Assembly: GCA_000961595.1 (NCBI GenBank)
Contig: LADO01000052.1
Coordinates: 1 to 56,742 of the forward strand
Length of the DNA: 56,742 bases
Source: Peptococcaceae bacterium BRH_c4b
GTDB lineage: Bacteria > Bacillota > Desulfotomaculia > Desulfotomaculales > Desulfocucumaceae
Direction of reading: 5' to 3'
In this document: in pieces, positions 1 through 56,742 of the stretch
How the letters are laid out: the number at the start of each line of letters is the position of its first letter
Numbering within the stretch: the stretch's first letter is position 1
The notes under the pieces: model-generated
Database searches by the model: none
Seen by the model: the letters and a program-made list of their open reading frames with translations, nothing else
What the model was told of the DNA's origin: nothing
Program-made: the position numbers and the translations under genes

Positions 1-949
1 CCATGGAAGAAGGCATACAGTAGTGAATAACAAAGCGTATATCCGGTTTGTCTATACCCATGCCAAAGGCATTGGTGCAAACCACCACATCAATTCCGCC
101 CTGCAGGAAATCCTCCTGAACCCGGCTTCTCCCGGCGGGTTCCAGGCCGGCATGATAGGCTGCCGCGGTCATTTTTAGGTTGTTATTCACCCACTGGGCC
201 ACCCTTTCCGCTTCCTTTCTGGTGGCCACGTACACAAGGCCGCTTCCCCGGCGTCCGGACAACAGTCTTTGCAGCTCTTCCAGCTTGGCTCCGTCGCTGT
301 CAAAATTACCCGCGCTGTAATACAAGCTTGGCCTGTCGCTACCGCTGATAACCCTGTGCGCGCCGGGCATGCCCAGTTGTTCCAGGATATCCTTTTGCAC
401 GGCGGGCGTTGCGGTTGCGGTCAGGGCCAGTATTACCGGACTCCCCGGAATTTGTTCATAAAATTCCCGTATATATAAATAATCCGGTCGGAAATCATGC
501 CCCCAGTGGGAGATGCAGTGCGCCTCATCCACAGTTAACAGGGATACCTTCAGCCTGGCCAGTTGAGCCAGAAACATACGGCTTTTCAAACGTTCCGGGG
601 CAACGTATACAATTTTGTATTTTCCTCTGCCCATCTCTTCCAGGCGCTGCCTTTGTTCTTCAGGAGCAAGCTGGCTGCTGATGTAAGTGGCCTGACTCAG
701 ATTTTTGCCGTAGAGGGCATCCACCTGATCCTTCATCAGTGCCACCAGGGGGGATATAACCACAGCAATCCCCGGCAGCATAAAGGCAGGAAGCTGGAAA
801 CACAGTGATTTGCCCTGCCCCGTAGGCATTACCGCCAGTACGTTATTCCCGTCGAGTACCTTTTCCACAACTTCTTTCTGGCCCGGGCGAAAACAGGTAA
901 AGTTAAAATAGTGTTTCAATGCTTCTTCCGGTGAATATCGACTGCTCAA
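1..949 (-). CDS. recQ: ATP-dependent DNA helicase RecQ, N-terminal part (runs off the window)
   Basis: The minus strand from 949 reads without a stop to the window edge, about 316 residues. It shows the RecQ/SF2 helicase motifs in order: motif 0 FRPGQ near residue 18, Walker A TGQGKS near 40, DEAH box (TVDEAHCISHWGHDFRP) near 140, the TATA motif (ALTATAT) near 175, and motifs V-VI starting with CTNAFGMGIDKPDIR near the edge. RecQ unwinds DNA 3'-5' in recombination and repair in the cytoplasm. I chose the TTG start because GGAGGG lies 6-7 nt upstream; the nearby ATG at 970-972 is out of frame. The C-terminal zinc-binding, winged-helix and any HRDC domain lie outside the window, so completeness cannot be judged. 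The family call is firm; whether this is the long RecQ or a short RecQ-like form is open. Confidence 0.93.
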   Translation of the reverse strand, partial: MSSRYSPEEALKHYFNFTCFRPGQKEVVEKVLDGNNVLAVMPTGQGKSLCFQLPAFMLPGIAVVISPLVALMKDQVDALYGKNLSQATYISSQLAPEEQRQRLEEMGRGKYKIVYVAPERLKSRMFLAQLARLKVSLLTVDEAHCISHWGHDFRPDYLYIREFYEQIPGSPVILALTATATPAVQKDILEQLGMPGAHRVISGSDRPSLYYSAGNFDSDGAKLEELQRLLSGRRGSGLVYVATRKEAERVAQWVNNNLKMTAAAYHAGLEPAGRSRVQEDFLQGGIDVVVCTNAFGMGIDKPDIRFVIHYCMPSSM

Positions 950-1040
950 AACAGTCCCTCCAATTTGACATGAACTATTAAATGTTTAAATTTCTTCCAT
1001 TGTCCCCCTTTTCCTTTTTACAATCGACAATATGTTTCCA

Positions 1041-1063
1041 TAAAAAAAGGGGCTGCCGCCCCT
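1041..1063 (-). terminator. Intrinsic terminator upstream of recQ
   Basis: A perfect 6-bp stem (AGGGGC/GCCCCT, loop of 4) is followed on the minus strand by a run of seven T. It would end transcripts arriving from the cobalamin riboswitch side before they reach recQ. Confidence 0.7.
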
Positions 1064-1098
1064 CAGAACTATCGGTCCTTCACCCCGATCTAAGGAAA

Positions 1099-1149
1099 GG
1101 GGACACACCTCTCTTTGAAGCCTGGCTCTAGAGTCGGAGGAATGTCCCC
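1099..1149. repeat. REP-like palindromic repeat, copy A (51 bp)
   Basis: GGGGACA...TGTCCCC ends with an inner CCTC/GAGG pairing. It is nearly identical in length and sequence to the copy at 22378-22428, sharing the outer arms, a CCTCTCTTTG block and a GTCGGAGGAATG block. The right flank (AAATATTAxCCACTT) is also shared with the element near 18529-18600. The form resembles REP/RAYT-type extragenic palindromes. Confidence 0.75.
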
Positions 1150-1184
1150 AAATATTATCCACTTGGATAATTTCCTATCTCTAT

Positions 1185-1215
1185 AAAAAAAAGAATGGCA
1201 GGAAATCCTGCCATT
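1185..1215 (-). terminator. Intrinsic terminator, minus strand
   Basis: A perfect 10-bp stem (AATGGCAGGA/TCCTGCCATT, 2-nt loop) is followed on the minus strand by C and eight T. It is the second of three tandem terminators between the cobalamin riboswitch and recQ. Confidence 0.75.
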
Positions 1216-1248
1216 TAGCTCCCTTTTTGAGGAGGGAGAATGGGTTTA

Positions 1249-1283
1249 GAAAAAAATAAGCCGGCTTTAAGAAAAAGCCGGCT
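1249..1283 (-). terminator. Intrinsic terminator, probably the riboswitch expression platform
   Basis: A 10-bp stem AGCCGGCTTT/AAAGCCGGCT is followed on the minus strand by TATTTTTTT. It starts about 55 nt after the B12-box end of the cobalamin aptamer, the right place for a terminator-type platform. Confidence 0.75.
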
Positions 1284-1334
1284 TTATCGTCATGGTTCTG
1301 TTAAAAGAGCCACTTTGCCGGATTAACCTTTTCT

Positions 1335-1515
1335 CGGAAGGCACACCGCTACGTGAACAGGCAGGTTTCCTGACTTATGGCTCCCCGCCCGCCCCGCCTT
1401 CCCAGGCATACTGCCCAGTGGCTCTGGAGCGGCCGCGCCAAATACAGTGGCCGGACCGTCTGGGATTCTAACCCGGTTCCCTTTATCCCTGCTTACCAGG
1501 GACCTGAACACAAAA
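1335..1515 (-). ncRNA. Cobalamin riboswitch aptamer (orphan)
   Basis: The minus strand shows the hallmark blocks of the adenosylcobalamin riboswitch in order: GGGAACCGGGTTAGAATCCC near 1475, then GACGGTCCGGCCACTGTA near 1450, then a GC-rich variable arm, then the B12 box AGTCAGGAAACCTGCC at 1360-1375. The family binds cobalamin and turns off downstream genes by a terminator or by hiding the RBS. Here a terminator follows, but no cobalamin-related gene does; the next gene on that strand is recQ, behind two further terminators. The 62-codon ORF that overlaps the element is not coding. Confidence 0.88.
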
Positions 1516-1658
1516 TATATTCAGTTTTGTAAATTGCAATAACACTTTACCACGAATATGAAACCCTGTCCACTATTTTCAACACAATCTTAAACACGGG
1601 AAATATTGAGACTACATATCATCAGCACCATTGCCGGCCAGCGCCGGGAATAACAGAG

Positions 1659-3902
1659 CTATAATTTCAGCATTCTCACCAGCATGGTAGCGGCCTCACC
1701 CCTGGTGACCATTTTGGCCGGAGCGAATTTACCGCTTTCGGCGGGCATGATGCCAAGACCTACCACAGCGGCTACATAACCGCGATAATCCTTGGGCACG
1801 GAGGTGGCGTCCCCCACGGACAGATTAAACAGTTCCGGCAGCCTGGCCAGCTTACCGTAGCCCTTGGCGTTAATCAGCAATCGCGCCATCTGCAGCCTGT
1901 TAACGCCGCCCTCCGGATTGAAAGACATCCCTTTTTCCAGAATGCCTGTGGCCAGGGCTAAATCCATATATTGTTTATACCACGCCTCGCCGGCAGCGGG
2001 AGCATCGCCGTAATAACCCCGTTTGTCAGCTTTCACCAGCATAGCCACCAGTTCGGCCACGGTAACCGTCTCACCGGGGCGGAATTTGCCCCCGTCCCCG
2101 CTGACAATCCCTTCGGAGGCCAGCAGCAGGATATCCTGCTCGGCGGGAGTGCCGGAAATATCGCTGAAGGCTTTATCCTTCTTGATCACCGGCTTGCCGC
2201 TGTAGTCTATTTCCGTGCCGGTTGCAGCATCATACATGATGTCGTACCCCCCCGGAACATAATAGACAAGATAGAATTTATTTTCATCTTCGCCTCCCCT
2301 GTCCCAGGGACTGTCCATCATAGAATATGTTTTCTTGATCGGGTGCTCAACAAGATACTTTTGGTTAATGGTTTGAACATCCATTACCTTTTCCGGGCCG
2401 GAAAACCGGGTATCCAGCCAACTCATATCATAACTGCTAACCTCGCCGGTAGTGGAATCAACCCGGACCCTGAAACCGTTTTCCGGGTAAACTATACCGT
2501 TGACCAGCCTGGCGTAATTAAACCAAAAGCTGCGGGCAAGGGGAGACTTGCTAAATTTTACCCACGGGCCAATTTCCGGGTCCACATCCCTCAGTATCAC
2601 TTGTCCGGCTTTGCCCGGCTGCAGTCTGCTAATGGTGTCCAGGGCGATTCTCTCCGCCTGTTCCCGGCTGAACTTAACCTGAGGTTCCTTATAATATTCC
2701 ATCTCATCGTAATTATTTTTATTGAACGATAACAGTTCCCCGTTAAAGGCATTGACCTCGATACTCATATTGTTCTTCTTTTCTTTGTCCTCGTAGGAAA
2801 ACCTCCAGAGCCTCAGGCCGGGGACATCATACTTCCGATCCAGATTCTTGGCAGTCAGTGTAAACCCATCAGGAACCTTAACGGCAGCCTCCGCCTTTTT
2901 TTGGGCTCCGTCAGCCGACAGCATTCCCTTCATCTCCTGCACGGCCCTGTTCTCCTCAGGAGTCATGACTTTTTGTACTGAGGACAGGCTTAACTTCATC
3001 CCCATATCACCACCGCCCCCGCCATATTCATCCAGCATAAAATACTTTTCCCGGGGGTCATATAGTTCACCGCTAAAGGCATCAATAATAAAGCGTCCCG
3101 GCGGTTTGGGGCGGTATACCAGTTTCAGCGGCCCGGCCTGATCTGGATCATCCCCCAGGCGGGGCATAAAATAGGTCAGCTCGAACCCGCCCTTGTCCAT
3201 AAATATTTCCCTGGCTTTGCCTTCGGAAATACTTCCCTGCGAGGAGGGCAGTACCAGAGAATCGTCCCAGTTACTATTAAATCTGACTACTTCCCCGTTC
3301 TCACCGTTAACCGCCACATTAATCCCCTGGCTAGCCACCGGAATGCCACTGTAAGTGCGCGTAAAATTAAAATTGTATTCCACCGGGTAGTCCCTGTCCC
3401 TGAAAACAGTAACCTCGTATGGTGGAGGCGGGGACAGCACCGTTTGCCCGAATTTTTCAGGGAGCATTTTGGCAGCCTGTTTTTTTGCTATTTCCAGCGA
3501 CTGTTCCCTGGTGTATCTGGGCAGCCCGGTGTAATGACCCGGTGTATAGCTCCGGTAGTAATCAATGTTTGTGATCTCCCCGCTGTCTGAGCTGACGGAT
3601 ACGTTAAAATTTCCCTCGGGCGATTTGGTTGAATACCAGCGCAGGTTCCAGTAGCCTTTACCGTTGGCTTCGTTGTAATCAGAGCTGAATTTATCCAGGC
3701 CGGTGGGGATATCCAGTTTCCCTTTGGCAATCTCTATGGCCTTCTCCAGGGAAACCCCCGTCTGAGCCTGCGGTGCCGGCTTAACCTCTCCTGCGGCCTG
3801 CTTTTCGGCCGCCAAGGCCGGAGCCGTTGCCATAAAAGGAGATACCATAAACAACAAGGTCATACCCATCACCAAAATCTTTTTTACAACCTTTTTTTTC
3901 AA
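1659..3902 (-). CDS. Secreted YcdB/YcdC-repeat protein with three C-terminal SLH domains
   Basis: 747 residues. The N-terminus is a clear Sec signal peptide: a lysine-rich start, a hydrophobic core and an APALAA cleavage-type site near 32. The body holds repeated PepSY-like/YcdB units, seen in recurring phrases such as a tyrosine-rich strand followed by GEVxSxD (near 90, 205, 380 and 490). Residues 578-747 form three S-layer homology repeats (AFSDISG, then two more), which attach proteins to secondary cell-wall polymer. The protein is therefore probably displayed on the cell surface; no catalytic motif is evident and its role is unknown. The start is TTG with GGGGAGG about 8 nt upstream. It stands alone, between the riboswitch and the ubiD-like gene. 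Confidence 0.88.
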   Translation of the reverse strand: MKKKVVKKILVMGMTLLFMVSPFMATAPALAAEKQAAGEVKPAPQAQTGVSLEKAIEIAKGKLDIPTGLDKFSSDYNEANGKGYWNLRWYSTKSPEGNFNVSVSSDSGEITNIDYYRSYTPGHYTGLPRYTREQSLEIAKKQAAKMLPEKFGQTVLSPPPPYEVTVFRDRDYPVEYNFNFTRTYSGIPVASQGINVAVNGENGEVVRFNSNWDDSLVLPSSQGSISEGKAREIFMDKGGFELTYFMPRLGDDPDQAGPLKLVYRPKPPGRFIIDAFSGELYDPREKYFMLDEYGGGGGDMGMKLSLSSVQKVMTPEENRAVQEMKGMLSADGAQKKAEAAVKVPDGFTLTAKNLDRKYDVPGLRLWRFSYEDKEKKNNMSIEVNAFNGELLSFNKNNYDEMEYYKEPQVKFSREQAERIALDTISRLQPGKAGQVILRDVDPEIGPWVKFSKSPLARSFWFNYARLVNGIVYPENGFRVRVDSTTGEVSSYDMSWLDTRFSGPEKVMDVQTINQKYLVEHPIKKTYSMMDSPWDRGGEDENKFYLVYYVPGGYDIMYDAATGTEIDYSGKPVIKKDKAFSDISGTPAEQDILLLASEGIVSGDGGKFRPGETVTVAELVAMLVKADKRGYYGDAPAAGEAWYKQYMDLALATGILEKGMSFNPEGGVNRLQMARLLINAKGYGKLARLPELFNLSVGDATSVPKDYRGYVAAVVGLGIMPAESGKFAPAKMVTRGEAATMLVRMLKL

Positions 3903-4050
3903 TTACCCTGCCTCCCCGCTCAGTATTTACTACACCTGAGGACGCAGTTAAATGTGTAAAAGTTCCAGAAAAAAATGCTTATTAAAAAATATACTCCTGG
4001 GTGCGACAGGGGCAAGGGAGATCTTTCTTTGCATCGCATCCCAAAAGTGC

Positions 4051-5883
4051 TTAGATAATCCCATGCAAGCTGCCGCCTTTAGCGCCGAGCCGGTCTACCC
4101 GCCGGGAAACCTCGGGGGATTCAACCAGGGGTGGAGCATGGTGGGGTTTCAGCCGGGCATCGATAATCAGTGGCCCCTTGCAGCCCCAGTGTTTGTGGTC
4201 GGTGAAGCTGTCCACGCCATACACGTCATGGGAGGGGTTGGAACGGGTAAAAGTGACCCAGAGAAAATTGTTTATATGACGGGCGGCAAATTCGCTGTCT
4301 TCGGTGAGCACGATCAGGGCAATATCGTCCGGACAGCCGGCCTTCCCCAGGTAATCGGCCAGGAGCAGGGCGTCTTTTTCACCGGCTTCAGCATCCGGGC
4401 GGGCAAGCGTACTGATTATAACCACGCCGGGCAGAGCCAGGGCCGGTCGCTTAAAACCATCCGGCAATCGAAGCCGATCGTCCAGGGTTCGAGCCAGGTT
4501 ACGCTTCGGCTCTCCGGCCGCAGCCACTATCAGTTTGGAACCCCGGTTAAAGCCGGTGCCCGAGTAGTCCAGGGTATCAATGGTGGTCCGGGTCTGGAAG
4601 TGCAGATCGCGCCGCCAGTCGACCCGTTCCAGCACATGGGTGAAATATGTCTGGATATCGTACACATCCAAATCCGGGCGGTCTTCCAGGGCGGTAATAA
4701 ACAGGTATTTGGCCAGTGAGCAGGGGCCAAATCCCAGGATGGCATTGGCCAGGGTCAGTATTTCCCTCGGTTCCCGGGGCGCATAGGGCACATACCTTTC
4801 CCGGCCCACAGCCAGGAGCAGGGGATGCACACCGGCTGCGTCCACGGCATGGAGGGCTTCTACGCCAGGGATGGAGGTAGGAACCACCGGATTGGTTATT
4901 TCATGAACCAGTTTCCCGAAAACGGTGTCTTCCTGGGGTGGCCTTCCCACCACCGTAAAGGGCCAGACAGCGTCTTTCCGGTGATAGACGTGTTCCACGT
5001 TCAAGTAGGGGAATTCATGGCGCAGGGAATAGTAGCCCAGATGATCTCCGAACGGCCCCTCGGGCTTGGTTTTTCCAGGAGACACAGTGCCGGTGATGCA
5101 GAAGTCGGCATCCGTGGAGATGGCGTACCCGTTGCGATAGGTGTATCGAAAGCGCCGCCCGGCAAGGAGACCGGCAAATGCCACTTCCGGCATGAACTCC
5201 GGCAGGGGCATGATTGCCGCCAGGGTGTGGCTGGGCAGCCCGCCGACGAAAATGCTGACTTTCAGGGGTTCGCCATTTTCGAGGGCAGTGGTATGATGAA
5301 TACCGATATCCCGGCGGATCTGGTAGTGAAGGCCGATCTCTTTGTCCTTTATGTACTGGTTACCGGCCAGTTGGACCCGGTACATGCCCAGATTGGAATG
5401 CATGATGCCCGGTTTCATGGGATCTTCGGAATAGACCTGGGGCAGGAGAATAAATGGTCCCCCATCATCGGGCCAACATTTGACCTGGGGCAGCTGACCG
5501 ATTGTGGTTTCACCGGCCAGGACCGGCCCGGAACTCACCTTCTGAGGCAGAATCTTTAACCCGGCCATCGATAGTCCGGCATATTCCCAAGGCCGCCGGA
5601 CAGCCGCCATTGGATTGGCCGGAATTTGCATAATCCGCAGCACCTTCTCCAGGGTGAACCGAAAGATGAACCGGGCCCGGTCCATAGTGCCGTACAGGTT
5701 AGAAACAGCCGGAAACGGACTGCCTTTCACCCGTTCGAACAGGATAGCCGGCCCCCCGGCTTGATACACCCGGCGGTGGATTTCGGCCATCTCCAGGTTC
5801 GGGTCGATTTCCTCCCGCACCCGCACCAGGTGGCCATGTTTTTCCAGGTCCAGCATACATTCTTTCATACTTTTATATATCAT
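4051..5883 (-). CDS. UbiD-family prenyl-FMN-dependent decarboxylase
   Basis: 610 residues from the ATG at 5883, which has GAGGAG about 10 nt upstream; the open frame extends further upstream to 6144 but that stretch looks noncoding. The UbiD fold signature is present: an NxGMYR segment near 164 of the prFMN/metal site and the active-site segment EGPFGDHLGYY at 275-285 with its Arg/Glu/Asp network. UbiD enzymes reversibly decarboxylate aromatic or alpha,beta-unsaturated acids using prenylated FMN made by UbiX. The long form (about 600 residues) is typical of the group often annotated as menaquinone-biosynthesis decarboxylase, but aromatic-acid decarboxylases of anaerobes have similar size. No ubiX and no menaquinone gene is next to it, so the substrate is undetermined. 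Confidence 0.88.
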   Translation of the reverse strand: MIYKSMKECMLDLEKHGHLVRVREEIDPNLEMAEIHRRVYQAGGPAILFERVKGSPFPAVSNLYGTMDRARFIFRFTLEKVLRIMQIPANPMAAVRRPWEYAGLSMAGLKILPQKVSSGPVLAGETTIGQLPQVKCWPDDGGPFILLPQVYSEDPMKPGIMHSNLGMYRVQLAGNQYIKDKEIGLHYQIRRDIGIHHTTALENGEPLKVSIFVGGLPSHTLAAIMPLPEFMPEVAFAGLLAGRRFRYTYRNGYAISTDADFCITGTVSPGKTKPEGPFGDHLGYYSLRHEFPYLNVEHVYHRKDAVWPFTVVGRPPQEDTVFGKLVHEITNPVVPTSIPGVEALHAVDAAGVHPLLLAVGRERYVPYAPREPREILTLANAILGFGPCSLAKYLFITALEDRPDLDVYDIQTYFTHVLERVDWRRDLHFQTRTTIDTLDYSGTGFNRGSKLIVAAAGEPKRNLARTLDDRLRLPDGFKRPALALPGVVIISTLARPDAEAGEKDALLLADYLGKAGCPDDIALIVLTEDSEFAARHINNFLWVTFTRSNPSHDVYGVDSFTDHKHWGCKGPLIIDARLKPHHAPPLVESPEVSRRVDRLGAKGGSLHGII

Positions 5884-6019
5884 CGTGGTTCCGCTCCTCA
5901 AGAAAATGCAGGCGATTTTTTTAACAAAATAAAGAATATGAATATATATTGTCCCCAAACACCGTAGGGGTTTACTTCTCCGGCAGGCGACGTTTATTCT
6001 CACCTTTTTCATAAATATA

Positions 6020-6049
6020 GTGCGACACAAGAACCGTCCCCTGTCGCAC
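6020..6049. repeat. Palindromic intergenic repeat (GTGCGACA...TGTCGCAC)
   Basis: 8-bp perfect arms flank a core containing AAGAACCGTCCCC. It sits directly after the oppF stop codon. It belongs to the same general class of short extragenic palindromes as the GGGGACA repeats of this window but is a different sequence family. Confidence 0.65.
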
Positions 6050-6050
6050 C

Positions 6051-7010
6051 TCAACCTATCCTGTGGCAGGCCACAAAATGATTGGCACCAATTTCCCTGG
6101 ATACCGGCGTCTCCTGGTTGCATTCTTTCATCGCCTGCGGGCAACGTGTAACAAAGGCGCAGCCTGATGGCGTATTAACCGGGCTCGGTACATCACCTGC
6201 CAGGATAATGCGCCTGCGCTCCGCCTCGATATCCGGATCGGCTACCGGTATTGAGGATAGCAGGGCCTGGGTGTATGGGTGCAGCGGGTTTTCATAAAGA
6301 TCCTCGCTGCCCGCCAGTTCCACCACCTTGCCCAGATACATCACCGCCACCCGGCTGCTAATATGCCTGACCATAGACAGATCGTGGGCAATAAACATAT
6401 AAGTCAGTCCCAGCCTCTCCTGCAGTTCCTCCAGCAGGTTTACCACCTGGGCCTGGATGGACACATCCAGTGCGGAAATGGGTTCGTCGCATATGATAAA
6501 CTCCGGATCCACGGCCAGTGCCCGGGCTATACCGATGCGCTGCCGCTGGCCGCCGCTGAATTCATGGGGAAAGCGCCCGGCATGGTCGACATTCAGGCCC
6601 ACCAGCCTTAACAGCTCCATAATCCTCTCCCGGCGTTGGGAGCCCCTGGCAATCCGATGAATATCCAGCGCCTCACCTATTATTTCTCCCACAGTCAGGC
6701 GGGGATTTAACGAAGCGTAGGGATCCTGAAAGATCATCTGCATGCGCCTGAAAAGGCTCTTCTTATTCTGTCCGGAGGCTTTATGGACATCCAGCCCGTC
6801 AAAAAGCACATTCCCCGCTGTAGGCCGGTACAGACGAACCACAGACCTGCCCAGGGTTGTTTTGCCGCAGCCGCTCTCCCCCACCACGCCCAGGGTTTCC
6901 CCCTGGTAAATATGCATAGATACATCATTGACTGCTTTTAATATCTGGTTTCTGCCCACCCTGAAATATTTTTTAAGATTTACAACCTCGACCAGCTTTT
7001 TTATAATCAG
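6051..7010 (-). CDS. Oligopeptide/dipeptide ABC transporter ATP-binding protein, OppF/DppF type
   Basis: About 319 residues. It carries Walker A GESGCGKTT, the Q-loop (MIFQDPYASLNP), the ABC signature FSGGQRQRIGIA, Walker B (FIICDEPISALD) and the switch His (FIAHDL). The C-terminal oligo_HPY extension has its GCAFVTRCP-type cysteine motif. It energises the importer with the neighbouring ATPase. The reading frame has no ATG, GTG or TTG at the expected place. The homologous part starts at LVEVVNLKKYF, and a CTG at 7010 overlaps the oppD stop with GGGGGCGG just upstream; I use it provisionally. The open frame itself continues upstream to 7145 inside oppD. Confidence 0.9.
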   Translation of the reverse strand: MIIKKLVEVVNLKKYFRVGRNQILKAVNDVSMHIYQGETLGVVGESGCGKTTLGRSVVRLYRPTAGNVLFDGLDVHKASGQNKKSLFRRMQMIFQDPYASLNPRLTVGEIIGEALDIHRIARGSQRRERIMELLRLVGLNVDHAGRFPHEFSGGQRQRIGIARALAVDPEFIICDEPISALDVSIQAQVVNLLEELQERLGLTYMFIAHDLSMVRHISSRVAVMYLGKVVELAGSEDLYENPLHPYTQALLSSIPVADPDIEAERRRIILAGDVPSPVNTPSGCAFVTRCPQAMKECNQETPVSREIGANHFVACHRIG

Positions 7011-8002
7011 ACATCCGCCCCCTTTACCGCATACTGGTGGGTCAGCCAGCAACTCACCCGGTGAGTGTCGGATAACTGTGCAATACCAGGTTGCACCTCC
7101 CGGCAAACCAGCATGGCCCGGTCGCAGCGGGGCCAGAAGGCGCAACCCCGGGGTGGATTAAGCAAATCAGGCGGTCGCCCGGCGATAGGGCTTAATTTAT
7201 TCCTTATCTCGCGGCCTGTTCTTGGCACTGAGGCTAGCAGCCCGCGAGTGTATGGATGCTGATGCTGATAAAATATCTCCCTGGTGGCGCCGCTTTCCAC
7301 CACCATGCCCGCATACATAACTATGACCCTGGAGGCGAATCCCGCCACCACGCCCAGGTCGTGGGTGATAATAATTATTGCCGTTCCCAGCCTCCCCTTT
7401 AATTCCATAATCAGCTCCAGAATCTGCGCCTGAATAGTAACGTCCAGGGCGGTGGTGGGCTCGTCCGCAATCAGCAGCCTGGGATTGCAGGCCAGGGCCA
7501 TGGCGATCATCGCCCTCTGCCGCATGCCCCCGCTAAACTGGTGGGGATACTGGGCATACCTTTGCTCTGGACCGGACATTCCTACCAGGCCCAACATCTC
7601 TACGGCCCTCTGTTTTCTTTCCTTTGTGTTTAGATTGCTGTGTTTTTTCAGCATCTCTTCTATCTGCGGGCCTACTTTCATAGTGGGGTTGAGGGATGTC
7701 ATGGGATCCTGGAAAACCATGCCGATATCCCGGCCCCGGATGTTTTCTATCTCCCTTTCGCTTCTTGACAGCAAATCCTGTCCGGCAAACAGTATTTTAC
7801 CCGCTACATAACGTCCCGGCGGAGATGGTATAAGTTTCATGATGGACTGGGCGGTGACGCTTTTGCCGCAGCCCGACTCTCCCACGATGGCCAGGGTTTC
7901 ACCTGGCGCCAGGTCGAAACTGACGCCCCGGACTGCCTGTACCTCTCCGGCAAAGGTTGTGAAATGTACCTGCAAATTATTGACTGACAGTAGTTGTTCC
8001 AC
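7007..8002 (-). CDS. Oligopeptide/dipeptide ABC transporter ATP-binding protein, OppD/DppD type
   Basis: 331 residues from a GTG start with GGGGGG about 7 nt upstream. The motifs are Walker A GESGCGKSVTAQ, the Q-loop MVFQDPMTSLNP, the signature FSGGMRQRAMIA, Walker B LLIADEPTTALD and the switch His IITHDLG, followed by the oligo_HPY domain with GCAFWPRCD. It pairs with the OppF-type ATPase, whose coding region overlaps its stop codon, so the two are probably translationally coupled. It starts 11 nt after the oppC stop. Confidence 0.93.
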   Translation of the reverse strand: MEQLLSVNNLQVHFTTFAGEVQAVRGVSFDLAPGETLAIVGESGCGKSVTAQSIMKLIPSPPGRYVAGKILFAGQDLLSRSEREIENIRGRDIGMVFQDPMTSLNPTMKVGPQIEEMLKKHSNLNTKERKQRAVEMLGLVGMSGPEQRYAQYPHQFSGGMRQRAMIAMALACNPRLLIADEPTTALDVTIQAQILELIMELKGRLGTAIIIITHDLGVVAGFASRVIVMYAGMVVESGATREIFYQHQHPYTRGLLASVPRTGREIRNKLSPIAGRPPDLLNPPRGCAFWPRCDRAMLVCREVQPGIAQLSDTHRVSCWLTHQYAVKGADV

Positions 8003-8013
8003 TACCGACCCCC

Positions 8014-8946
8014 CTAACGGCGCAGACGGGGGTCCAGCGCATCGCGCAGGCCGTCTCCTACAAAATTGAAAGCCAACATGGTAATACTGATAAACAGGGC
8101 CGGAAAAAACAACTGCCAGGGATAATTGCGCAAACCCTGAATACCGTCACTGGCCAGCACGCCCCAGCTGGCCATAGGCGCGGAAACCCCGAGACCCAGG
8201 AAGCTTAAAAAAGCTTCGGTAAAAATAGCCTCGGGTACCAGCAGGGTCATACTTACGATAATGGGGCCCATGGTATTGGGGATCAGGTGGCGCAGCAGTA
8301 TCCGCCAGGTGCCCGCGCCCAGCAGGCGGGCGGCATATATGTACTCCTGCTCCTTCAGGACCAGCACCTGCCCCCGGACTATCCTGGCCATGTTTTGCCA
8401 GTATACTATGCCCAGGGCTATGAAAATGGACTTTAGCCCCGGCTCCAGAAGCACCATGAGCAAAATGACATAAAGCAAAAAAGGTATGCTGTAAATCACT
8501 TCAACGAAGCGCATCATGATCTCGTCCACCCGACCGCCCAGGTAACCGGAAATACCCCCGTACAGCACTCCAATGACCATGCAGATGACACTGGTCAGTA
8601 GCCCGATAGTCAGGGATATCCGGGCGCCGTACCACACCCTGGCAAACAGATCCCTGCCCAGGGCATCGGTTCCGAACCAGTAGCTGCCGCCGGGAGGCTG
8701 ATTTACCATCAGCAAATCCTGTTCTTCATAACTATGAGCGGACAGGTGCGGCCCCACCAGGGCCAGCAGCGCCAGCAGTACGATAATAATAATTCCTGTC
8801 ATAGCCAGTTTATTCTGTTTTAAACGCAGCCAGACATTCTGCCGGTAGCCTACGGACGGGCATAATGTTTCCTCTGCCGGCTGTCCGTCGTGCTCCAGCC
8901 GTTTAAACATTTGCGGGCTGATTTCCATACTCATGCGGCTACACAT
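8014..8946 (-). CDS. Oligopeptide/dipeptide ABC transporter permease, OppC/DppC type
   Basis: 310 residues with an N-terminal cytoplasmic segment, a first membrane helix (MTGIIIIVLLALLALVGP) and a five-helix BPD_transp_1 domain. The EAA coupling loop is EYIYAARLLGAGTWRILLRHLIPN, which contacts the ATPases. The family's periplasm-facing phrase GTDALGRDLFARVWYGAR is also present. The ATG at 8946 overlaps the oppB stop by 8 nt, as expected in a tight operon; in-frame ATGs at codons 5 and 7 are alternatives. Confidence 0.93.
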   Translation of the reverse strand: MCSRMSMEISPQMFKRLEHDGQPAEETLCPSVGYRQNVWLRLKQNKLAMTGIIIIVLLALLALVGPHLSAHSYEEQDLLMVNQPPGGSYWFGTDALGRDLFARVWYGARISLTIGLLTSVICMVIGVLYGGISGYLGGRVDEIMMRFVEVIYSIPFLLYVILLMVLLEPGLKSIFIALGIVYWQNMARIVRGQVLVLKEQEYIYAARLLGAGTWRILLRHLIPNTMGPIIVSMTLLVPEAIFTEAFLSFLGLGVSAPMASWGVLASDGIQGLRNYPWQLFFPALFISITMLAFNFVGDGLRDALDPRLRR

Positions 8947-9895
8947 CCTTGCGGTCTACTAATTTAATGCGGGGATCAATGACCACGTAAGTCAGGTCCA
9001 CAAAAAAATTCATCAGCATCAAAAATGCGCTGAAAAAAATGGTAACACCCAGTATTACGGTATAATCCCTGTTCAATATGCTGTTTACATACCACATGCC
9101 AAGGCCTGGAATGGCAAAAATGGACTCCACCACGAAGCTGCCCATGAGCACATCGGTCACGAGGAAACCGAGGTAGGTTACCACCGGCAGTACCGCATTG
9201 CGAACACCATGCCGCAGTACAATAACCCTTTCGGATAATCCTTTGGCCCTCGCGGTTTTGATATAGTCCTGCTGCAATACTTCTAGCATACTGGAGCGCA
9301 TCAGCCTCGCTATAAATGCGGTGGGTAGGGCGGCAAGGGCCAGGGTGGGGAGAATGGCCTGCTGCCATGTTCCCCACATGGCTGACGGTAATATCTGAAG
9401 TTTATAGGCAAAAAAATACATTAGCAATCCTGACAGTATGAAGATGGGTACGGAAAAACTCAGGGTCGCCAGGACCATGGCCAGGTAATCCTGCCAGCGG
9501 TTTTGCCGCAGGGCAGAAATGATACCTGCTAGCAGGCCCACAACAAGCGCAAAGGCGATGGCCAGCGCGCCCAGGATGGCGGAAACGGGAAAGCCCGTTT
9601 TGATAATGTCGTTAACCGTTCTGTACTCGTATCTAAAGGAGGGGCCAAGGTCGAAATGAATCAGATTATTTAAATAATTAATATATTGTTTGCTCAGCGG
9701 GTCATTGAGATGGTAACGATCTTCCAGGTTGCGCTTAATAACGTCCGGAAGCTTTTTCTCGGAGGCAAAAGGCCCGCCTGGAACAGAATGCATGATCATA
9801 AAGGTGAGGGTAACGATTAACCATAAAGCCAGTATGATGGTAACTATCCTTCTAAGCAGATACTGCACCAACTGCAACACCCCATTATTTACCAT
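8939..9895 (-). CDS. Oligopeptide/dipeptide ABC transporter permease, OppB/DppB type
   Basis: Up to 318 residues. The N-terminal phrase YLLRRIVTIILALWLIVTLTF and the phrase MIMHSVPGGPF are characteristic of the OppB family. The EAA loop is DYIKTARAKGLSERVIVLRHGVRN. The ATG at 9895 has no visible RBS; a TTG or GTG at 9871/9868 has GGGG about 8-11 nt upstream and gives the usual family N-terminus, so the true start may be there. It forms the membrane channel with OppC. It lies behind a strong hairpin that separates it from the binding-protein gene. Confidence 0.92.
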   Translation of the reverse strand: MVNNGVLQLVQYLLRRIVTIILALWLIVTLTFMIMHSVPGGPFASEKKLPDVIKRNLEDRYHLNDPLSKQYINYLNNLIHFDLGPSFRYEYRTVNDIIKTGFPVSAILGALAIAFALVVGLLAGIISALRQNRWQDYLAMVLATLSFSVPIFILSGLLMYFFAYKLQILPSAMWGTWQQAILPTLALAALPTAFIARLMRSSMLEVLQQDYIKTARAKGLSERVIVLRHGVRNAVLPVVTYLGFLVTDVLMGSFVVESIFAIPGLGMWYVNSILNRDYTVILGVTIFFSAFLMLMNFFVDLTYVVIDPRIKLVDRKDV

Positions 9896-9914
9896 AAAAA
9901 GATACTAATTAAAT

Positions 9915-9944
9915 GAGGTATATGGGCTTGCACCCATATACCTC
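9915..9944. other. Intercistronic hairpin between oppA and oppB
   Basis: A perfect 12-bp stem (GAGGTATATGGG/CCCATATACCTC, 6-nt loop) without a T-run. Such hairpins after a binding-protein gene commonly protect the upstream mRNA, allowing more binding protein than permease; that role here is inference. Confidence 0.7.
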
Positions 9945-9954
9945 CCGGGAATTG

Positions 9955-11565
9955 TTACTCCACGTAAGCCCATTTGAAATCTGCATCGGTGGCAAAGGGA
10001 GGAACAATCACGTTTTTCAGGTTTTCCTTGATCATTATCGGGTGGGTATAGAAGAACAGCGGTGTCACGGGCATTTCGTCCATGAGTATTTTTTCCGCCC
10101 TGTGCATTGACTCCATCCTTACCTTCTGGTCTCCCGTGGATTTGCCCTCACTTACCAGACGGTCATACTCCCTGTTGCTCCAGCCGGTCTTGTTGTTGCC
10201 GCCGTTGGTGACAAACATGTCGATGAAGGTCATGGGATCAAGGTAGTCCGGGCTCCAGCCGGCCCGTTCGATATCATAATCCAACTTGGTTTCCCGATCC
10301 TCATAAACCTGCCATTCAACATTCTGGATGGTCACTTCGATACCCAGATTTTTCTTCCACATCTGCTGAATGGCCTCGGCCACTTTCTGGTGGTTACCTT
10401 GTGTGTTAAACATTATGGTAGCCCTGGGGAAACCCTTACCGTCGGGGAAGCCGGCGCCGGCCAGAAGTCTTTTAGCCTCTTCCAGGTCTTCCTTGAAATA
10501 GTTGTCTCCATTTCTCCGAAAATCCTTACCGTCAGCGTCTTTAAAACCAAAGGGTACGAAGGCGTAGGCCTGCTTCTGGCCGCCTTTCGTCACGCTTTCC
10601 ACCAGGGCTTTGCGGTCGATGGCCAGTGCCAGGGCCTTCCTCACTTTAACGTCGTTGAAGGGTTTGCGGGTGACGTTAAAACGGTAGAAGTAAACCGAAG
10701 CATCAGGCATTATTTTCAGTTCCTTGCTGTCCTTCAGAGCGGTGAGTTCCTGGGCAGCAATCTCATTCATCTGATCAAGCTGGCCGTTTTTAAACATGTT
10801 AAATGAGGTATCAAGGTTTTCAATAAGGTATATTTCCAGCTTTTCCAGCTTCACGCTCTTGGCATCCCAGTAGTCCGGGTTCTTTTCCATAACTATCTTC
10901 TGGTTGTGTTCCCAGCTCACCATTTTAAATGGTCCGTTGCAGACATATGTCTTGGGGTCGGTGAACCAGTTGGGGTTGCCCTCAACCACCTTCTGGTTGA
11001 CCGGGAAATATGTCTGAAAGGCGGTTAATCCCAGGAACTGGGGTGCAGGCGCATTTAGTACCACCTGTAATGTTTTGTCGTCCAGGGCTTTTATGGCCAC
11101 GTCTTCCTTCTTGCCCTTGCCGCTGTTGTAATCCTCGGCGCCTTTTATGTAGAAGAACTGGTAGGCATACTCGGAGGCGGTTTCTTTGGCCATAGCCCTC
11201 AGCCAGCTGTATACGAAATCGTGGGCTGTAACCAGATCGCCATTGCTCCATTTGGCATCCCGCAGTTTAAAGGTATATGTAAGGCTGTCCTTTGAAATAT
11301 CCCAACTTTCAGCGACGGCGCGTTTGATTTCCTGGTTGGCGTCGTAACGGGTAAGACCGTCAAGCATCTGCAACTCTATGGTAGCTTCCGGTGATCCTGT
11401 GGATTTGGCCGGGTCCAGAGTCTTTGGTTCTGTACCAACGTTATAGCGAATCAACTGGGGCCCATTAGCTTTGCCCGCCGTGTCTTTGGTCTTGTCGTCG
11501 CCGCAGCCGGCCAGGACAAAAGCCGCCAGTACCATTAAAGCCAACAGAATTCTTTTCAAAAACAC
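9955..11565 (-). CDS. Oligopeptide-binding lipoprotein, OppA/DppA type (SBP family 5)
   Basis: 536 residues. The N-terminus is a lipoprotein signal: Lys-Arg, a hydrophobic stretch, then a lipobox LAGC at residues 18-21, so the mature protein should be anchored by a diacylglyceryl cysteine outside the membrane. The family 5 solute-binding fold is evident from AESWDISKDSLTYTFKLR near 88, the substrate-loop and hinge phrases VRKALALAIDRKALV near 310, and GWSPDYLDP near 435. The start is GTG at 11565, 4 nt after GGGAGG; a TTG two codons on has better spacing. It is the first gene of the opp operon. The ligand cannot be told from sequence beyond peptides or similar. Confidence 0.93.
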   Translation of the reverse strand: MFLKRILLALMVLAAFVLAGCGDDKTKDTAGKANGPQLIRYNVGTEPKTLDPAKSTGSPEATIELQMLDGLTRYDANQEIKRAVAESWDISKDSLTYTFKLRDAKWSNGDLVTAHDFVYSWLRAMAKETASEYAYQFFYIKGAEDYNSGKGKKEDVAIKALDDKTLQVVLNAPAPQFLGLTAFQTYFPVNQKVVEGNPNWFTDPKTYVCNGPFKMVSWEHNQKIVMEKNPDYWDAKSVKLEKLEIYLIENLDTSFNMFKNGQLDQMNEIAAQELTALKDSKELKIMPDASVYFYRFNVTRKPFNDVKVRKALALAIDRKALVESVTKGGQKQAYAFVPFGFKDADGKDFRRNGDNYFKEDLEEAKRLLAGAGFPDGKGFPRATIMFNTQGNHQKVAEAIQQMWKKNLGIEVTIQNVEWQVYEDRETKLDYDIERAGWSPDYLDPMTFIDMFVTNGGNNKTGWSNREYDRLVSEGKSTGDQKVRMESMHRAEKILMDEMPVTPLFFYTHPIMIKENLKNVIVPPFATDADFKWAYVE

Positions 11566-11648
11566 AACCTCCCTGTTTATCTTAATAAACTATTAAATAC
11601 AACTTTTACTGCTTTCTTCCTTTTAGAATTAAAAAATTTTACGTGCAT

Positions 11649-11677
11649 ATTATAAAACACAAAAAAAACAGGTTGAA
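11649..11677 (-). promoter_or_regulatory. Candidate promoter for the opp operon
   Basis: On the minus strand TTCAAC and TATAAT are separated by 17 nt, about 85 nt before oppA. The -10 is perfect and the -35 poor. The rest of the gap 11566-11845 is AT-rich and shows no gene. Confidence 0.4.
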
Positions 11678-11845
11678 TAGTACTGTTTTTAAAGGGAAAA
11701 TATATTTTCATCCATGGATTGTGCCTTATAGGAGCATGGAAGTTTGGGTTTATACAATATGCCAATTAAAAAAATCGCACAGAAAAGACAATATAGTAAA
11801 TCCAGCCCGCGAGCGCTTAAATACAGGAAAAAAGCTTATTTCCCC

Positions 11846-11882
11846 AAAAAAAACGAGGTTCACGATATATATGAACCTCGTT
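11846..11882 (-). terminator. Intrinsic terminator after the HD-GYP/DUF5317 unit
   Basis: An 11-bp perfect stem (AACGAGGTTCA/TGAACCTCGTT) is followed on the minus strand by eight T. Confidence 0.85.
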
Positions 11883-11923
11883 AAACTTGTAAAATATACG
11901 CTAAATATTCATCTTTAATTTTC

Positions 11924-12013
11924 TTAACCCCATTTTCCACTGGCACCGCCGGCCAGCACCGCTAGTAATACCAACAGAAGAGAATAAGGTATCTTGCTTA
12001 TCCAGCGCGACAA
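11924..12013 (-). CDS. Small hydrophobic peptide (29 aa), putative
   Basis: A 29-codon frame starts with TTG four nt after the DUF5317 stop; GGGGG at the end of that gene would serve as its RBS. The peptide has a basic start (SRWISK), a leucine/valine-rich membrane-spanning segment and a short glycine-rich tail ending in KWG. The spacing and the terminator that follows suggest it is the last cistron of the unit. The function is unknown; the evidence for expression is only positional. Confidence 0.5.
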   Translation of the reverse strand: MSRWISKIPYSLLLVLLAVLAGGASGKWG

Positions 12014-12017
12014 AAGG

Positions 12018-12587
12018 TTACCCCCTTTCATTGCATATTATAAGCTCTTTATTTCGCAGCATTATTTGCTGAATTACCACGAAAGCTCCCAGAGCAATTA
12101 AAATGTCGCCAACACTGTATACATTAATACCGGGCACATAAAAAATATCGCACAGAAATTTAAATTTGGTGTTGTCCGTAATCAATATGATGTTATATGA
12201 GGCTGAGCCGCTTTCTATCCGGGCAATTCTTTCTACGGACAATATGTGTTTTAATGAGTTAATACTGGTAGGCATATACCCACCGTTAGCGATTATTGCG
12301 ATTCCATTCGAGGCAATTCCCGCGCCCAGCAACCTCAGGCCCGTTAGATTGAAATTTCTCAATATAAAGATAATTAACAAAATAATTGAAAGGCAATATG
12401 TTAAATTAGTTATCATGCCGTCATTAACATATTTCTCCCACCAGGGGTTAAAAATAGACACCTGCAATAGTATGGCTACAAACACCAGCCAGGAACCTTT
12501 AAATTTATACAACGTAAAATTGCCCCACTTTCCTCCTTTCAGCAGCCCCACCAGAACTGCCAGGACAACCGAAATACAGAGAAACAC
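12018..12587 (-). CDS. DUF5317-family membrane protein
   Basis: 189 residues with four to five membrane helices at about 1-20, 33-50, 62-80, 85-105 and 150-170. A conserved-looking extracytoplasmic segment (NGGYMPTSINSL) is typical of the small DUF5317 family. GTG start directly abuts the TAA of the HD-GYP gene, with GGGGG 8 nt upstream, so the two are coupled. DUF5317 proteins are frequently found beside HD-GYP sensors in Peptococcaceae-type genomes; a role in sensing or modulating the phosphodiesterase is inference. Confidence 0.75.
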   Translation of the reverse strand: MFLCISVVLAVLVGLLKGGKWGNFTLYKFKGSWLVFVAILLQVSIFNPWWEKYVNDGMITNLTYCLSIILLIIFILRNFNLTGLRLLGAGIASNGIAIIANGGYMPTSINSLKHILSVERIARIESGSASYNIILITDNTKFKFLCDIFYVPGINVYSVGDILIALGAFVVIQQIMLRNKELIICNERG

Positions 12588-13832
12588 TTAAACAACCCCC
12601 AGTTGGTAATTATTCTGTCTTAACATGCTTATAAAAGTTTCAACCACCAACGGGTCAAACTGGCTGCCGGCGTTGCGTTCCAGTTCCTGTAAAGCTTCCT
12701 CCATCGTCAGCGCCTTCCGGTACGGCCTGTCCGTGATCATGGCGTCAAAAGCGTCGGCAACCGCCAGTATCCTGGCCCCCAGAGGTATTTTGGGGCCTTT
12801 GATGCCCCTGGCGTACCCCAGACCATCGTATCTCTCGTGGTGGGCTTTAACAATTTCCGCGCCGGATTTATACATTCGCATGGACTCCAGTATGTCGTGG
12901 GCAACTTCCGGATGGGATTTCATTATGTCCATCTCGGCCGGGGTCAAGCTCCCTTTTTTAAATAAAACACTGTCGCTGATGGCAATCTTGCCCAGATCGT
13001 GAACCCTAGCCGCGGATGCTATGGTGTCCTTTTCAACATCAGCTAGATCCATTTCATTAGCGATCGCGCAGGCATATGCCGCCACTCTTTTGGAGTGCTC
13101 GGCGGTATAGCGGTCTCGGCGATCTACAATATCCGCCAATATTTCCAATGTCTGTTTTGTTTCAATTTGTAAGGAATTATAATCCCTGAAACTGGCATGG
13201 GCTATAGCCAGGAGAGGTATGATTAAAACCATGGTTAAAGGTTGTTCTTTATACAACAGCACTGTAAACATGCTCATGGGAGCCAGTGCGGCATAATACA
13301 AAATAAGCATGCCCAGATCGCGCTTCAGAATATATAAAAACCTTTTCTTCAGGCTTAATGAAACTATAAAAGAAACCAAGCATAAATTTACTACAATGTA
13401 TACCACAGCCGCGCCCATAAAGGCCGGTAAATCCTCCGGCAGGGCAAAGATGCCAGGTGAATCTTTTAAAGAGTAAAAAACTATACCGGCCAGGTATAGG
13501 GTAATAGAAAACTGACTTACATTAAATAATAATTTAACAATTCCCTTTTTGTTGTAAAGATCTGTAATTGCACTTACCAGAGCCGCCACCACAATGACAA
13601 ACCAGTATCCATGTATAACCAAAATTGGCAGGTGAAATGCGAAAGATAATGTAAAATGCAGTTCCGGGTTTACTCTAATGGGTTTATTTTCAAAGGGAAG
13701 AGCTATAATGGTCCAAATAATTATTGCTAATATTTCACCTTTTTCTATTCTGTTAAAAGAAAAAAAAGTAAGGGATAATCCTATTGAGCAAATAATAATA
13801 AGGTATATAGCCTGTTTAGCTTTCCAATCCAA
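12588..13832 (-). CDS. Membrane HD-GYP domain protein, probable cyclic-di-GMP phosphodiesterase
   Basis: 414 residues. The N-terminal half (about 1-205) has six or more membrane helices forming a sensor of unknown ligand. A short linker then leads to an HD-GYP domain: HSKRV near 245, the HD pair in RVHDLGKIAI near 275, and HHERYDGLGY at 331-340 followed by ILAVADAFDAM. All metal-binding His/Asp positions I can recognise are kept. The family's GYP tripeptide reads GYA here; the proline is not catalytic but helps define the family. Such proteins hydrolyse c-di-GMP (or cGAMP). TTG start with a weak RBS. It is first in a unit with DUF5317 and a micro-ORF. Confidence 0.88.
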   Translation of the reverse strand: MDWKAKQAIYLIIICSIGLSLTFFSFNRIEKGEILAIIIWTIIALPFENKPIRVNPELHFTLSFAFHLPILVIHGYWFVIVVAALVSAITDLYNKKGIVKLLFNVSQFSITLYLAGIVFYSLKDSPGIFALPEDLPAFMGAAVVYIVVNLCLVSFIVSLSLKKRFLYILKRDLGMLILYYAALAPMSMFTVLLYKEQPLTMVLIIPLLAIAHASFRDYNSLQIETKQTLEILADIVDRRDRYTAEHSKRVAAYACAIANEMDLADVEKDTIASAARVHDLGKIAISDSVLFKKGSLTPAEMDIMKSHPEVAHDILESMRMYKSGAEIVKAHHERYDGLGYARGIKGPKIPLGARILAVADAFDAMITDRPYRKALTMEEALQELERNAGSQFDPLVVETFISMLRQNNYQLGVV

Positions 13833-14140
13833 GTCGCCTGCACACCTTATTTTAAATATTTTACCAATTTTACCATGTTAGGTCAAGTCCCGCAAGACAT
13901 TTATTGCCAGAAGCCGTTTTTTCTCTTAAATTTTACATTTTATATCTCGACAATTAAATTTAATTAAGACCTGCATTTTGTAAATTTATGTCTTTTTCAG
14001 TCAGTTTTTAAGCTATTTTCATCTCAATTGCCGTTAGGCGCAAGTATAATTAGTCGAAAGTTATAATAAAAAGTTCCATAAAATATTATCAATAACATCA
14101 TAAAATGATAAAATAATAAAAACAATTTTGGAGGGTCTTT
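13833..14140. other. AT-rich intergenic stretch
   Basis: Between two divergent genes. I see no gene, RNA or clear repeat in it; it should carry the promoters for the HD-GYP gene (minus) and the small plus-strand ORF. Confidence 0.6.
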
Positions 14141-14224
14141 ATGCGAGAGTGGGTTAGATTAACAATAGCTTTCATATTTCTATCCATAGCCGGTCTTATT
14201 TACTATTATAAAGTTCTCCATTAA
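14141..14224 (+). CDS. Single-pass membrane micro-protein (27 aa), putative
   Basis: ATG preceded by GGAGGG with 4-5 nt spacing opens a 27-codon frame. It has a charged start (REWVR), a hydrophobic helix rich in Ile/Leu/Phe, and a basic tail (YYYKVLH). Excellent RBS and typical single-TM composition make it more likely real than chance. The function is unknown. Confidence 0.55.
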   Translation: MREWVRLTIAFIFLSIAGLIYYYKVLH

Positions 14225-14279
14225 AAGTATGGGTACTTACCGTTATTGCCATTAGTGACTGCTTTCCTATTTTTTAACC

Positions 14280-14307
14280 GGAGCATGGGACTTATGGCCC
14301 ATGCTCC
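14280..14307. other. Strong hairpin downstream of the micro-ORF
   Basis: A 10-bp perfect stem (GGAGCATGGG/CCCATGCTCC). Neither side has a proper T-run, so it is not a canonical terminator, though it lies between convergent genes. Confidence 0.5.
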
Positions 14308-14370
14308 GCGATACTACTGCCTGATTAAATAACCAGGAAAGCTGAAATAATTATAACACCAGTGTTGAGT

Positions 14371-14820
14371 TTAATCACATTGTTTTGCCAATTTCAACAA
14401 TATGTCATTAAGAGTCTTTTGAAACCTTTCGTCATCTTCCGGAGTCCTCTTGCGGGGCCCCCTGGTTCTTCCGCCGCCCCGGCGAAATCTGGCCTTCATA
14501 TCCCTCTCCTCCAGCAGAAAATTGATGGTCTCTTCCCGGAATACCTTGCCGTGAGGGGAAAGTACGGCTGCGCCTTTACCCAGTACCATGGCGGCCAGAC
14601 CATAGTCCTGGGTTACCACCACATCACCGGCGGCGGTCATGTTCATAACCCGCAGATCTGCCTCCTGAGAGCTGTTTCCAACAATGACGTGGTTATCGGA
14701 CACAATATTATGGTTAAAGCTCGCCACGGTCCATACGGCAATTTTATATTCCGCCGCAGCCTGGTGACAGATTTCCAGTACCTTTCTGGGTGCGGCATCA
14801 GCGTCAACAATTATTTTCAT
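14371..14820 (-). CDS. YaiI/YqxD (DUF188) family protein
   Basis: 149 residues, the usual family length. The family signature is clear: an N-terminal [11 protein letters not shown], the central VASFNH and [35 protein letters not shown] blocks, and [21 protein letters not shown] near the C-terminus. The acidic residues suggest a PIN-like nuclease fold, but no activity is established for the family. Stand-alone gene, ATG start. Confidence 0.93.
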
Positions 14821-14899
14821 TAGCTACCCCCTAAAACTAATTAAAAAATCTACTGCTTAAGTTTAACCTTTATGGAATGTTAATTCCAGGAATAATACA

Positions 14900-14924
14900 A
14901 AAAAAGCCCCTTTTTAGAGGGGCG
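14900..14924 (-). terminator. Intrinsic terminator of typA
   Basis: A stem GCCCCT/AGGGGC is followed on the minus strand by seven T, 12 nt after the typA stop. Confidence 0.85.
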
Positions 14925-14935
14925 GTGTTGACACA

Positions 14936-16753
14936 TCAGGCAAGCTTGGTTTTCTGTGACCTTTGCCTTTGGTTTTTATCAAGTATTTTCTTACGCATGC
15001 GCAGATCCTTCGGCGTGACCTCCAGGAGTTCATCATCACCAAGGTATTCCAGGAATTCCTCCAGGCTCATAATCCTCGGCTCTTCCAGACGCATGGCCGC
15101 CTCGGCGGTACTGGAGCGCATATTGGTCAGATGTTTTTTCTTGCACACATTGACCTCCAAATCCTGCTCCCGGCAGTTTTCCCCCACCACCATACCTTCG
15201 TAAACTTTTGTTCCCGGCGTTATAAACAAAACCCCACGTTCCTGCACCGAATGCATGCCGTACAGGTTTGCCTCGCCTGCCTCAAAGGCTATCAATACCC
15301 CGCGGTTGCGTCGCTGGATATCCCCCTTAAAGGGTTCGTAACCGGCAAAAACGTGATTAATTACAGCATGGCCCCTGGTTTCGGTAAGCAGATGCGAACG
15401 AAAGCCAATCAGCCCCCGGGCCGGCACGTTGAATTCCATTCTTAACTGTCCGCCTCCCATGGGCGACATGTTAATCAGTTCCCCCTTACGTGATCCCAAT
15501 ATTTCCATCACTGGCCCCATAAAATCTTCAGGTATATCCACCATCAGCAGTTCCATGGGTTCAAGCTTGATCCCATTTTCGGACTTATATATAACCTCAG
15601 GCTTTGATACCTGCAGTTCATAGCCTTCCCGGCGCATGGTTTCAATTAATATGGAAAGGTGCAATTCCCCCCGGCCGCACACCTGAAAAGCATCGGGGTT
15701 TTCCTCGGTTACCCTGAGACTTACGTTTTTTTCTATTTCCTTGAACAGCCTGGCCCGCAGTTCCCTGGAGGTTATGTGTTTGCCCTCCCTGCCGGCAAAG
15801 GGGCTGTCATTAACCATAAAAGTCATTTTCAGCGTCGGTTCGTCAACGGTAATTGGTGTAAGTTGTTCAGGATTAACTGGACAGGCCACTGTTTCACCTA
15901 TATTTACGTTCTCCAGCCCGGAAAATGTAACTATTTCTCCGCATCCGGCCAATTCGGCCTCAACCCTCTCCAGCCCCTCGTAAACATAAAGGCGCCCCAC
16001 CTTTGCATTTACAACAGCCCCGTCATGCCTGATCAGAACCACGTTCTGGCCGGCTTTTATGGTGCCCCGGCAAACCCGGCCCACCACCATCCGGCCCTGG
16101 TACTGATCATAGGTGGTATTGTTCACCAACAGCTGCAGGGGGCCGTCCGGCTCCCCATCAGGTGCTGGCACATGGTTCACGATGGCATCAAAAAGAGGCC
16201 TTAGATCCTGTCCGGGAACGTCAAGGTCTGTTGTTGATACACCTGTCCGGGCTGAGGCGTAAATCACCGGAAAATCAATCAGCTCATCGGGTGCCTCCAA
16301 CTCAATGAACAGTTCCAGGATTTCATCCACCACTTCTGCCGGCCTGGCTTCAATGCGGTCAATTTTATTGACCACCACCACCGGCCGTAGTCCCAGTTCC
16401 ATGGCCTTGCGCAGCACAAAACGGGTCTGGGGCATGGGGCCCTCAAAGGCGTCCACCAGCAGCAACACCCCGTCTACCATTTTCAAAACGCGCTCGACTT
16501 CACCGCCGAAATCAGAATGCCCCGGAGTATCCACAATATTTATTTTGATCGCCCCGTAGCGCACTGAGGTATTCTTGGCCAGAATGGTTATGCCCCGCTC
16601 CCTTTCCAGGTCGTTGGAATCCATAACCCTCTCCGTTACCTGCTCATTTTCCCTGTAAATGCCGCTTTGTTTCAGCATTGCGTCCACCAGGGTCGTTTTT
16701 CCGTGATCAACGTGGGCGATAATGGCAATGTTCCTTAAATTAAGTTCCTGCAT
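14936..16753 (-). CDS. typA: Ribosome-associated GTPase TypA/BipA
   Basis: 605 residues, normal for the family. The translational GTPase domain is at the N-terminus: G1 AHVDHGKTTL near 13, G2 RGITI near 54, G3 DTPGHSDF near 75, G4 NKID near 130. Domains II, III and V-like follow, with the BipA-specific C-terminal domain (MGGGQLRMEFNVPARGLIGFRS, then the PKDLRMRKKIL end). TypA binds the ribosome and assists assembly and stress adaptation. ATG with GAGGGGG about 7 nt upstream. Monocistronic, with its own terminator. Confidence 0.97.
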   Translation of the reverse strand: MQELNLRNIAIIAHVDHGKTTLVDAMLKQSGIYRENEQVTERVMDSNDLERERGITILAKNTSVRYGAIKINIVDTPGHSDFGGEVERVLKMVDGVLLLVDAFEGPMPQTRFVLRKAMELGLRPVVVVNKIDRIEARPAEVVDEILELFIELEAPDELIDFPVIYASARTGVSTTDLDVPGQDLRPLFDAIVNHVPAPDGEPDGPLQLLVNNTTYDQYQGRMVVGRVCRGTIKAGQNVVLIRHDGAVVNAKVGRLYVYEGLERVEAELAGCGEIVTFSGLENVNIGETVACPVNPEQLTPITVDEPTLKMTFMVNDSPFAGREGKHITSRELRARLFKEIEKNVSLRVTEENPDAFQVCGRGELHLSILIETMRREGYELQVSKPEVIYKSENGIKLEPMELLMVDIPEDFMGPVMEILGSRKGELINMSPMGGGQLRMEFNVPARGLIGFRSHLLTETRGHAVINHVFAGYEPFKGDIQRRNRGVLIAFEAGEANLYGMHSVQERGVLFITPGTKVYEGMVVGENCREQDLEVNVCKKKHLTNMRSSTAEAAMRLEEPRIMSLEEFLEYLGDDELLEVTPKDLRMRKKILDKNQRQRSQKTKLA

Positions 16754-16855
16754 ATAAAAACCCCCTCTGAAAACACCATAATAGTATAGCAGTTTTCATA
16801 TGCATATACAATGAAATTCAGGTTAAAATTAACCTCAACGCAGGGGGAATCACAG

Positions 16856-17068
16856 TTAGGATTCCATCTCCCCTTTTAATAATTGCACTGCCTTTTCATA
16901 GTCGGTGGCACTTACCACCACCCTGACCATGAACACCGGGGTCATCATGGCTGAATGCTCGTCAAAAATAAAGGAAGTGATTCCCTCCTGCTCTAACAAG
17001 CCCCTGAATAAATAGGCCTCGTTGGGATTGGCGAAAGTGGCCACCGTTACCAGTCTTTCATCCCGCAT
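16856..17068 (-). CDS. DUF2007-family small protein
   Basis: About 70 residues. It has the putative signal-transducing DUF2007 pattern: LVTVATFANPNEAYLFRGLLEQEGI, then an acidic segment and a valine-rich strand, then YEKAVQLLKGE. I prefer the ATG at 17068, with AGGA about 10 nt upstream; a TTG at 17077 is also possible. It is paired with the small coiled-coil gene just upstream on the same strand. Function unknown. Confidence 0.75.
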   Translation of the reverse strand: MRDERLVTVATFANPNEAYLFRGLLEQEGITSFIFDEHSAMMTPVFMVRVVVSATDYEKAVQLLKGEMES

Positions 17069-17090
17069 TTTGGTCAATTCCTTTCAACCC

Positions 17091-17273
17091 TTATTTTTCT
17101 TTGCCCCGCTCATCATTTACCGGTCTCACGTCAGTTTCCCCGGCTTTTAGTATTTCCAGTTCGTCCTCCAACTCTTCAAGCATTAGCACCATCTCAGGCT
17201 TTACGGAATGGGCCGGCATTCTAGTCCTGACATCCCTAATTTTAGCTTCCAGCTCAATTATCCTTGCCTTCAT
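17091..17273 (-). CDS. Small charged helical protein (60 aa), hypothetical
   Basis: Sixty residues rich in Glu, Lys and Leu, with a heptad-like pattern in IIELEAKIRDV and LMLEELEDELEIL, so probably a short coiled coil. ATG start preceded by a GGAG. It lies 14 nt before the DUF2007 gene and may be co-transcribed with it. I do not recognise the family. Confidence 0.55.
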   Translation of the reverse strand: MKARIIELEAKIRDVRTRMPAHSVKPEMVLMLEELEDELEILKAGETDVRPVNDERGKEK

Positions 17274-17450
17274 TTTCTCCAGCCTTCTTCGTAAAATATA
17301 AAATTTTTGTTTGCTGTTGATATTTGTGGTCTTTTTCTGATAATTTTATATCAAAGTTCAAGCAAAGGCCAAATCCTTTTCCCAAGAGCAGACAATTTGC
17401 CTGAAGTCTGAACCTAATCACGGTAGATCTACCTAACAAAGGAGAAAAAT

Positions 17451-17624
17451 ATGAGTAAGGGCTTTATTCCCATGATGATAACCACCCTGGGGGCCGTGGG
17501 TGTTTATTACTACTGGTCCGTGGTGCTGGGCTTAAACGACATTGCCGGCATGGTCATCGGAGTGGCAGTCGCCGTAATTATTTCGGCGCTATTGGCGAGA
17601 TTAAAAAAAAGCAAAAAAAAATAA
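17451..17624 (+). CDS. Small membrane protein (57 aa), hypothetical
   Basis: ATG with GGAG about 6 nt upstream opens a 57-codon frame. It has two hydrophobic segments (about 8-27 and 33-50) joined by a short NDIAG turn, and a lysine-rich tail (LKKSKKK). This is a typical two-helix inner-membrane protein with a cytoplasmic basic tail. It lies 50 nt before murI on the same strand. Function unknown. Confidence 0.65.
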   Translation: MSKGFIPMMITTLGAVGVYYYWSVVLGLNDIAGMVIGVAVAVIISALLARLKKSKKK

Positions 17625-17674
17625 TATACCCCTTAAATTTACTAAATTATATCATTCCAAACGAGGTGTAATAT

Positions 17675-18475
17675 TTGTCAGCACGCAATCCCATAGCCAT
17701 ATTTGATTCCGGTGTGGGCGGACTTTCCGTTGCCCGGGAAATTCGCAGGCTCCTGCCTTACGAGGATATTCTGTATTTTGCTGACTCTGCCTACTGCCCC
17801 TACGGCACCAAACCGCCGGAAGAGATACTGTCCAGGTCGGCAACCATCTGTCGCTTTCTTGTGGGGCAGGGAGCAAAAATACTGGTAGTTGCTTGCAACA
17901 CTGCTTCCGTGGCTGGCCTGGATAGACTGAGAGACTTTTTTAAAATCCCCATAGTAGGTATGGAACCGGCGGTAAAGCCCGCAGCGGCAGCTACCCGTAA
18001 TGGCAGGATTGGAGTACTGGCCACCGGTGTTACCCTTAACGGGGATAGATTCGGCATACTGCTAAGTAAATTTGCCAGTGGTATTGATGTATATACCCAG
18101 CCCTGCCCGGGATTAGTTGAACTCGTAGAGGCGGGAAAAATGAATGGCCCTGAAATCGAGGAAATGCTGAATACATATCTCCTGCCCCTGTTGGACCATG
18201 GCGTTGATACAGTTGTACTGGGTTGCACCCATTATCCTTTTTTACGCCAGGTGATACAGGAAAAAGCCGGGCCCGGTATAAATATAATAGATACCGGTGA
18301 AGCCGTGGCCAGACAGGTACACCGGGTACTGAGGGAGAATAATCTGCTTAACGACAGTGTTATTCCAGGTAAAGAAATTTTCTTCACCAGTGGCGACCCG
18401 GAACTAGTTGGCAGGATAATAGCACGGATTTTGGGCAAAGGAGAAATTAACATAGAAAAAGTGGTGCTGACCTAA
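17675..18475 (+). CDS. murI: Glutamate racemase
   Basis: 266 residues, the usual length. It converts L- to D-glutamate for peptidoglycan. Both catalytic cysteines are present in their motifs: VVACNTAS near 73 and VVLGCTHYPFL near 183. The N-terminal IAIFDSGVGGLSV motif with the essential Asp-Ser is intact, as is the YFADSAYCPYG block. TTG start with GAGGTG about 9 nt upstream. No other wall gene is adjacent. Confidence 0.96.
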   Translation: MSARNPIAIFDSGVGGLSVAREIRRLLPYEDILYFADSAYCPYGTKPPEEILSRSATICRFLVGQGAKILVVACNTASVAGLDRLRDFFKIPIVGMEPAVKPAAAATRNGRIGVLATGVTLNGDRFGILLSKFASGIDVYTQPCPGLVELVEAGKMNGPEIEEMLNTYLLPLLDHGVDTVVLGCTHYPFLRQVIQEKAGPGINIIDTGEAVARQVHRVLRENNLLNDSVIPGKEIFFTSGDPELVGRIIARILGKGEINIEKVVLT

Positions 18476-18528
18476 CACTACAGCGCAATTTAAAGGTTAG
18501 TGGAGCCATGGGGACGGTCATAAGGTAC

Positions 18529-18557
18529 GGGGACATTCCCCGAAGGGGTGTGTCCCC
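18529..18557. repeat. REP-like palindrome, copy C, in a cluster of GGGGACA/TGTCCCC motifs
   Basis: GGGGACA, CCCC, a 3-nt loop, GGGG, TGTCCCC. Two further TGTCCCC motifs follow at about 18569-18575 and 18582-18588, and a GGGGAC lies at 18510. The right flank AAATATTAACCACTT matches copy A near 1150. The remaining part of the gap 18476-18670 shows no gene. Confidence 0.7.
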
Positions 18558-18670
18558 AACGTATGAATGTCCCCGATGGAATGTCCCCAAATATTAACCA
18601 CTTAGACATCCATGTCGCTAAAGCGGCACCAGCAGTGGGTGAATAAGTTAATAAGTTAAGGGCCTGACCC

Positions 18671-19504
18671 CTATATATCTTTTCGGCCAAAAATTCTCAG
18701 CGCCAGGGTCAGCATGGCCAGACAGTATAGAATCGCATAGACAGTCATCCAATAGCTGGGCTCGGACTGGACACCAAAAGGCCCCAGGGTCTGGAATCCT
18801 GCCAGAAGGTTGGAAGAAGCTGAAAATAATATCGCCACCATTTTTCTGTACAGCACATCCACCGGCACCAGCAGGCCGGATATGATGCCTATATTCAGCA
18901 GTGTGTCGCTTTTTATGATTCCCCCCACCTGCTCCACAATCCCCCCCATTATACTCATCCCGTAGAGAATGAATACTGCTATACCATTGGCCAGAGAGGA
19001 AAAGAGTGTTGTGCCCAGCATCGACAAGGATAATAGAACCAAGGGCTGAAAAAGGAAATATACCCCCGCCTGCACAACGTTAACGACTTTGTAGCCTGTT
19101 TGCACGTAGACCAGTGCTATCAGGGCACTGTACAGCAACAGCCCGTACAATAGCAGCATGCCGCCGATACCGGCAAATTTGCCCAGCACAATCCGGCTGC
19201 GCCGGACCGGTCTCGGAATTATGGCATGCGCCACGCCGCTCTCAATGTCCCCGGATATGGCCCCGGCCCCTGAGAATATGGCCAGCATGGAAATGATCAT
19301 ACTGGCAAAAAACAGTCCGGCGGTAAGCAATTGCGGAATCACCATGGACTCGAATACCCCGGGGGACATTTTGTCAATTTGTTTATATGCATAATGTAGC
19401 GCAGTGCCGTACAGAGAAAGATAGGCCAGGGATAAAACGAAGGTAATCAGCAGTATCTTTTTCCTGGCAATCTCTTTAAATGTCAGCCCGGCTATGGTCC
19501 ACAT
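18671..19504 (-). CDS. ABC-2 type transporter permease
   Basis: About 277 residues from the ATG at 19504, which has GGAGGGGG upstream; the frame is open a little further to 19534. The N-terminal FKEIARKKILLITFVLSLAY is the typical first helix of ABC-2 exporters (NatB/GldF-like), and five more hydrophobic segments follow at about 60, 105, 135, 175 and 250. Residues GDIESGVAHAIIPRPVRRSRIVLGK form the family's cytoplasmic loop. The gene overlaps the end of the ATPase gene by 29 nt, so the two form one exporter. Substrate unknown. Confidence 0.87.
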   Translation of the reverse strand: MWTIAGLTFKEIARKKILLITFVLSLAYLSLYGTALHYAYKQIDKMSPGVFESMVIPQLLTAGLFFASMIISMLAIFSGAGAISGDIESGVAHAIIPRPVRRSRIVLGKFAGIGGMLLLYGLLLYSALIALVYVQTGYKVVNVVQAGVYFLFQPLVLLSLSMLGTTLFSSLANGIAVFILYGMSIMGGIVEQVGGIIKSDTLLNIGIISGLLVPVDVLYRKMVAILFSASSNLLAGFQTLGPFGVQSEPSYWMTVYAILYCLAMLTLALRIFGRKDI

Positions 19505-20417
19505 CCGGCGCCACCCCCTCCACCAGATTAACAAACAAATCCTCCAGAGAATCGCTCCCCGGCAGTAGGCGGTACAGTTCCCCGCCGCTTTCCACCACCG
19601 TCCTGGCTACCAGCGGGATGTCCTCCTTACGGAACAGGCGGATTACAAATTTGCCTTCGTTGACAATGGTTACTTTACCGAAGGCGGCAAGCTTTTGCTC
19701 CATTTCCCTGTTCAAGCCGTTTAACGCAACCTCAACCTCCGTCCTTCCGGATAGAAGCTCTTGCATAGCTCCGCTGGTAATAATTCTTCCTTTATTAATT
19801 ATCGCCACCTGGTCGCAAACCATTTCCACCTCGCTGAGCAGATGGCTGTTTAAAAAAACTGTCTTGCCCCGGAGCTTTAACATTTTAATAATTTCTCTGA
19901 CTTCCCTGCGTCCTATGGGATCAAGGGCTGAAGTGGGTTCGTCCAGAAATACCAGTTCCGGGTCGGGAAGCAGTGCGCAGGCCAGCCCGATGCGCTGCTG
20001 CATACCCTTGCTGTAACTGCCCACTTTCTGGCCGCCTTTTTCCGCCATGCCTACCAGTTCCAGCACTTCCGGTATGCGCCTGCGCTGTTGTTTTTTGTCT
20101 ACACCGCTAAGCGAACCGTGTAATTTTAATAATTCATATCCCGTAAGCCAGCGCTGGTAACTAAAATTTTCCGGGAGAAAGCCTATCTTTTTCCTGGCCT
20201 CCAGGTCGCCCAGCGGCCTCCCCAGCAGGGCGGCCCTGCCTGAGGTGGGGACTAGGAGTCCTACCAGCATTTTGACCAGAGTGCTTTTACCCGCACCGTT
20301 GGGGCCAAGAAAACCGAAGATTTGCCCTCCGGAAATGTCAAGACAAATCTCCCGGCAGCCGGCTTTCCCGTCATATAGCTTGGTTAAATTCACTGTTTCG
20401 ATAACGCTGTTGCTCAT
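19476..20417 (-). CDS. ABC transporter ATP-binding protein (CcmA/NatA-like exporter type)
   Basis: 313 residues. Walker A GPNGAGKST near 40, Q-loop region GFLPENFSYQ near 84, signature YSKGMQQRIGLA near 138, Walker B LVFLDEPTSALDP near 158, switch His NSHLL near 195. The C-terminal 80 residues are the regulatory extension common in drug or Na+ exporters. ATG start. It is coupled to the overlapping ABC-2 permease. The substrate cannot be deduced. Confidence 0.92.
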   Translation of the reverse strand: MSNSVIETVNLTKLYDGKAGCREICLDISGGQIFGFLGPNGAGKSTLVKMLVGLLVPTSGRAALLGRPLGDLEARKKIGFLPENFSYQRWLTGYELLKLHGSLSGVDKKQQRRRIPEVLELVGMAEKGGQKVGSYSKGMQQRIGLACALLPDPELVFLDEPTSALDPIGRREVREIIKMLKLRGKTVFLNSHLLSEVEMVCDQVAIINKGRIITSGAMQELLSGRTEVEVALNGLNREMEQKLAAFGKVTIVNEGKFVIRLFRKEDIPLVARTVVESGGELYRLLPGSDSLEDLFVNLVEGVAPDVDHSRADI

Positions 20418-20438
20418 TACAAACCCCTTATTTTACAG

Positions 20439-20522
20439 AGTCTAAAGTCTAACGTCTAAAGTCAAAAGTCCAGGGTTTCCAGTTTCATTGACTTTTGACC
20501 TTCGACTTTTGACATTAGACTT
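20439..20522. repeat. Imperfect 32-bp inverted repeat made of GACTTT(T/A)GAC units
   Basis: Arms 20439-20470 and 20489-20520 pair at 27 of 32 positions around an 18-nt spacer. Each arm is itself built from three or four near-repeats of AGTCTAAAGTC/GACTTTTGAC. It fills the gap between the anti-sigma gene and the ABC exporter and could act as a terminator or barrier. Confidence 0.65.
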
Positions 20523-20526
20523 GCTT

Positions 20527-21762
20527 TTATTTCATTGCTGAGGCAATGGCCGTAGCCTGTTCCTGACTAAGCTGGTCGCCGCTGACAATGTGTATTACAC
20601 CGTTATCCTGCCATATTAATGAGTTAATTTGCCTGCCTGCAGTATCCATACTATTTTCACCAGCATGATGTCTATAAATTTTGCCGGGCCGAGAATTTTG
20701 TACAGGGCTTTGCATAAATACTCCCTGACTGCCATTTACCGTAACCTCAGTGGTAGAACCGTCTATACTGGGAATCAGCAGGGTATGCTGCCAGTCATTA
20801 ATTGCTGCCAGCTGATTGCGCAGGTTTTCCGGCAATAAGGGTATGGAAAGCAGCGCATCTCTGACCGCATTTTCATCCACCCCCGGGGGAACCTGTATCT
20901 CCGGGCTTCTGGACTCGCTCAAAATTAGAGTTTTGCTGCCGTCAGCACTTTTATATTCTGCAGTGACAGCGTTGGGCACCTTCAGGGTAAATGTTTTGCC
21001 GTTCAATTCATCCGGCAGGAATTTATCGCCCCCCAGCGCCTTGATAGTTGAATTAATATTATCGGCGTTGAGGTTAAAACTCACTTCTGTTCCGGTAAGC
21101 CTGGTATATACCGGTGTCGTGTACCCTTCCGTTTCTTCGCCAGGCAGGCTTAAGGAGAAGTCCACCGCCTTTTTTGCTTCGTCAAGGCTAACTTTACTGG
21201 CGGAAATGTGTCCGCTGGATTCTACGGTACCAAAGTTTCTAATGTCCGCCTTACCACCCTGCTGGCGAAGAACTTCTTCCAACTGGCTCATATCGGAAGG
21301 ATCAATGGCAATGGTCTGAATTTTATCCACCCGGAATATTTTCAGCATATCCGCTGCTGTCGCACGCACCGGCCCAAAGCTAAACAGAGTAAACAGGGCG
21401 GCGCCTGTGGCCAGAGCAGCCACCGCCTTTTTATATTTATTTTTCATTATAAACACAACCTCCTTATGTTCAACCTTACCCATATCCACTTCCCGGCAAA
21501 ACCGGCGCCAGGCAGCCTGGGTATCCACCGGGACAGATTTCCCGGCGTCATCGACAATCCCTATGGCCCTGTCCATAAAACCTTCATTCCCCAGTAATTG
21601 ATCGTATTTTAAAGCACATTTGCTGCAATACATAAGATGATTTTTTATTTCCTCGGCATCAGTTGCGGATAATTGGCCGTCAATGTATGACTGCAGGCGG
21701 CCTTCATCAGTTCGGGGGCACTTCTGCCCTGACTGGGCGTATCGCCATTCTTTATTCCACAG
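20527..21762 (-). CDS. Transmembrane anti-sigma factor with zinc-finger (ZAS) domain
   Basis: 411 residues if started at a CTG at 21762, which has GGAGGGG 6 nt upstream. The frame then reads RTDEGRLQSYIDGQLS...HLMYCSKCALKYDQLL, a textbook HxxxCxxC anti-sigma zinc domain. A start at the first ATG (21633) would cut that domain in half, so I reject it. A membrane helix follows at about 118-135 (KKAVAALATGAALFTLFSFG). The extracytoplasmic part of about 270 residues resembles DUF4367/LolA-like sensor domains of sigma regulators. It overlaps the end of the ECF sigma gene by about 118 nt, which is unusual, and surely regulates that sigma factor. Confidence 0.78.
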   Translation of the reverse strand: MWNKEWRYAQSGQKCPRTDEGRLQSYIDGQLSATDAEEIKNHLMYCSKCALKYDQLLGNEGFMDRAIGIVDDAGKSVPVDTQAAWRRFCREVDMGKVEHKEVVFIMKNKYKKAVAALATGAALFTLFSFGPVRATAADMLKIFRVDKIQTIAIDPSDMSQLEEVLRQQGGKADIRNFGTVESSGHISASKVSLDEAKKAVDFSLSLPGEETEGYTTPVYTRLTGTEVSFNLNADNINSTIKALGGDKFLPDELNGKTFTLKVPNAVTAEYKSADGSKTLILSESRSPEIQVPPGVDENAVRDALLSIPLLPENLRNQLAAINDWQHTLLIPSIDGSTTEVTVNGSQGVFMQSPVQNSRPGKIYRHHAGENSMDTAGRQINSLIWQDNGVIHIVSGDQLSQEQATAIASAMK

Positions 21763-22316
21763 TTTAGACCCCTCCCCTGTGTAAATTGATATTTATCCTT
21801 AAACCGCTGTTGAGCTCTGGAAACCATGGTGCCCACAGATTTTTCCCGGACATCCATGATTGTGGCTATCTCCGCATAACTGAAACCTGACATCTTTAAA
21901 ACCAGGCACTGTCTGTCTTTAGCAGACATCCCAAGCAACACTCGCCTCACCGTTTCGGCCTCCATTTGCCTGAAGACCACATATTCAGAGGAATCTTCAG
22001 TCTGCGGCGATGGGTAATTTTCCTCCCGCTTTTTTCTGCTCTGCTCGCCCCTGATGAGGTTAATGGCGAGCCTTTGGCCGACTTTACGCAGCCAGGGACC
22101 AACGTAATTAATTTTGCTGTCGGCCCGGCTTAATTTAATGAAGGTTTCCTGGGCGATATCTTCCGCATCATCCCTGTTGCCCAGAATAACCGTAAGACGG
22201 CGCACCAAATCCGGATAGTGCCTGTAAAACAAATCTTTCAATTGTTCATTTGCCTCCGCGCCCGGGCCGGAGTGCTCTTCTGGCCAGATTTTCAGCACCC
22301 CCTTCTTTTGTTGCAC
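21645..22316 (-). CDS. ECF-type RNA polymerase sigma factor
   Basis: 223 residues. Region 2 (LFYRHYPDLVRRLTVILGNRDDAEDIAQETFIKL) and region 4 (LLGMSAKDRQCLVLKMSGFSYAEIATIMDVREKSVGTMVSRAQQRFKDKY) are both complete. The last 45 residues are out-of-frame translation of the anti-sigma N-terminus and have no homology to sigma factors, so the functional protein effectively ends near 21790. GTG start without a clear RBS. It forms a sigma/anti-sigma pair with the next gene; the signal is unknown. Confidence 0.88.
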   Translation of the reverse strand: MQQKKGVLKIWPEEHSGPGAEANEQLKDLFYRHYPDLVRRLTVILGNRDDAEDIAQETFIKLSRADSKINYVGPWLRKVGQRLAINLIRGEQSRKKREENYPSPQTEDSSEYVVFRQMEAETVRRVLLGMSAKDRQCLVLKMSGFSYAEIATIMDVREKSVGTMVSRAQQRFKDKYQFTQGRGLNCGIKNGDTPSQGRSAPELMKAACSHTLTANYPQLMPRK

Positions 22317-22377
22317 TCACATAATAGAACACCGTGCTGAAAGATTTACAACAGTTTTTAAATAAAAAATAATAAAA

Positions 22378-22428
22378 GGGGACACACCTCTCTTTGGAGC
22401 CTAACTCCGTGGTCGGAGGAATGTCCCC
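22378..22428. repeat. REP-like palindromic repeat, copy B (51 bp)
   Basis: Same length and layout as 1099-1149, with the outer arms GGGGACA/TGTCCCC, the CCTCTCTTTG block and the GTCGGAGGAATG block. It lies about 60 nt upstream of the sigma-factor start. Confidence 0.75.
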
Positions 22429-22551
22429 AATATAAAATTCGCCAGCCCTCACCAGACCAGCGAAATAAAAATTCATCATTTAATACCCTTGCCAAGGCAT
22501 ATTTATAAAACTTTATAATATACCGCCCGGGGACTCCGCACAGCCATTCCG

Positions 22552-23214
22552 TTAGGCGGATTTCAGCGGAGATAAATCCGGTTGCGCCCCGCTGCACAAC
22601 CCGGGCAGACCCATTTTTTCCAAAGGCAAAGAACTAACAAGTTGGATAAGCGAATCGTAGAAAGGCATTTCTCTCAGCCAATTAGATAATTCATAAACTA
22701 TTTCCACTGCGCCTTCGTAAGTAGGCAAATCTTTTATTAAATCCTGCGCGGCTTCCAGACCCAGTTTCAGATTTTCCACGAGAACCTCATAATCCGGCAG
22801 GTCTGCAGCTTTTTCCAGCACCACACCGGCCATTTCCCCGGCATCTTTGCATACGGAAGCATCACAAATCAGATCTACAACATGATTAACCAGTTCCTTT
22901 GAACCTTCATAAGAAGAAATATCTCTTAGCAAAGATAAGGCTTCTGATATAAGTTCATTAATATCTTCCCTGGTAAAATTGGCAATGTTTTCATGCAAGG
23001 CATCAATTACATCTTTATATTCCTTTTGAAATGATAGATCACAGATTAAATCAACTAACTTATAAATCGCATTATAACTATGTAGTTTACCTGCATCATC
23101 CAAAACATCATAAAAAAAATTATCGATTACAGTTTTAAATCGCTGCTGGGCGGAAATATCACAGGTTAAATCCAACAGCGCATAGGTAAGTTCCTTTGGA
23201 TTGCTGAGATCCAA
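22552..23214 (-). CDS. Helical-repeat protein of unknown function
   Basis: 220 residues, acidic, with no signal peptide or membrane segment. It contains at least three tandem units of about 50 residues, each opening with LxDLxCDxS (near 14, 49 and 115: LLDLTCDIS, LVDLICDLS, VVDLICDAS) and continuing as two amphipathic helices. The pattern suggests an alpha-solenoid scaffold. TTG start with GGGGGTG about 9 nt upstream. The neighbours (ECF sigma on one side, hdrC divergent on the other) do not reveal a role. I do not recognise the family. Confidence 0.7.
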   Translation of the reverse strand: MDLSNPKELTYALLDLTCDISAQQRFKTVIDNFFYDVLDDAGKLHSYNAIYKLVDLICDLSFQKEYKDVIDALHENIANFTREDINELISEALSLLRDISSYEGSKELVNHVVDLICDASVCKDAGEMAGVVLEKAADLPDYEVLVENLKLGLEAAQDLIKDLPTYEGAVEIVYELSNWLREMPFYDSLIQLVSSLPLEKMGLPGLCSGAQPDLSPLKSA

Positions 23215-23838
23215 AATAAAGCACCCCCATGGATTGTATTTTTATTAGAATCAGCACTTTGGAAAAGGTTTTTAGGCAGGTTCATTAAAATACATTTTAT
23301 AATATTTTTTTGCAATTATCCAATTTTTCTTTTTATAATGTCAGCGAAATATAAATGTTATTATAATAGGAAACCCTAATAAATTATTACAATTCGAGAA
23401 TTTATCTTGACATAACTACAAGCAAATTTTAAAATTTATTGAATAATGCTTTTGAAATTACTGTTACGCAAATTAATTAGTTAAAAAGAAACCATTTTAC
23501 AATATTATCTTTCTTTGTATTGTGTATACATGTATATCGTTTAATGATATGGCCATTTTTGCCATAGTTTTTTTATTTTACACCTGTTCATACTTATAGC
23601 GCAAAAATTAATTATTATTAACCTATTGAACCGTAACCTCTCATGCCGATTATGTATAGTTTTATTTTTCTGCACTCACGGCATAAAAAATTCAATTATC
23701 TATAAAAGGGTTTATCAACACTAACATATAATTATATAAGTAGTCCATACATAGAACGATTTTTAACAATGTCTCAATATAATTGACCCTTGCAAAATAG
23801 AATCGTCAGATGTAATTTTAGGAGGGAGCTATCAACAA
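23215..23838. other. AT-rich intergenic region upstream of hdrCBA
   Basis: 620 nt between divergent genes with no ORF of note. It contains one near-consensus plus-strand promoter (23407-23435) far from hdrC; the long leader that would result has several AT-rich inverted repeats but no riboswitch class I can recognise. Confidence 0.6.
23407..23435 (+). promoter_or_regulatory. Candidate sigma-A promoter toward hdrC
   Basis: TTGACA and TAAAAT are separated by exactly 17 nt. It would leave a leader of roughly 400 nt before hdrC. Confidence 0.5.
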
Positions 23839-24384
23839 ATGGAAGTCTGCCTGAACGGAAGCCGCTCATTTTATGAAACAATCAGAGCGAAAAGCGGCCA
23901 GCCTATCGAACTTTGCTTCCAGTGCCAGAAATGCGCCACCGGCTGTACCATGGCAGCCGATGCGGACCACACACCCAACCAGATTTTAAGAATGGTCCAA
24001 CTGGGATTGCAGGAAAAGGTTCTGAACTCAAACAGCATTTGGCTTTGTTCCAGCTGCGAAACCTGCGGCGCCCGCTGCCCGAACGGCATAGACATTGCCG
24101 AATTAATGGATACCCTGAAAGAAACAGCAGTGGAAACCAACATGATCAGGGAAAAGAACGTCAATATTTTTAACAATGTGTTCCTGGACAGCGTGAAATC
24201 CATGGGCCGGGTCCACGAAGTCATGATGATGGCAAACTACAAATTAAAATCTGGAGACCTGTTCTCCGACCTGGATTTCGGCCTGGCTATGTTTGCCAAG
24301 GGGAAAATGCCGCTTTTCACCAAGGGAGTAAAAGCCAGGGATAAAGTGCGTCAGATATTTGAAAGGTGCAGTGAATATAAGTGA
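23839..24384 (+). CDS. hdrC: Heterodisulfide reductase-like iron-sulfur subunit HdrC
   Basis: 181 residues. Two [4Fe-4S] motifs are intact: CFQCQKCATGCTMA at 28-41 and CSSCETCGARCPNG near 71-84. The rest is helical. HdrC passes electrons between HdrA and HdrB. GGAGGG lies about 11 nt before the ATG. It opens a plus-strand hdrC-hdrB-hdrA unit that converges on mvhD-metV-metF, the same set of parts known from the Moorella thermoacetica MetFV-HdrABC-MvhD complex. Here it is split into two convergent transcripts. No CoM-S-S-CoB exists in such bacteria, so the HdrBC partner is probably different. Confidence 0.92.
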   Translation: MEVCLNGSRSFYETIRAKSGQPIELCFQCQKCATGCTMAADADHTPNQILRMVQLGLQEKVLNSNSIWLCSSCETCGARCPNGIDIAELMDTLKETAVETNMIREKNVNIFNNVFLDSVKSMGRVHEVMMMANYKLKSGDLFSDLDFGLAMFAKGKMPLFTKGVKARDKVRQIFERCSEYK

Positions 24385-24389
24385 GCCTT

Positions 24390-24493
24390 GGGTTCGGAAG
24401 GGGTTATTCCCCTACCGAACCCTTAGAGCGAACTTAGTTCGAGCTTTACAGCCTGTTGATCCCCGACCTTCGAGGAGGGGTCTTACAGGCTGT
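24390..24493 (+). other. Structured hdrC-hdrB intercistronic region
   Basis: Within a 199-nt gap there are three consecutive hairpins: GGGTTCGG/CCGAACCC with a nested AGGGG/CCCCT (24390-24422), a small CGAACTTAGTTCG, and ACAGCCTGT/ACAGGCTGT with an inner CCCC/GGGG (24448-24493). None is followed by a T-run. A processing or stability element is possible. Confidence 0.6.
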
Positions 24494-24583
24494 AAGCGAG
24501 ATAACAGTTTGCTGATTTCCTTTGCTAACTGCCTGTAGCTTGCCGAAAGTCTAGCTGGAGATAGAGAAAGAGAGGTATTGGAG

Positions 24584-25438
24584 ATGGAGTTGTCATATTA
24601 CCCTGGTTGCTCCCTGGAAGCTACCGCCAAAGAATACAACTTGTCGGCCATGGCCGCTTGCAAGGCTCTGGGGATAGAATTAAAGGAGTTGGAGGACTGG
24701 ATATGCTGCGGCGCGACCTCCGCCCACAGCACTAACCAGAAGCTTGCCCTTACGCTGCCCGCGCAAAATCTGGCGCAAGCCCAAAATATGGGGCTAGATT
24801 TGGCCATACCGTGCGCAGCCTGCTATAACCGAATGAAAAGGACCGACCACGCCCTAAAAACTGATGAAGAAAAAAGAGCTGAGATAGAAGAAATAATTGA
24901 TTTTAAATATACAGGGGAAATAAAGGTAATGTCCCTGCTGGAAGCCATCGTAAACGGGCTGGGAACCAAAACCGTGGCCGAAAAAGTGACCAGGCCCCTG
25001 CAGGGTCTGAAGCTTGCCTGCTACTACGGCTGCCTGCTGGTCCGGCCGCCCCAGATAACCTGTTTTGACAACCCTGAAAAACCCATGACCATGGATAACT
25101 TGATGAAAGCTTTGGGAGCCGAGCCTGTAAAATGGTCATATAAAACAGATTGCTGCGGGGCCAGCCTGGCCCTGACCGCCAGCTCCACCGTGGAAAAGTG
25201 GGTCACAAGAATAATCGATATGGCGGAGGAAGCCGGAGCCCAGGCTGTGGTTACCGCTTGCCCGCTGTGCCAGTCAAACCTGGAAATGCGCAGAAAAAAC
25301 CGCCTGAGCGGTATACCTGTTTTCTATTTTACCGAGCTCATCGGCGTGGCCCTGGGCCTGCCGGACACCAAGAACTGGTTTGTGAAGCATCTGATTGACC
25401 CGGCGCCGCTGCTACGCGCTCTCTCGCTGGCGTGTTAA
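24584..25438 (+). CDS. hdrB: Heterodisulfide reductase-like subunit HdrB
   Basis: 284 residues from the ATG at 24584, with AGAGAGG 8 nt upstream. Two CCG domains are complete. The first is C near 10, ICCG near 42 and CAACY near 80; the second is CYYGC near 148, DCCG near 188 and CPLCQ near 227. In methanogens these hold two non-cubane [4Fe-4S] clusters that split the disulfide substrate. In acetogen-type MetFV complexes the role of HdrB is not settled. It is followed by hdrA 30 nt later. Confidence 0.92.
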   Translation: MELSYYPGCSLEATAKEYNLSAMAACKALGIELKELEDWICCGATSAHSTNQKLALTLPAQNLAQAQNMGLDLAIPCAACYNRMKRTDHALKTDEEKRAEIEEIIDFKYTGEIKVMSLLEAIVNGLGTKTVAEKVTRPLQGLKLACYYGCLLVRPPQITCFDNPEKPMTMDNLMKALGAEPVKWSYKTDCCGASLALTASSTVEKWVTRIIDMAEEAGAQAVVTACPLCQSNLEMRRKNRLSGIPVFYFTELIGVALGLPDTKNWFVKHLIDPAPLLRALSLAC

Positions 25439-25468
25439 TCTAGGGGATGGAGGTTTAGACGAACTTTG

Positions 25469-28400
25469 ATGAACAGTAACAAAAACACCGAGACAAATAA
25501 AACAGGTGCGGTACTGGTGGTTGGCGCAGGGATCAGCGGTATGCAGTCGGCCCTGGACCTGGCGGAAATGGGCTATAAAGTATATATAGTTGAGAAAACC
25601 CCGGCAATCGGCGGCAAAATGCCCATGCTGGACAAAACCTTCCCCACCAACGACTGCTCCATGTGCATTCTTTCGCCCAAGCTGGTGGAATGCGGAAGGC
25701 ACCGAAACATAGAAGTACTGACCATGTCCGAGGTAATGGATTTACAGGGGGAACCCGGTCGCTACAAGGTTACAGTTAAAAAATATCCGCGTTTTGTGGA
25801 TACGGGAAAATGCACCGGCTGCGGTTCTTGCGCTGAAGAATGCCCGGTCAAGATGGACGACCCCTTCAACCAGAATCTTGGCAAAAGAAAGGCCATCTAC
25901 AAGCTGTATCCCCAGGCCTACCCCAATGCCTATGTCATTGACCAGAGTAAATGCTTAAAACTGAAAAACCCCAAGGCCTGCGGCAAATGTCTGGAGGCCT
26001 GTCAGGCCGGGGCCATTGACCATAAAATGCAGGGGGAAGAAGTTACGCTGGAGGTAGGGGCAGTAATCCTCTGCTCCGGCTTCGAATTATTCGATGCCGA
26101 AATACGTGGCGAATACGGTTACGGTGTATATGATAATGTCATTACCAGCCTGCAGTTCGAGCGTATGCTCAGCGCCTCCGGGCCATTCCGGGGACATGTA
26201 CAACGGCCCTCCGACGGCAAAGAGCCCAAAAAAATCGCTTTTATTCAGTGCGTTGGATCCCGGGACATATGCAACGACCAGGGATACTGCTCCTCTGTCT
26301 GCTGCATGTACGCCACCAAGGAAGCCATTATTGCCAGGGAGCACGTGCCCGGTCTGGATACGACCATTTTCTGCATAGACGTACGAGCTTACGGTAAAGA
26401 TTTTGAAAAATACTACAACAGAGCCAAAAACGATTATGACGTCCGTTATATCAAAAGCATGATTTCCTCCGTCAAGGAACTTCAGCAAAGCAATGACCTG
26501 CGCCTGCGTTACCGAACACCGGACGGCAGTATAGTGGACGAAGATTTTGACATGGTGGTGCTGTCCGTGGGTCTGAAACCCACCAAGGACGCTCTCGAAT
26601 TGTCCGAAATAATGAGGATTGAGCTGAATCATTATAATTTCTGCCAACTAAAGGAACTTACAGGGGTGGAAACTTCCCGGGAAGGCATATACGTGGCAGG
26701 AGCTTTCAGCGGCCCCAAGGATATACCCGAAACAGTCATGCAGGCCAGCGCCGCCGCAGGGGATTGCGCCACTTATCTGGCTGACGCCCGCAACACCCTG
26801 GTAACAGAAAAGAAATTCCCCGAGGAAATAGATATAGCTGATCAGGATACCCGAATCGGTGTATTTGTCTGCCACTGCGGCATCAACATCGGCAGCGTGG
26901 TGGATGTGCCCTCGGTGGTGGAGTATGCCAAAACGCTGCCCAATGTGGTACATGCCCAAGAGGGGCTTTATGTGTGCTCCCAGGACAGCCAGGCGGCCAT
27001 GAGACAGCTGATAGACGAATTGAAACTCAATCGCATTGTGGTTGCCTCCTGCAGCCCGCGCACCCATAAACCACTCTTCCAGGAAACCATGCGGGAAGCC
27101 GGGCTGAATAAGCAGCTTTTTGAAATGGCTAATATCCGGGATCAGTGTTCCTGGGTGCACCAGACCGAACCGGAAAAAGCCACCCTGAAATCCAAAGATC
27201 TGGTTAAAATGGCCGTGGCCAAGGCTGCTACCCAAAAGCCCATCAAGCCGATTATTGTTCAGGTAACCCCGGCAGCGCTGGTCATAGGCGCCGGAATTGC
27301 GGGTATAAATACCGCCCTTTGCCTGGCAGATCAGGGCTTTCAGGTTCACCTGGTGGAAAAAACCGACCGTCTGGGCGGCATAGCCAACAGAATCAGGGAA
27401 GGGTATAATGGCGAGGACATACCGGCTTATTTAAACAAACTGATTGACAGAATCAACAGCAACCCCCGCATATCCTTGTTTACAAACTGCCAGGTATCCG
27501 GGGTTTCGGGATATGTCGGCAATTTCAACACCAAGCTGACCAACGGCCAAACTATAAGTCACGGAGCCACCATTATAACCACTGGCGGTGAGGAAACCAA
27601 ACCCACCGAATACCTTTACGGCAAGGACAGCAGGGTTTTAACGCAACTGGAACTGGATGAAGCCATAAAGAACAATTCCCAGACCCTGCGGGAAGCCAAA
27701 AACATTGTCATGATCCAGTGCGTGGGCTCCAGAGAGGCGCACCGTCCCTATTGCAGCAGAATTTGCTGCACCAAAACCATGCGGCTGGCGCTGAAACTTA
27801 AAGAAATCAACCCCGATACAAATATTGTGGTATTATACCGGGATATCAGAACCTATGGCTTCAACGAGGATTATTACCGGGAGGCCAGAGCCAAAGGCGT
27901 ATTTTTTATACGCTACGAAGTGGACAATAAGCCGCTGGTGGAGCAGGTAGACAAGGACGGCAAGCAGGTTATCCAGGTATCCGTAACGGATCATATACTG
28001 GGAGACACCATAAAAATTGATGCAGACCTGATGGTGCTGGCTGCGGCTTCGGTACCCCCTGAAACTAACCAGGCCCTGTCACAAATATTTAAGGTACCCC
28101 TGAACCCGGACGCCTTTTTCCTGGAGGCACACATGAAACTGAGACCGGTGGACTTTGCCTCAGACGGTATATTCATGGCCGGTCTGGCCCACGGTCCCAA
28201 ATCCGTTGAGGAATCGATAGCCCAGAGCAAAGCTGCGGCAGGCAGGGCCGCCACCGTACTGGGCCGCAAAACACTGGAATCAAAAGGCATCACCGCCAGG
28301 GTGGATCCGGATAAATGCGCAGCCTGCCTTACCTGTGTCCGCCTTTGCCCCTATAATGCACCCCGCATTAAGGAACATAAAGCCGAGATAGAGGCGGTAA

Positions 28401-28513
28401 TTTGCCAGGGCTGCGGCTCCTGTGCCGGGGAATGCCCCAACAAGGCCATAGTTCTGGAAGGATACAGTGATAAACAATACCTTACCATGGTAAACAGTCT
28501 ATTTGAACAATAA
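25469..28513 (+). CDS. hdrA: HdrA-like FAD/iron-sulfur electron-bifurcating subunit (long, double-flavin form)
   Basis: 1014 residues. The N-terminal HdrA unit has the FAD motif GAGISGMQSALDLAEMGY and the NDCSMCILSPKLVECGRH cysteine block. A ferredoxin pair follows (CTGCGSCAEECPVK near 113; CGKCLEACQAG near 173). A second Rossmann FAD fold begins near residue 608 (VIGAGIAGINTALCLADQGF). A C-terminal 2x[4Fe-4S] ferredoxin (CAACLTCVRLCP, CQGCGSCAGECP) closes the protein. HdrA carries the bifurcating FAD in flavin-based electron bifurcation. The ATG at 25469 or the TTG one codon earlier could start it; GGAGG lies upstream. It is 20-bp-hairpin terminated and convergent with metF. It is one of three HdrA paralogs in the window. 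Confidence 0.93.
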   Translation: MNSNKNTETNKTGAVLVVGAGISGMQSALDLAEMGYKVYIVEKTPAIGGKMPMLDKTFPTNDCSMCILSPKLVECGRHRNIEVLTMSEVMDLQGEPGRYKVTVKKYPRFVDTGKCTGCGSCAEECPVKMDDPFNQNLGKRKAIYKLYPQAYPNAYVIDQSKCLKLKNPKACGKCLEACQAGAIDHKMQGEEVTLEVGAVILCSGFELFDAEIRGEYGYGVYDNVITSLQFERMLSASGPFRGHVQRPSDGKEPKKIAFIQCVGSRDICNDQGYCSSVCCMYATKEAIIAREHVPGLDTTIFCIDVRAYGKDFEKYYNRAKNDYDVRYIKSMISSVKELQQSNDLRLRYRTPDGSIVDEDFDMVVLSVGLKPTKDALELSEIMRIELNHYNFCQLKELTGVETSREGIYVAGAFSGPKDIPETVMQASAAAGDCATYLADARNTLVTEKKFPEEIDIADQDTRIGVFVCHCGINIGSVVDVPSVVEYAKTLPNVVHAQEGLYVCSQDSQAAMRQLIDELKLNRIVVASCSPRTHKPLFQETMREAGLNKQLFEMANIRDQCSWVHQTEPEKATLKSKDLVKMAVAKAATQKPIKPIIVQVTPAALVIGAGIAGINTALCLADQGFQVHLVEKTDRLGGIANRIREGYNGEDIPAYLNKLIDRINSNPRISLFTNCQVSGVSGYVGNFNTKLTNGQTISHGATIITTGGEETKPTEYLYGKDSRVLTQLELDEAIKNNSQTLREAKNIVMIQCVGSREAHRPYCSRICCTKTMRLALKLKEINPDTNIVVLYRDIRTYGFNEDYYREARAKGVFFIRYEVDNKPLVEQVDKDGKQVIQVSVTDHILGDTIKIDADLMVLAAASVPPETNQALSQIFKVPLNPDAFFLEAHMKLRPVDFASDGIFMAGLAHGPKSVEESIAQSKAAAGRAATVLGRKTLESKGITARVDPDKCAACLTCVRLCPYNAPRIKEHKAEIEAVICQGCGSCAGECPNKAIVLEGYSDKQYLTMVNSLFEQ

Positions 28514-28515
28514 AT

Positions 28516-28561
28516 AAGTATATCAAGCACCCCGGTGGAAACCGGGGTGCTTGATATACTT
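28516..28561 (+). terminator. Terminator hairpin after hdrA
   Basis: A perfect 20-bp stem with a 6-nt loop (28516-28535 pairs with 28542-28561) starts 2 nt after the hdrA stop. There is only a short T-rich tail, but the stem is extremely stable. Confidence 0.8.
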
Positions 28562-28623
28562 CTCCAGATCCCCCATAATCCTATTGCCAATTCAACAATT
28601 CAACAACCGGCACCATCACCCCC

Positions 28624-28661
28624 TATTGAAGAAGCCCGGCATTTGCCGGGCTTCTTCAATA
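28624..28661 (-). terminator. Terminator hairpin after metF
   Basis: A perfect 17-bp stem with a 4-nt loop, just past the metF stop on the minus strand. It is an independent hairpin for the opposite strand of the convergent pair; no T-run. Confidence 0.7.
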
Positions 28662-28667
28662 AACGTT

Positions 28668-29597
28668 TTAGTCTTCAAATTTGGGGCGGGGGTAAAGTCC
28701 GCAGCGCTGGACGATTTCAGGAATGATTTCCTCCCAGGCGATGGCCATTACGTGCACCCCGTGCACACCTTTAATATTATCCTTAATGTAATTAATCTGC
28801 TCTATGCAGAGATCCACGCCCTCTTTCTTGGGATCTTCGGCAGATTTCAGGCGCTGTACAATTTCTTCCGGAACAATCATCCCCGAAACGTTGCTCTGCA
28901 TGTATTTGGCTCCACGCCAGCTCTTCAGGGGTGTTACTCCAGCCAGTATATGGGTGCGCTCATGCAGTCCACGCTCCCGCACCATCTCCATGAAGCGCTC
29001 AAACCGCTCCATGTCAAATATGCACTGGGTCTGGATAAACTGAGCTCCCGCCTCCACCTTCTTCTCCAGACGATCCACCCGGAATTCGAAGGGATCGGCG
29101 AAGGGATTGGCCACCGCACCAATGAAGAACTGCGGCTCATGCTCTTTAATTTCCTCGCCGGAGAAAAACTTTTTCTCGTCCCTCATCCTTTTAACAAGGT
29201 AGATGAGTTGCATGGAGTCCACGTCATAGACGTTCTTGGAGGTAGGATGGTTGCCAAATTTCTGGTGGTCACCGGAAAGACACAGCAGGTTGCGCATGCC
29301 CAGACTGTATGCACCCAACATGTCCGCCTGCATGGCTATGCGGTTCCTGTCCCGGCAGGTCATCTGCACGATCGGCTCAATTCCGCAATCCATGACGTGA
29401 ACACCGGTGGCTATACTGGATATGCGCACGATGGCCGTCTGGCAGTCAGTGATATTGGTAGCATCCACATAGTCTTTCATCATATGGGCATGGTGCCGGA
29501 CACCTTCGGCAGATGCATGCTTGGGCGGACCTATTTCAGCCGTAACGGCAAAATTACCGGTTTCCAGAACCTGTTGAAGTTTGCTCAAGTATTTCAC
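28668..29597 (-). CDS. metF: Methylenetetrahydrofolate reductase, flavoprotein subunit MetF
   Basis: 309 residues, TIM-barrel MTHFR family: TAEIGPPKHAS near 19 with the catalytic Glu, the THF/FAD-binding regions NITDCQTA, QMTCRDRN and LCLSGDH, and QTQCIFD near 205. It reduces 5,10-methylene-THF to 5-methyl-THF in the methyl branch. The GTG start overlaps the metV stop (GTGA), so translation is coupled. It has no NADH-oxidising partner of the classical MetF type; the neighbouring MetV, MvhD and Hdr proteins supply electrons, as in Moorella-type complexes. Confidence 0.93.
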   Translation of the reverse strand: MKYLSKLQQVLETGNFAVTAEIGPPKHASAEGVRHHAHMMKDYVDATNITDCQTAIVRISSIATGVHVMDCGIEPIVQMTCRDRNRIAMQADMLGAYSLGMRNLLCLSGDHQKFGNHPTSKNVYDVDSMQLIYLVKRMRDEKKFFSGEEIKEHEPQFFIGAVANPFADPFEFRVDRLEKKVEAGAQFIQTQCIFDMERFERFMEMVRERGLHERTHILAGVTPLKSWRGAKYMQSNVSGMIVPEEIVQRLKSAEDPKKEGVDLCIEQINYIKDNIKGVHGVHVMAIAWEEIIPEIVQRCGLYPRPKFED

Positions 29598-30265
29598 CCT
29601 ATGATCACATCCTCCCTAGTGGCCCGGCGCGGCCCGCCGTCACGAGACGTGGACCAGTCCTTGGGCGGCTGGATTTCCATCAGTTTATTCAGTTTGCCCA
29701 GAGTCTTCATGCGTTCGTAAATAAGTGCCCAGGCACAGTCCGTATCCTTGCTGATCTCGCATTTACCGTACTGGGAACCTCCACAGGGCCCGTTCAGTAT
29801 GCTCTTGGAACAGCGGATAATGGGGCAAATTCCTCCGGTTTTGTGCAGCACGCAGTCGCCGCAAAGGCCGCATTTTTCTTCCCATATACCATGCACTGTG
29901 GAACCGCCGATAAAGTTGGTATTCAATGCCGGAACCACCCATTTATCACTGTAACGCTCAGCCACGTACTGTACTCCCACACCGCAGGCCAGCGAAATAA
30001 TGGCGTCCACATCCTTGACCATTTCATCCATTTCCGCAATGTATTCGGGATCGCACTGCCTGGTGGCCGTAAATGTCACGGTGGTCAGCGGGTTCTCTTC
30101 CAGACGGCGCTTTATGCGCAGCGCGGAAGACATAACCTCTGTTTCCTTTTCACCACCGGAAAGACACACAGTAACACAGCCGGCGCAACCAACCAGCAGC
30201 ACTTTTTTACAATCACTGACCATATCAGCAATTTCCTGAAGGGGTTTTTGCTGGGCTACAATCAT
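29594..30265 (-). CDS. metV: MetV, iron-sulfur/zinc partner of MetF
   Basis: 223 residues. The N-terminal half contains KVLLVGCAGCVTVCLSGG. The C-terminal half has the MTHFR_C cysteine cluster CGLCGDCVLHKTGGICPIIRCSKSILNGPCGG. MetV binds [4Fe-4S] clusters and links MetF to its electron donor. ATG directly follows the stop of mvhD (30266), and its own stop overlaps metF, so mvhD-metV-metF are tightly coupled. Pairing with an HdrA and MvhD upstream supports a bifurcating reductase complex. Confidence 0.92.
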   Translation of the reverse strand: MIVAQQKPLQEIADMVSDCKKVLLVGCAGCVTVCLSGGEKETEVMSSALRIKRRLEENPLTTVTFTATRQCDPEYIAEMDEMVKDVDAIISLACGVGVQYVAERYSDKWVVPALNTNFIGGSTVHGIWEEKCGLCGDCVLHKTGGICPIIRCSKSILNGPCGGSQYGKCEISKDTDCAWALIYERMKTLGKLNKLMEIQPPKDWSTSRDGGPRRATREDVIIG

Positions 30266-30706
30266 TTATGCGTCACCTTCCTTCTTTTTGGCCCCGCTTT
30301 TATTCAGCGGGCTGGGCCCCAGGGATTTGATGCGTTCGGTCATTTCATTAGCTATCTGGGCAAACCGTCCGCCCTGAGCGGAGGATAAATTAAACATTTC
30401 CAGGCGGTCTCCTCCGACACCTATCTCGTCCAGTAATTTCTTAACCGCATTTACTCTCTTTCTGGCGCGGATATTACCTTTCAAAAAGTGACAGTCGCCT
30501 TCCATGCATCCGGCCACATACACTCCATCGGCCCCTTCTTCAAAAGCCTGCAGGAGTACCCTGTGATCGGTGTTACCCGTACAAGTCATCTCAACTATTC
30601 TGATATTTGGAGCGTACTGCAATCTCATCGAACCTGCCAGGTCCGCAGCAGAATATGCTCAGTAGTGGCAGCAGAAGGCAACGATTTTTGGTTCAAAATC
30701 GCCCAT
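30266..30706 (-). CDS. mvhD: MvhD-like [2Fe-2S] protein with selenocysteine at codon 16
   Basis: 146 residues when the in-frame UGA at 30661-30659 is read as selenocysteine. The N-terminus is MGDFEPKIVAFCCHYU followed by AYSAADLAG. The UGA falls exactly where the paralog at 39467-39910 has Cys in [15 protein letters not shown]. The second motif AGCMEGDCHF near 67 keeps its Cys. A 7-bp hairpin begins 13 nt after the UGA. The start is ATG one nt after the hdrA::gltD stop, with GGAGGTG 8 nt upstream. Starting instead at the ATG 30628 would remove the first metal-binding motif. MvhD couples HdrA to an electron-donor module; archaeal VhuD is a known selenoprotein. Confidence 0.9.
30629..30645 (-). 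promoter_or_regulatory. Putative bacterial SECIS hairpin of mvhD (first copy)
   Basis: CGGACCT, loop GGC, AGGTTCG (one G-U pair) starts 13 nt after the UGA and puts the apical loop about 21 nt downstream, as in known bacterial SECIS elements. Confidence 0.6.
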
Positions 30707-30707
30707 T

Positions 30708-33700
30708 TTATTGCACCTCCTTGTAAAGAGCCTTTACCATATTAATGTATGCCTTGTCGTTATAGCTTTGTAGTGTAATGGCTTTGTTCGGACATTCACC
30801 GGCACATGTGCCGCAGCCCTGACAGATCACGGCTTCGATCTGGGCCGCGTAATTAACCACCTTCGGTGCGTTATAGGGACACAGGCGTACGCAGGTAAGA
30901 CAGGCGGCGCATTTTTCCGGCTCCACCACGGCCACCACGCCGTGCGACTCCAGCTTATCCTTGGCCAGTATGGTACAGGCCCGGCTTACCGCAGCCCTGG
31001 CCTGGGCAATATTTTCTTCAATAGTCTTGGGTCCATGAGCGAGACCGGCCATGAAAATACCCTCGGAGGCAAAGTCCACCGGACGCAGTTTCATATGTGC
31101 TTCCAGGAAGAAGCCGTCCTCATTCACCGGGATCTTAAATAGTTCGTTCATTTTTTTATTGTCCGTCGCGGGCAGTATGGCAGCAGCCAGTCCCACCACA
31201 TCGGCTTCAACAATTACAGGAACTCCCAGCACATGATCGGTTACGGTAACCTTCACTTTGTCACCGACCGCCTCCACCAGAGGTTTGTTGTCCAGGCTGT
31301 ATCGTATGAAGATAACTCCCTTGCGCCTGGCTTCTGTGTACATTTCTTCATAAAAGCCATAGGCCCTGATATCCCTGTACAGCACGAACACGTTGGCACC
31401 CGGATGCTCATCCTTAATTTTAATGGCCAATTTAATGGACTTGGTGCAGCATACCCGGCTGCAGTACATGCGTTCTGGCTCCCGGGAGCCCACACACTGG
31501 ATTAAAACCACGTTCTTGGCCGAGGTAACTTTTGCATCACCTGCAGCCATTGCTTCTTCCAGTTCCAGTTGGGTCATCACCCGACCGTTTTGTCCGTACA
31601 GGTACTCGGTGGGCTTATATTCCTCACCGCCGATGGCGACAATTACCACGCCGTGTTTAATCTGCTTACCATTACTTAGTCTGGTGTTAAAGTTCCCCAC
31701 AAAGCCCGATGCTTCCTGCAACTCGGTGCCGGTAAATACTTCTATTTTCGGGTTGTTATTTACTTTGTCGATCAGTCCGCAAAGATAAGCCTGGATGTCT
31801 TCACCGGAAAGACCCTGTTTAATTCTGTTAGCCACCCCGCCAAGCTGGTTGGTTTTTTCCACCAGATACACGTTGTAGCCCTGATCGGCAAGGGAAACTG
31901 CACTATTCATACCGGATAGTCCGCCCCCGATAACCAGCGCGGATTTTGTTATATCCACCGGCTGTTGATGGATGGGTTTCAGCAAGGCAGACTTGGCCAC
32001 AATCATTTTCACCAGATCCTTGGCTTTTTCCGTAGCTTTCTCGGGCTCGTGCATATGCACCCAGGAACACTGGTCCCGGATATTGGCCATGTCGAACAGA
32101 TAGCGGTTCAGGCCAGCCTCCATCAAGGTTTCCTGGAACAGCGGCTTGTGCGTACGCGGGCTGCAAGAGGCAACCACCACGTGATTAAGGTTGTGTTCTT
32201 CGATCATCTGGCGCATAGTGGCCTGGCTATCCTGGGAGCATACATAGAGGTAGTCGCCGGCGTAAACAACATTGGGCAACTTTTTAGCCATTTCCACCAC
32301 TTCGGGTACTTTGACCACCCCGCCGATGTTAATGCCGCAATGGCACACAAACACACCAATACGAGGATCTTCACCAGTTACATCCCTTTCAGGCGGGTAT
32401 ACCTTTTCTTTGATCAATGTACCCCGGGATTCCGACAGCAAACTTCCCGATGCACCGGCAGCAGCGCTGGCCTGCAAGACGGTTTCGGGAATGTCCTTGG
32501 GTCCGGCGAAGGAACCAGCAATATATATACCTGGTTTGTTGGTTTCCACTCCTGTTAGGGCGGCTGTTTCGGCAAAGCCGAATTTATTCAATTCCACGCC
32601 CAGTTTGTTGCCCAGTTCTATAACCTGCTTGGAAGGCTGCATGCCCACGGAAAGCACAACCATATCGAATTCCTCGGTATGGATATTGCCTTCTTCGTCA
32701 GAATAACGGATCACCAGGTTTTTATTTTCGTCCATGGTTTCAGAGACTGCATAAATCCTGGAGCGTACAAAATTTACACCGCTTTCGTTTTTGGCCCGCT
32801 CGTAATATTTCTCAAAGCCCTTGCCGTGGGTCCGCATATCCATAAAGAATATGGTGGTATCCAGCGGGTCATGGCTATGCTCTTTGGCTATGACGGCTTC
32901 CTTAATGGCGTACATGCAGCACACTGAGGAGCAGTAGCCGTGCTCTTGCCTGACGTTGCGGGAGCCCACGCACTGAATCCAGGCAATTCTCTTCGGTTCC
33001 TTATGGTCAAAGGGGCGCACCAGATGTCCCTGGAATGGTCCGGACGCGCTTAAAACCCTCTCAAACTCAAGGCTTGTCAGCACGTTGGGGAACCTGCCAT
33101 AACCATAATAGGGAAGTTCGGAGGCGTCGTATTTTTCAAAGCCGGGACAAAGGACCACTGCGCCTACATTTATCTCTATTTCCTTTTCCTGGTCATCGTG
33201 CTTAACGGCATCCGCCAGGCATGCTTTTTCGCACTCCAGGCACTCGGAGCAAACGCCGCAATTCAGGCAGCGCCCGGCTTCCTTTTGGGCCTGCTCAAGG
33301 GTATAGCCGTTGGATACTTCCACAAAGGAAGTGCTCCTGGCGGATATATCCGCATGGGAGGCATGTTCCGGTTCCTGGAATGGTATTTCTTCATCCTCAA
33401 AGCGGAAGGGAGCAATCTCCTCCTCCGGCACGCCGAATTGCCTGCCCTCTTTGAGATCTTTACCTTCAATATATAAATCTATAGATTCTGCGGCAACTTT
33501 ACCTGCGCACACAGCCTCAATAACTGTTTTGGGTCCGGTTACAGCATCGCCGCCGGCGAATACTCCGGGCATTCCAGTGACCAGGGTATCCTTATCGGCC
33601 ACGATGGTGTTGCCCCTGCCTTTGGAGATACCAGTATCATCTATTGCTGAAACGTCCGGCTGCTGGCCCACAGCCAGTATAACGGTATCCACATCGATGA

Positions 33701-35150
33701 AAAAATCGCTGCCGGTCACCGGTACCGGGCTTCTTCTGCCACTGGCGTCGGGTTCGCCCAGCTCATTTTGCAGGCACTCCATTTTACTCAGTTTTCCACC
33801 ATCGCCGTGGAATGTCTTGGGGCTGGTGAGCATGGTGAATACCACGCCCTCTTCCTTGGCCTCCTCGATCTCTTCCGGCAGCGCGGTTATTTCCGCCTCG
33901 GTCCGGCGGTATACGATGTGTACCGCCTCCGCGCCCAGCCGCAAAGCTGTTCTGGCGCAGTCCATGGCCGTGTTGCCGCCGCCTATGACGGCAACTTTCT
34001 TGCCAATTTCAACCTTTTCGCCCAGAGCTACCTGCCTGAGGAAAGGCACTCCATGAATGACCCCGGCCAGATCTTCACCGGGAACTCCCAGTTGGGTTCC
34101 CTTGTGGGCGCCTATGGCCAGGAACACGGCGGAATAGCCGCCATCCATCAAGCCCTGTACGGTTATGTCCTTGCCCAGACGGGTGTTGTATTTAATCTCC
34201 ACACCCATTTTTTCCAGTAGATTAATTTCCAGCTCCACCAATTTTTTGGGCAGTCTGTATTCCGGTATGCCTACCCTCATCATGCCGCCGCCCACCGGCA
34301 GGGCTTCAAAAACAGTAACCCCGTACCCTTTTTTGATCAGTTGGTAGGCTGCTGAAAGTCCGGCCGGTCCGGCTCCTATAACAGCCACCTTTTTCCCTTT
34401 GGGTTCCGCTTTTTCTGGCAGCGGTAGTTCGTCCAAGTTATTATAAGCGTAATCCGCGGCCACCCTTTTAAGCTGCATAATGTTTAGCGGCTCATCAACG
34501 TTGCCGCGGTAGCACTTGGACTGACAGGGGTGGGTGCACACCCTGCCGCAGGCCGCCGGGAAAGGATTGTCCCGGTATACCATCTGCCAGGCCCTGGTGT
34601 ATTCGCCTTTCTTGATTAACTGAATATAGCCCTGGGCATTGACACCTGCGGGGCAGGCGGCCCGGCAGGGCGGTGTGCCGACTTTGTCCAGCATGAAAGC
34701 ATTGGGGAAAGCCTGGGGATAGTGTTTATAGGCCGCCTTACGGGTTCCCAGACCCTGGTTGAACTCGCTCTTTACCTCAACCGGGCAGGCATTTGAACAC
34801 TCACCGCAACCCTTACATTTATCCACGTCCACGAAACGGGGACGCTGTTTTATTTTAACCTTAAAATTACCGGGCTCTCCCTGTAAATCCATCACATCAG
34901 CCAGTGTATAGGTCTCTATGTTCAGATGCCGCCCGCATTCTACCAGCTTGGGTGACAGGATGCACATAGAACAGTCGTTGGTAGGAAATGTTTTGTCCAG
35001 CATGGGCATGGTCCCGCCGATGGCCGGGGAATTCTCCACCAGATATACATAATATCCGGACTCAGCCAAATCCAGCGAGGCCTGGATGCCGGCGATGCCT
35101 GCGCCAACCACCATTACTGCCCCTACTTTCTCGGTACTCATAGGCATCAC
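30708..35150 (-). CDS. hdrA: HdrA fused with an internal GltD/NfnB-like NAD(P)H oxidoreductase module
   Basis: 1480 residues. Residues 1-150 are HdrA (GAGIAGIQASLDLAESGYYVYLVEN; NDCSMCILSPKLVECGRH; CKGCGECSNACPVE). At about 157 the HdrA alignment stops and a complete glutamate-synthase-small-subunit-like module follows: CRAACPAGVNAQGY and CGRVCTHPCQSKCYRG iron-sulfur motifs, FAD fold VIGAGPAGLSAAYQL near 256, NAD(P)H fold VIGGGNTAMDCARTALRLGAE near 388, and FAGGDAVTGP near 548. HdrA sequence resumes near 640 (CLNCGVCSECLECEKACLA) through the second FAD fold and C-terminal ferredoxins. The insert is about 480 residues compared with the 1002-residue paralog. It lies between the hdrD-like gene and mvhD in the same transcript. 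In-frame ATGs at codons 2 and 4 are alternatives to the GTG start. Confidence 0.92.
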   Translation of the reverse strand: MMPMSTEKVGAVMVVGAGIAGIQASLDLAESGYYVYLVENSPAIGGTMPMLDKTFPTNDCSMCILSPKLVECGRHLNIETYTLADVMDLQGEPGNFKVKIKQRPRFVDVDKCKGCGECSNACPVEVKSEFNQGLGTRKAAYKHYPQAFPNAFMLDKVGTPPCRAACPAGVNAQGYIQLIKKGEYTRAWQMVYRDNPFPAACGRVCTHPCQSKCYRGNVDEPLNIMQLKRVAADYAYNNLDELPLPEKAEPKGKKVAVIGAGPAGLSAAYQLIKKGYGVTVFEALPVGGGMMRVGIPEYRLPKKLVELEINLLEKMGVEIKYNTRLGKDITVQGLMDGGYSAVFLAIGAHKGTQLGVPGEDLAGVIHGVPFLRQVALGEKVEIGKKVAVIGGGNTAMDCARTALRLGAEAVHIVYRRTEAEITALPEEIEEAKEEGVVFTMLTSPKTFHGDGGKLSKMECLQNELGEPDASGRRSPVPVTGSDFFIDVDTVILAVGQQPDVSAIDDTGISKGRGNTIVADKDTLVTGMPGVFAGGDAVTGPKTVIEAVCAGKVAAESIDLYIEGKDLKEGRQFGVPEEEIAPFRFEDEEIPFQEPEHASHADISARSTSFVEVSNGYTLEQAQKEAGRCLNCGVCSECLECEKACLADAVKHDDQEKEIEINVGAVVLCPGFEKYDASELPYYGYGRFPNVLTSLEFERVLSASGPFQGHLVRPFDHKEPKRIAWIQCVGSRNVRQEHGYCSSVCCMYAIKEAVIAKEHSHDPLDTTIFFMDMRTHGKGFEKYYERAKNESGVNFVRSRIYAVSETMDENKNLVIRYSDEEGNIHTEEFDMVVLSVGMQPSKQVIELGNKLGVELNKFGFAETAALTGVETNKPGIYIAGSFAGPKDIPETVLQASAAAGASGSLLSESRGTLIKEKVYPPERDVTGEDPRIGVFVCHCGINIGGVVKVPEVVEMAKKLPNVVYAGDYLYVCSQDSQATMRQMIEEHNLNHVVVASCSPRTHKPLFQETLMEAGLNRYLFDMANIRDQCSWVHMHEPEKATEKAKDLVKMIVAKSALLKPIHQQPVDITKSALVIGGGLSGMNSAVSLADQGYNVYLVEKTNQLGGVANRIKQGLSGEDIQAYLCGLIDKVNNNPKIEVFTGTELQEASGFVGNFNTRLSNGKQIKHGVVIVAIGGEEYKPTEYLYGQNGRVMTQLELEEAMAAGDAKVTSAKNVVLIQCVGSREPERMYCSRVCCTKSIKLAIKIKDEHPGANVFVLYRDIRAYGFYEEMYTEARRKGVIFIRYSLDNKPLVEAVGDKVKVTVTDHVLGVPVIVEADVVGLAAAILPATDNKKMNELFKIPVNEDGFFLEAHMKLRPVDFASEGIFMAGLAHGPKTIEENIAQARAAVSRACTILAKDKLESHGVVAVVEPEKCAACLTCVRLCPYNAPKVVNYAAQIEAVICQGCGTCAGECPNKAITLQSYNDKAYINMVKALYKEVQ

Positions 35151-35202
35151 ATCCGTCCTCTCTCCGAGATCTTTCTCTCACCCCAGATAAAATAGTGTGA
35201 AA

Positions 35203-35241
35203 AAGCGACTCTTCCCTTTGCCGGGCAAAGCCTCTTTTTCA
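35203..35241 (-). other. Intercistronic hairpin between hdrD-like and hdrA::gltD
   Basis: GTGAAAAAG...CTTTTTCAC arms enclose a second stem CTTTG/CAAAG. No T-run at the end. It probably affects mRNA stability between the two cistrons. Confidence 0.5.
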
Positions 35242-35295
35242 CCACTTGACTTGTCATTTTATGCGCGGATGCTATTCCTTAACTTTAGCTGCTGA

Positions 35296-36525
35296 TTATT
35301 CTTTCTCCGGCAGAATTAGCGCCCTCTCCATCAGTGCGCACATGTGCAAATTCTTGGATTTACCCTTGGTGTCCGGGTACCATTTGTTCATGTCATTGAA
35401 CTGGTCCATGCAGTTATGGCAGGGAACTATAACGATACTCGCCCCGGTATCCATAACCTGATCCACTTTACGCTTGCCCTTGAGTTTACGCTTTTCGTTG
35501 AACTCCGGCATGGCCATAGCACCGCCGCCGCCGCCACAGCAGTAATTCATCCTGCCGTTAGGGTTCATGTCAACAAAATTCTTTATAAAGCTCCTGGCCA
35601 GTTCCCTGGGTGCCTCCCATACGCCCTCTTTACGGGCTGTGTTGCATGGATCATGATATGTTACCACTTCGGTAATGGCATCGGGATCTAGCTTGAGTTG
35701 GCCTTCTTTAACCAGATCGTTGAGCAGTTCTAATATATGGCGAATGGGGAACATGGGACCGTCCCAGAATGTCCTCTGACCCCATTTCATAGAACGGAAG
35801 GCGTGACCGCACTCGGTAACGATAAATTCCTTGCAGCCCAGGCGAACAAATTCTTCCCAGACTGGTTTTGATATATCCACAAAATCATCGTTCTGACCGG
35901 TAAACAAAGCGATGTTGGTGGCATCCCATCTCCTTGTGCTGATGGTGTAATCAATCCCTGCAGCATAAAAAATCTTCAAAGTAGTCTGCAGTTCATTGGC
36001 ATAGATTTTAATATCCCGGGCGTTGAAGCCATAAAAGTACTGGGCTCCTTCCTTATCCAAAGGAATGGTGAAATCAGGGTCGCCCAGTTCTTCACGCATC
36101 TCGTCCTGGATCCACTCCAGAGTCTCTTCATAGTCTTCCTGACCCACGTTCATCTGGTTGCCGGACTCTTTATGCTCCTCGGCAATGGTCTGGAGATAGC
36201 CCGGAATGTTGTCTTTGGTCCGGGAAGCCCCGCGGATGGTACGAACCACGACGGCCACGTTAATCTGCATGGGGCATTCTACGGTGCAGCGCTCACACAT
36301 GGTGCAATACCAGACATAAGGATCCTTCCAGATTTCGTCTTTCAGACCAAGAATCACTTTGCGCAGGAACTTGCGGGGATCCTGATCCTCGTGGACATCC
36401 GAGTAAGGACATCCGGCGGTACACATACCGCAGGCCAGGCACTGCGAAAAATCATAATTTTTCATTAGTGCGCCCAGTTCATCTCTAAAACTGGGGTTGA
36501 TGCTCGAAGCAGTAATTGCTTCCAT
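35296..36525 (-). CDS. HdrD-like (HdrC-HdrB fusion) iron-sulfur protein
   Basis: 409 residues. The N-terminal HdrC-like part has two [4Fe-4S] motifs: CLACGMCTAGCPYSD near 30 and CTMCERCTVECPM near 72. The C-terminal HdrB/CCG-like part keeps one full CCG motif: HDPCN near 294, NYCCGGGGG near 328 and VPCHNC near 372. The first CCG motif of true HdrD is reduced to a lone TECGH near 220. DsrK/HmeD-type proteins share this one-CCG architecture. It sits between flxA and the hdrA fusion, taking the place of separate hdrB and hdrC for this unit. The oxidised substrate, if any, is unknown; a thiol/disulfide or membrane carrier is possible. Confidence 0.85.
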   Translation of the reverse strand: MEAITASSINPSFRDELGALMKNYDFSQCLACGMCTAGCPYSDVHEDQDPRKFLRKVILGLKDEIWKDPYVWYCTMCERCTVECPMQINVAVVVRTIRGASRTKDNIPGYLQTIAEEHKESGNQMNVGQEDYEETLEWIQDEMREELGDPDFTIPLDKEGAQYFYGFNARDIKIYANELQTTLKIFYAAGIDYTISTRRWDATNIALFTGQNDDFVDISKPVWEEFVRLGCKEFIVTECGHAFRSMKWGQRTFWDGPMFPIRHILELLNDLVKEGQLKLDPDAITEVVTYHDPCNTARKEGVWEAPRELARSFIKNFVDMNPNGRMNYCCGGGGGAMAMPEFNEKRKLKGKRKVDQVMDTGASIVIVPCHNCMDQFNDMNKWYPDTKGKSKNLHMCALMERALILPEKE

Positions 36526-36656
36526 TAAAATCGTCCTCCCCTCAGTCGGAGTGCTATCTGTTGAAGCCTTTGTAAAAATGGATATTTATACGCCAGCCGG
36601 AGGGAGCCCTGCCACCATTTTCGGGCGGCAGCAATCCTATCCGGCTATGTCCCTTA

Positions 36657-37499
36657 TTAATATTCGTTGGGTAACTGGTTTAATTCCGCCCTAGTGAAAA
36701 CCGGACCATCCTTGCAAACGTATTTGCTACCCACGTTACAGCGGCCACACATGCCGATCCCGCACTTCATGCGGTTTTCCAGGGACATGATTACTTGCTC
36801 CGGTTTGAAGCCGCACTCTTCCAGCACAGGCATAGTAAACTTAATCATCACCGGCGGTCCGCAGATAATAGCCACGGCGTTGTCGGAACTGGGCGACACT
36901 TCCTTGGTTACGTTGGGAATAAAGCCTACCCTGCCGCTCCAGCCTTCCACCGGACGGTCGATGGTGCACACCAGGTCGATATCCGAACGCTTATCCCACT
37001 CGGCCAGCTCTTCCTTATACAGCAGCAGGCCGGGGTTCCTGGCACCATAGATCACAGTCAGGTTACCGTAATCTCCCCGGTGTTCGGGCTTCAGCATATA
37101 GGTGGCCAGAGAGCGCAGGGTGGTAAAGGCAAAACCCCCGCCGATGATTACAACATTTTTACCCTTCATTTGCTCCAATGGATAATAGTTGCCCAACGGG
37201 CCGCGCATACCTACGATAGTCCCCTCTTCCATCATGTGCAGGGCGGTGGATACCACGCCCACTTTAGCCACGGAAAACTTCAAGTGTCCCGGCTCGGTGG
37301 GTGAGGAGGCAATACCGAAGGGCGCCTCACCTTTACCGAAAACACATATCTCGGCAAACTGCCCGGGCATATAAGGGAAGCTCTTTTCATCCTCTTCGCT
37401 TAAATACTCGAAGGTAAAAGTGTGGATAAGCTTATCCTCGGTCTCGGTAAAGTTTTTCACCAGTTTCATTGGGAGCGGTAGATACGGATTTCTTTGCAT
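36657..37499 (-). CDS. flxA: FlxA-like FAD/NAD(P)H-binding oxidoreductase subunit
   Basis: 280 residues. It has an FNR-like FAD domain (PGQFAEICVFGKGEAPFGIASS near 45), an NAD(P)-binding domain (VIIGGGFAFTTLRSL near 116; IICGPPVM near 220) and a C-terminal [2Fe-2S] motif with four cysteines (CGIGMCGRCNVGSKYVC near 250). Homologs are the gamma subunit of sulfhydrogenases and FlxA of FlxABCD-HdrABC, which oxidise NAD(P)H. The ATG overlaps the stop of flxB (TAATG). It is the electron entry point for the first HdrA/MvhD set. Confidence 0.88.
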   Translation of the reverse strand: MQRNPYLPLPMKLVKNFTETEDKLIHTFTFEYLSEEDEKSFPYMPGQFAEICVFGKGEAPFGIASSPTEPGHLKFSVAKVGVVSTALHMMEEGTIVGMRGPLGNYYPLEQMKGKNVVIIGGGFAFTTLRSLATYMLKPEHRGDYGNLTVIYGARNPGLLLYKEELAEWDKRSDIDLVCTIDRPVEGWSGRVGFIPNVTKEVSPSSDNAVAIICGPPVMIKFTMPVLEECGFKPEQVIMSLENRMKCGIGMCGRCNVGSKYVCKDGPVFTRAELNQLPNEY

Positions 37500-38524
37500 T
37501 ATTTATCCCTCGCTTCCGACCCCAGGATATCCGCCAGCACTTCCCGGATGTCCAGATTCACGGGGCAGTTCTTGATACATCTGCCGCAGCCCACACAAGC
37601 CGTGGCATTGAAATTATCAACGAAATATTTAAACTTGTGCATAACCCGCTGGCGCATGCGCTCCTTGCCGCCGGTGCGAGGATTGTGTCCCGAGCCGTGC
37701 AGGGTAAACAACGGGTACATGCAGGAGTCCCAGTTTCTGATACGGCAGCCGTTGCAGTCCACGGCGTCGTCCACTATGTCAAAACAGTGGCAGGTGGGAC
37801 AGGAATAGGTACAGGAGCCGCAGCCCAGACACTTCTCATGAACACGGTCCCATATCTCATCGTAGAAATTGCCATCCAGCTTGGCCTTCAGCCCCTCAGT
37901 AGTAACTTGGCATGCTACTTCGGCGGCCTCCTTAACCTTAGCGGCGGCAGCATTATCGGCATCGCCGGCGGCGGCTAGTCCCAGCTTGGCGGCCAGTTCC
38001 CTGCCTTTATCGCTGACAGCCTCTACCACGTAATTATCACCGGTATCCACAAGCAGCAGATCCATTCCAGTAGAATCAAATGGACCTGTGTTCATGGAAG
38101 TACAAAAACAGGTGGCGGCAGGATCGTTGCAACCCATGCCCACCAGGATGGTATTGGCACGCCTGGTCAGGTAATAGGGGTCTTCGTATTTATCGTTCTT
38201 GAAGACATTGTCAAGCAGTAGAAGGCTTTTGGCGTCGCAAGGACGAACACCGAAAATTACCTTTTGGGCACTGTCGACACATTCATCCACCCGGGCTCCT
38301 TCAGGGGTCACGCTGTAGCTGAAAAGCTTTTCGGACTGAGGGAAAAGGATTCCCTTGGGTGGGATTTTGGAATTTTTATTGCTGAAATCAGCTTCACTGC
38401 CGGATTTGATTTGCTTGAACAGTGAATACGCGCCTTCTTTGACGGGGGCGTATACCTGATATTCGGCAATCAGTTTATCCAGCAGGCCGGATATTGCGCT
38501 TTTGCTAATGATCATCCTTTTCAC
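37499..38524 (-). CDS. flxB: FlxB-like iron-sulfur subunit (sulfhydrogenase beta / AsrA-like)
   Basis: 341 residues. The N-terminal part includes VRPCDAKSLLLLDNVF and FCTSMNTGP, features of the HydB/AsrA family. The C-terminal part has two [4Fe-4S] motifs, CLGCGSCTYSCPTCHC near 234 and CVGCGRCIKNCPVN near 316. It relays electrons from FlxA. The GTG start is 1 nt past the flxC stop with GGAG upstream. It belongs to the mvhD-flxC-flxB-flxA block. Confidence 0.87.
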   Translation of the reverse strand: MKRMIISKSAISGLLDKLIAEYQVYAPVKEGAYSLFKQIKSGSEADFSNKNSKIPPKGILFPQSEKLFSYSVTPEGARVDECVDSAQKVIFGVRPCDAKSLLLLDNVFKNDKYEDPYYLTRRANTILVGMGCNDPAATCFCTSMNTGPFDSTGMDLLLVDTGDNYVVEAVSDKGRELAAKLGLAAAGDADNAAAAKVKEAAEVACQVTTEGLKAKLDGNFYDEIWDRVHEKCLGCGSCTYSCPTCHCFDIVDDAVDCNGCRIRNWDSCMYPLFTLHGSGHNPRTGGKERMRQRVMHKFKYFVDNFNATACVGCGRCIKNCPVNLDIREVLADILGSEARDK

Positions 38525-38525
38525 C

Positions 38526-39479
38526 TCACTCCTTCACCAGGAAAGGTTGGGGATCGTCGGCGGTGAATTCGTTCAACGCTGGCTTGTCTTCCATGTTGAC
38601 ACCGGCTTCATAGCCAAACAATTCCTTGACTTCCTTAACCATTTTACGGGTTATGCCCCTGAGGTTGATGCCCATGGGGCAGGCCCGGTCGCAGGCGCCG
38701 CAGTCCACGCAGCGGCCGGCCAGGTGTAACACCCTGACCGACTGGAACAGCATATTGTCCGCAGTATCAGGAGCCTTTTCAATCCAAACGGGTGTGGAGC
38801 AGTCTACGAAACATTCAGGGCAATAGCACATTGGGCAGGCGTTACGGCAGGCGTAGCACCTGATGCATTTTGACAAATCCTCGGCCAGCATTTTTTTGCG
38901 CTCCGCCGGGGATTTGGCTTCAAATGCCCTGACATCGTCAAAATTGTCCTCAGCCTTGGCCGGTACCGGCTCTCCGATAAGCATATCGTAGACAACAGGG
39001 GTGCCATAGCAGCAGGTTTTGCAGGTATCATGACAGAGATCTGCCAGTTTTGCCTCCACTGCAAAGCCCTTGCCCTTTAACACCAGGGTATCGCCCTTGT
39101 CTTCAACTTCCAGCAGTTCCTTGCCGTCCAGCAACTCATCAGCCTTGTTCCGGTCAATCATGCCTGAGCACGGAACACCAATGATATAAAGGTTATCCCG
39201 GTTAATCTGGTTTTCCTTGATTAAGGCAACGATGGCACGGGTATCACAACCTTTGGCCACCACGGCCACTTTGCCCTCTCTCTTGCGCAGGTAATTGGCC
39301 AGGTTATTCTCACAGCTGTAATCCCAGGTAAGCTTGCCGGCGTCGCAGGATTTGCGAATAAAGCCTGGTGTGCTGCGGAGGGGCAGGCTGCCCCTGGCAA
39401 AACCTACAACCAGGTCAACCTTCTGATCGTCAAGTAATTTTTTTGCTGCGTCTTGTATCGCCGCCGCTAGTTTTTGCAT
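38526..39479 (-). CDS. flxC: FlxC-like iron-sulfur subunit (FrhB/HdrC-type ferredoxin protein)
   Basis: About 317 residues from the ATG at 39479, which overlaps the end of mvhD by 13 nt with GGGGTG upstream; a TTG two codons earlier is possible. An N-terminal domain with VAKGCDTRAIVALIKENQ and IIGVPCSGMID resembles FrhB/FdhB-type proteins. Two [4Fe-4S] motifs follow: CIRCYACRNACPMCYCPEC near 198 and CVDCGACDRACPMG near 254. It passes electrons between MvhD and FlxB. Confidence 0.86.
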   Translation of the reverse strand: MQKLAAAIQDAAKKLLDDQKVDLVVGFARGSLPLRSTPGFIRKSCDAGKLTWDYSCENNLANYLRKREGKVAVVAKGCDTRAIVALIKENQINRDNLYIIGVPCSGMIDRNKADELLDGKELLEVEDKGDTLVLKGKGFAVEAKLADLCHDTCKTCCYGTPVVYDMLIGEPVPAKAEDNFDDVRAFEAKSPAERKKMLAEDLSKCIRCYACRNACPMCYCPECFVDCSTPVWIEKAPDTADNMLFQSVRVLHLAGRCVDCGACDRACPMGINLRGITRKMVKEVKELFGYEAGVNMEDKPALNEFTADDPQPFLVKE

Positions 39480-39910
39480 CCGCAACTACACCCCGCTTCG
39501 CTGGGAATTAGCCCATTATTCGGGCCCAGTTCTTTTACCTTGTCGGTTACGTCCTTGACCAGTTCCGCAAAACGGCCACCTTCGGCGGCGGACACCCAGG
39601 CAAAATTAATCCTGCCTTCGTCCACGCCCATGTATTCCATCAAACTCTTCATCAGAGCAAATTTCCTTCTGGCCACCAGGTTGCCACTAACATAGTGGCA
39701 GTCACCAGGGTGTCACCCGGAGGTCAAAACGCCGTCCGCACCGTTTTTAACAGCCGACATTATAAAAAGCGGGTTAATCCGGCCTGAGCACGGTATGCGG
39801 ATGACGCGAATATTGGGGGGATACTGAATCCGGCCCACGCCGGCCAGGTCAGCCCCCGCATAGCTACACCAGTTACATAGAAAAGCAACTATTTTGGGTT
39901 CCCATTCCAT
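39467..39910 (-). CDS. mvhD: MvhD/FlxD-like [2Fe-2S] protein with selenocysteine at codon 66
   Basis: 147 residues when the in-frame UGA at 39715-39713 is read as selenocysteine. Before it the frame gives [21 protein letters not shown] (as two blocks, Cys 12 and 15) and IPCSG near 41. Through the UGA it reads [14 protein letters not shown], the conserved GCHPGDCHY motif of MvhD with the first Cys replaced. The frame continues unbroken to a normal C-terminus. A perfect 7-bp hairpin starts 12 nt after the UGA. Splitting it into two ORFs would leave neither piece functional. The start is ATG with GGGAGG 10 nt upstream, 22 nt after hdrA. It is the FlxD part that links FlxABC to HdrA. Confidence 0.93.
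39682..39700 (-). promoter_or_regulatory. Putative bacterial SECIS hairpin of mvhD (second copy)
   Basis: TGCCACT, loop ATGTT, AGTGGCA: a perfect 7-bp stem 12 nt after the UGA, with a GU-containing apical loop as in known bacterial SECIS elements. Confidence 0.75.
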
Positions 39911-39932
39911 AACCTATATCCCTCCCCTGTCG

Positions 39933-42900
39933 CTATAGCGCGCTAATCATGGCCATGATTTGTTCGTTGGTGCAACCCTTGACGTTCAGTGCCCCGCAAC
40001 GGCAAGAGGAAGAGCAGGCCCCGCAGCCCTTGCAAAGCGCTTCGTTGACCACCGCCACCTTTTCCGTCGCATCCACGGCTATGGCCTTGGCCGGGCAGAC
40101 GTCCTCACATACGCCGCAACCGACGCACTTTTTCTTGTTAACCATGGCACATTTGCCTTCCACATCAATGGACTCTTTAGCCAGCACGGTGCAGGCACGG
40201 GCCACCGCAGCCTTGGCCTGGGCAACATTCTCCTCCAGGTTTTTGGGGCCGTGGGCAAGGCCGCACATAAACACACCGTCGGTGCCGAAATCCACCGGAC
40301 GCAGCTTCATGTGCGCCTCCAGGAAGAATCCATCCTGGTTCAGAGGAACTTTGAAGAACTGTGACAGTTTGTTGTTCTCGACCGGTACAACAGCGGCAGC
40401 CAGCCCAACAGCATCGGCTTCGATAATCAGCGGCACACCCAGGACGTGGTCGGTTACGGTAACCCTAACCTTGTCCCCGGCAGCTTCCACCACGGGCTTT
40501 TTGTCCACCGCATAGCGAACAAAAATCACACCCTTACGGCGGGCTTCAGTATACATTTCTTCATAGAAACCATACGTCCGGATGTCGCGGTAAAGAATAA
40601 ACACATTGGCTTCCGGGTTGGTTTCCTTTATTTTGAGAGCCTGCTTGATGGATTTGGTACAGCAAATCCGGCTGCAGTACGGCCGCTCGTCATCCCTGGA
40701 GCCTACACACTGGATAAACACGATATTCTTGGCCTTGGCCAGCTTGCCGTCGGCCAGATCGGCCTCCATCTCCAGCAGGGTTTTAACTTTATCGTTTTGC
40801 CCGTAAAGGTACTCGTTAGGCTTGTATTCTTCACCGCCGGTGGCGATGATGGTAACGCCATGCTGAAATTCCACGCCACTGGAAAGTTTGGTCACAAAAT
40901 TGCCCACAAAGCCGTGAGCTTCGGCTATCTCGACACCTGTAAAGACATTGACTAACGGATTAGCGTCAATCTGGGCAACCAGACCGGCTACGTAGGTCGG
41001 AACATCTTCGCCCTTCATGCCGTAGCGGATGCGGTTAGCAATACCGCCCAGACTTTGGGATTTCTCCACCAGGCTGACCTTGTATCCCTGCTTGGCCAGG
41101 TTGAGGGCTGCGTTCATACCGGACACGCCGCCGCCTATAACCAGGGCGTCGTGATTCATACCCAGGCTAATGCCCTGCAGGGGCTCCAGCAGGGAGGCCT
41201 TGGTTACAGCCATTTTCACCAAATCCTTGGCTTTTTCGGTGGCTTTTTCCGGCTCGCTCTGGTGCACCCAGGAACACTGGTCCCTGATATTGGCCATTTC
41301 AAAGAGGTTTGCATTCAGTCCGGCCTCTTTCAGGGTTTCCTGGAACATGGGCTCATGGGTTCTGGGGCTGCAGGACGCAACCACCACCCGGTTCAGGTTG
41401 TACTTTTCTATGGCTTCTTTAATCTGACCGGCTGTATCCTGGGAGCAGGCATACATCTTTTCATCGGAGAAAACAACGCCGGGCAGTGTCTTGGCATATT
41501 CCACAACATCCGGCACCTTAACCACGCTGCCGATGTTGATGCCGCAGTGGCAGATGAATACTCCCGTACGCACTCTCTCTCCGGCCACATCCCGTTCGGC
41601 GGGATACTCTTTCTTTTTCACCAGGGTGCCCCTGGCTTCGGACAGCATGGCAGCCGAATCGCCGGCTGCGGCGCTGGCCTGCATTACTGTTTCGGGAATA
41701 TCCCTGGGTCCGCTGAAAGCACCGGCCACGTAAATACCGGGTTTATTGGTGCCAACACCGGTTAGGCTGGTGGGCTCTGCAAAATTGTATTTATTCAGTT
41801 CGATACCGAGCTTGCCGGCCAATTCGACAATATCCTTGGGAGGCTCAAGGCCGATGGATAGAACCGCCAGGTCGAATATTTCCTCGGAGATTGTGCCGTC
41901 TTCGTTGGCATAGCGTATTTTTACATTGCCGCTGCCATCAAAGGTATCAGTGATTTCATAAACCCGGGAGCGTATGAATCTCACTCCGTGCTCGTTTTTG
42001 GCCCGGTCGTAGTATTTTTCAAATTCTTTCCCGTATGTCCGCATATCCATGAAGAAAATAGCCGTGTCAAGCTCGTAGGGAGTATGTTCCTTGGCAATGA
42101 CGGCTTCTTTGATAGCGTACATGCAGCAAACGGAGGAGCAGTAGCCGTGCTCGATCCTGCAGTTACGAGACCCCACGCACTGAATCCAGGCAACCTTTTG
42201 GGGCTCCTTGTGGTCCGAGGGACGTATCAGGTGGCCGCCGAAGGGACCGGAGGCGCTTAATATACGCTCAAATTCAAGGCTGGTTATTACATTGGGCAGT
42301 TTGCCGTAGCCATAGTAACTCAACTGGCCAGCATCAAAAGCCTCGAATCCGGGCACAAGAATAACCGAACCTATTTGCAGTTCGATGGTTTGATCCTGCA
42401 TGGTGTGGTCGATAGCCCCGGCCTGGCAGGCTTCAAGGCATTTTCCGCAGGCTTTGGGTTTCTTGATTTTTAAACATTTAGTCTGGTCAATGGCATAGGC
42501 ATTGGGATAGGCCTGGGCATATAATTTGTAAATAGCTTTCCTTTTACCCAGCCCCTGGTTAAATTCATCATCCACTTTAACGGGACATTCTTCGGCGCAG
42601 GAACCGCAGCCGGTGCATTTGTCCGGATCAACAAAGCGGGCTTTTGTATTAATGGTTGCCTTAAAATTGCCCGGTTCACCCTGTAAGTCCACAAGCTCTG
42701 AATTGGTCAGCGTCTGAATATTCAGGTGCCGGCCGCAGTCAACCAGCTTGGGAGACAGGATGCACATAGAACAGTCGTTGGTGGGGAATGTTTTGTCCAG
42801 CATAGGCATAGTTCCGCCAATAGCCGGCTGTTTTTCCACCAAATAAACATAATAGCCGGATTCGGCCAGGTCCAGTGAAGCCTGTATGCCGGCGATACCG

Positions 42901-42941
42901 GAACCTAACACCAGCACTGCTCCTACCTTATTAGTACTCAT
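39933..42941 (-). CDS. hdrA: HdrA-like FAD/iron-sulfur electron-bifurcating subunit (long form)
   Basis: 1002 residues with the same plan as the plus-strand HdrA: FAD motif GSGIAGIQASLDLAESGYY, NDCSMCILSPKLVDCGRH, ferredoxins CTGCGSCAEECPVK and CGKCLEACQAG, a second FAD fold near 605 (VIGGGVSGMNAALNLAKQGY), and C-terminal ferredoxins CVGCGVCEDVCPAK and CKGCGACSSSCRCG. The last cysteine motif differs from the other two HdrAs (SSCRCG instead of GECPNK). It is first in the ten-gene minus-strand unit and is followed by mvhD and flxCBA, so it is probably the bifurcating subunit of an Flx-Hdr complex. ATG start; its upstream GGACGGATGTGATGC is also found before the hdrA fusion gene. Confidence 0.93.
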   Translation of the reverse strand: MSTNKVGAVLVLGSGIAGIQASLDLAESGYYVYLVEKQPAIGGTMPMLDKTFPTNDCSMCILSPKLVDCGRHLNIQTLTNSELVDLQGEPGNFKATINTKARFVDPDKCTGCGSCAEECPVKVDDEFNQGLGKRKAIYKLYAQAYPNAYAIDQTKCLKIKKPKACGKCLEACQAGAIDHTMQDQTIELQIGSVILVPGFEAFDAGQLSYYGYGKLPNVITSLEFERILSASGPFGGHLIRPSDHKEPQKVAWIQCVGSRNCRIEHGYCSSVCCMYAIKEAVIAKEHTPYELDTAIFFMDMRTYGKEFEKYYDRAKNEHGVRFIRSRVYEITDTFDGSGNVKIRYANEDGTISEEIFDLAVLSIGLEPPKDIVELAGKLGIELNKYNFAEPTSLTGVGTNKPGIYVAGAFSGPRDIPETVMQASAAAGDSAAMLSEARGTLVKKKEYPAERDVAGERVRTGVFICHCGINIGSVVKVPDVVEYAKTLPGVVFSDEKMYACSQDTAGQIKEAIEKYNLNRVVVASCSPRTHEPMFQETLKEAGLNANLFEMANIRDQCSWVHQSEPEKATEKAKDLVKMAVTKASLLEPLQGISLGMNHDALVIGGGVSGMNAALNLAKQGYKVSLVEKSQSLGGIANRIRYGMKGEDVPTYVAGLVAQIDANPLVNVFTGVEIAEAHGFVGNFVTKLSSGVEFQHGVTIIATGGEEYKPNEYLYGQNDKVKTLLEMEADLADGKLAKAKNIVFIQCVGSRDDERPYCSRICCTKSIKQALKIKETNPEANVFILYRDIRTYGFYEEMYTEARRKGVIFVRYAVDKKPVVEAAGDKVRVTVTDHVLGVPLIIEADAVGLAAAVVPVENNKLSQFFKVPLNQDGFFLEAHMKLRPVDFGTDGVFMCGLAHGPKNLEENVAQAKAAVARACTVLAKESIDVEGKCAMVNKKKCVGCGVCEDVCPAKAIAVDATEKVAVVNEALCKGCGACSSSCRCGALNVKGCTNEQIMAMISAL

Positions 42942-43247
42942 TTTTGCATCACATCCGTCCTCCTAGTTTCGGCGTGTGGTGAGGCTTAGCCGTCACCGTT
43001 GGCCAGGAAGAGTTTCTCTCTTAATGGCTAGGTATAATATTAAACTCTTATGACTCAAAACCTTTTTATCCCCTTGGGTTGGACAATAAAACACTAGGGT
43101 TATCAAGGACCAAAGCAAGTCCTTTAAAACCCTAAAATTATTAATCCCTTCTCCAAAACAGTTGATGGCCCGCCACGGCATGCCATCACAATGAATGAAT
43201 TTCAGCCATCGAAAAGGGTTAGACTCACGGCCAACATTTCAGGCCAT

Positions 43248-43287
43248 AAAAAAATTATTGATGAATTAGCGTCAGCCGTTCATCAAT
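43248..43287 (-). terminator. Possible attenuator in the hdrA leader
   Basis: A perfect 9-bp stem ATTGATGAA/TTCATCAAT is followed on the minus strand by AA and seven T. It lies about 200 nt after the predicted transcription start and over 300 nt before hdrA, so it would stop the transcript unless read through. Confidence 0.6.
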
Positions 43288-43486
43288 TCTTAGTTAACTG
43301 TTTAAAAACTCACCTCCGCTCATGTGTTGTAATAATGGCAACCAGCCCCGGTAGAGATCATGCGCAGCAGCGATAATGTATAAATATTGTTTCAAGCCGG
43401 AGCAGCTCATACCGGAAATACAGTGCGGATTTAAATTTCCAGCGACTTTAGCAGGGATTGCGGGAAATTTTGCACACCTTGTCCAT

Positions 43487-43515
43487 AGTATATTATTTCT
43501 CCGCTTTTACGTCAA
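43487..43515 (-). promoter_or_regulatory. Sigma-A type promoter of the hdrA-mvhD-flx-hdr-met unit
   Basis: TTGACG, 17 nt, TATACT on the minus strand: the best promoter match in the window. The start point would be near 43480, giving a leader of about 540 nt. Confidence 0.75.
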
Positions 43516-43670
43516 TTCCTTTAAATATCCCTGAAATAGTTGCTGTTTTGTCCTCCGGTCCTATGTCCGGTCTTTCTTAATACCACTGTAAATTCATAGT
43601 CGGCATTCGTCTGAAACGTTTATTTGCTATCAATAAAAACCATCCTCCGGCTTAGGGCTGCTCATAGCAA

Positions 43671-43694
43671 GGCGGCAGTCGTGCAACTGCCGCC
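43671..43694 (-). terminator. Hairpin after acsE
   Basis: GGCGGCAGT/ACTGCCGCC, a 9-bp perfect stem about 30 nt after the acsE stop. The T-run is poor, so termination may be partial. Confidence 0.55.
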
Positions 43695-43723
43695 CGTTGT
43701 TATATTTTATTACATAAACATTA

Positions 43724-44518
43724 CTAGCGCTGCCTGAAAGTTTTCAGGAAGGAATCGCAGTAAATATCCTTGTTCAGCAATAGGTTTGCCGCTGCCACTG
43801 CATCAACCAAATCAGAATCATCCACATCGGCGATGGCAGAGTCAAGCCCGCAGGCCATGCTCATAATCAGGAAGGTCCTGTTAATCAGGTGACGGTTGCT
43901 GCAACGCTGGGAGGCGTTGGACAGTCCCATGGTGGTGCGCACCCCGGGGGCCAGAGCTTTAATCTGGCGAATGGCCTCCAAAACTTCGGGGCCATGCTCC
44001 TGGGCCACGTTGCAGGGAAGCATCAGCGGGTCGATATATAGATCTTCCATGGGTATGCCATGCATGTCAGCATTAACAATCAGTTCCATGGCCAGGGCGG
44101 CACGGTCCGAGGCGCTTTTGGGAACGCCTTTCTCATTCATGGCCAGGGCAATGATGGCGGCGTTGTATTTTGCAGCCATGGGCAAAAACAAATCCATCTT
44201 CCACTGGTCGGCATGGGTGGAGTTAATCATTACTTTACCGTGTTTGTTGGCCGCGCAACCTGCCTCAATGGCATCCGGGTTGGTAGAGTCCACTGCGCAG
44301 GGCAAGGGAACGGTTTCACCACATATGTTAACCAGCCACTCCATTACCGCAGGCTGGTCTTTGGCCTCTACGGTGGGGCCGGTATTGACGTCGAGGTAGT
44401 GAGCCCCGGATTCATACTGCCGTTTAGCCCAGTGTTTAATGGGCTCCGGATCTTTGCTCAGTATACCTTCACGGATATCTTTGAACATACCGTTAATACG
44501 TTCACCAATCAGGATCAT
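43724..44518 (-). CDS. acsE: Methyltetrahydrofolate:corrinoid/iron-sulfur protein methyltransferase
   Basis: 264 residues from the ATG at 44518, which has GGGAGG about 10 nt upstream. This gives the family N-terminus MILIGERINGMFKDI and the family length, whereas the frame open to 44620 adds an unrelated tail. It is a pterin-binding TIM barrel: DVNTGP, PCAVDSTNPDAIEAG, MINST, MGLSNASQ. The enzyme moves the methyl group from methyl-THF to the cobalt of the AcsCD protein. It is the last gene of the acs unit, separated from acsD by a REP-like palindrome. Confidence 0.96.
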   Translation of the reverse strand: MILIGERINGMFKDIREGILSKDPEPIKHWAKRQYESGAHYLDVNTGPTVEAKDQPAVMEWLVNICGETVPLPCAVDSTNPDAIEAGCAANKHGKVMINSTHADQWKMDLFLPMAAKYNAAIIALAMNEKGVPKSASDRAALAMELIVNADMHGIPMEDLYIDPLMLPCNVAQEHGPEVLEAIRQIKALAPGVRTTMGLSNASQRCSNRHLINRTFLIMSMACGLDSAIADVDDSDLVDAVAAANLLLNKDIYCDSFLKTFRQR

Positions 44519-44612
44519 GTATTGTATCCTCCCTCTAATTAAGAATAATGGGATCACGGGCCTGTCATATATACTGTCAAAGGCCATGATTATCAAGGAA
44601 GATATAGTGTTT

Positions 44613-44656
44613 GGGGACATGCCTGCCGGCTACACGTCCGGGGCAGGTATGTCCCC
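44613..44656. repeat. REP-like palindrome, copy D, between acsD and acsE
   Basis: GGGGACATgCCTGCC pairs with GGCAGGtATGTCCCC around a 14-nt loop. It has the same GGGGACA/TGTCCCC ends as the copies at 1099, 18529 and 22378, but a different core. It sits inside the acs transcript. Confidence 0.7.
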
Positions 44657-44672
44657 TTGCACTGCTGTTTTC

Positions 44673-45623
44673 TTAGTAGGCGTTGGATTCCATCATTTTA
44701 TTAATGTGGGCAAGTACCTGCTTCACTGATTCAGGGTGACGGAGGATGAAGATGGAACCTCCGGCCTGGGCAAAGGTGGTGGCAGTCATTACCTCCCAGA
44801 GAATAGCCCGGCTGGCCTGAACGCCCCACTCGGGAGCCTCGTCGGTGGATGCCTTGGCTTCCTTGGTTTTCCAGGCTTCCTGGCCCACAAAGCATATTAC
44901 CGGCATGGCCAGCATTTTATCACCGGTGAGAGCGCCCATGCGGGAACGCTCCATGATGGAATAAGCGTATTCAATGCCGTAGCCCAGCGCACCCACCAGG
45001 GGGTCGATAGCGATACGTTCCGCCGCCAGGCCCATTTCGGTAATAAGAATATTAAGTTGTTTAGCCAGGTTAATATCCAGCGGACTGGAAGCTATTATGC
45101 TGTGACCGTTTACCATACAGGCAGCGGTTATGGTTTTATAGTTATTAGGAGTGGCACACCCCAGCAGAACTACCTTACCAATCAGGGCCTCACCCACCAC
45201 AGGCATAATTTCGGCGTCTTTTTCCTCAACACCACAACCTACGATAATAAGAGGCACGTTTACCGCATCAGCAACAGCCTTGGCGGTTTTGGCACAGTCT
45301 TCGGGACTGGCATTTTTATTGTCCGGGTGCGCGCTAATAAGTTTAAGGCAAACCATGTCTGCTCCATATTCAACGCATTTCTTAGCCCAGGCTGCAGGAT
45401 CTCCAAGCACCCCGGCATACGCAGAGGATAGCATATCCGGCCATTCGGTGGGCTCCATATCCCAAACCTCCAGTGCCAACACGGGCCTGTTGGGCATGGA
45501 TCCCTCAAAATGCAGGAAGGGCAGTGTAGTTTCCCCGCCAACTTTAACAACATTGGGCTCAACGCCCAGAACCAGTTCGTTCACCTTGCTGGTCCATCTT
45601 TCCTTAGCTATTGTTACAGCCAT
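44673..45623 (-). CDS. acsD: Corrinoid/iron-sulfur protein small subunit
   Basis: 316 residues, TIM-barrel CFeSP small subunit: ALEVWDMEPTEWPD near 50, DMVCLKLISAHPDN near 88, GCATPNNYKTITAACMVNGHSIIASSPLDINLAKQLN near 155-190, DPLVGALGYGIEYAYS near 207. With AcsC it holds the corrinoid that carries the methyl group to acetyl-CoA synthase. ATG with GAAAGGAGCGGAAGT upstream. It lies downstream of the maturation ATPase gene and upstream of acsE. Confidence 0.96.
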   Translation of the reverse strand: MAVTIAKERWTSKVNELVLGVEPNVVKVGGETTLPFLHFEGSMPNRPVLALEVWDMEPTEWPDMLSSAYAGVLGDPAAWAKKCVEYGADMVCLKLISAHPDNKNASPEDCAKTAKAVADAVNVPLIIVGCGVEEKDAEIMPVVGEALIGKVVLLGCATPNNYKTITAACMVNGHSIIASSPLDINLAKQLNILITEMGLAAERIAIDPLVGALGYGIEYAYSIMERSRMGALTGDKMLAMPVICFVGQEAWKTKEAKASTDEAPEWGVQASRAILWEVMTATTFAQAGGSIFILRHPESVKQVLAHINKMMESNAY

Positions 45624-45711
45624 TACTTCCGCTCCTTTCTAATCGTTAAGAAGCATGCAACCGGTGCCTGTTGCTATTCCAAAAGGCACCTTAGGACATC
45701 TTCAAATATAA

Positions 45712-46479
45712 TTAAAGTATTGATGCTTTTTCCATGATCTGCTGAACCGCCCTGACCACGGGAGAGTCATCCGGAAGGTCCACCAGAGGCTTGCTGTGCA
45801 GATCCATTTCCCTGACCTGATCATCCAGAGGTATGGTTCCCACAAGCTCCAGCCCGGTGCGGTCTATTTCACCCTGCAGGGCTTCCACGGTTCCCTCTGT
45901 GACCTTACTTACCACCAGATACATCTTTTTAATGTCTAGTTTCAGAGAATCCACCAGTTCCTTGACCCTGCCGGCGGACCTTATACCCCGGGCACTGGAG
46001 TCGCTGCTGACCAACAGAATATCTACGTTCTGCGTGGTGCGCCGGCTCAAGTGCTCCAATCCAGCCTCATTATCCATTACCACGTAAGGATAATTATTAC
46101 TGAGGTCCTGCATAAACCCTCTGACCAGATTGTTGGCATAGCAGTAACAGCCAGCCCCCTCAGGACCTCCCATGACCAGAAGATCCACATCGTCGCCTTC
46201 TGCCAGAGATTGGTGCACTCTGTAGGCTACATACTGGTCCTTGGTCATGCCCGCAGGCAGTGGTTCCAGATTGTGGTTGATACGGTTAAGCAATTCGGAT
46301 ATGGTATCATCTACCTTGATACCCAGGGCTTCGTTTAAATTAGCATTGGCATCAGCATCCACAGCCAGCACAGGTCCCTTTCCGGCCTTTATTAGCTGCC
46401 TGGCCAGGAGGGCGGCCAGAGTGGTCTTGCCGGTTCCCCCTTTTCCCGCGATAGCAATAGTAAAAGCCATAACTGTCAC
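45712..46479 (-). CDS. CooC/AcsF-type nickel-insertion ATPase (second copy)
   Basis: 255 residues (252 from the ATG three codons in; the GTG at 46479 is nearer to GAAGGGG). A MinD/ParA-like P-loop GKGGTGKTTLAAL, an ADADANANL segment, the CYC dyad (GAGCYCYAN near 111) and DNEAGLEHLSRR. CooC-type proteins dimerise on ATP and Ni via the two cysteines and load nickel into CODH or acetyl-CoA synthase. The position between acsC and acsD is common in Firmicutes acs clusters. Differences from the other copy at 52485 suggest that one serves AcsA and the other AcsB; which is which is open. Confidence 0.88.
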   Translation of the reverse strand: MTVMAFTIAIAGKGGTGKTTLAALLARQLIKAGKGPVLAVDADANANLNEALGIKVDDTISELLNRINHNLEPLPAGMTKDQYVAYRVHQSLAEGDDVDLLVMGGPEGAGCYCYANNLVRGFMQDLSNNYPYVVMDNEAGLEHLSRRTTQNVDILLVSSDSSARGIRSAGRVKELVDSLKLDIKKMYLVVSKVTEGTVEALQGEIDRTGLELVGTIPLDDQVREMDLHSKPLVDLPDDSPVVRAVQQIMEKASIL

Positions 46480-46562
46480 ATCCCCTTCTACATATTTAAC
46501 TTGCTATTTTACTATATCTAAGGATACCTTACTAAATGCTGTAATGCCTTTAACTCTATTGT

Positions 46563-47897
46563 TTACAGCCAGCGCTGTTTGAGGAACGTTGCGATGCCGG
46601 CGGATTCACGTGGACCCACCAGTATTTCCCAGCCGGACAGTTCCTGCAGTTTGCCGCTTAACACAGCTACACCGCCGGGTATAATGACCTTGCGATGGGA
46701 TACCTTGTCGGTAATACCAGAAGACTGAAGCATTTCGGTGATTTTCTCAGGAGTAAATTTGCCTGCGGCCCATCCGGTCATGACTGAGATGCCGTCGGTA
46801 TCCACCGGCAGGATATAACCAGGAACCCTTGAAGAGTCCACATCGCCAGCCACACAGAAATAGGTAAGTGAGAAGTTGGTGGTAACGAATACCGGAGAAT
46901 CTGCTGTTACATTACCGATTTCATATACCTTGGACTCCACGGCGATAGGTTTCTGCGGGTCGGTGTACACATTCAGACGCAAGGTAACAAGGGGCAGCAC
47001 GTCAGCCGGATCGGGAGTCTCAATAACTACTACCGCCGCATACTTGGCGATATAAACACCGGCGTCCACAACTGCCTGGATAGGATCTTCGTTCATAGCA
47101 AAGGCAATGGTGGGGTAACCGAAAGAACGGAACTTTTTCAGGGCCTGACGGCGAATTTGGGTCTGGTCTGCCAGCACCTTGTTAACTTCCTTAGCGCCGG
47201 AATCCAGCACTAGCTGCTTGTGGCCCAGGGCAACGACCTTATCCACCAAACCGGCCAGTTCATTCAGATCTGCTCCCTTTACAACCATGGGAACATCGTA
47301 TTTTTTAGCAAGAGCTGTCATGGCCTCATAATTTGAGGAATCGGCTCCGCAAACCAGGGGCTTTTTAGCTGCCACCAGTTCAAGGGCCTTTTCAACAGCG
47401 GCTACGTCACTGCTCTTTAAAATCAGGGGCATTTCGGTATTAGCGGAGACTGCCTTAATGGCGTCGGCAAATTTAGCCGCATCGCCTGAATGGTTGCACA
47501 CTGCCACCAAATTAACACTATGAATCTGACCAACCCGGTCAAACACCAGTTTGTTAACAGCGGCTACCTTGGCGGCTATTTCATCCGCTGAAAGTTTGTC
47601 GCTCACTGCGATGGCAATACCGGTAGGATGTTCAAACCTCTTGTCATGACGGAAAAGCACAGTTTCATTGCCAATTTCGATGACCTTTTCGCCAGCGCCG
47701 ATTTTCACCAGTGCCACCGGCGGTGCAGAAGCTGAATCCAATGCCTCCTTGGCAGCATCGCTCACATGCGGGCAGGCATCCAGGCTGGCCTTACCGCCGG
47801 CCAGCGCCATAGCGAAAGCAAGGCAGGTGGGCTGTCCGCAATCCTTACAGTTGGTTTTGGGCAGTTGCTTAAAGATTTCTAAACCTGTTAAACCCAT
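46563..47897 (-). CDS. acsC: Corrinoid/iron-sulfur protein large subunit
   Basis: 444 residues. The N-terminal [4Fe-4S] motif is complete at Cys 17, 20, 25 and 42 (CKDCGQPTC, then CPH). A TIM barrel and a C-terminal corrinoid-binding domain follow (SVMTGWAAGKFTPEKI; HRKVIIPGGVAVLSGKLQELSGWEILVGPRE). The [4Fe-4S] cluster reductively reactivates Co(II). It lies between acsB and the second cooC. ATG with AAAGGAGTTAAGGAGA upstream. Confidence 0.96.
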   Translation of the reverse strand: MGLTGLEIFKQLPKTNCKDCGQPTCLAFAMALAGGKASLDACPHVSDAAKEALDSASAPPVALVKIGAGEKVIEIGNETVLFRHDKRFEHPTGIAIAVSDKLSADEIAAKVAAVNKLVFDRVGQIHSVNLVAVCNHSGDAAKFADAIKAVSANTEMPLILKSSDVAAVEKALELVAAKKPLVCGADSSNYEAMTALAKKYDVPMVVKGADLNELAGLVDKVVALGHKQLVLDSGAKEVNKVLADQTQIRRQALKKFRSFGYPTIAFAMNEDPIQAVVDAGVYIAKYAAVVVIETPDPADVLPLVTLRLNVYTDPQKPIAVESKVYEIGNVTADSPVFVTTNFSLTYFCVAGDVDSSRVPGYILPVDTDGISVMTGWAAGKFTPEKITEMLQSSGITDKVSHRKVIIPGGVAVLSGKLQELSGWEILVGPRESAGIATFLKQRWL

Positions 47898-47949
47898 TCT
47901 CCTTAACTCCTTTCTCGTCGGTTGATGCCGTCTGAAAAAGTGATGCCGG

Positions 47950-47976
47950 GAGGCACCCGGATATTCCGGGTGCCTC
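47950..47976 (-). other. Intercistronic hairpin in the acsB-acsC gap
   Basis: A perfect 11-bp stem GAGGCACCCGG/CCGGGTGCCTC with a 5-nt loop and no T-run, about 50 nt before acsC. Confidence 0.65.
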
Positions 47977-48014
47977 TTTCCGGAATTTCATAGATTATGA
48001 TACTTGATTTTAAT

Positions 48015-48098
48015 CAGTTAAACCAGCCATTGTTTTAGCACATGCCCGTTTTAAGCTCTTCGTTCGATATTATGCTAAAAAATGGAGCGGTTTAACTG
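48015..48098 (-). other. Long imperfect inverted repeat just after acsB
   Basis: CAGTTAAACCaGCcATTG...TTTTAGCA at 48015-48040 pairs with TGCTAAAAaATGGaGCGGTTTAACTG near 48073-48098, about 24 base pairs with a few mismatches. The loop is about 30 nt. It begins 20 nt after the acsB stop on the transcript. Confidence 0.65.
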
Positions 48099-48117
48099 AA
48101 AAGCTATGCGTTTCTTA

Positions 48118-50319
48118 TTACATCAGAGGATCCATAGTCAGAGCCGGGTGTCCTTTTTCCTCCAGGAAGCTCATGATTTCATCGCCACTGACACCCACGG
48201 TTTCGTCAGCAATTTTATCCACAAAGTCCTTGCCCAAGCCGGCATTTTCCGCTGCTTCCTCCAGCAAGGGGCGCAGATCTTCCTTCAGTGCCTTGGGCAG
48301 CCACACCAGGCGTCCCAGACCGCCGTCGGCGGGAACAAACTTGCGGGAGCCCAGGTAAGATTTGCCCATGCCCATAAAGCCCGGCATCTGGGCGCCGGCC
48401 CCGATAGTACCGGCCAGGGTGGAGAAAGACATACCAGACGGGGTCATGCCGCTATGTTCACGGTTAACCACCATAAAACCGTTACATTCCGGCACCATGG
48501 CCAGGATGCATTCGAAACAGCCGCAGGAGGTCATGGGATATTCCATAATGGTATAGAAGTTAACATTAGTGATATTGCGCTGGGAATTATTGAAGCAAAA
48601 CTCGTTAAAGGATTCCCACTGGCCTTTGACTTCGTCAATAACACCGTTTTTGAGAACGGGCTGGTTGGAGCCGTGCGGATTAATTTCATAGGCGGCCTTG
48701 GCGTCAAGCCAGCTCACAGCGCCGCACAGACCTACACGTTCCGGAGCAATCACGCAGACATGGGTGGGGGCAAAGGACTGGCACAGGGTGCAGGAGTAGA
48801 AGGTGTCGACCTTTTCATCCTGTAATTCTTTGAGCCTGTCATCCCTCTTTTGGTAATACTTCCGAGCCAGACTACGCATTTCCAGAACTTTTTGTTCATC
48901 GGTATAAAGGGTAATCTGTACCCGGTCGACGATAGCCGAGAATTCCGTCTTGAATTTAGCATAAAGTATCTTGCCTATATCTGCCATGCGGAAGCCTTTG
49001 GCAAAGGCATCATTGGAGATACGGACCCAGTTGATGTCCCGCTGGGCAACGTGCCACAGGCCTTCGCCGTAGTTGGTGAAGTAATGGATGCGGCGCTCCA
49101 GCACAGGCTCGAAATCTTCCTGCATTTTACGGCCGTATACATCTACCACAATACCAATGGGCAGCCGGGTGCCCGGTTCGATGGTATCGATATCCGGACC
49201 CACCAAGGCAATCTTGCCGTCTTCAATTTCATCTTCACCAACCATACGCACCAGTTCAAAACCGGGGGTTTTGGTGCCGCCGAATTCAACATACATATCT
49301 TTCTTACGGATAGACTCACCTTCAAAGGCAGGTCCCACGGTGATAGGCACGTCGATATCAATGGCGGTAATTTTGATGCCGCGGACTTCCAGACAGGTCT
49401 GGACAATCTTATCATAGTCGGGCTGGGATACGAACCAGTCCTTGATCTGCTTATTTTCGGGGAGTTCCTGGTCGGTAATGACCGGGAAGCCCACGTTGAT
49501 AGCGCCCATGCAGGCGGCATCCTTAACCATGTCGTGCTCACCCAGGTACAGTATGAAGGCCAGTACCCGGCGGTGCTGATAGTCCTTCTGGGCATCCCTG
49601 GCGCCAGCCGGCAAACCGCCGAACATCATACCGGCCCTGAGGGCGAAGTTGGCTGCGTGCACTACCTGAGTAAAGTTACCCAGCGGGAAGGCAATATAGT
49701 CAATGCCTAACTTAACGTTCTCTTCCATCAGTTGCTCGATTATTTCGTCGCAGAGGAAGAGCATGAGGCCCTTGGCCATGAAGGTGTCCACAAGTTTCTT
49801 GGCAGCTTTGCTGTCCTTGGCCCGGCCGACGATAACGGCCTCACCGGGAATGGTCCAGTCAACCAGTTTGGTACCGTACATACGAACCACCGGGTCGCCC
49901 AGGAATCCTGTCCAGGGGGCCTGGTAAAGCGGGTTTTCGGGGGTGTTCCGAACGTAGCGCACCGCTTCAATTATTTCAGCGGCATACCAGGTTGCCTCGC
50001 CGCCCTGCCGGGCATTTTTAAAATCTCTGTAATCTTCCCGTACAGATGCCCTCATGCGGTTTAATATGGGTACAAGGTCCCCCAGGGTCTTTACTTCCTC
50101 GCCGCTCAGGCAGCGGATTACAGGCAGATAATAAGCGCAGTCGGGATAGGCCACCGGCTGGTTTTCACCAAAATCGCGAATAGCCTGGTTTAGCAGTATC
50201 TCGGCATAGCTTAATGCGGTAATGGTTCCATTATATGCTGATTTGAATAGCGCCTTGGGCTCTTTACCCGGTTCTATAACGCCTTCAAAAATAGCGTCGA
50301 AGTTGATCTGCTCAGACAT
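48118..50319 (-). CDS. acsB: Acetyl-CoA synthase, catalytic subunit of CODH/ACS
   Basis: 733 residues, the bacterial three-domain length with the N-terminal CODH-docking domain. A-cluster ligands are visible: CTLC near 509, HVC near 519, GLCGA near 529, and the CGC motif (TSCGCFECI) near 597 that holds the distal nickel. It joins CO, the methyl group from AcsCD and CoA into acetyl-CoA. ATG with GAAAGGAGG 8 nt upstream, 27 nt after acsA. The complex is expected in the cytoplasm. Confidence 0.97.
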   Translation of the reverse strand: MSEQINFDAIFEGVIEPGKEPKALFKSAYNGTITALSYAEILLNQAIRDFGENQPVAYPDCAYYLPVIRCLSGEEVKTLGDLVPILNRMRASVREDYRDFKNARQGGEATWYAAEIIEAVRYVRNTPENPLYQAPWTGFLGDPVVRMYGTKLVDWTIPGEAVIVGRAKDSKAAKKLVDTFMAKGLMLFLCDEIIEQLMEENVKLGIDYIAFPLGNFTQVVHAANFALRAGMMFGGLPAGARDAQKDYQHRRVLAFILYLGEHDMVKDAACMGAINVGFPVITDQELPENKQIKDWFVSQPDYDKIVQTCLEVRGIKITAIDIDVPITVGPAFEGESIRKKDMYVEFGGTKTPGFELVRMVGEDEIEDGKIALVGPDIDTIEPGTRLPIGIVVDVYGRKMQEDFEPVLERRIHYFTNYGEGLWHVAQRDINWVRISNDAFAKGFRMADIGKILYAKFKTEFSAIVDRVQITLYTDEQKVLEMRSLARKYYQKRDDRLKELQDEKVDTFYSCTLCQSFAPTHVCVIAPERVGLCGAVSWLDAKAAYEINPHGSNQPVLKNGVIDEVKGQWESFNEFCFNNSQRNITNVNFYTIMEYPMTSCGCFECILAMVPECNGFMVVNREHSGMTPSGMSFSTLAGTIGAGAQMPGFMGMGKSYLGSRKFVPADGGLGRLVWLPKALKEDLRPLLEEAAENAGLGKDFVDKIADETVGVSGDEIMSFLEEKGHPALTMDPLM

Positions 50320-50346
50320 TTGGTATCCTCCTTTCGAACTCGTGGA

Positions 50347-52365
50347 TTAATAGTTCTGGCACAGCGGAGTTTCAAGGTCCTCAGAAACTTTCCTGTGCAC
50401 GCCCAGCTTCCAGGTGCGGTATTCAAGGGCGCTAAGCATTTTCTTGGCGGCCACGGCGGGATCCATTTCGAAGATAAAGTAACCGCCGTATACGTCGCCG
50501 GCAACCTGGGTAACGATGGAGTATATCAAATCGCTGCCTTCCAGGGGAGGCATGGCGCCAACGTGTACGGGCATACCCATGGCCACGCACCAGCAGCCGA
50601 TGGAAACGGCCTTGCCGCTCATGCCTTCCGGAGCGGAGGCTACCCAGGGCACCTTGGGAGTGTCCACACCAAGTTCATTGGCCATATCCATCAAAAGGTC
50701 CGAGCAGCGGGTGTTGTCCACGCAGGAACCCATATGGAATACAGGCGGCAGCGGGATGCTCAGGTTGGCATTGGCGCTGATTTTGGCCAGGAAGCTCTTG
50801 AGTCCGGGGCCGGCGTATTTCTCCACGGCTTCGGGATTCATATAACCCATTTTGGCGGCAGCCTGCATAACGCAGCCGGTGCCGATTACAAATACGTCAT
50901 TCTTCAGCATCTCTTCAATAATGCCCAGATGGCTTTCATCCTGGGGCCGCTTCACGTTGTTGCAGCCGGCCATCAGTGCCACGCCTTTAATCTCACCGCT
51001 CACAATGGCGTCAGTAAGAGTTTTTACCGGGTTATCCGGATTGACGGAACCAAAAATCTCATATAACGCTTCCAGGCTGAAGCCTGCCACAACCTTATTT
51101 ACAACATTGGGGATGTGTACCTTGGCCGGGTCTCTCAGCTTGAAGGCATCAATGGCTAAACGTACCGCTGACTTGGCATTTTCCAGGGCCTTGGTGGTCT
51201 GGAAGTCAATATGGTATGCGCCCGGTATCTTTACGATGGGAGAAGTGGTGATAATCCGGGTATGGAAACATTCCGCAGCATTCCTGATGGCGGGCATGAT
51301 GCACTGCACGTCCACCACCATGGCGTCGACGGCCCCGGTGGCAATGGCGTATTCCTGGGAGGCAAAAGAGGTTACGATGGGAACACCGTGGCGCATGAGC
51401 ACCTCGTTACCGGTGCAGCAAATACCCATTAGTTTGACACCCTTGGCTCCTGCAGCTTTGGCTTCGCCTTCCAGCTCTTTGGAGGCCTGAACAATTATTT
51501 CTGAAAGTATAGGGTTATGTCCGTGCAACACAAAGTTTACATATTCGGGATCAATGACACCCAGGTTGGCTTCGCTGACTACAGGTTTGGGGGTGCCAAA
51601 AATAATGTCTGACAAATCGGTGCCAATATGCATTCCTACATAGTCGCCCAGAGCTACCCGCAGGGCGGAAAAAATGAGGTTTACAGGGTCGTTGTCCATG
51701 CCGACGTGGGCCTGGGTGACCAGTTCTGAAATAACATTGTAAATACCACTTGGCATAATGTCGTGGGTGCGGAATTTTTCAATCCGGCCCTTGGTGGCGG
51801 TGGTATTTACCCAGGTGGATTCCCCGAAGCCTTTCAGGCGGCTGTATTCTTCAAGGGCAGCTTTGGCCACGTCATGTGCTATTTCCATATCCGTGCGGCC
51901 TTCAGTGGCAATACCGATACGATTGGCTACCTTGTACAATTTTTGGGGATCCTTGACACCGTAATCAGGCGCATGACCCTCTGAGGCTTCAAACAGTGTG
52001 TGAGCCATGTGGCTGGCGTGCTCACTGTGGGATGCAGCGCCGGTAAGCAGCAGTAATCCTGTGCTGCGGGCGGCGATGGTCCAGTGGGAAGCGCCACAGA
52101 TACCCTTGCTGCCCGGGCCTTCATCGGCCTTGATGCGGCAGGGTCCCATCATGCAGAAGCGGCAGCAAATACCTTTATAGCCGAATTGACACTGAGGCTG
52201 TTGGGCGACAACCCGGTCAAAAGCTGTGATCATGCCCCTTTCCTTGGCTATGTCAATCATTTCAAGGATGCCGGGGTCAACAGTGCGTTTTATAGACTTC
52301 GGATCGACTACTCTGGGGGCCGCCGAAGGCTGGCAAGTATGGCTTGGATCGCTAAACCTTGGCAT
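50347..52365 (-). CDS. acsA: Carbon-monoxide dehydrogenase catalytic subunit of CODH/ACS
   Basis: 672 residues. Cys 59, 67, 68, 71, 76 and about 90 (CQFGYKGICCRFCMMGPCRI) bind the D- and B-clusters. C-cluster ligands lie in LHGHNP near 283, GICCTGNE near 318, DVQCIMP near 355, MAGCNN near 470, GTGCVMQ near 500 and GSCVDNTRC near 550. The C-terminal end near TWKLGVHRK is normal. It interconverts CO2 and CO with ferredoxin. ATG with AAGGAGG 9 nt upstream. It is preceded by a CooC gene, which should supply nickel to the C-cluster. Confidence 0.97.
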   Translation of the reverse strand: MPRFSDPSHTCQPSAAPRVVDPKSIKRTVDPGILEMIDIAKERGMITAFDRVVAQQPQCQFGYKGICCRFCMMGPCRIKADEGPGSKGICGASHWTIAARSTGLLLLTGAASHSEHASHMAHTLFEASEGHAPDYGVKDPQKLYKVANRIGIATEGRTDMEIAHDVAKAALEEYSRLKGFGESTWVNTTATKGRIEKFRTHDIMPSGIYNVISELVTQAHVGMDNDPVNLIFSALRVALGDYVGMHIGTDLSDIIFGTPKPVVSEANLGVIDPEYVNFVLHGHNPILSEIIVQASKELEGEAKAAGAKGVKLMGICCTGNEVLMRHGVPIVTSFASQEYAIATGAVDAMVVDVQCIMPAIRNAAECFHTRIITTSPIVKIPGAYHIDFQTTKALENAKSAVRLAIDAFKLRDPAKVHIPNVVNKVVAGFSLEALYEIFGSVNPDNPVKTLTDAIVSGEIKGVALMAGCNNVKRPQDESHLGIIEEMLKNDVFVIGTGCVMQAAAKMGYMNPEAVEKYAGPGLKSFLAKISANANLSIPLPPVFHMGSCVDNTRCSDLLMDMANELGVDTPKVPWVASAPEGMSGKAVSIGCWCVAMGMPVHVGAMPPLEGSDLIYSIVTQVAGDVYGGYFIFEMDPAVAAKKMLSALEYRTWKLGVHRKVSEDLETPLCQNY

Positions 52366-52484
52366 TGCTTTTGTACCTCCTTAGAAATAGAGTTAACTGT
52401 TCAACCGGTTAATTTTGAGTCCACCCCGGTGTATTTATCACCGTTTGGTCAGGACTAAATATAAACCCCTCCCTTTCTTCCCAG

Positions 52485-53249
52485 TCACTTACCACCTACC
52501 TCTCCCCGAATCTTTTCCCGAACCTCTCTCATACCAACCAATAATTTCCCCCCGGTTGCGTTTGAGTCAGGTTCCATGCCACTTTCCCAGATGGTATTGT
52601 TAAAAGCCAAAAACCCCAGCACCTCACCGGGCTGGAAACTTTTTTCTATAAACTCTCTTTCCTTATCAGAACGGATTTTGTTACCGATAATTTTAACTTT
52701 ATTAATTCCAAGATCCAAGGCCATTTTCATGACATTACGGGCAGTATTGACGCTATTGAGGCTGGGCTCCACCACCACCAGCATCAAATCAACGCCTTTG
52801 GCGGTACCCCGGGAAAGATGCTCAATACCGGCTCCCATATCCATGATTACCACTTCATCCTTGTCCAGCAGCAGGCTGGATATAAGGGCGGAAAGAAAGG
52901 TATTCTCCCGGCAATAACATTCGGAGCCGCCTTTTTTAACATCTCCCATACGCATAAACCTGATATTCCCATGAACATGACAAAAATCATCAATGGTATC
53001 GTCCAGTTTGGGATTCAGAACGTAATAAGCCCCAGCGCCGCTTACCGTACGAATCTTGTCCCGCATCTCCACCACGGGCTTGATGTTTGCAGCCTTTTCC
53101 CCTGGAATCCCAATGGTTGCCGCCAGGCAGGCGTCGGGATCGCCGTCAACGGCATAAACGGTCTGATGGGTCTCAGCAAATGATTTAATCAGTGCTGCTG
53201 CTATGGTAGTTTTACCTACCCCACCCTTGCCCGATATGGCCAGTTTCAA
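52485..53249 (-). CDS. cooC: CooC-type nickel-insertion ATPase (first copy)
   Basis: About 254 residues from a TTG at 53249, which has GGAG 8 nt upstream and gives the family start KLAISGKGGVGKTT; a GTG three codons earlier is the alternative. DGDPDACLAATIGIP, the CYC dyad (SECYCRE near 111) for nickel and MDMGAGIEHLSRGTAKGVD are all present. It is the first gene of the acs unit. Its product probably matures AcsA, the gene that follows. Confidence 0.9.
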   Translation of the reverse strand: MKLAISGKGGVGKTTIAAALIKSFAETHQTVYAVDGDPDACLAATIGIPGEKAANIKPVVEMRDKIRTVSGAGAYYVLNPKLDDTIDDFCHVHGNIRFMRMGDVKKGGSECYCRENTFLSALISSLLLDKDEVVIMDMGAGIEHLSRGTAKGVDLMLVVVEPSLNSVNTARNVMKMALDLGINKVKIIGNKIRSDKEREFIEKSFQPGEVLGFLAFNNTIWESGMEPDSNATGGKLLVGMREVREKIRGEVGGK

Positions 53250-53577
53250 AGCTATCACTCCATCTAAGCTATAATTATTGTCAGCAATTATATGACGTTA
53301 TTGTCGGAAAACTCAGAAGAAACTCTTCTACAAAAGCAAGTTAAATTCCTTCTTAAAAAAACCTTTATTAAATTTATAATAAATTTATAAAATTTTGAAT
53401 ATATAATTCGACATCAACTCAAAAGACTCCTGCAAAAAATTTTAAATTCTGAACATATGAATATAAAAAATCATCTTTAAATAATGCCTGGAAAGAAAAA
53501 ATTAAGCAGGAAAAAGCAATGTTCTCCCTGCTTATAGTTACCACTTTTGTTTTTAAATAACCGCAAATGTGAAACCC
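53250..53577. other. AT-rich region upstream of the acs unit
   Basis: About 325 nt, very AT-rich. It must hold the acs promoter but I see no clear consensus. A terminator for the upstream gene lies at 53493-53533. Confidence 0.6.
53493..53533 (-). terminator. Intrinsic terminator after the phosphodiesterase-like gene
   Basis: AAGCAGG/CCTGCTT with a partly paired loop is followed on the minus strand by AATTTTTTC. Confidence 0.7.
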
Positions 53578-54738
53578 TCAGGTAAAAAACAGGTATCTTT
53601 TTTTAAGCACTTTAAATTGCACAAACAGGGCAATAATAAACAACGCCAGGGTCACAACAAAACCAATTTTCATTATCCTTACCGTCAGGTTTAATTTGTC
53701 AATCCGGTAATCCCTCAGTTTCATTTCTCTTTCCATAGTATACTTATCCTGAGTCAGGCGGGCTTTCTCCTCCTGCACTTCAATCCTTTTCCTCTCCAGC
53801 CTGCCCGCCTCATCCAGGATGCCGGCATAAGCGCCGCTCAAATCCTTTACCCGCTGCTGGAGCATGTAGGTCTCGGGTCTTCCCGGACCAGGCTGCAATG
53901 CATCCCACAGGATCAGGCCGCTCGCCCCCGGCATTTCTATACCCTGCAAATAGGCCAGCGTTGGTGCTATATCTGTATTACTTACAGCCGGGAGGGTTTT
54001 CCCGGCGGCAAACTCTCTGCCCCTGATAACCAGGGGAGGCTTTCCTACCGTGCCGCACACGACAACCAGAGTATCCTCATACAACCCCTGTTCGTGAAGG
54101 TATCCCAGCAACCTGCCCAGCTGGTTATCTGCATCTTCCACCGCTTCAAGGTAGCCACTGCTTTCTTCTCCGTAATGCTGCATGGCGCGATAAGGACCGG
54201 ATAAAACGATTACCGAAAAAAACGGTTTGCGTCCGGATATTTCCTTGATGGCCAGGTCTATTAACTGTTCGTCCTTTTCATAATTATCCGACTGAAAGTA
54301 TTTCAGTCCGGCCATAGAGCCCCTGAGTTCCCCCGTCCCGTCAATCAGCAGCGTATCGTTATCCCTTTTCTGCAACAAACTTAAAATATTTTCAACCTTT
54401 GGCTGATCGCCCGTGTTCAAATAGCCATGCCTTGCCGGTTCAACTCCGCTAAAAACCGAATATATCTGCGCCGCACGGCTGTCAGGCGGCATTACACACA
54501 TCCTGTCCACCCTAACGCCGGCCGAGCCCAGGCCGTTTATGTTGGCTGCCCGGGTTTTCTCCAGTGCACCGGACTGCAGGCCGTCTACAACCAGGAGCAT
54601 GATGTGCCTGGTATGCAGAGGGGACGGCTGTACCTGCTCGGGCAGGGAATCCGGCAAAGCTGGAGCCTTTTCCGGATTACAGCTCAGCCACAAGGCAAGC
54701 ACAAATATTACAGACATAATTCTGTATAGTATTTTCAA
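53578..54738 (-). CDS. Membrane-anchored alkaline-phosphatase-superfamily-like protein, active site degenerate
   Basis: 386 residues. A signal-like helix at 5-20 ends in LSCNP, a possible lipobox. The phosphodiesterase/nucleotide pyrophosphatase-like core includes LLVVDGL near 50, YSVFSGVEPARHGYL near 93 and SNTDIAPTLAYL near 246. A coiled coil follows (about 295-345), then one membrane helix near 355-375 and a basic tail. The first metal Asp is kept, but the usual Thr/Ser nucleophile segment reads PPDSRAAQ and the SDHG motif is replaced by CGTVGKPP, so catalysis is doubtful. It is a lone gene beside the acs unit. Role unknown. Confidence 0.75.
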   Translation of the reverse strand: MKILYRIMSVIFVLALWLSCNPEKAPALPDSLPEQVQPSPLHTRHIMLLVVDGLQSGALEKTRAANINGLGSAGVRVDRMCVMPPDSRAAQIYSVFSGVEPARHGYLNTGDQPKVENILSLLQKRDNDTLLIDGTGELRGSMAGLKYFQSDNYEKDEQLIDLAIKEISGRKPFFSVIVLSGPYRAMQHYGEESSGYLEAVEDADNQLGRLLGYLHEQGLYEDTLVVVCGTVGKPPLVIRGREFAAGKTLPAVSNTDIAPTLAYLQGIEMPGASGLILWDALQPGPGRPETYMLQQRVKDLSGAYAGILDEAGRLERKRIEVQEEKARLTQDKYTMEREMKLRDYRIDKLNLTVRIMKIGFVVTLALFIIALFVQFKVLKKRYLFFT

Positions 54739-54956
54739 AGACGGTGCCTCCCTCCATTATTTCTCAATAATACTATAATAAGGAGGCAATAATTTTATGA
54801 CCGTACCGTGGAAATTTTATCATCTCTCGGCAGAATACCTCCACTTCCAAAGTGGGGGATGAAATGCCGGTTGCTACCCAAACACCAGTTCCCATCACTA
54901 ACATTTTGTGATACAATGAAAGTGGTTTAAACGCGAGAAGGAAGGGGTGAAAGAGT

Positions 54957-56162
54957 ATAATACGCGTTCTCAAGACCACTTTCCGAACATCAAAACAAGA
55001 ACTGAACAGACTGTTTGCCTACAACCGTGAATCGGCAAAAGCATGGAACGACTGCCTCGCCTATGCCAGGGAATACCACAAAAGCAACGGAAAATGGATC
55101 GACAAGAGTGACCTGCAAAAACTTACCAAAGGCCGGTATCATCTGCACAGCCAGAGTATCCAGTCAATACAGGAACGCTACCTGGATGCCCGGACCAATG
55201 CCTACAGAGCCAAACAAGTCGGGCATGGACATGTCCGCTATCCATGGAGGCAGAAAAAGAATTACCCGACCCGGTGGAAAAAAGACGGTTTCACCATCCA
55301 GCCCAACGGCAAGATCATGCTATCCATGGGCATCCACAACGGCAAACGGGAGAAACCCATCACAGTTCACATCCACCGCATCCCGCCGGGAAAAGTCAAA
55401 GAGATCGAACTTGTTTGGGACCGCAAGCTGATGCTGGCGATAAGCTGCGACGATAGTACGCATCCCCGGGAAAACCCCAATCAAGGTATCGCCGCCATTG
55501 ATATGGGCGAAATTCACGGGATTGCCGCTGTAGCCGACACAGGTGAGGCATTAATTGTCACATCCCGGAAACTGCGCAGCGTCAAAAGGCTGCGTAATAA
55601 AAAATTCAAGGAATTATACAAAAAGCGCAGCCGCTGCAAAAAAGGCAGCCGCAAGTGGAAGAAATACACCCGTGCCATAGCCCGTACCGGCAGCAAGACG
55701 GACAACCAGCAGCGGGACATACTGCACAAGATAAGCCGCAAATTTGTCGCCTGGGCCAGCGGCCAGGGGGTTAATACCGCAATCGTTGGTGACGTGGAGG
55801 GCGTGCAAAGAAACACCTCCAGGCGCAAGAAAAAAAATATAAAACAAAAACTCCGTTCCCACGGCTTAAACCAAAAGATAAGCCAGTGGCCATTCGGGTT
55901 GTTGCTGGCCTATCTGACATACAAACTGGCTGCCCTCGGCATCGACCTGCTCAAAATAGACGAGAGCTACACAACACAGACATGCCCTGTCTGCGGCCGG
56001 AAGAAAAAGCCTTCCGGCAGGATGTATCACTGTCACTGCGGATACACATGCCACCGGGATGTGCATGGAGCAAGGAACATTTTGTCCAGGCACAAACATG
56101 GCGAAATCCGCAATCTTGACTGGAAAGTCAATAAAATCAAGTATCTACGGCCTGCTTCGTGA
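54957..56162 (+). CDS. tnpB: TnpB-type RNA-guided nuclease (IS605 OrfB), start codon apparently ATA
   Basis: About 401 residues. The open frame starts right after a TGA at 54948 and reaches IRVLKTTFRTSKQELNRLF, the normal TnpB N-terminus. The codon where Met is expected is ATA (54957-54959), with GGAAGGGG upstream, so the start is damaged or non-canonical; the next good start would lose much of the N-terminal domain (an ATG occurs only at 55317). The RuvC motifs are present: AAIDMGEIHGIAAV near 180, IVGDVEGVQ near 277 and RDVHGARNIL near 365. The zinc finger has CPVCG and CHCG near 343 and 359. TnpB cuts DNA guided by omega-RNA at the element's right end. Confidence 0.8.
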   Translation: MIRVLKTTFRTSKQELNRLFAYNRESAKAWNDCLAYAREYHKSNGKWIDKSDLQKLTKGRYHLHSQSIQSIQERYLDARTNAYRAKQVGHGHVRYPWRQKKNYPTRWKKDGFTIQPNGKIMLSMGIHNGKREKPITVHIHRIPPGKVKEIELVWDRKLMLAISCDDSTHPRENPNQGIAAIDMGEIHGIAAVADTGEALIVTSRKLRSVKRLRNKKFKELYKKRSRCKKGSRKWKKYTRAIARTGSKTDNQQRDILHKISRKFVAWASGQGVNTAIVGDVEGVQRNTSRRKKKNIKQKLRSHGLNQKISQWPFGLLLAYLTYKLAALGIDLLKIDESYTTQTCPVCGRKKKPSGRMYHCHCGYTCHRDVHGARNILSRHKHGEIRNLDWKVNKIKYLRPAS

Positions 56163-56351
56163 GAAGCACAAAGTAGTAGAAGCCCTGAACCGGGCCTGTG
56201 GGGATAAGCCCCGCAGTTGTCGGGAGAAATCGGCTCAATGCCGGCACTCTTCGCGGGTGAGGCCTACCTGGCAGGTGGCCGCCCAGGTTTTGAGCCGGTA
56301 TGCTCCCTGAAGCCCTCACCTCTTAGCGTAGCGAAGGTGGGGGAGGTTCAC
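56163..56351 (+). ncRNA. Putative omega-RNA scaffold at the right end of the tnpB element
   Basis: The region after the tnpB stop is GC-rich and contains successive stems (for example GTGGGGA/GCCCCGC and CCTCACCT/AGGTGGGGG). It ends in GGTTCAC, the usual 3' boundary where scaffold gives way to guide. By analogy with known IS605 elements the guide would be the flanking 56352-56371. Confidence 0.5.
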
Positions 56352-56495
56352 TACCTGACAACCCAATACACAACTGTTTTTCAATGGCGTCCTTTGTAAA
56401 AAATAGAAAAATGGTAAGTTTCATCTGGCATGAATAAATACCCTGACACAGGGGATAATATTACTACTCCGCTTTGGTGAGTTCTATCTCTCCCC

Positions 56496-56522
56496 GTCCA
56501 GCTATATGCTGGACATTTTTTT
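56496..56522 (+). terminator. Intrinsic terminator, plus strand
   Basis: GTCCAGC/GCTGGAC stem with a 5-nt loop, followed by A and seven T. Confidence 0.85.
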
Positions 56523-56560
56523 AGTTTTAATAATATCCTGGGTTTTACAGCAGAAATGAC

Positions 56561-56614
56561 TAAAAAATACCCGTTAGCCTAGAGTTATCAAGAGCTAGCG
56601 GGTTTCTTTTTTTG
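56561..56614. terminator. Bidirectional intrinsic terminator
   Basis: ACCCGTTAGC/GCTAGCGGGT stem (one G-U pair) with T-rich tails on both strands (TTCTTTTTTT plus, ATTTTTTA minus). It would end the minus-strand gene entering at the right edge. Confidence 0.8.
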
Positions 56615-56639
56615 TCATAAAGTTGTAGTGTATTTACAG

Positions 56640-56742
56640 TTATTTTTTGTATTGCAAAATTTTTTTAATCTCGGCCTGGGACATAACTTTTTTACTTAAG
56701 TCAAAATCAAAGACAGACTCAAAAGACTTTATTACATCATCT
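56640..56742 (-). CDS. 3' end of an unidentified gene (runs off the window)
   Basis: The last 33 codons of a minus-strand frame ending in TAA at 56640. The visible peptide includes FESVFDFDLSKKV and MSQAEIKKILQYKK, soluble and charged. It is followed by a bidirectional terminator, which supports a real gene end. Too little is visible to name it. Confidence 0.5.
   Translation of the reverse strand, partial: DDVIKSFESVFDFDLSKKVMSQAEIKKILQYKK

Follow-up and report, generated by a model that had tools for sequence, protein, structure and literature searches.

Does the gene that follows hdrA::gltD in Peptococcaceae bacterium BRH_c4b stop at an early in-frame UGA, or is this codon read as selenocysteine (Sec)? 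The window analyzed here, that is the whole stretch of 56,742 nucleotides (contig LADO01000052.1, positions 1 to 56,742), carries this gene, mvhD2 (flpD), at 30266..30706 on the minus strand; the initial annotation had given no strand. It had proposed a second MvhD selenoprotein with UGA in the N-terminal CxxC motif, opened by an ATG directly after the hdrA::gltD stop and preceded by a perfect ribosome-binding site. Indeed, the ATG occupies 30706-30704, one base past the TAA of hdrA::gltD (30710-30708), and the ribosome-binding site AAGGAGGTG is located 5' of it (30714..30722, minus), within the 3' end of hdrA::gltD. A GGAGG-type site was found in most UGA orthologues as well. With the TGA read through, the frame translates into 146 aa (MGDFEPKIVAFCCHYUAYSAADLAGSMRLQY...) and ends at a TAA stop, with a single UGA at codon 16 (30659..30661, minus); the residues CCHYU and AYSAADLAG are those reported before. 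The UGA takes the second position of CxxU, and the paralogue at 39910-39467 keeps the motif intact (CNWC), again as described. Without recoding, the longest open reading frame begins at 30628 and lacks the first 26 residues, including the first motif, which had been anticipated.

Homologues of mvhD2 were drawn from 40 related genomes and a set of named genome records; once exact duplicates at the DNA level had been discarded, the orthologue group was defined by FCCHY-type motifs (n=90). At the first Sec site 26 orthologues encode UGA, 63 Cys and one Ser. Besides the window copy, 25 sequences, spread over many genera and two phyla, have UGA in this column, aligned with the conserved Cys of the homologues. 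They include Desulfofundulus thermosubterraneus, D. thermobenzoicus, Desulfotruncus arcticus, D. alcoholivorax and Desulfallas sp., genomes matched to Desulfofundulus australicus, Desulfoscipio geothermicus and Peptococcaceae BRH_c4a, several further Peptococcaceae MAGs, and MAGs of Deltaproteobacteria/Thermodesulfobacteriota. According to the initial annotation, relatives that begin at the downstream ATG with no upstream coding sequence would speak against a selenoprotein; instead, upstream coding is conserved, with either UGA or Cys. Six of the 63 Cys members carry UGA at a second site, GUxxGxC, instead. A quick tree required no fewer than eight switches between three states (Sec at site 1, at site 2, or Cys); built from 133 columns, it leaves many forks unsettled and gives the changes no direction. 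Switching between Sec and Cys as clean as this, within the MetFV-linked lineage, may be less familiar than Sec-MvhD itself. The gene selA was present in all 22 relatives tested, including those with a Cys copy of mvhD2, and therefore loss of the Sec trait does not explain the difference between UGA and Cys.

Two variants in this group deserve mention. The orthologue at L112:9207-9611 (genome G024) encodes Ser (TCT) where the others have Sec or Cys, with a one-residue deletion nearby (CCHYSAYSADLAG), while its genome has kept selA. Six loci of the MetFV-linked MvhD group, from Chloroflexota and other members, have the second-site UGA (AGUxxGxC) with CxxC intact.

A bacterial SECIS is a stem-loop just downstream of the UGA whose loop begins with G. 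Judged against these general criteria of the bSECIS model, mvhD2 contains such an element. The sequence CGGACCU-GGC-AGGUUCG (30629..30645, minus) forms 7 bp around a GGC loop, and its 5' arm starts 13 nt after the UGA, as the initial annotation had read it. The 17-nt core GCGGACCTGGCAGGTTC (30646-30630, nucleotides 13-29 after the UGA) was identical, and at the same distance from the UGA, in 26/26 UGA copies, which range from Desulfotomaculum-type Firmicutes to Deltaproteobacteria, and it occurred in none of the 64 non-UGA orthologues (63 Cys and 1 Ser). In the 26 UGA copies, synonymous variation is zero at codons +5 to +9 past the UGA, as against 1.0-2.0 bits in the Cys copies; codons +1 to +4 and from +12 onward are variable in both groups, and elsewhere in the gene 56% of synonymous codon pairs differ among UGA copies. 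As the UGA sequences are related, these contrasts carry no p-value, and the Cys orthologues, many of the same order, serve as the control.

The third positions of the helix codons +5, +6, +8 and +9 are Watson-Crick partners of bases fixed by the protein, and at codon +7 the third position supplies the G that opens the loop. Such a pattern is what selection on a stem would leave. Because the helix third positions pair with protein-fixed bases, no covariation is visible, and with the core invariant in 26/26 copies there are no compensatory pairs to count. In the folding check suggested for this region, the hairpin folded as a single sequence is no more stable than its shuffles (z = 0.2 to -0.9), and 553 of 20,000 random synonymous recodings (2.8%) scored as well as the mvhD2 hairpin. 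Single-hairpin stability was dropped as stand-alone evidence for this reason. It is the conservation in UGA copies, not the stability of one sequence, that makes the case, and the invariant 17-nt hairpin provides a reliable signature for annotation.

A genome without sel genes would likewise have argued against recoding, but selA, selB, selC and selD were all found in the BRH_c4b genome. The window lies on contig C4; selB (397 bits) directly adjoins selA (613 bits) on C6, selD (390 bits) is encoded on C21, and C42 carries a tRNA-Sec (anticodon UCA). The selD gene (C21:23522-24445) has one in-frame TGA itself, consistent with a Sec-containing selenophosphate synthetase.

Because the hairpin is invariant in UGA copies and absent from the others, whose same codons vary freely, we conclude that mvhD2 almost certainly is a selenoprotein gene with a bacterial SECIS and that UGA16 is read as selenocysteine. 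A profile match across the UGA (see below), the sel genes, the UGA/Cys exchange and the UGA-specific hairpin all bear out what had been proposed for this locus. In the mechanism we propose, the ribosome would start at 30706 and reach the UGA at codon 16, the hairpin 13 nt past the UGA would recruit SelB with Sec-tRNA-Sec, and selenocysteine would be inserted. In the loop that joins the first strand to the first helix, Sec16 would thereby stand where Cys is otherwise invariant. From the genomic data we infer that this insertion actually takes place in the BRH_c4b strain.

We also considered that the UGA might act mainly as a regulatory stop, so that mvhD2 would switch with selenium supply between a 15-aa stub and the full-length protein and would control metV-metF as well. 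Sec readthrough is inherently selenium-dependent, and metV (29594..30265, minus; methylene-THF reductase C terminal, PF12225) and metF (28668..29597, minus; PF02219) follow immediately 3', so that a ribosome stopping at codon 16 could alter how they are translated or how stable their transcript is. However, the Sec stands at an invariant Cys position, suggesting a chemical role, and the Cys orthologues have the same operon without the switch. We therefore regard a mainly regulatory UGA as improbable.

By profile and fold, the product belongs to the MvhD/FlpD family. The PF02662 profile spans the UGA (E = 9.6e-47) and, with the UGA read as Cys, matches residues 8-130 over its full length (profile 1-123; E = 3.1e-48, 163.3 bits, gathering cut-off 22.3). 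Against the archaeal VhuD model NF045873, mvhD2 scores 166.4 bits, below the NCBIfam cut-off of 215 bits; it belongs to the same family as archaeal VhuD and lies outside this narrower model. Aligning 22 sequences, with TGA translated as Cys, shows C13, C/U16, C42, C67 and C72 to be invariant. The predicted fold (pLDDT 88.9) has a strand at 8-13, the CxxU loop and a helix at 17-26. The top four PDB hits are without exception MvhD/ElpC chains (E 1e-18 to 1e-19, TM 0.83-0.94), and the fold corresponds to that of MvhD in the Mvh-Hdr, Fdh-Hdr-Fmd and Elp-Hdr complexes.

One could argue that the real protein comprises 120 aa starting from the downstream ATG at 30628, with the upstream stretch untranslated; this ATG opens the default reading frame and is conserved in 26/26 UGA copies. 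Yet Met27 is also conserved in 57/63 Cys orthologues with an uninterrupted frame and is therefore an internal residue. Starting there would cost the protein its first strand, its first helix and two of the five invariant Cys positions. Moreover, a strong ribosome-binding site precedes 30706 and none such precedes 30628, and the codons upstream of 30628 keep the protein sequence while their third positions vary, which leaves the shorter protein very improbable. A default call nevertheless drops these 26 residues of an electron-transfer subunit, and the annotation of sulfate-reducing and syntrophic relatives may hide the same N-terminus. A sequencing error or fresh nonsense mutation in a pseudogene is the least credible reading: one in-frame stop in one assembly would have this look, but the 25 other sequences share the UGA codon, always with the same hairpin, and the remainder of the frame is intact and conserved.

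What might a Sec form of MvhD do at this position? A [2Fe-2S] cluster is a biochemical feature of solved MvhD homologues (PMC12350162), and it links the HdrA flavin to the modules that donate electrons (PMC12350162, PMC6019823). The mvhD2 product would be the Sec form of this small [2Fe-2S] connector subunit of HdrA complexes. It is plausible that its CxxU contributes a ligand to the cluster, and residue 16 would act as a cluster ligand or as a redox residue.

The gene neighborhood points to candidate partners. On the minus strand, the order is hdrA (39933..42941), mvhD1 (39467..39910, Sec66), four intervening electron-transfer genes, namely FrhB/FdhB-like Fe-S (38526-39485), AsrA/ShyB-like Fe-S (37499-38524), FAD/NAD-binding (36657-37499) and HdrBC-like (35296-36525), then the hdrA::gltD-type fusion (30708..35150), which is an HdrA with inserted Fer4_20/Pyr_redox_2 domains, followed by mvhD2 (Sec16), metV and metF. 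The window thus places mvhD2 between an hdrA, whose stop lies 1 nt upstream, and metV-metF. The same holds for the orthologues: metV was found 3' of mvhD2 in 26/26 UGA copies and in most Cys ones, and metF and hdrA were each near it in 24/26 UGA copies, the rest being near contig ends or unmatched. Clusters of the HdrABC-MvhD-MetVF type have been reported from Moorella and other organisms (PMC5736913, PMC6895022). Based on this gene order, on the connector role of the MvhD [2Fe-2S] cluster and on the clusters known elsewhere, MvhD2 would connect HdrA::GltD with MetFV for methylene-THF reduction or the reverse reaction. By analogy to the Moorella-type cluster we adopt the link to MetFV as its probable working role. 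In terms of mechanism, MvhD2 most likely would relay electrons between the flavoprotein HdrA::GltD and the methylene-THF reductase MetFV, whose genes come directly after mvhD2; both the partners and the direction of electron flow we infer. Elsewhere in the window, a cobalamin riboswitch was detected at 1343-1522 on the minus strand (Rfam RF00174, 106 bits).

The paralogue mvhD1 carries its Sec codon (Sec66) in GUHPGDCHY, with Cys at CxxC. Both paralogues belong to one family, encode Sec and share the hairpin geometry, in which a 3-nt loop begins 20 nt past the UGA. They differ in that mvhD1 has its Sec in GUxxGDCHY together with an 8-bp hairpin, whereas mvhD2 has it in CxxU together with a 7-bp hairpin. 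The mvhD1 SECIS, TGCCACTA-TGT-TAGTGGCA, is common to most site-2 copies with some paired changes; one pair position is altered from C-G to T-A in 7/63. A third FlpD subfamily (FVCNWUAYGAADLAGVSR, seven loci) has UGA at CxxU as well, but its downstream hairpin region differs (CTGGAGTTTCCAG or CTGGCGTGTCCAG). Sec at both sites, scored by alignment columns, occurred in 0/173 sequences of the bacterial sample, an absence that may likewise be less familiar but is confounded with subfamily and, with about 1.7 doubles expected within the MvhD2 group, not significant. The two paralogues of one operon bear Sec at alternative positions of the same fold; that bacteria, unlike archaeal VhuD, never use the two jointly because each tunes electron transfer to a different partner is an idea we consider doubtful. 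The natural Sec and Cys orthologues in the same operon, together with a paralogue that has Sec elsewhere, offer a ready test of the role of selenium at the [2Fe-2S] connector of HdrA complexes.

Sec-containing MvhD/FrhD/VhuD is not new in kind, having been catalogued since 2005-2006, and mvhD2 is a new case of a known selenoprotein family. A search for Sec-MvhD with metV or in Desulfotomaculum and for Sec-VhuD cryo-EM, with subscription journals mostly outside its reach, did not return this exact case. Archaea use a SECIS in the 3'-UTR. The archaeal VhuD shares the family and the CxxU site with mvhD2, but the archaeal form apparently has Sec at both sites with a 3'-UTR SECIS, whereas in mvhD2 the Sec is confined to CxxU and the SECIS is of the bacterial, in-frame type. 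At the two Sec positions, the solved chain 9sfi_K (F420-non-reducing hydrogenase subunit delta) shows CYQX and AGX, that is, X at CxxX and GX; these residues are very likely Sec, since the known Sec of E. coli FdhH is likewise printed as X in the same structure sequence set. In a 2026 review, the family is listed under the motif CxxU, and a single protein may contain up to two Sec (PMC13188914).

Among bacteria, a 2006 survey lists FrhD/MvhD as a selenoprotein family with 19 sequences, including Syntrophobacter, Desulfotomaculum reducens and Moorella, and reports FrhD Sec/Cys conversions in both directions, three each (PMC1794560). For Desulfobacterium autotrophicum, four Sec-mvhD genes (mvhD1, 2, 3 and 5) are named (PMC2702500). 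Such copies resemble mvhD2 in being bacterial Sec-MvhD beside hdrA, and the text consulted gives neither their Sec position nor a metV-metF link (PMC1794560, PMC2702500). A close parallel in gene order is the HdrABC-MvhD-MetVF cluster of Moorella thermoacetica (Moth_1191-1196), in which mvhD adjoins hdrA and metV/metF as in the window (PMC5736913, PMC6895022). Unlike in this cluster, the hdrA next to mvhD2 is a GltD fusion, and ahead of it lies another hdrA-mvhD set, which includes FAD/NAD-binding and Fe-S subunits.
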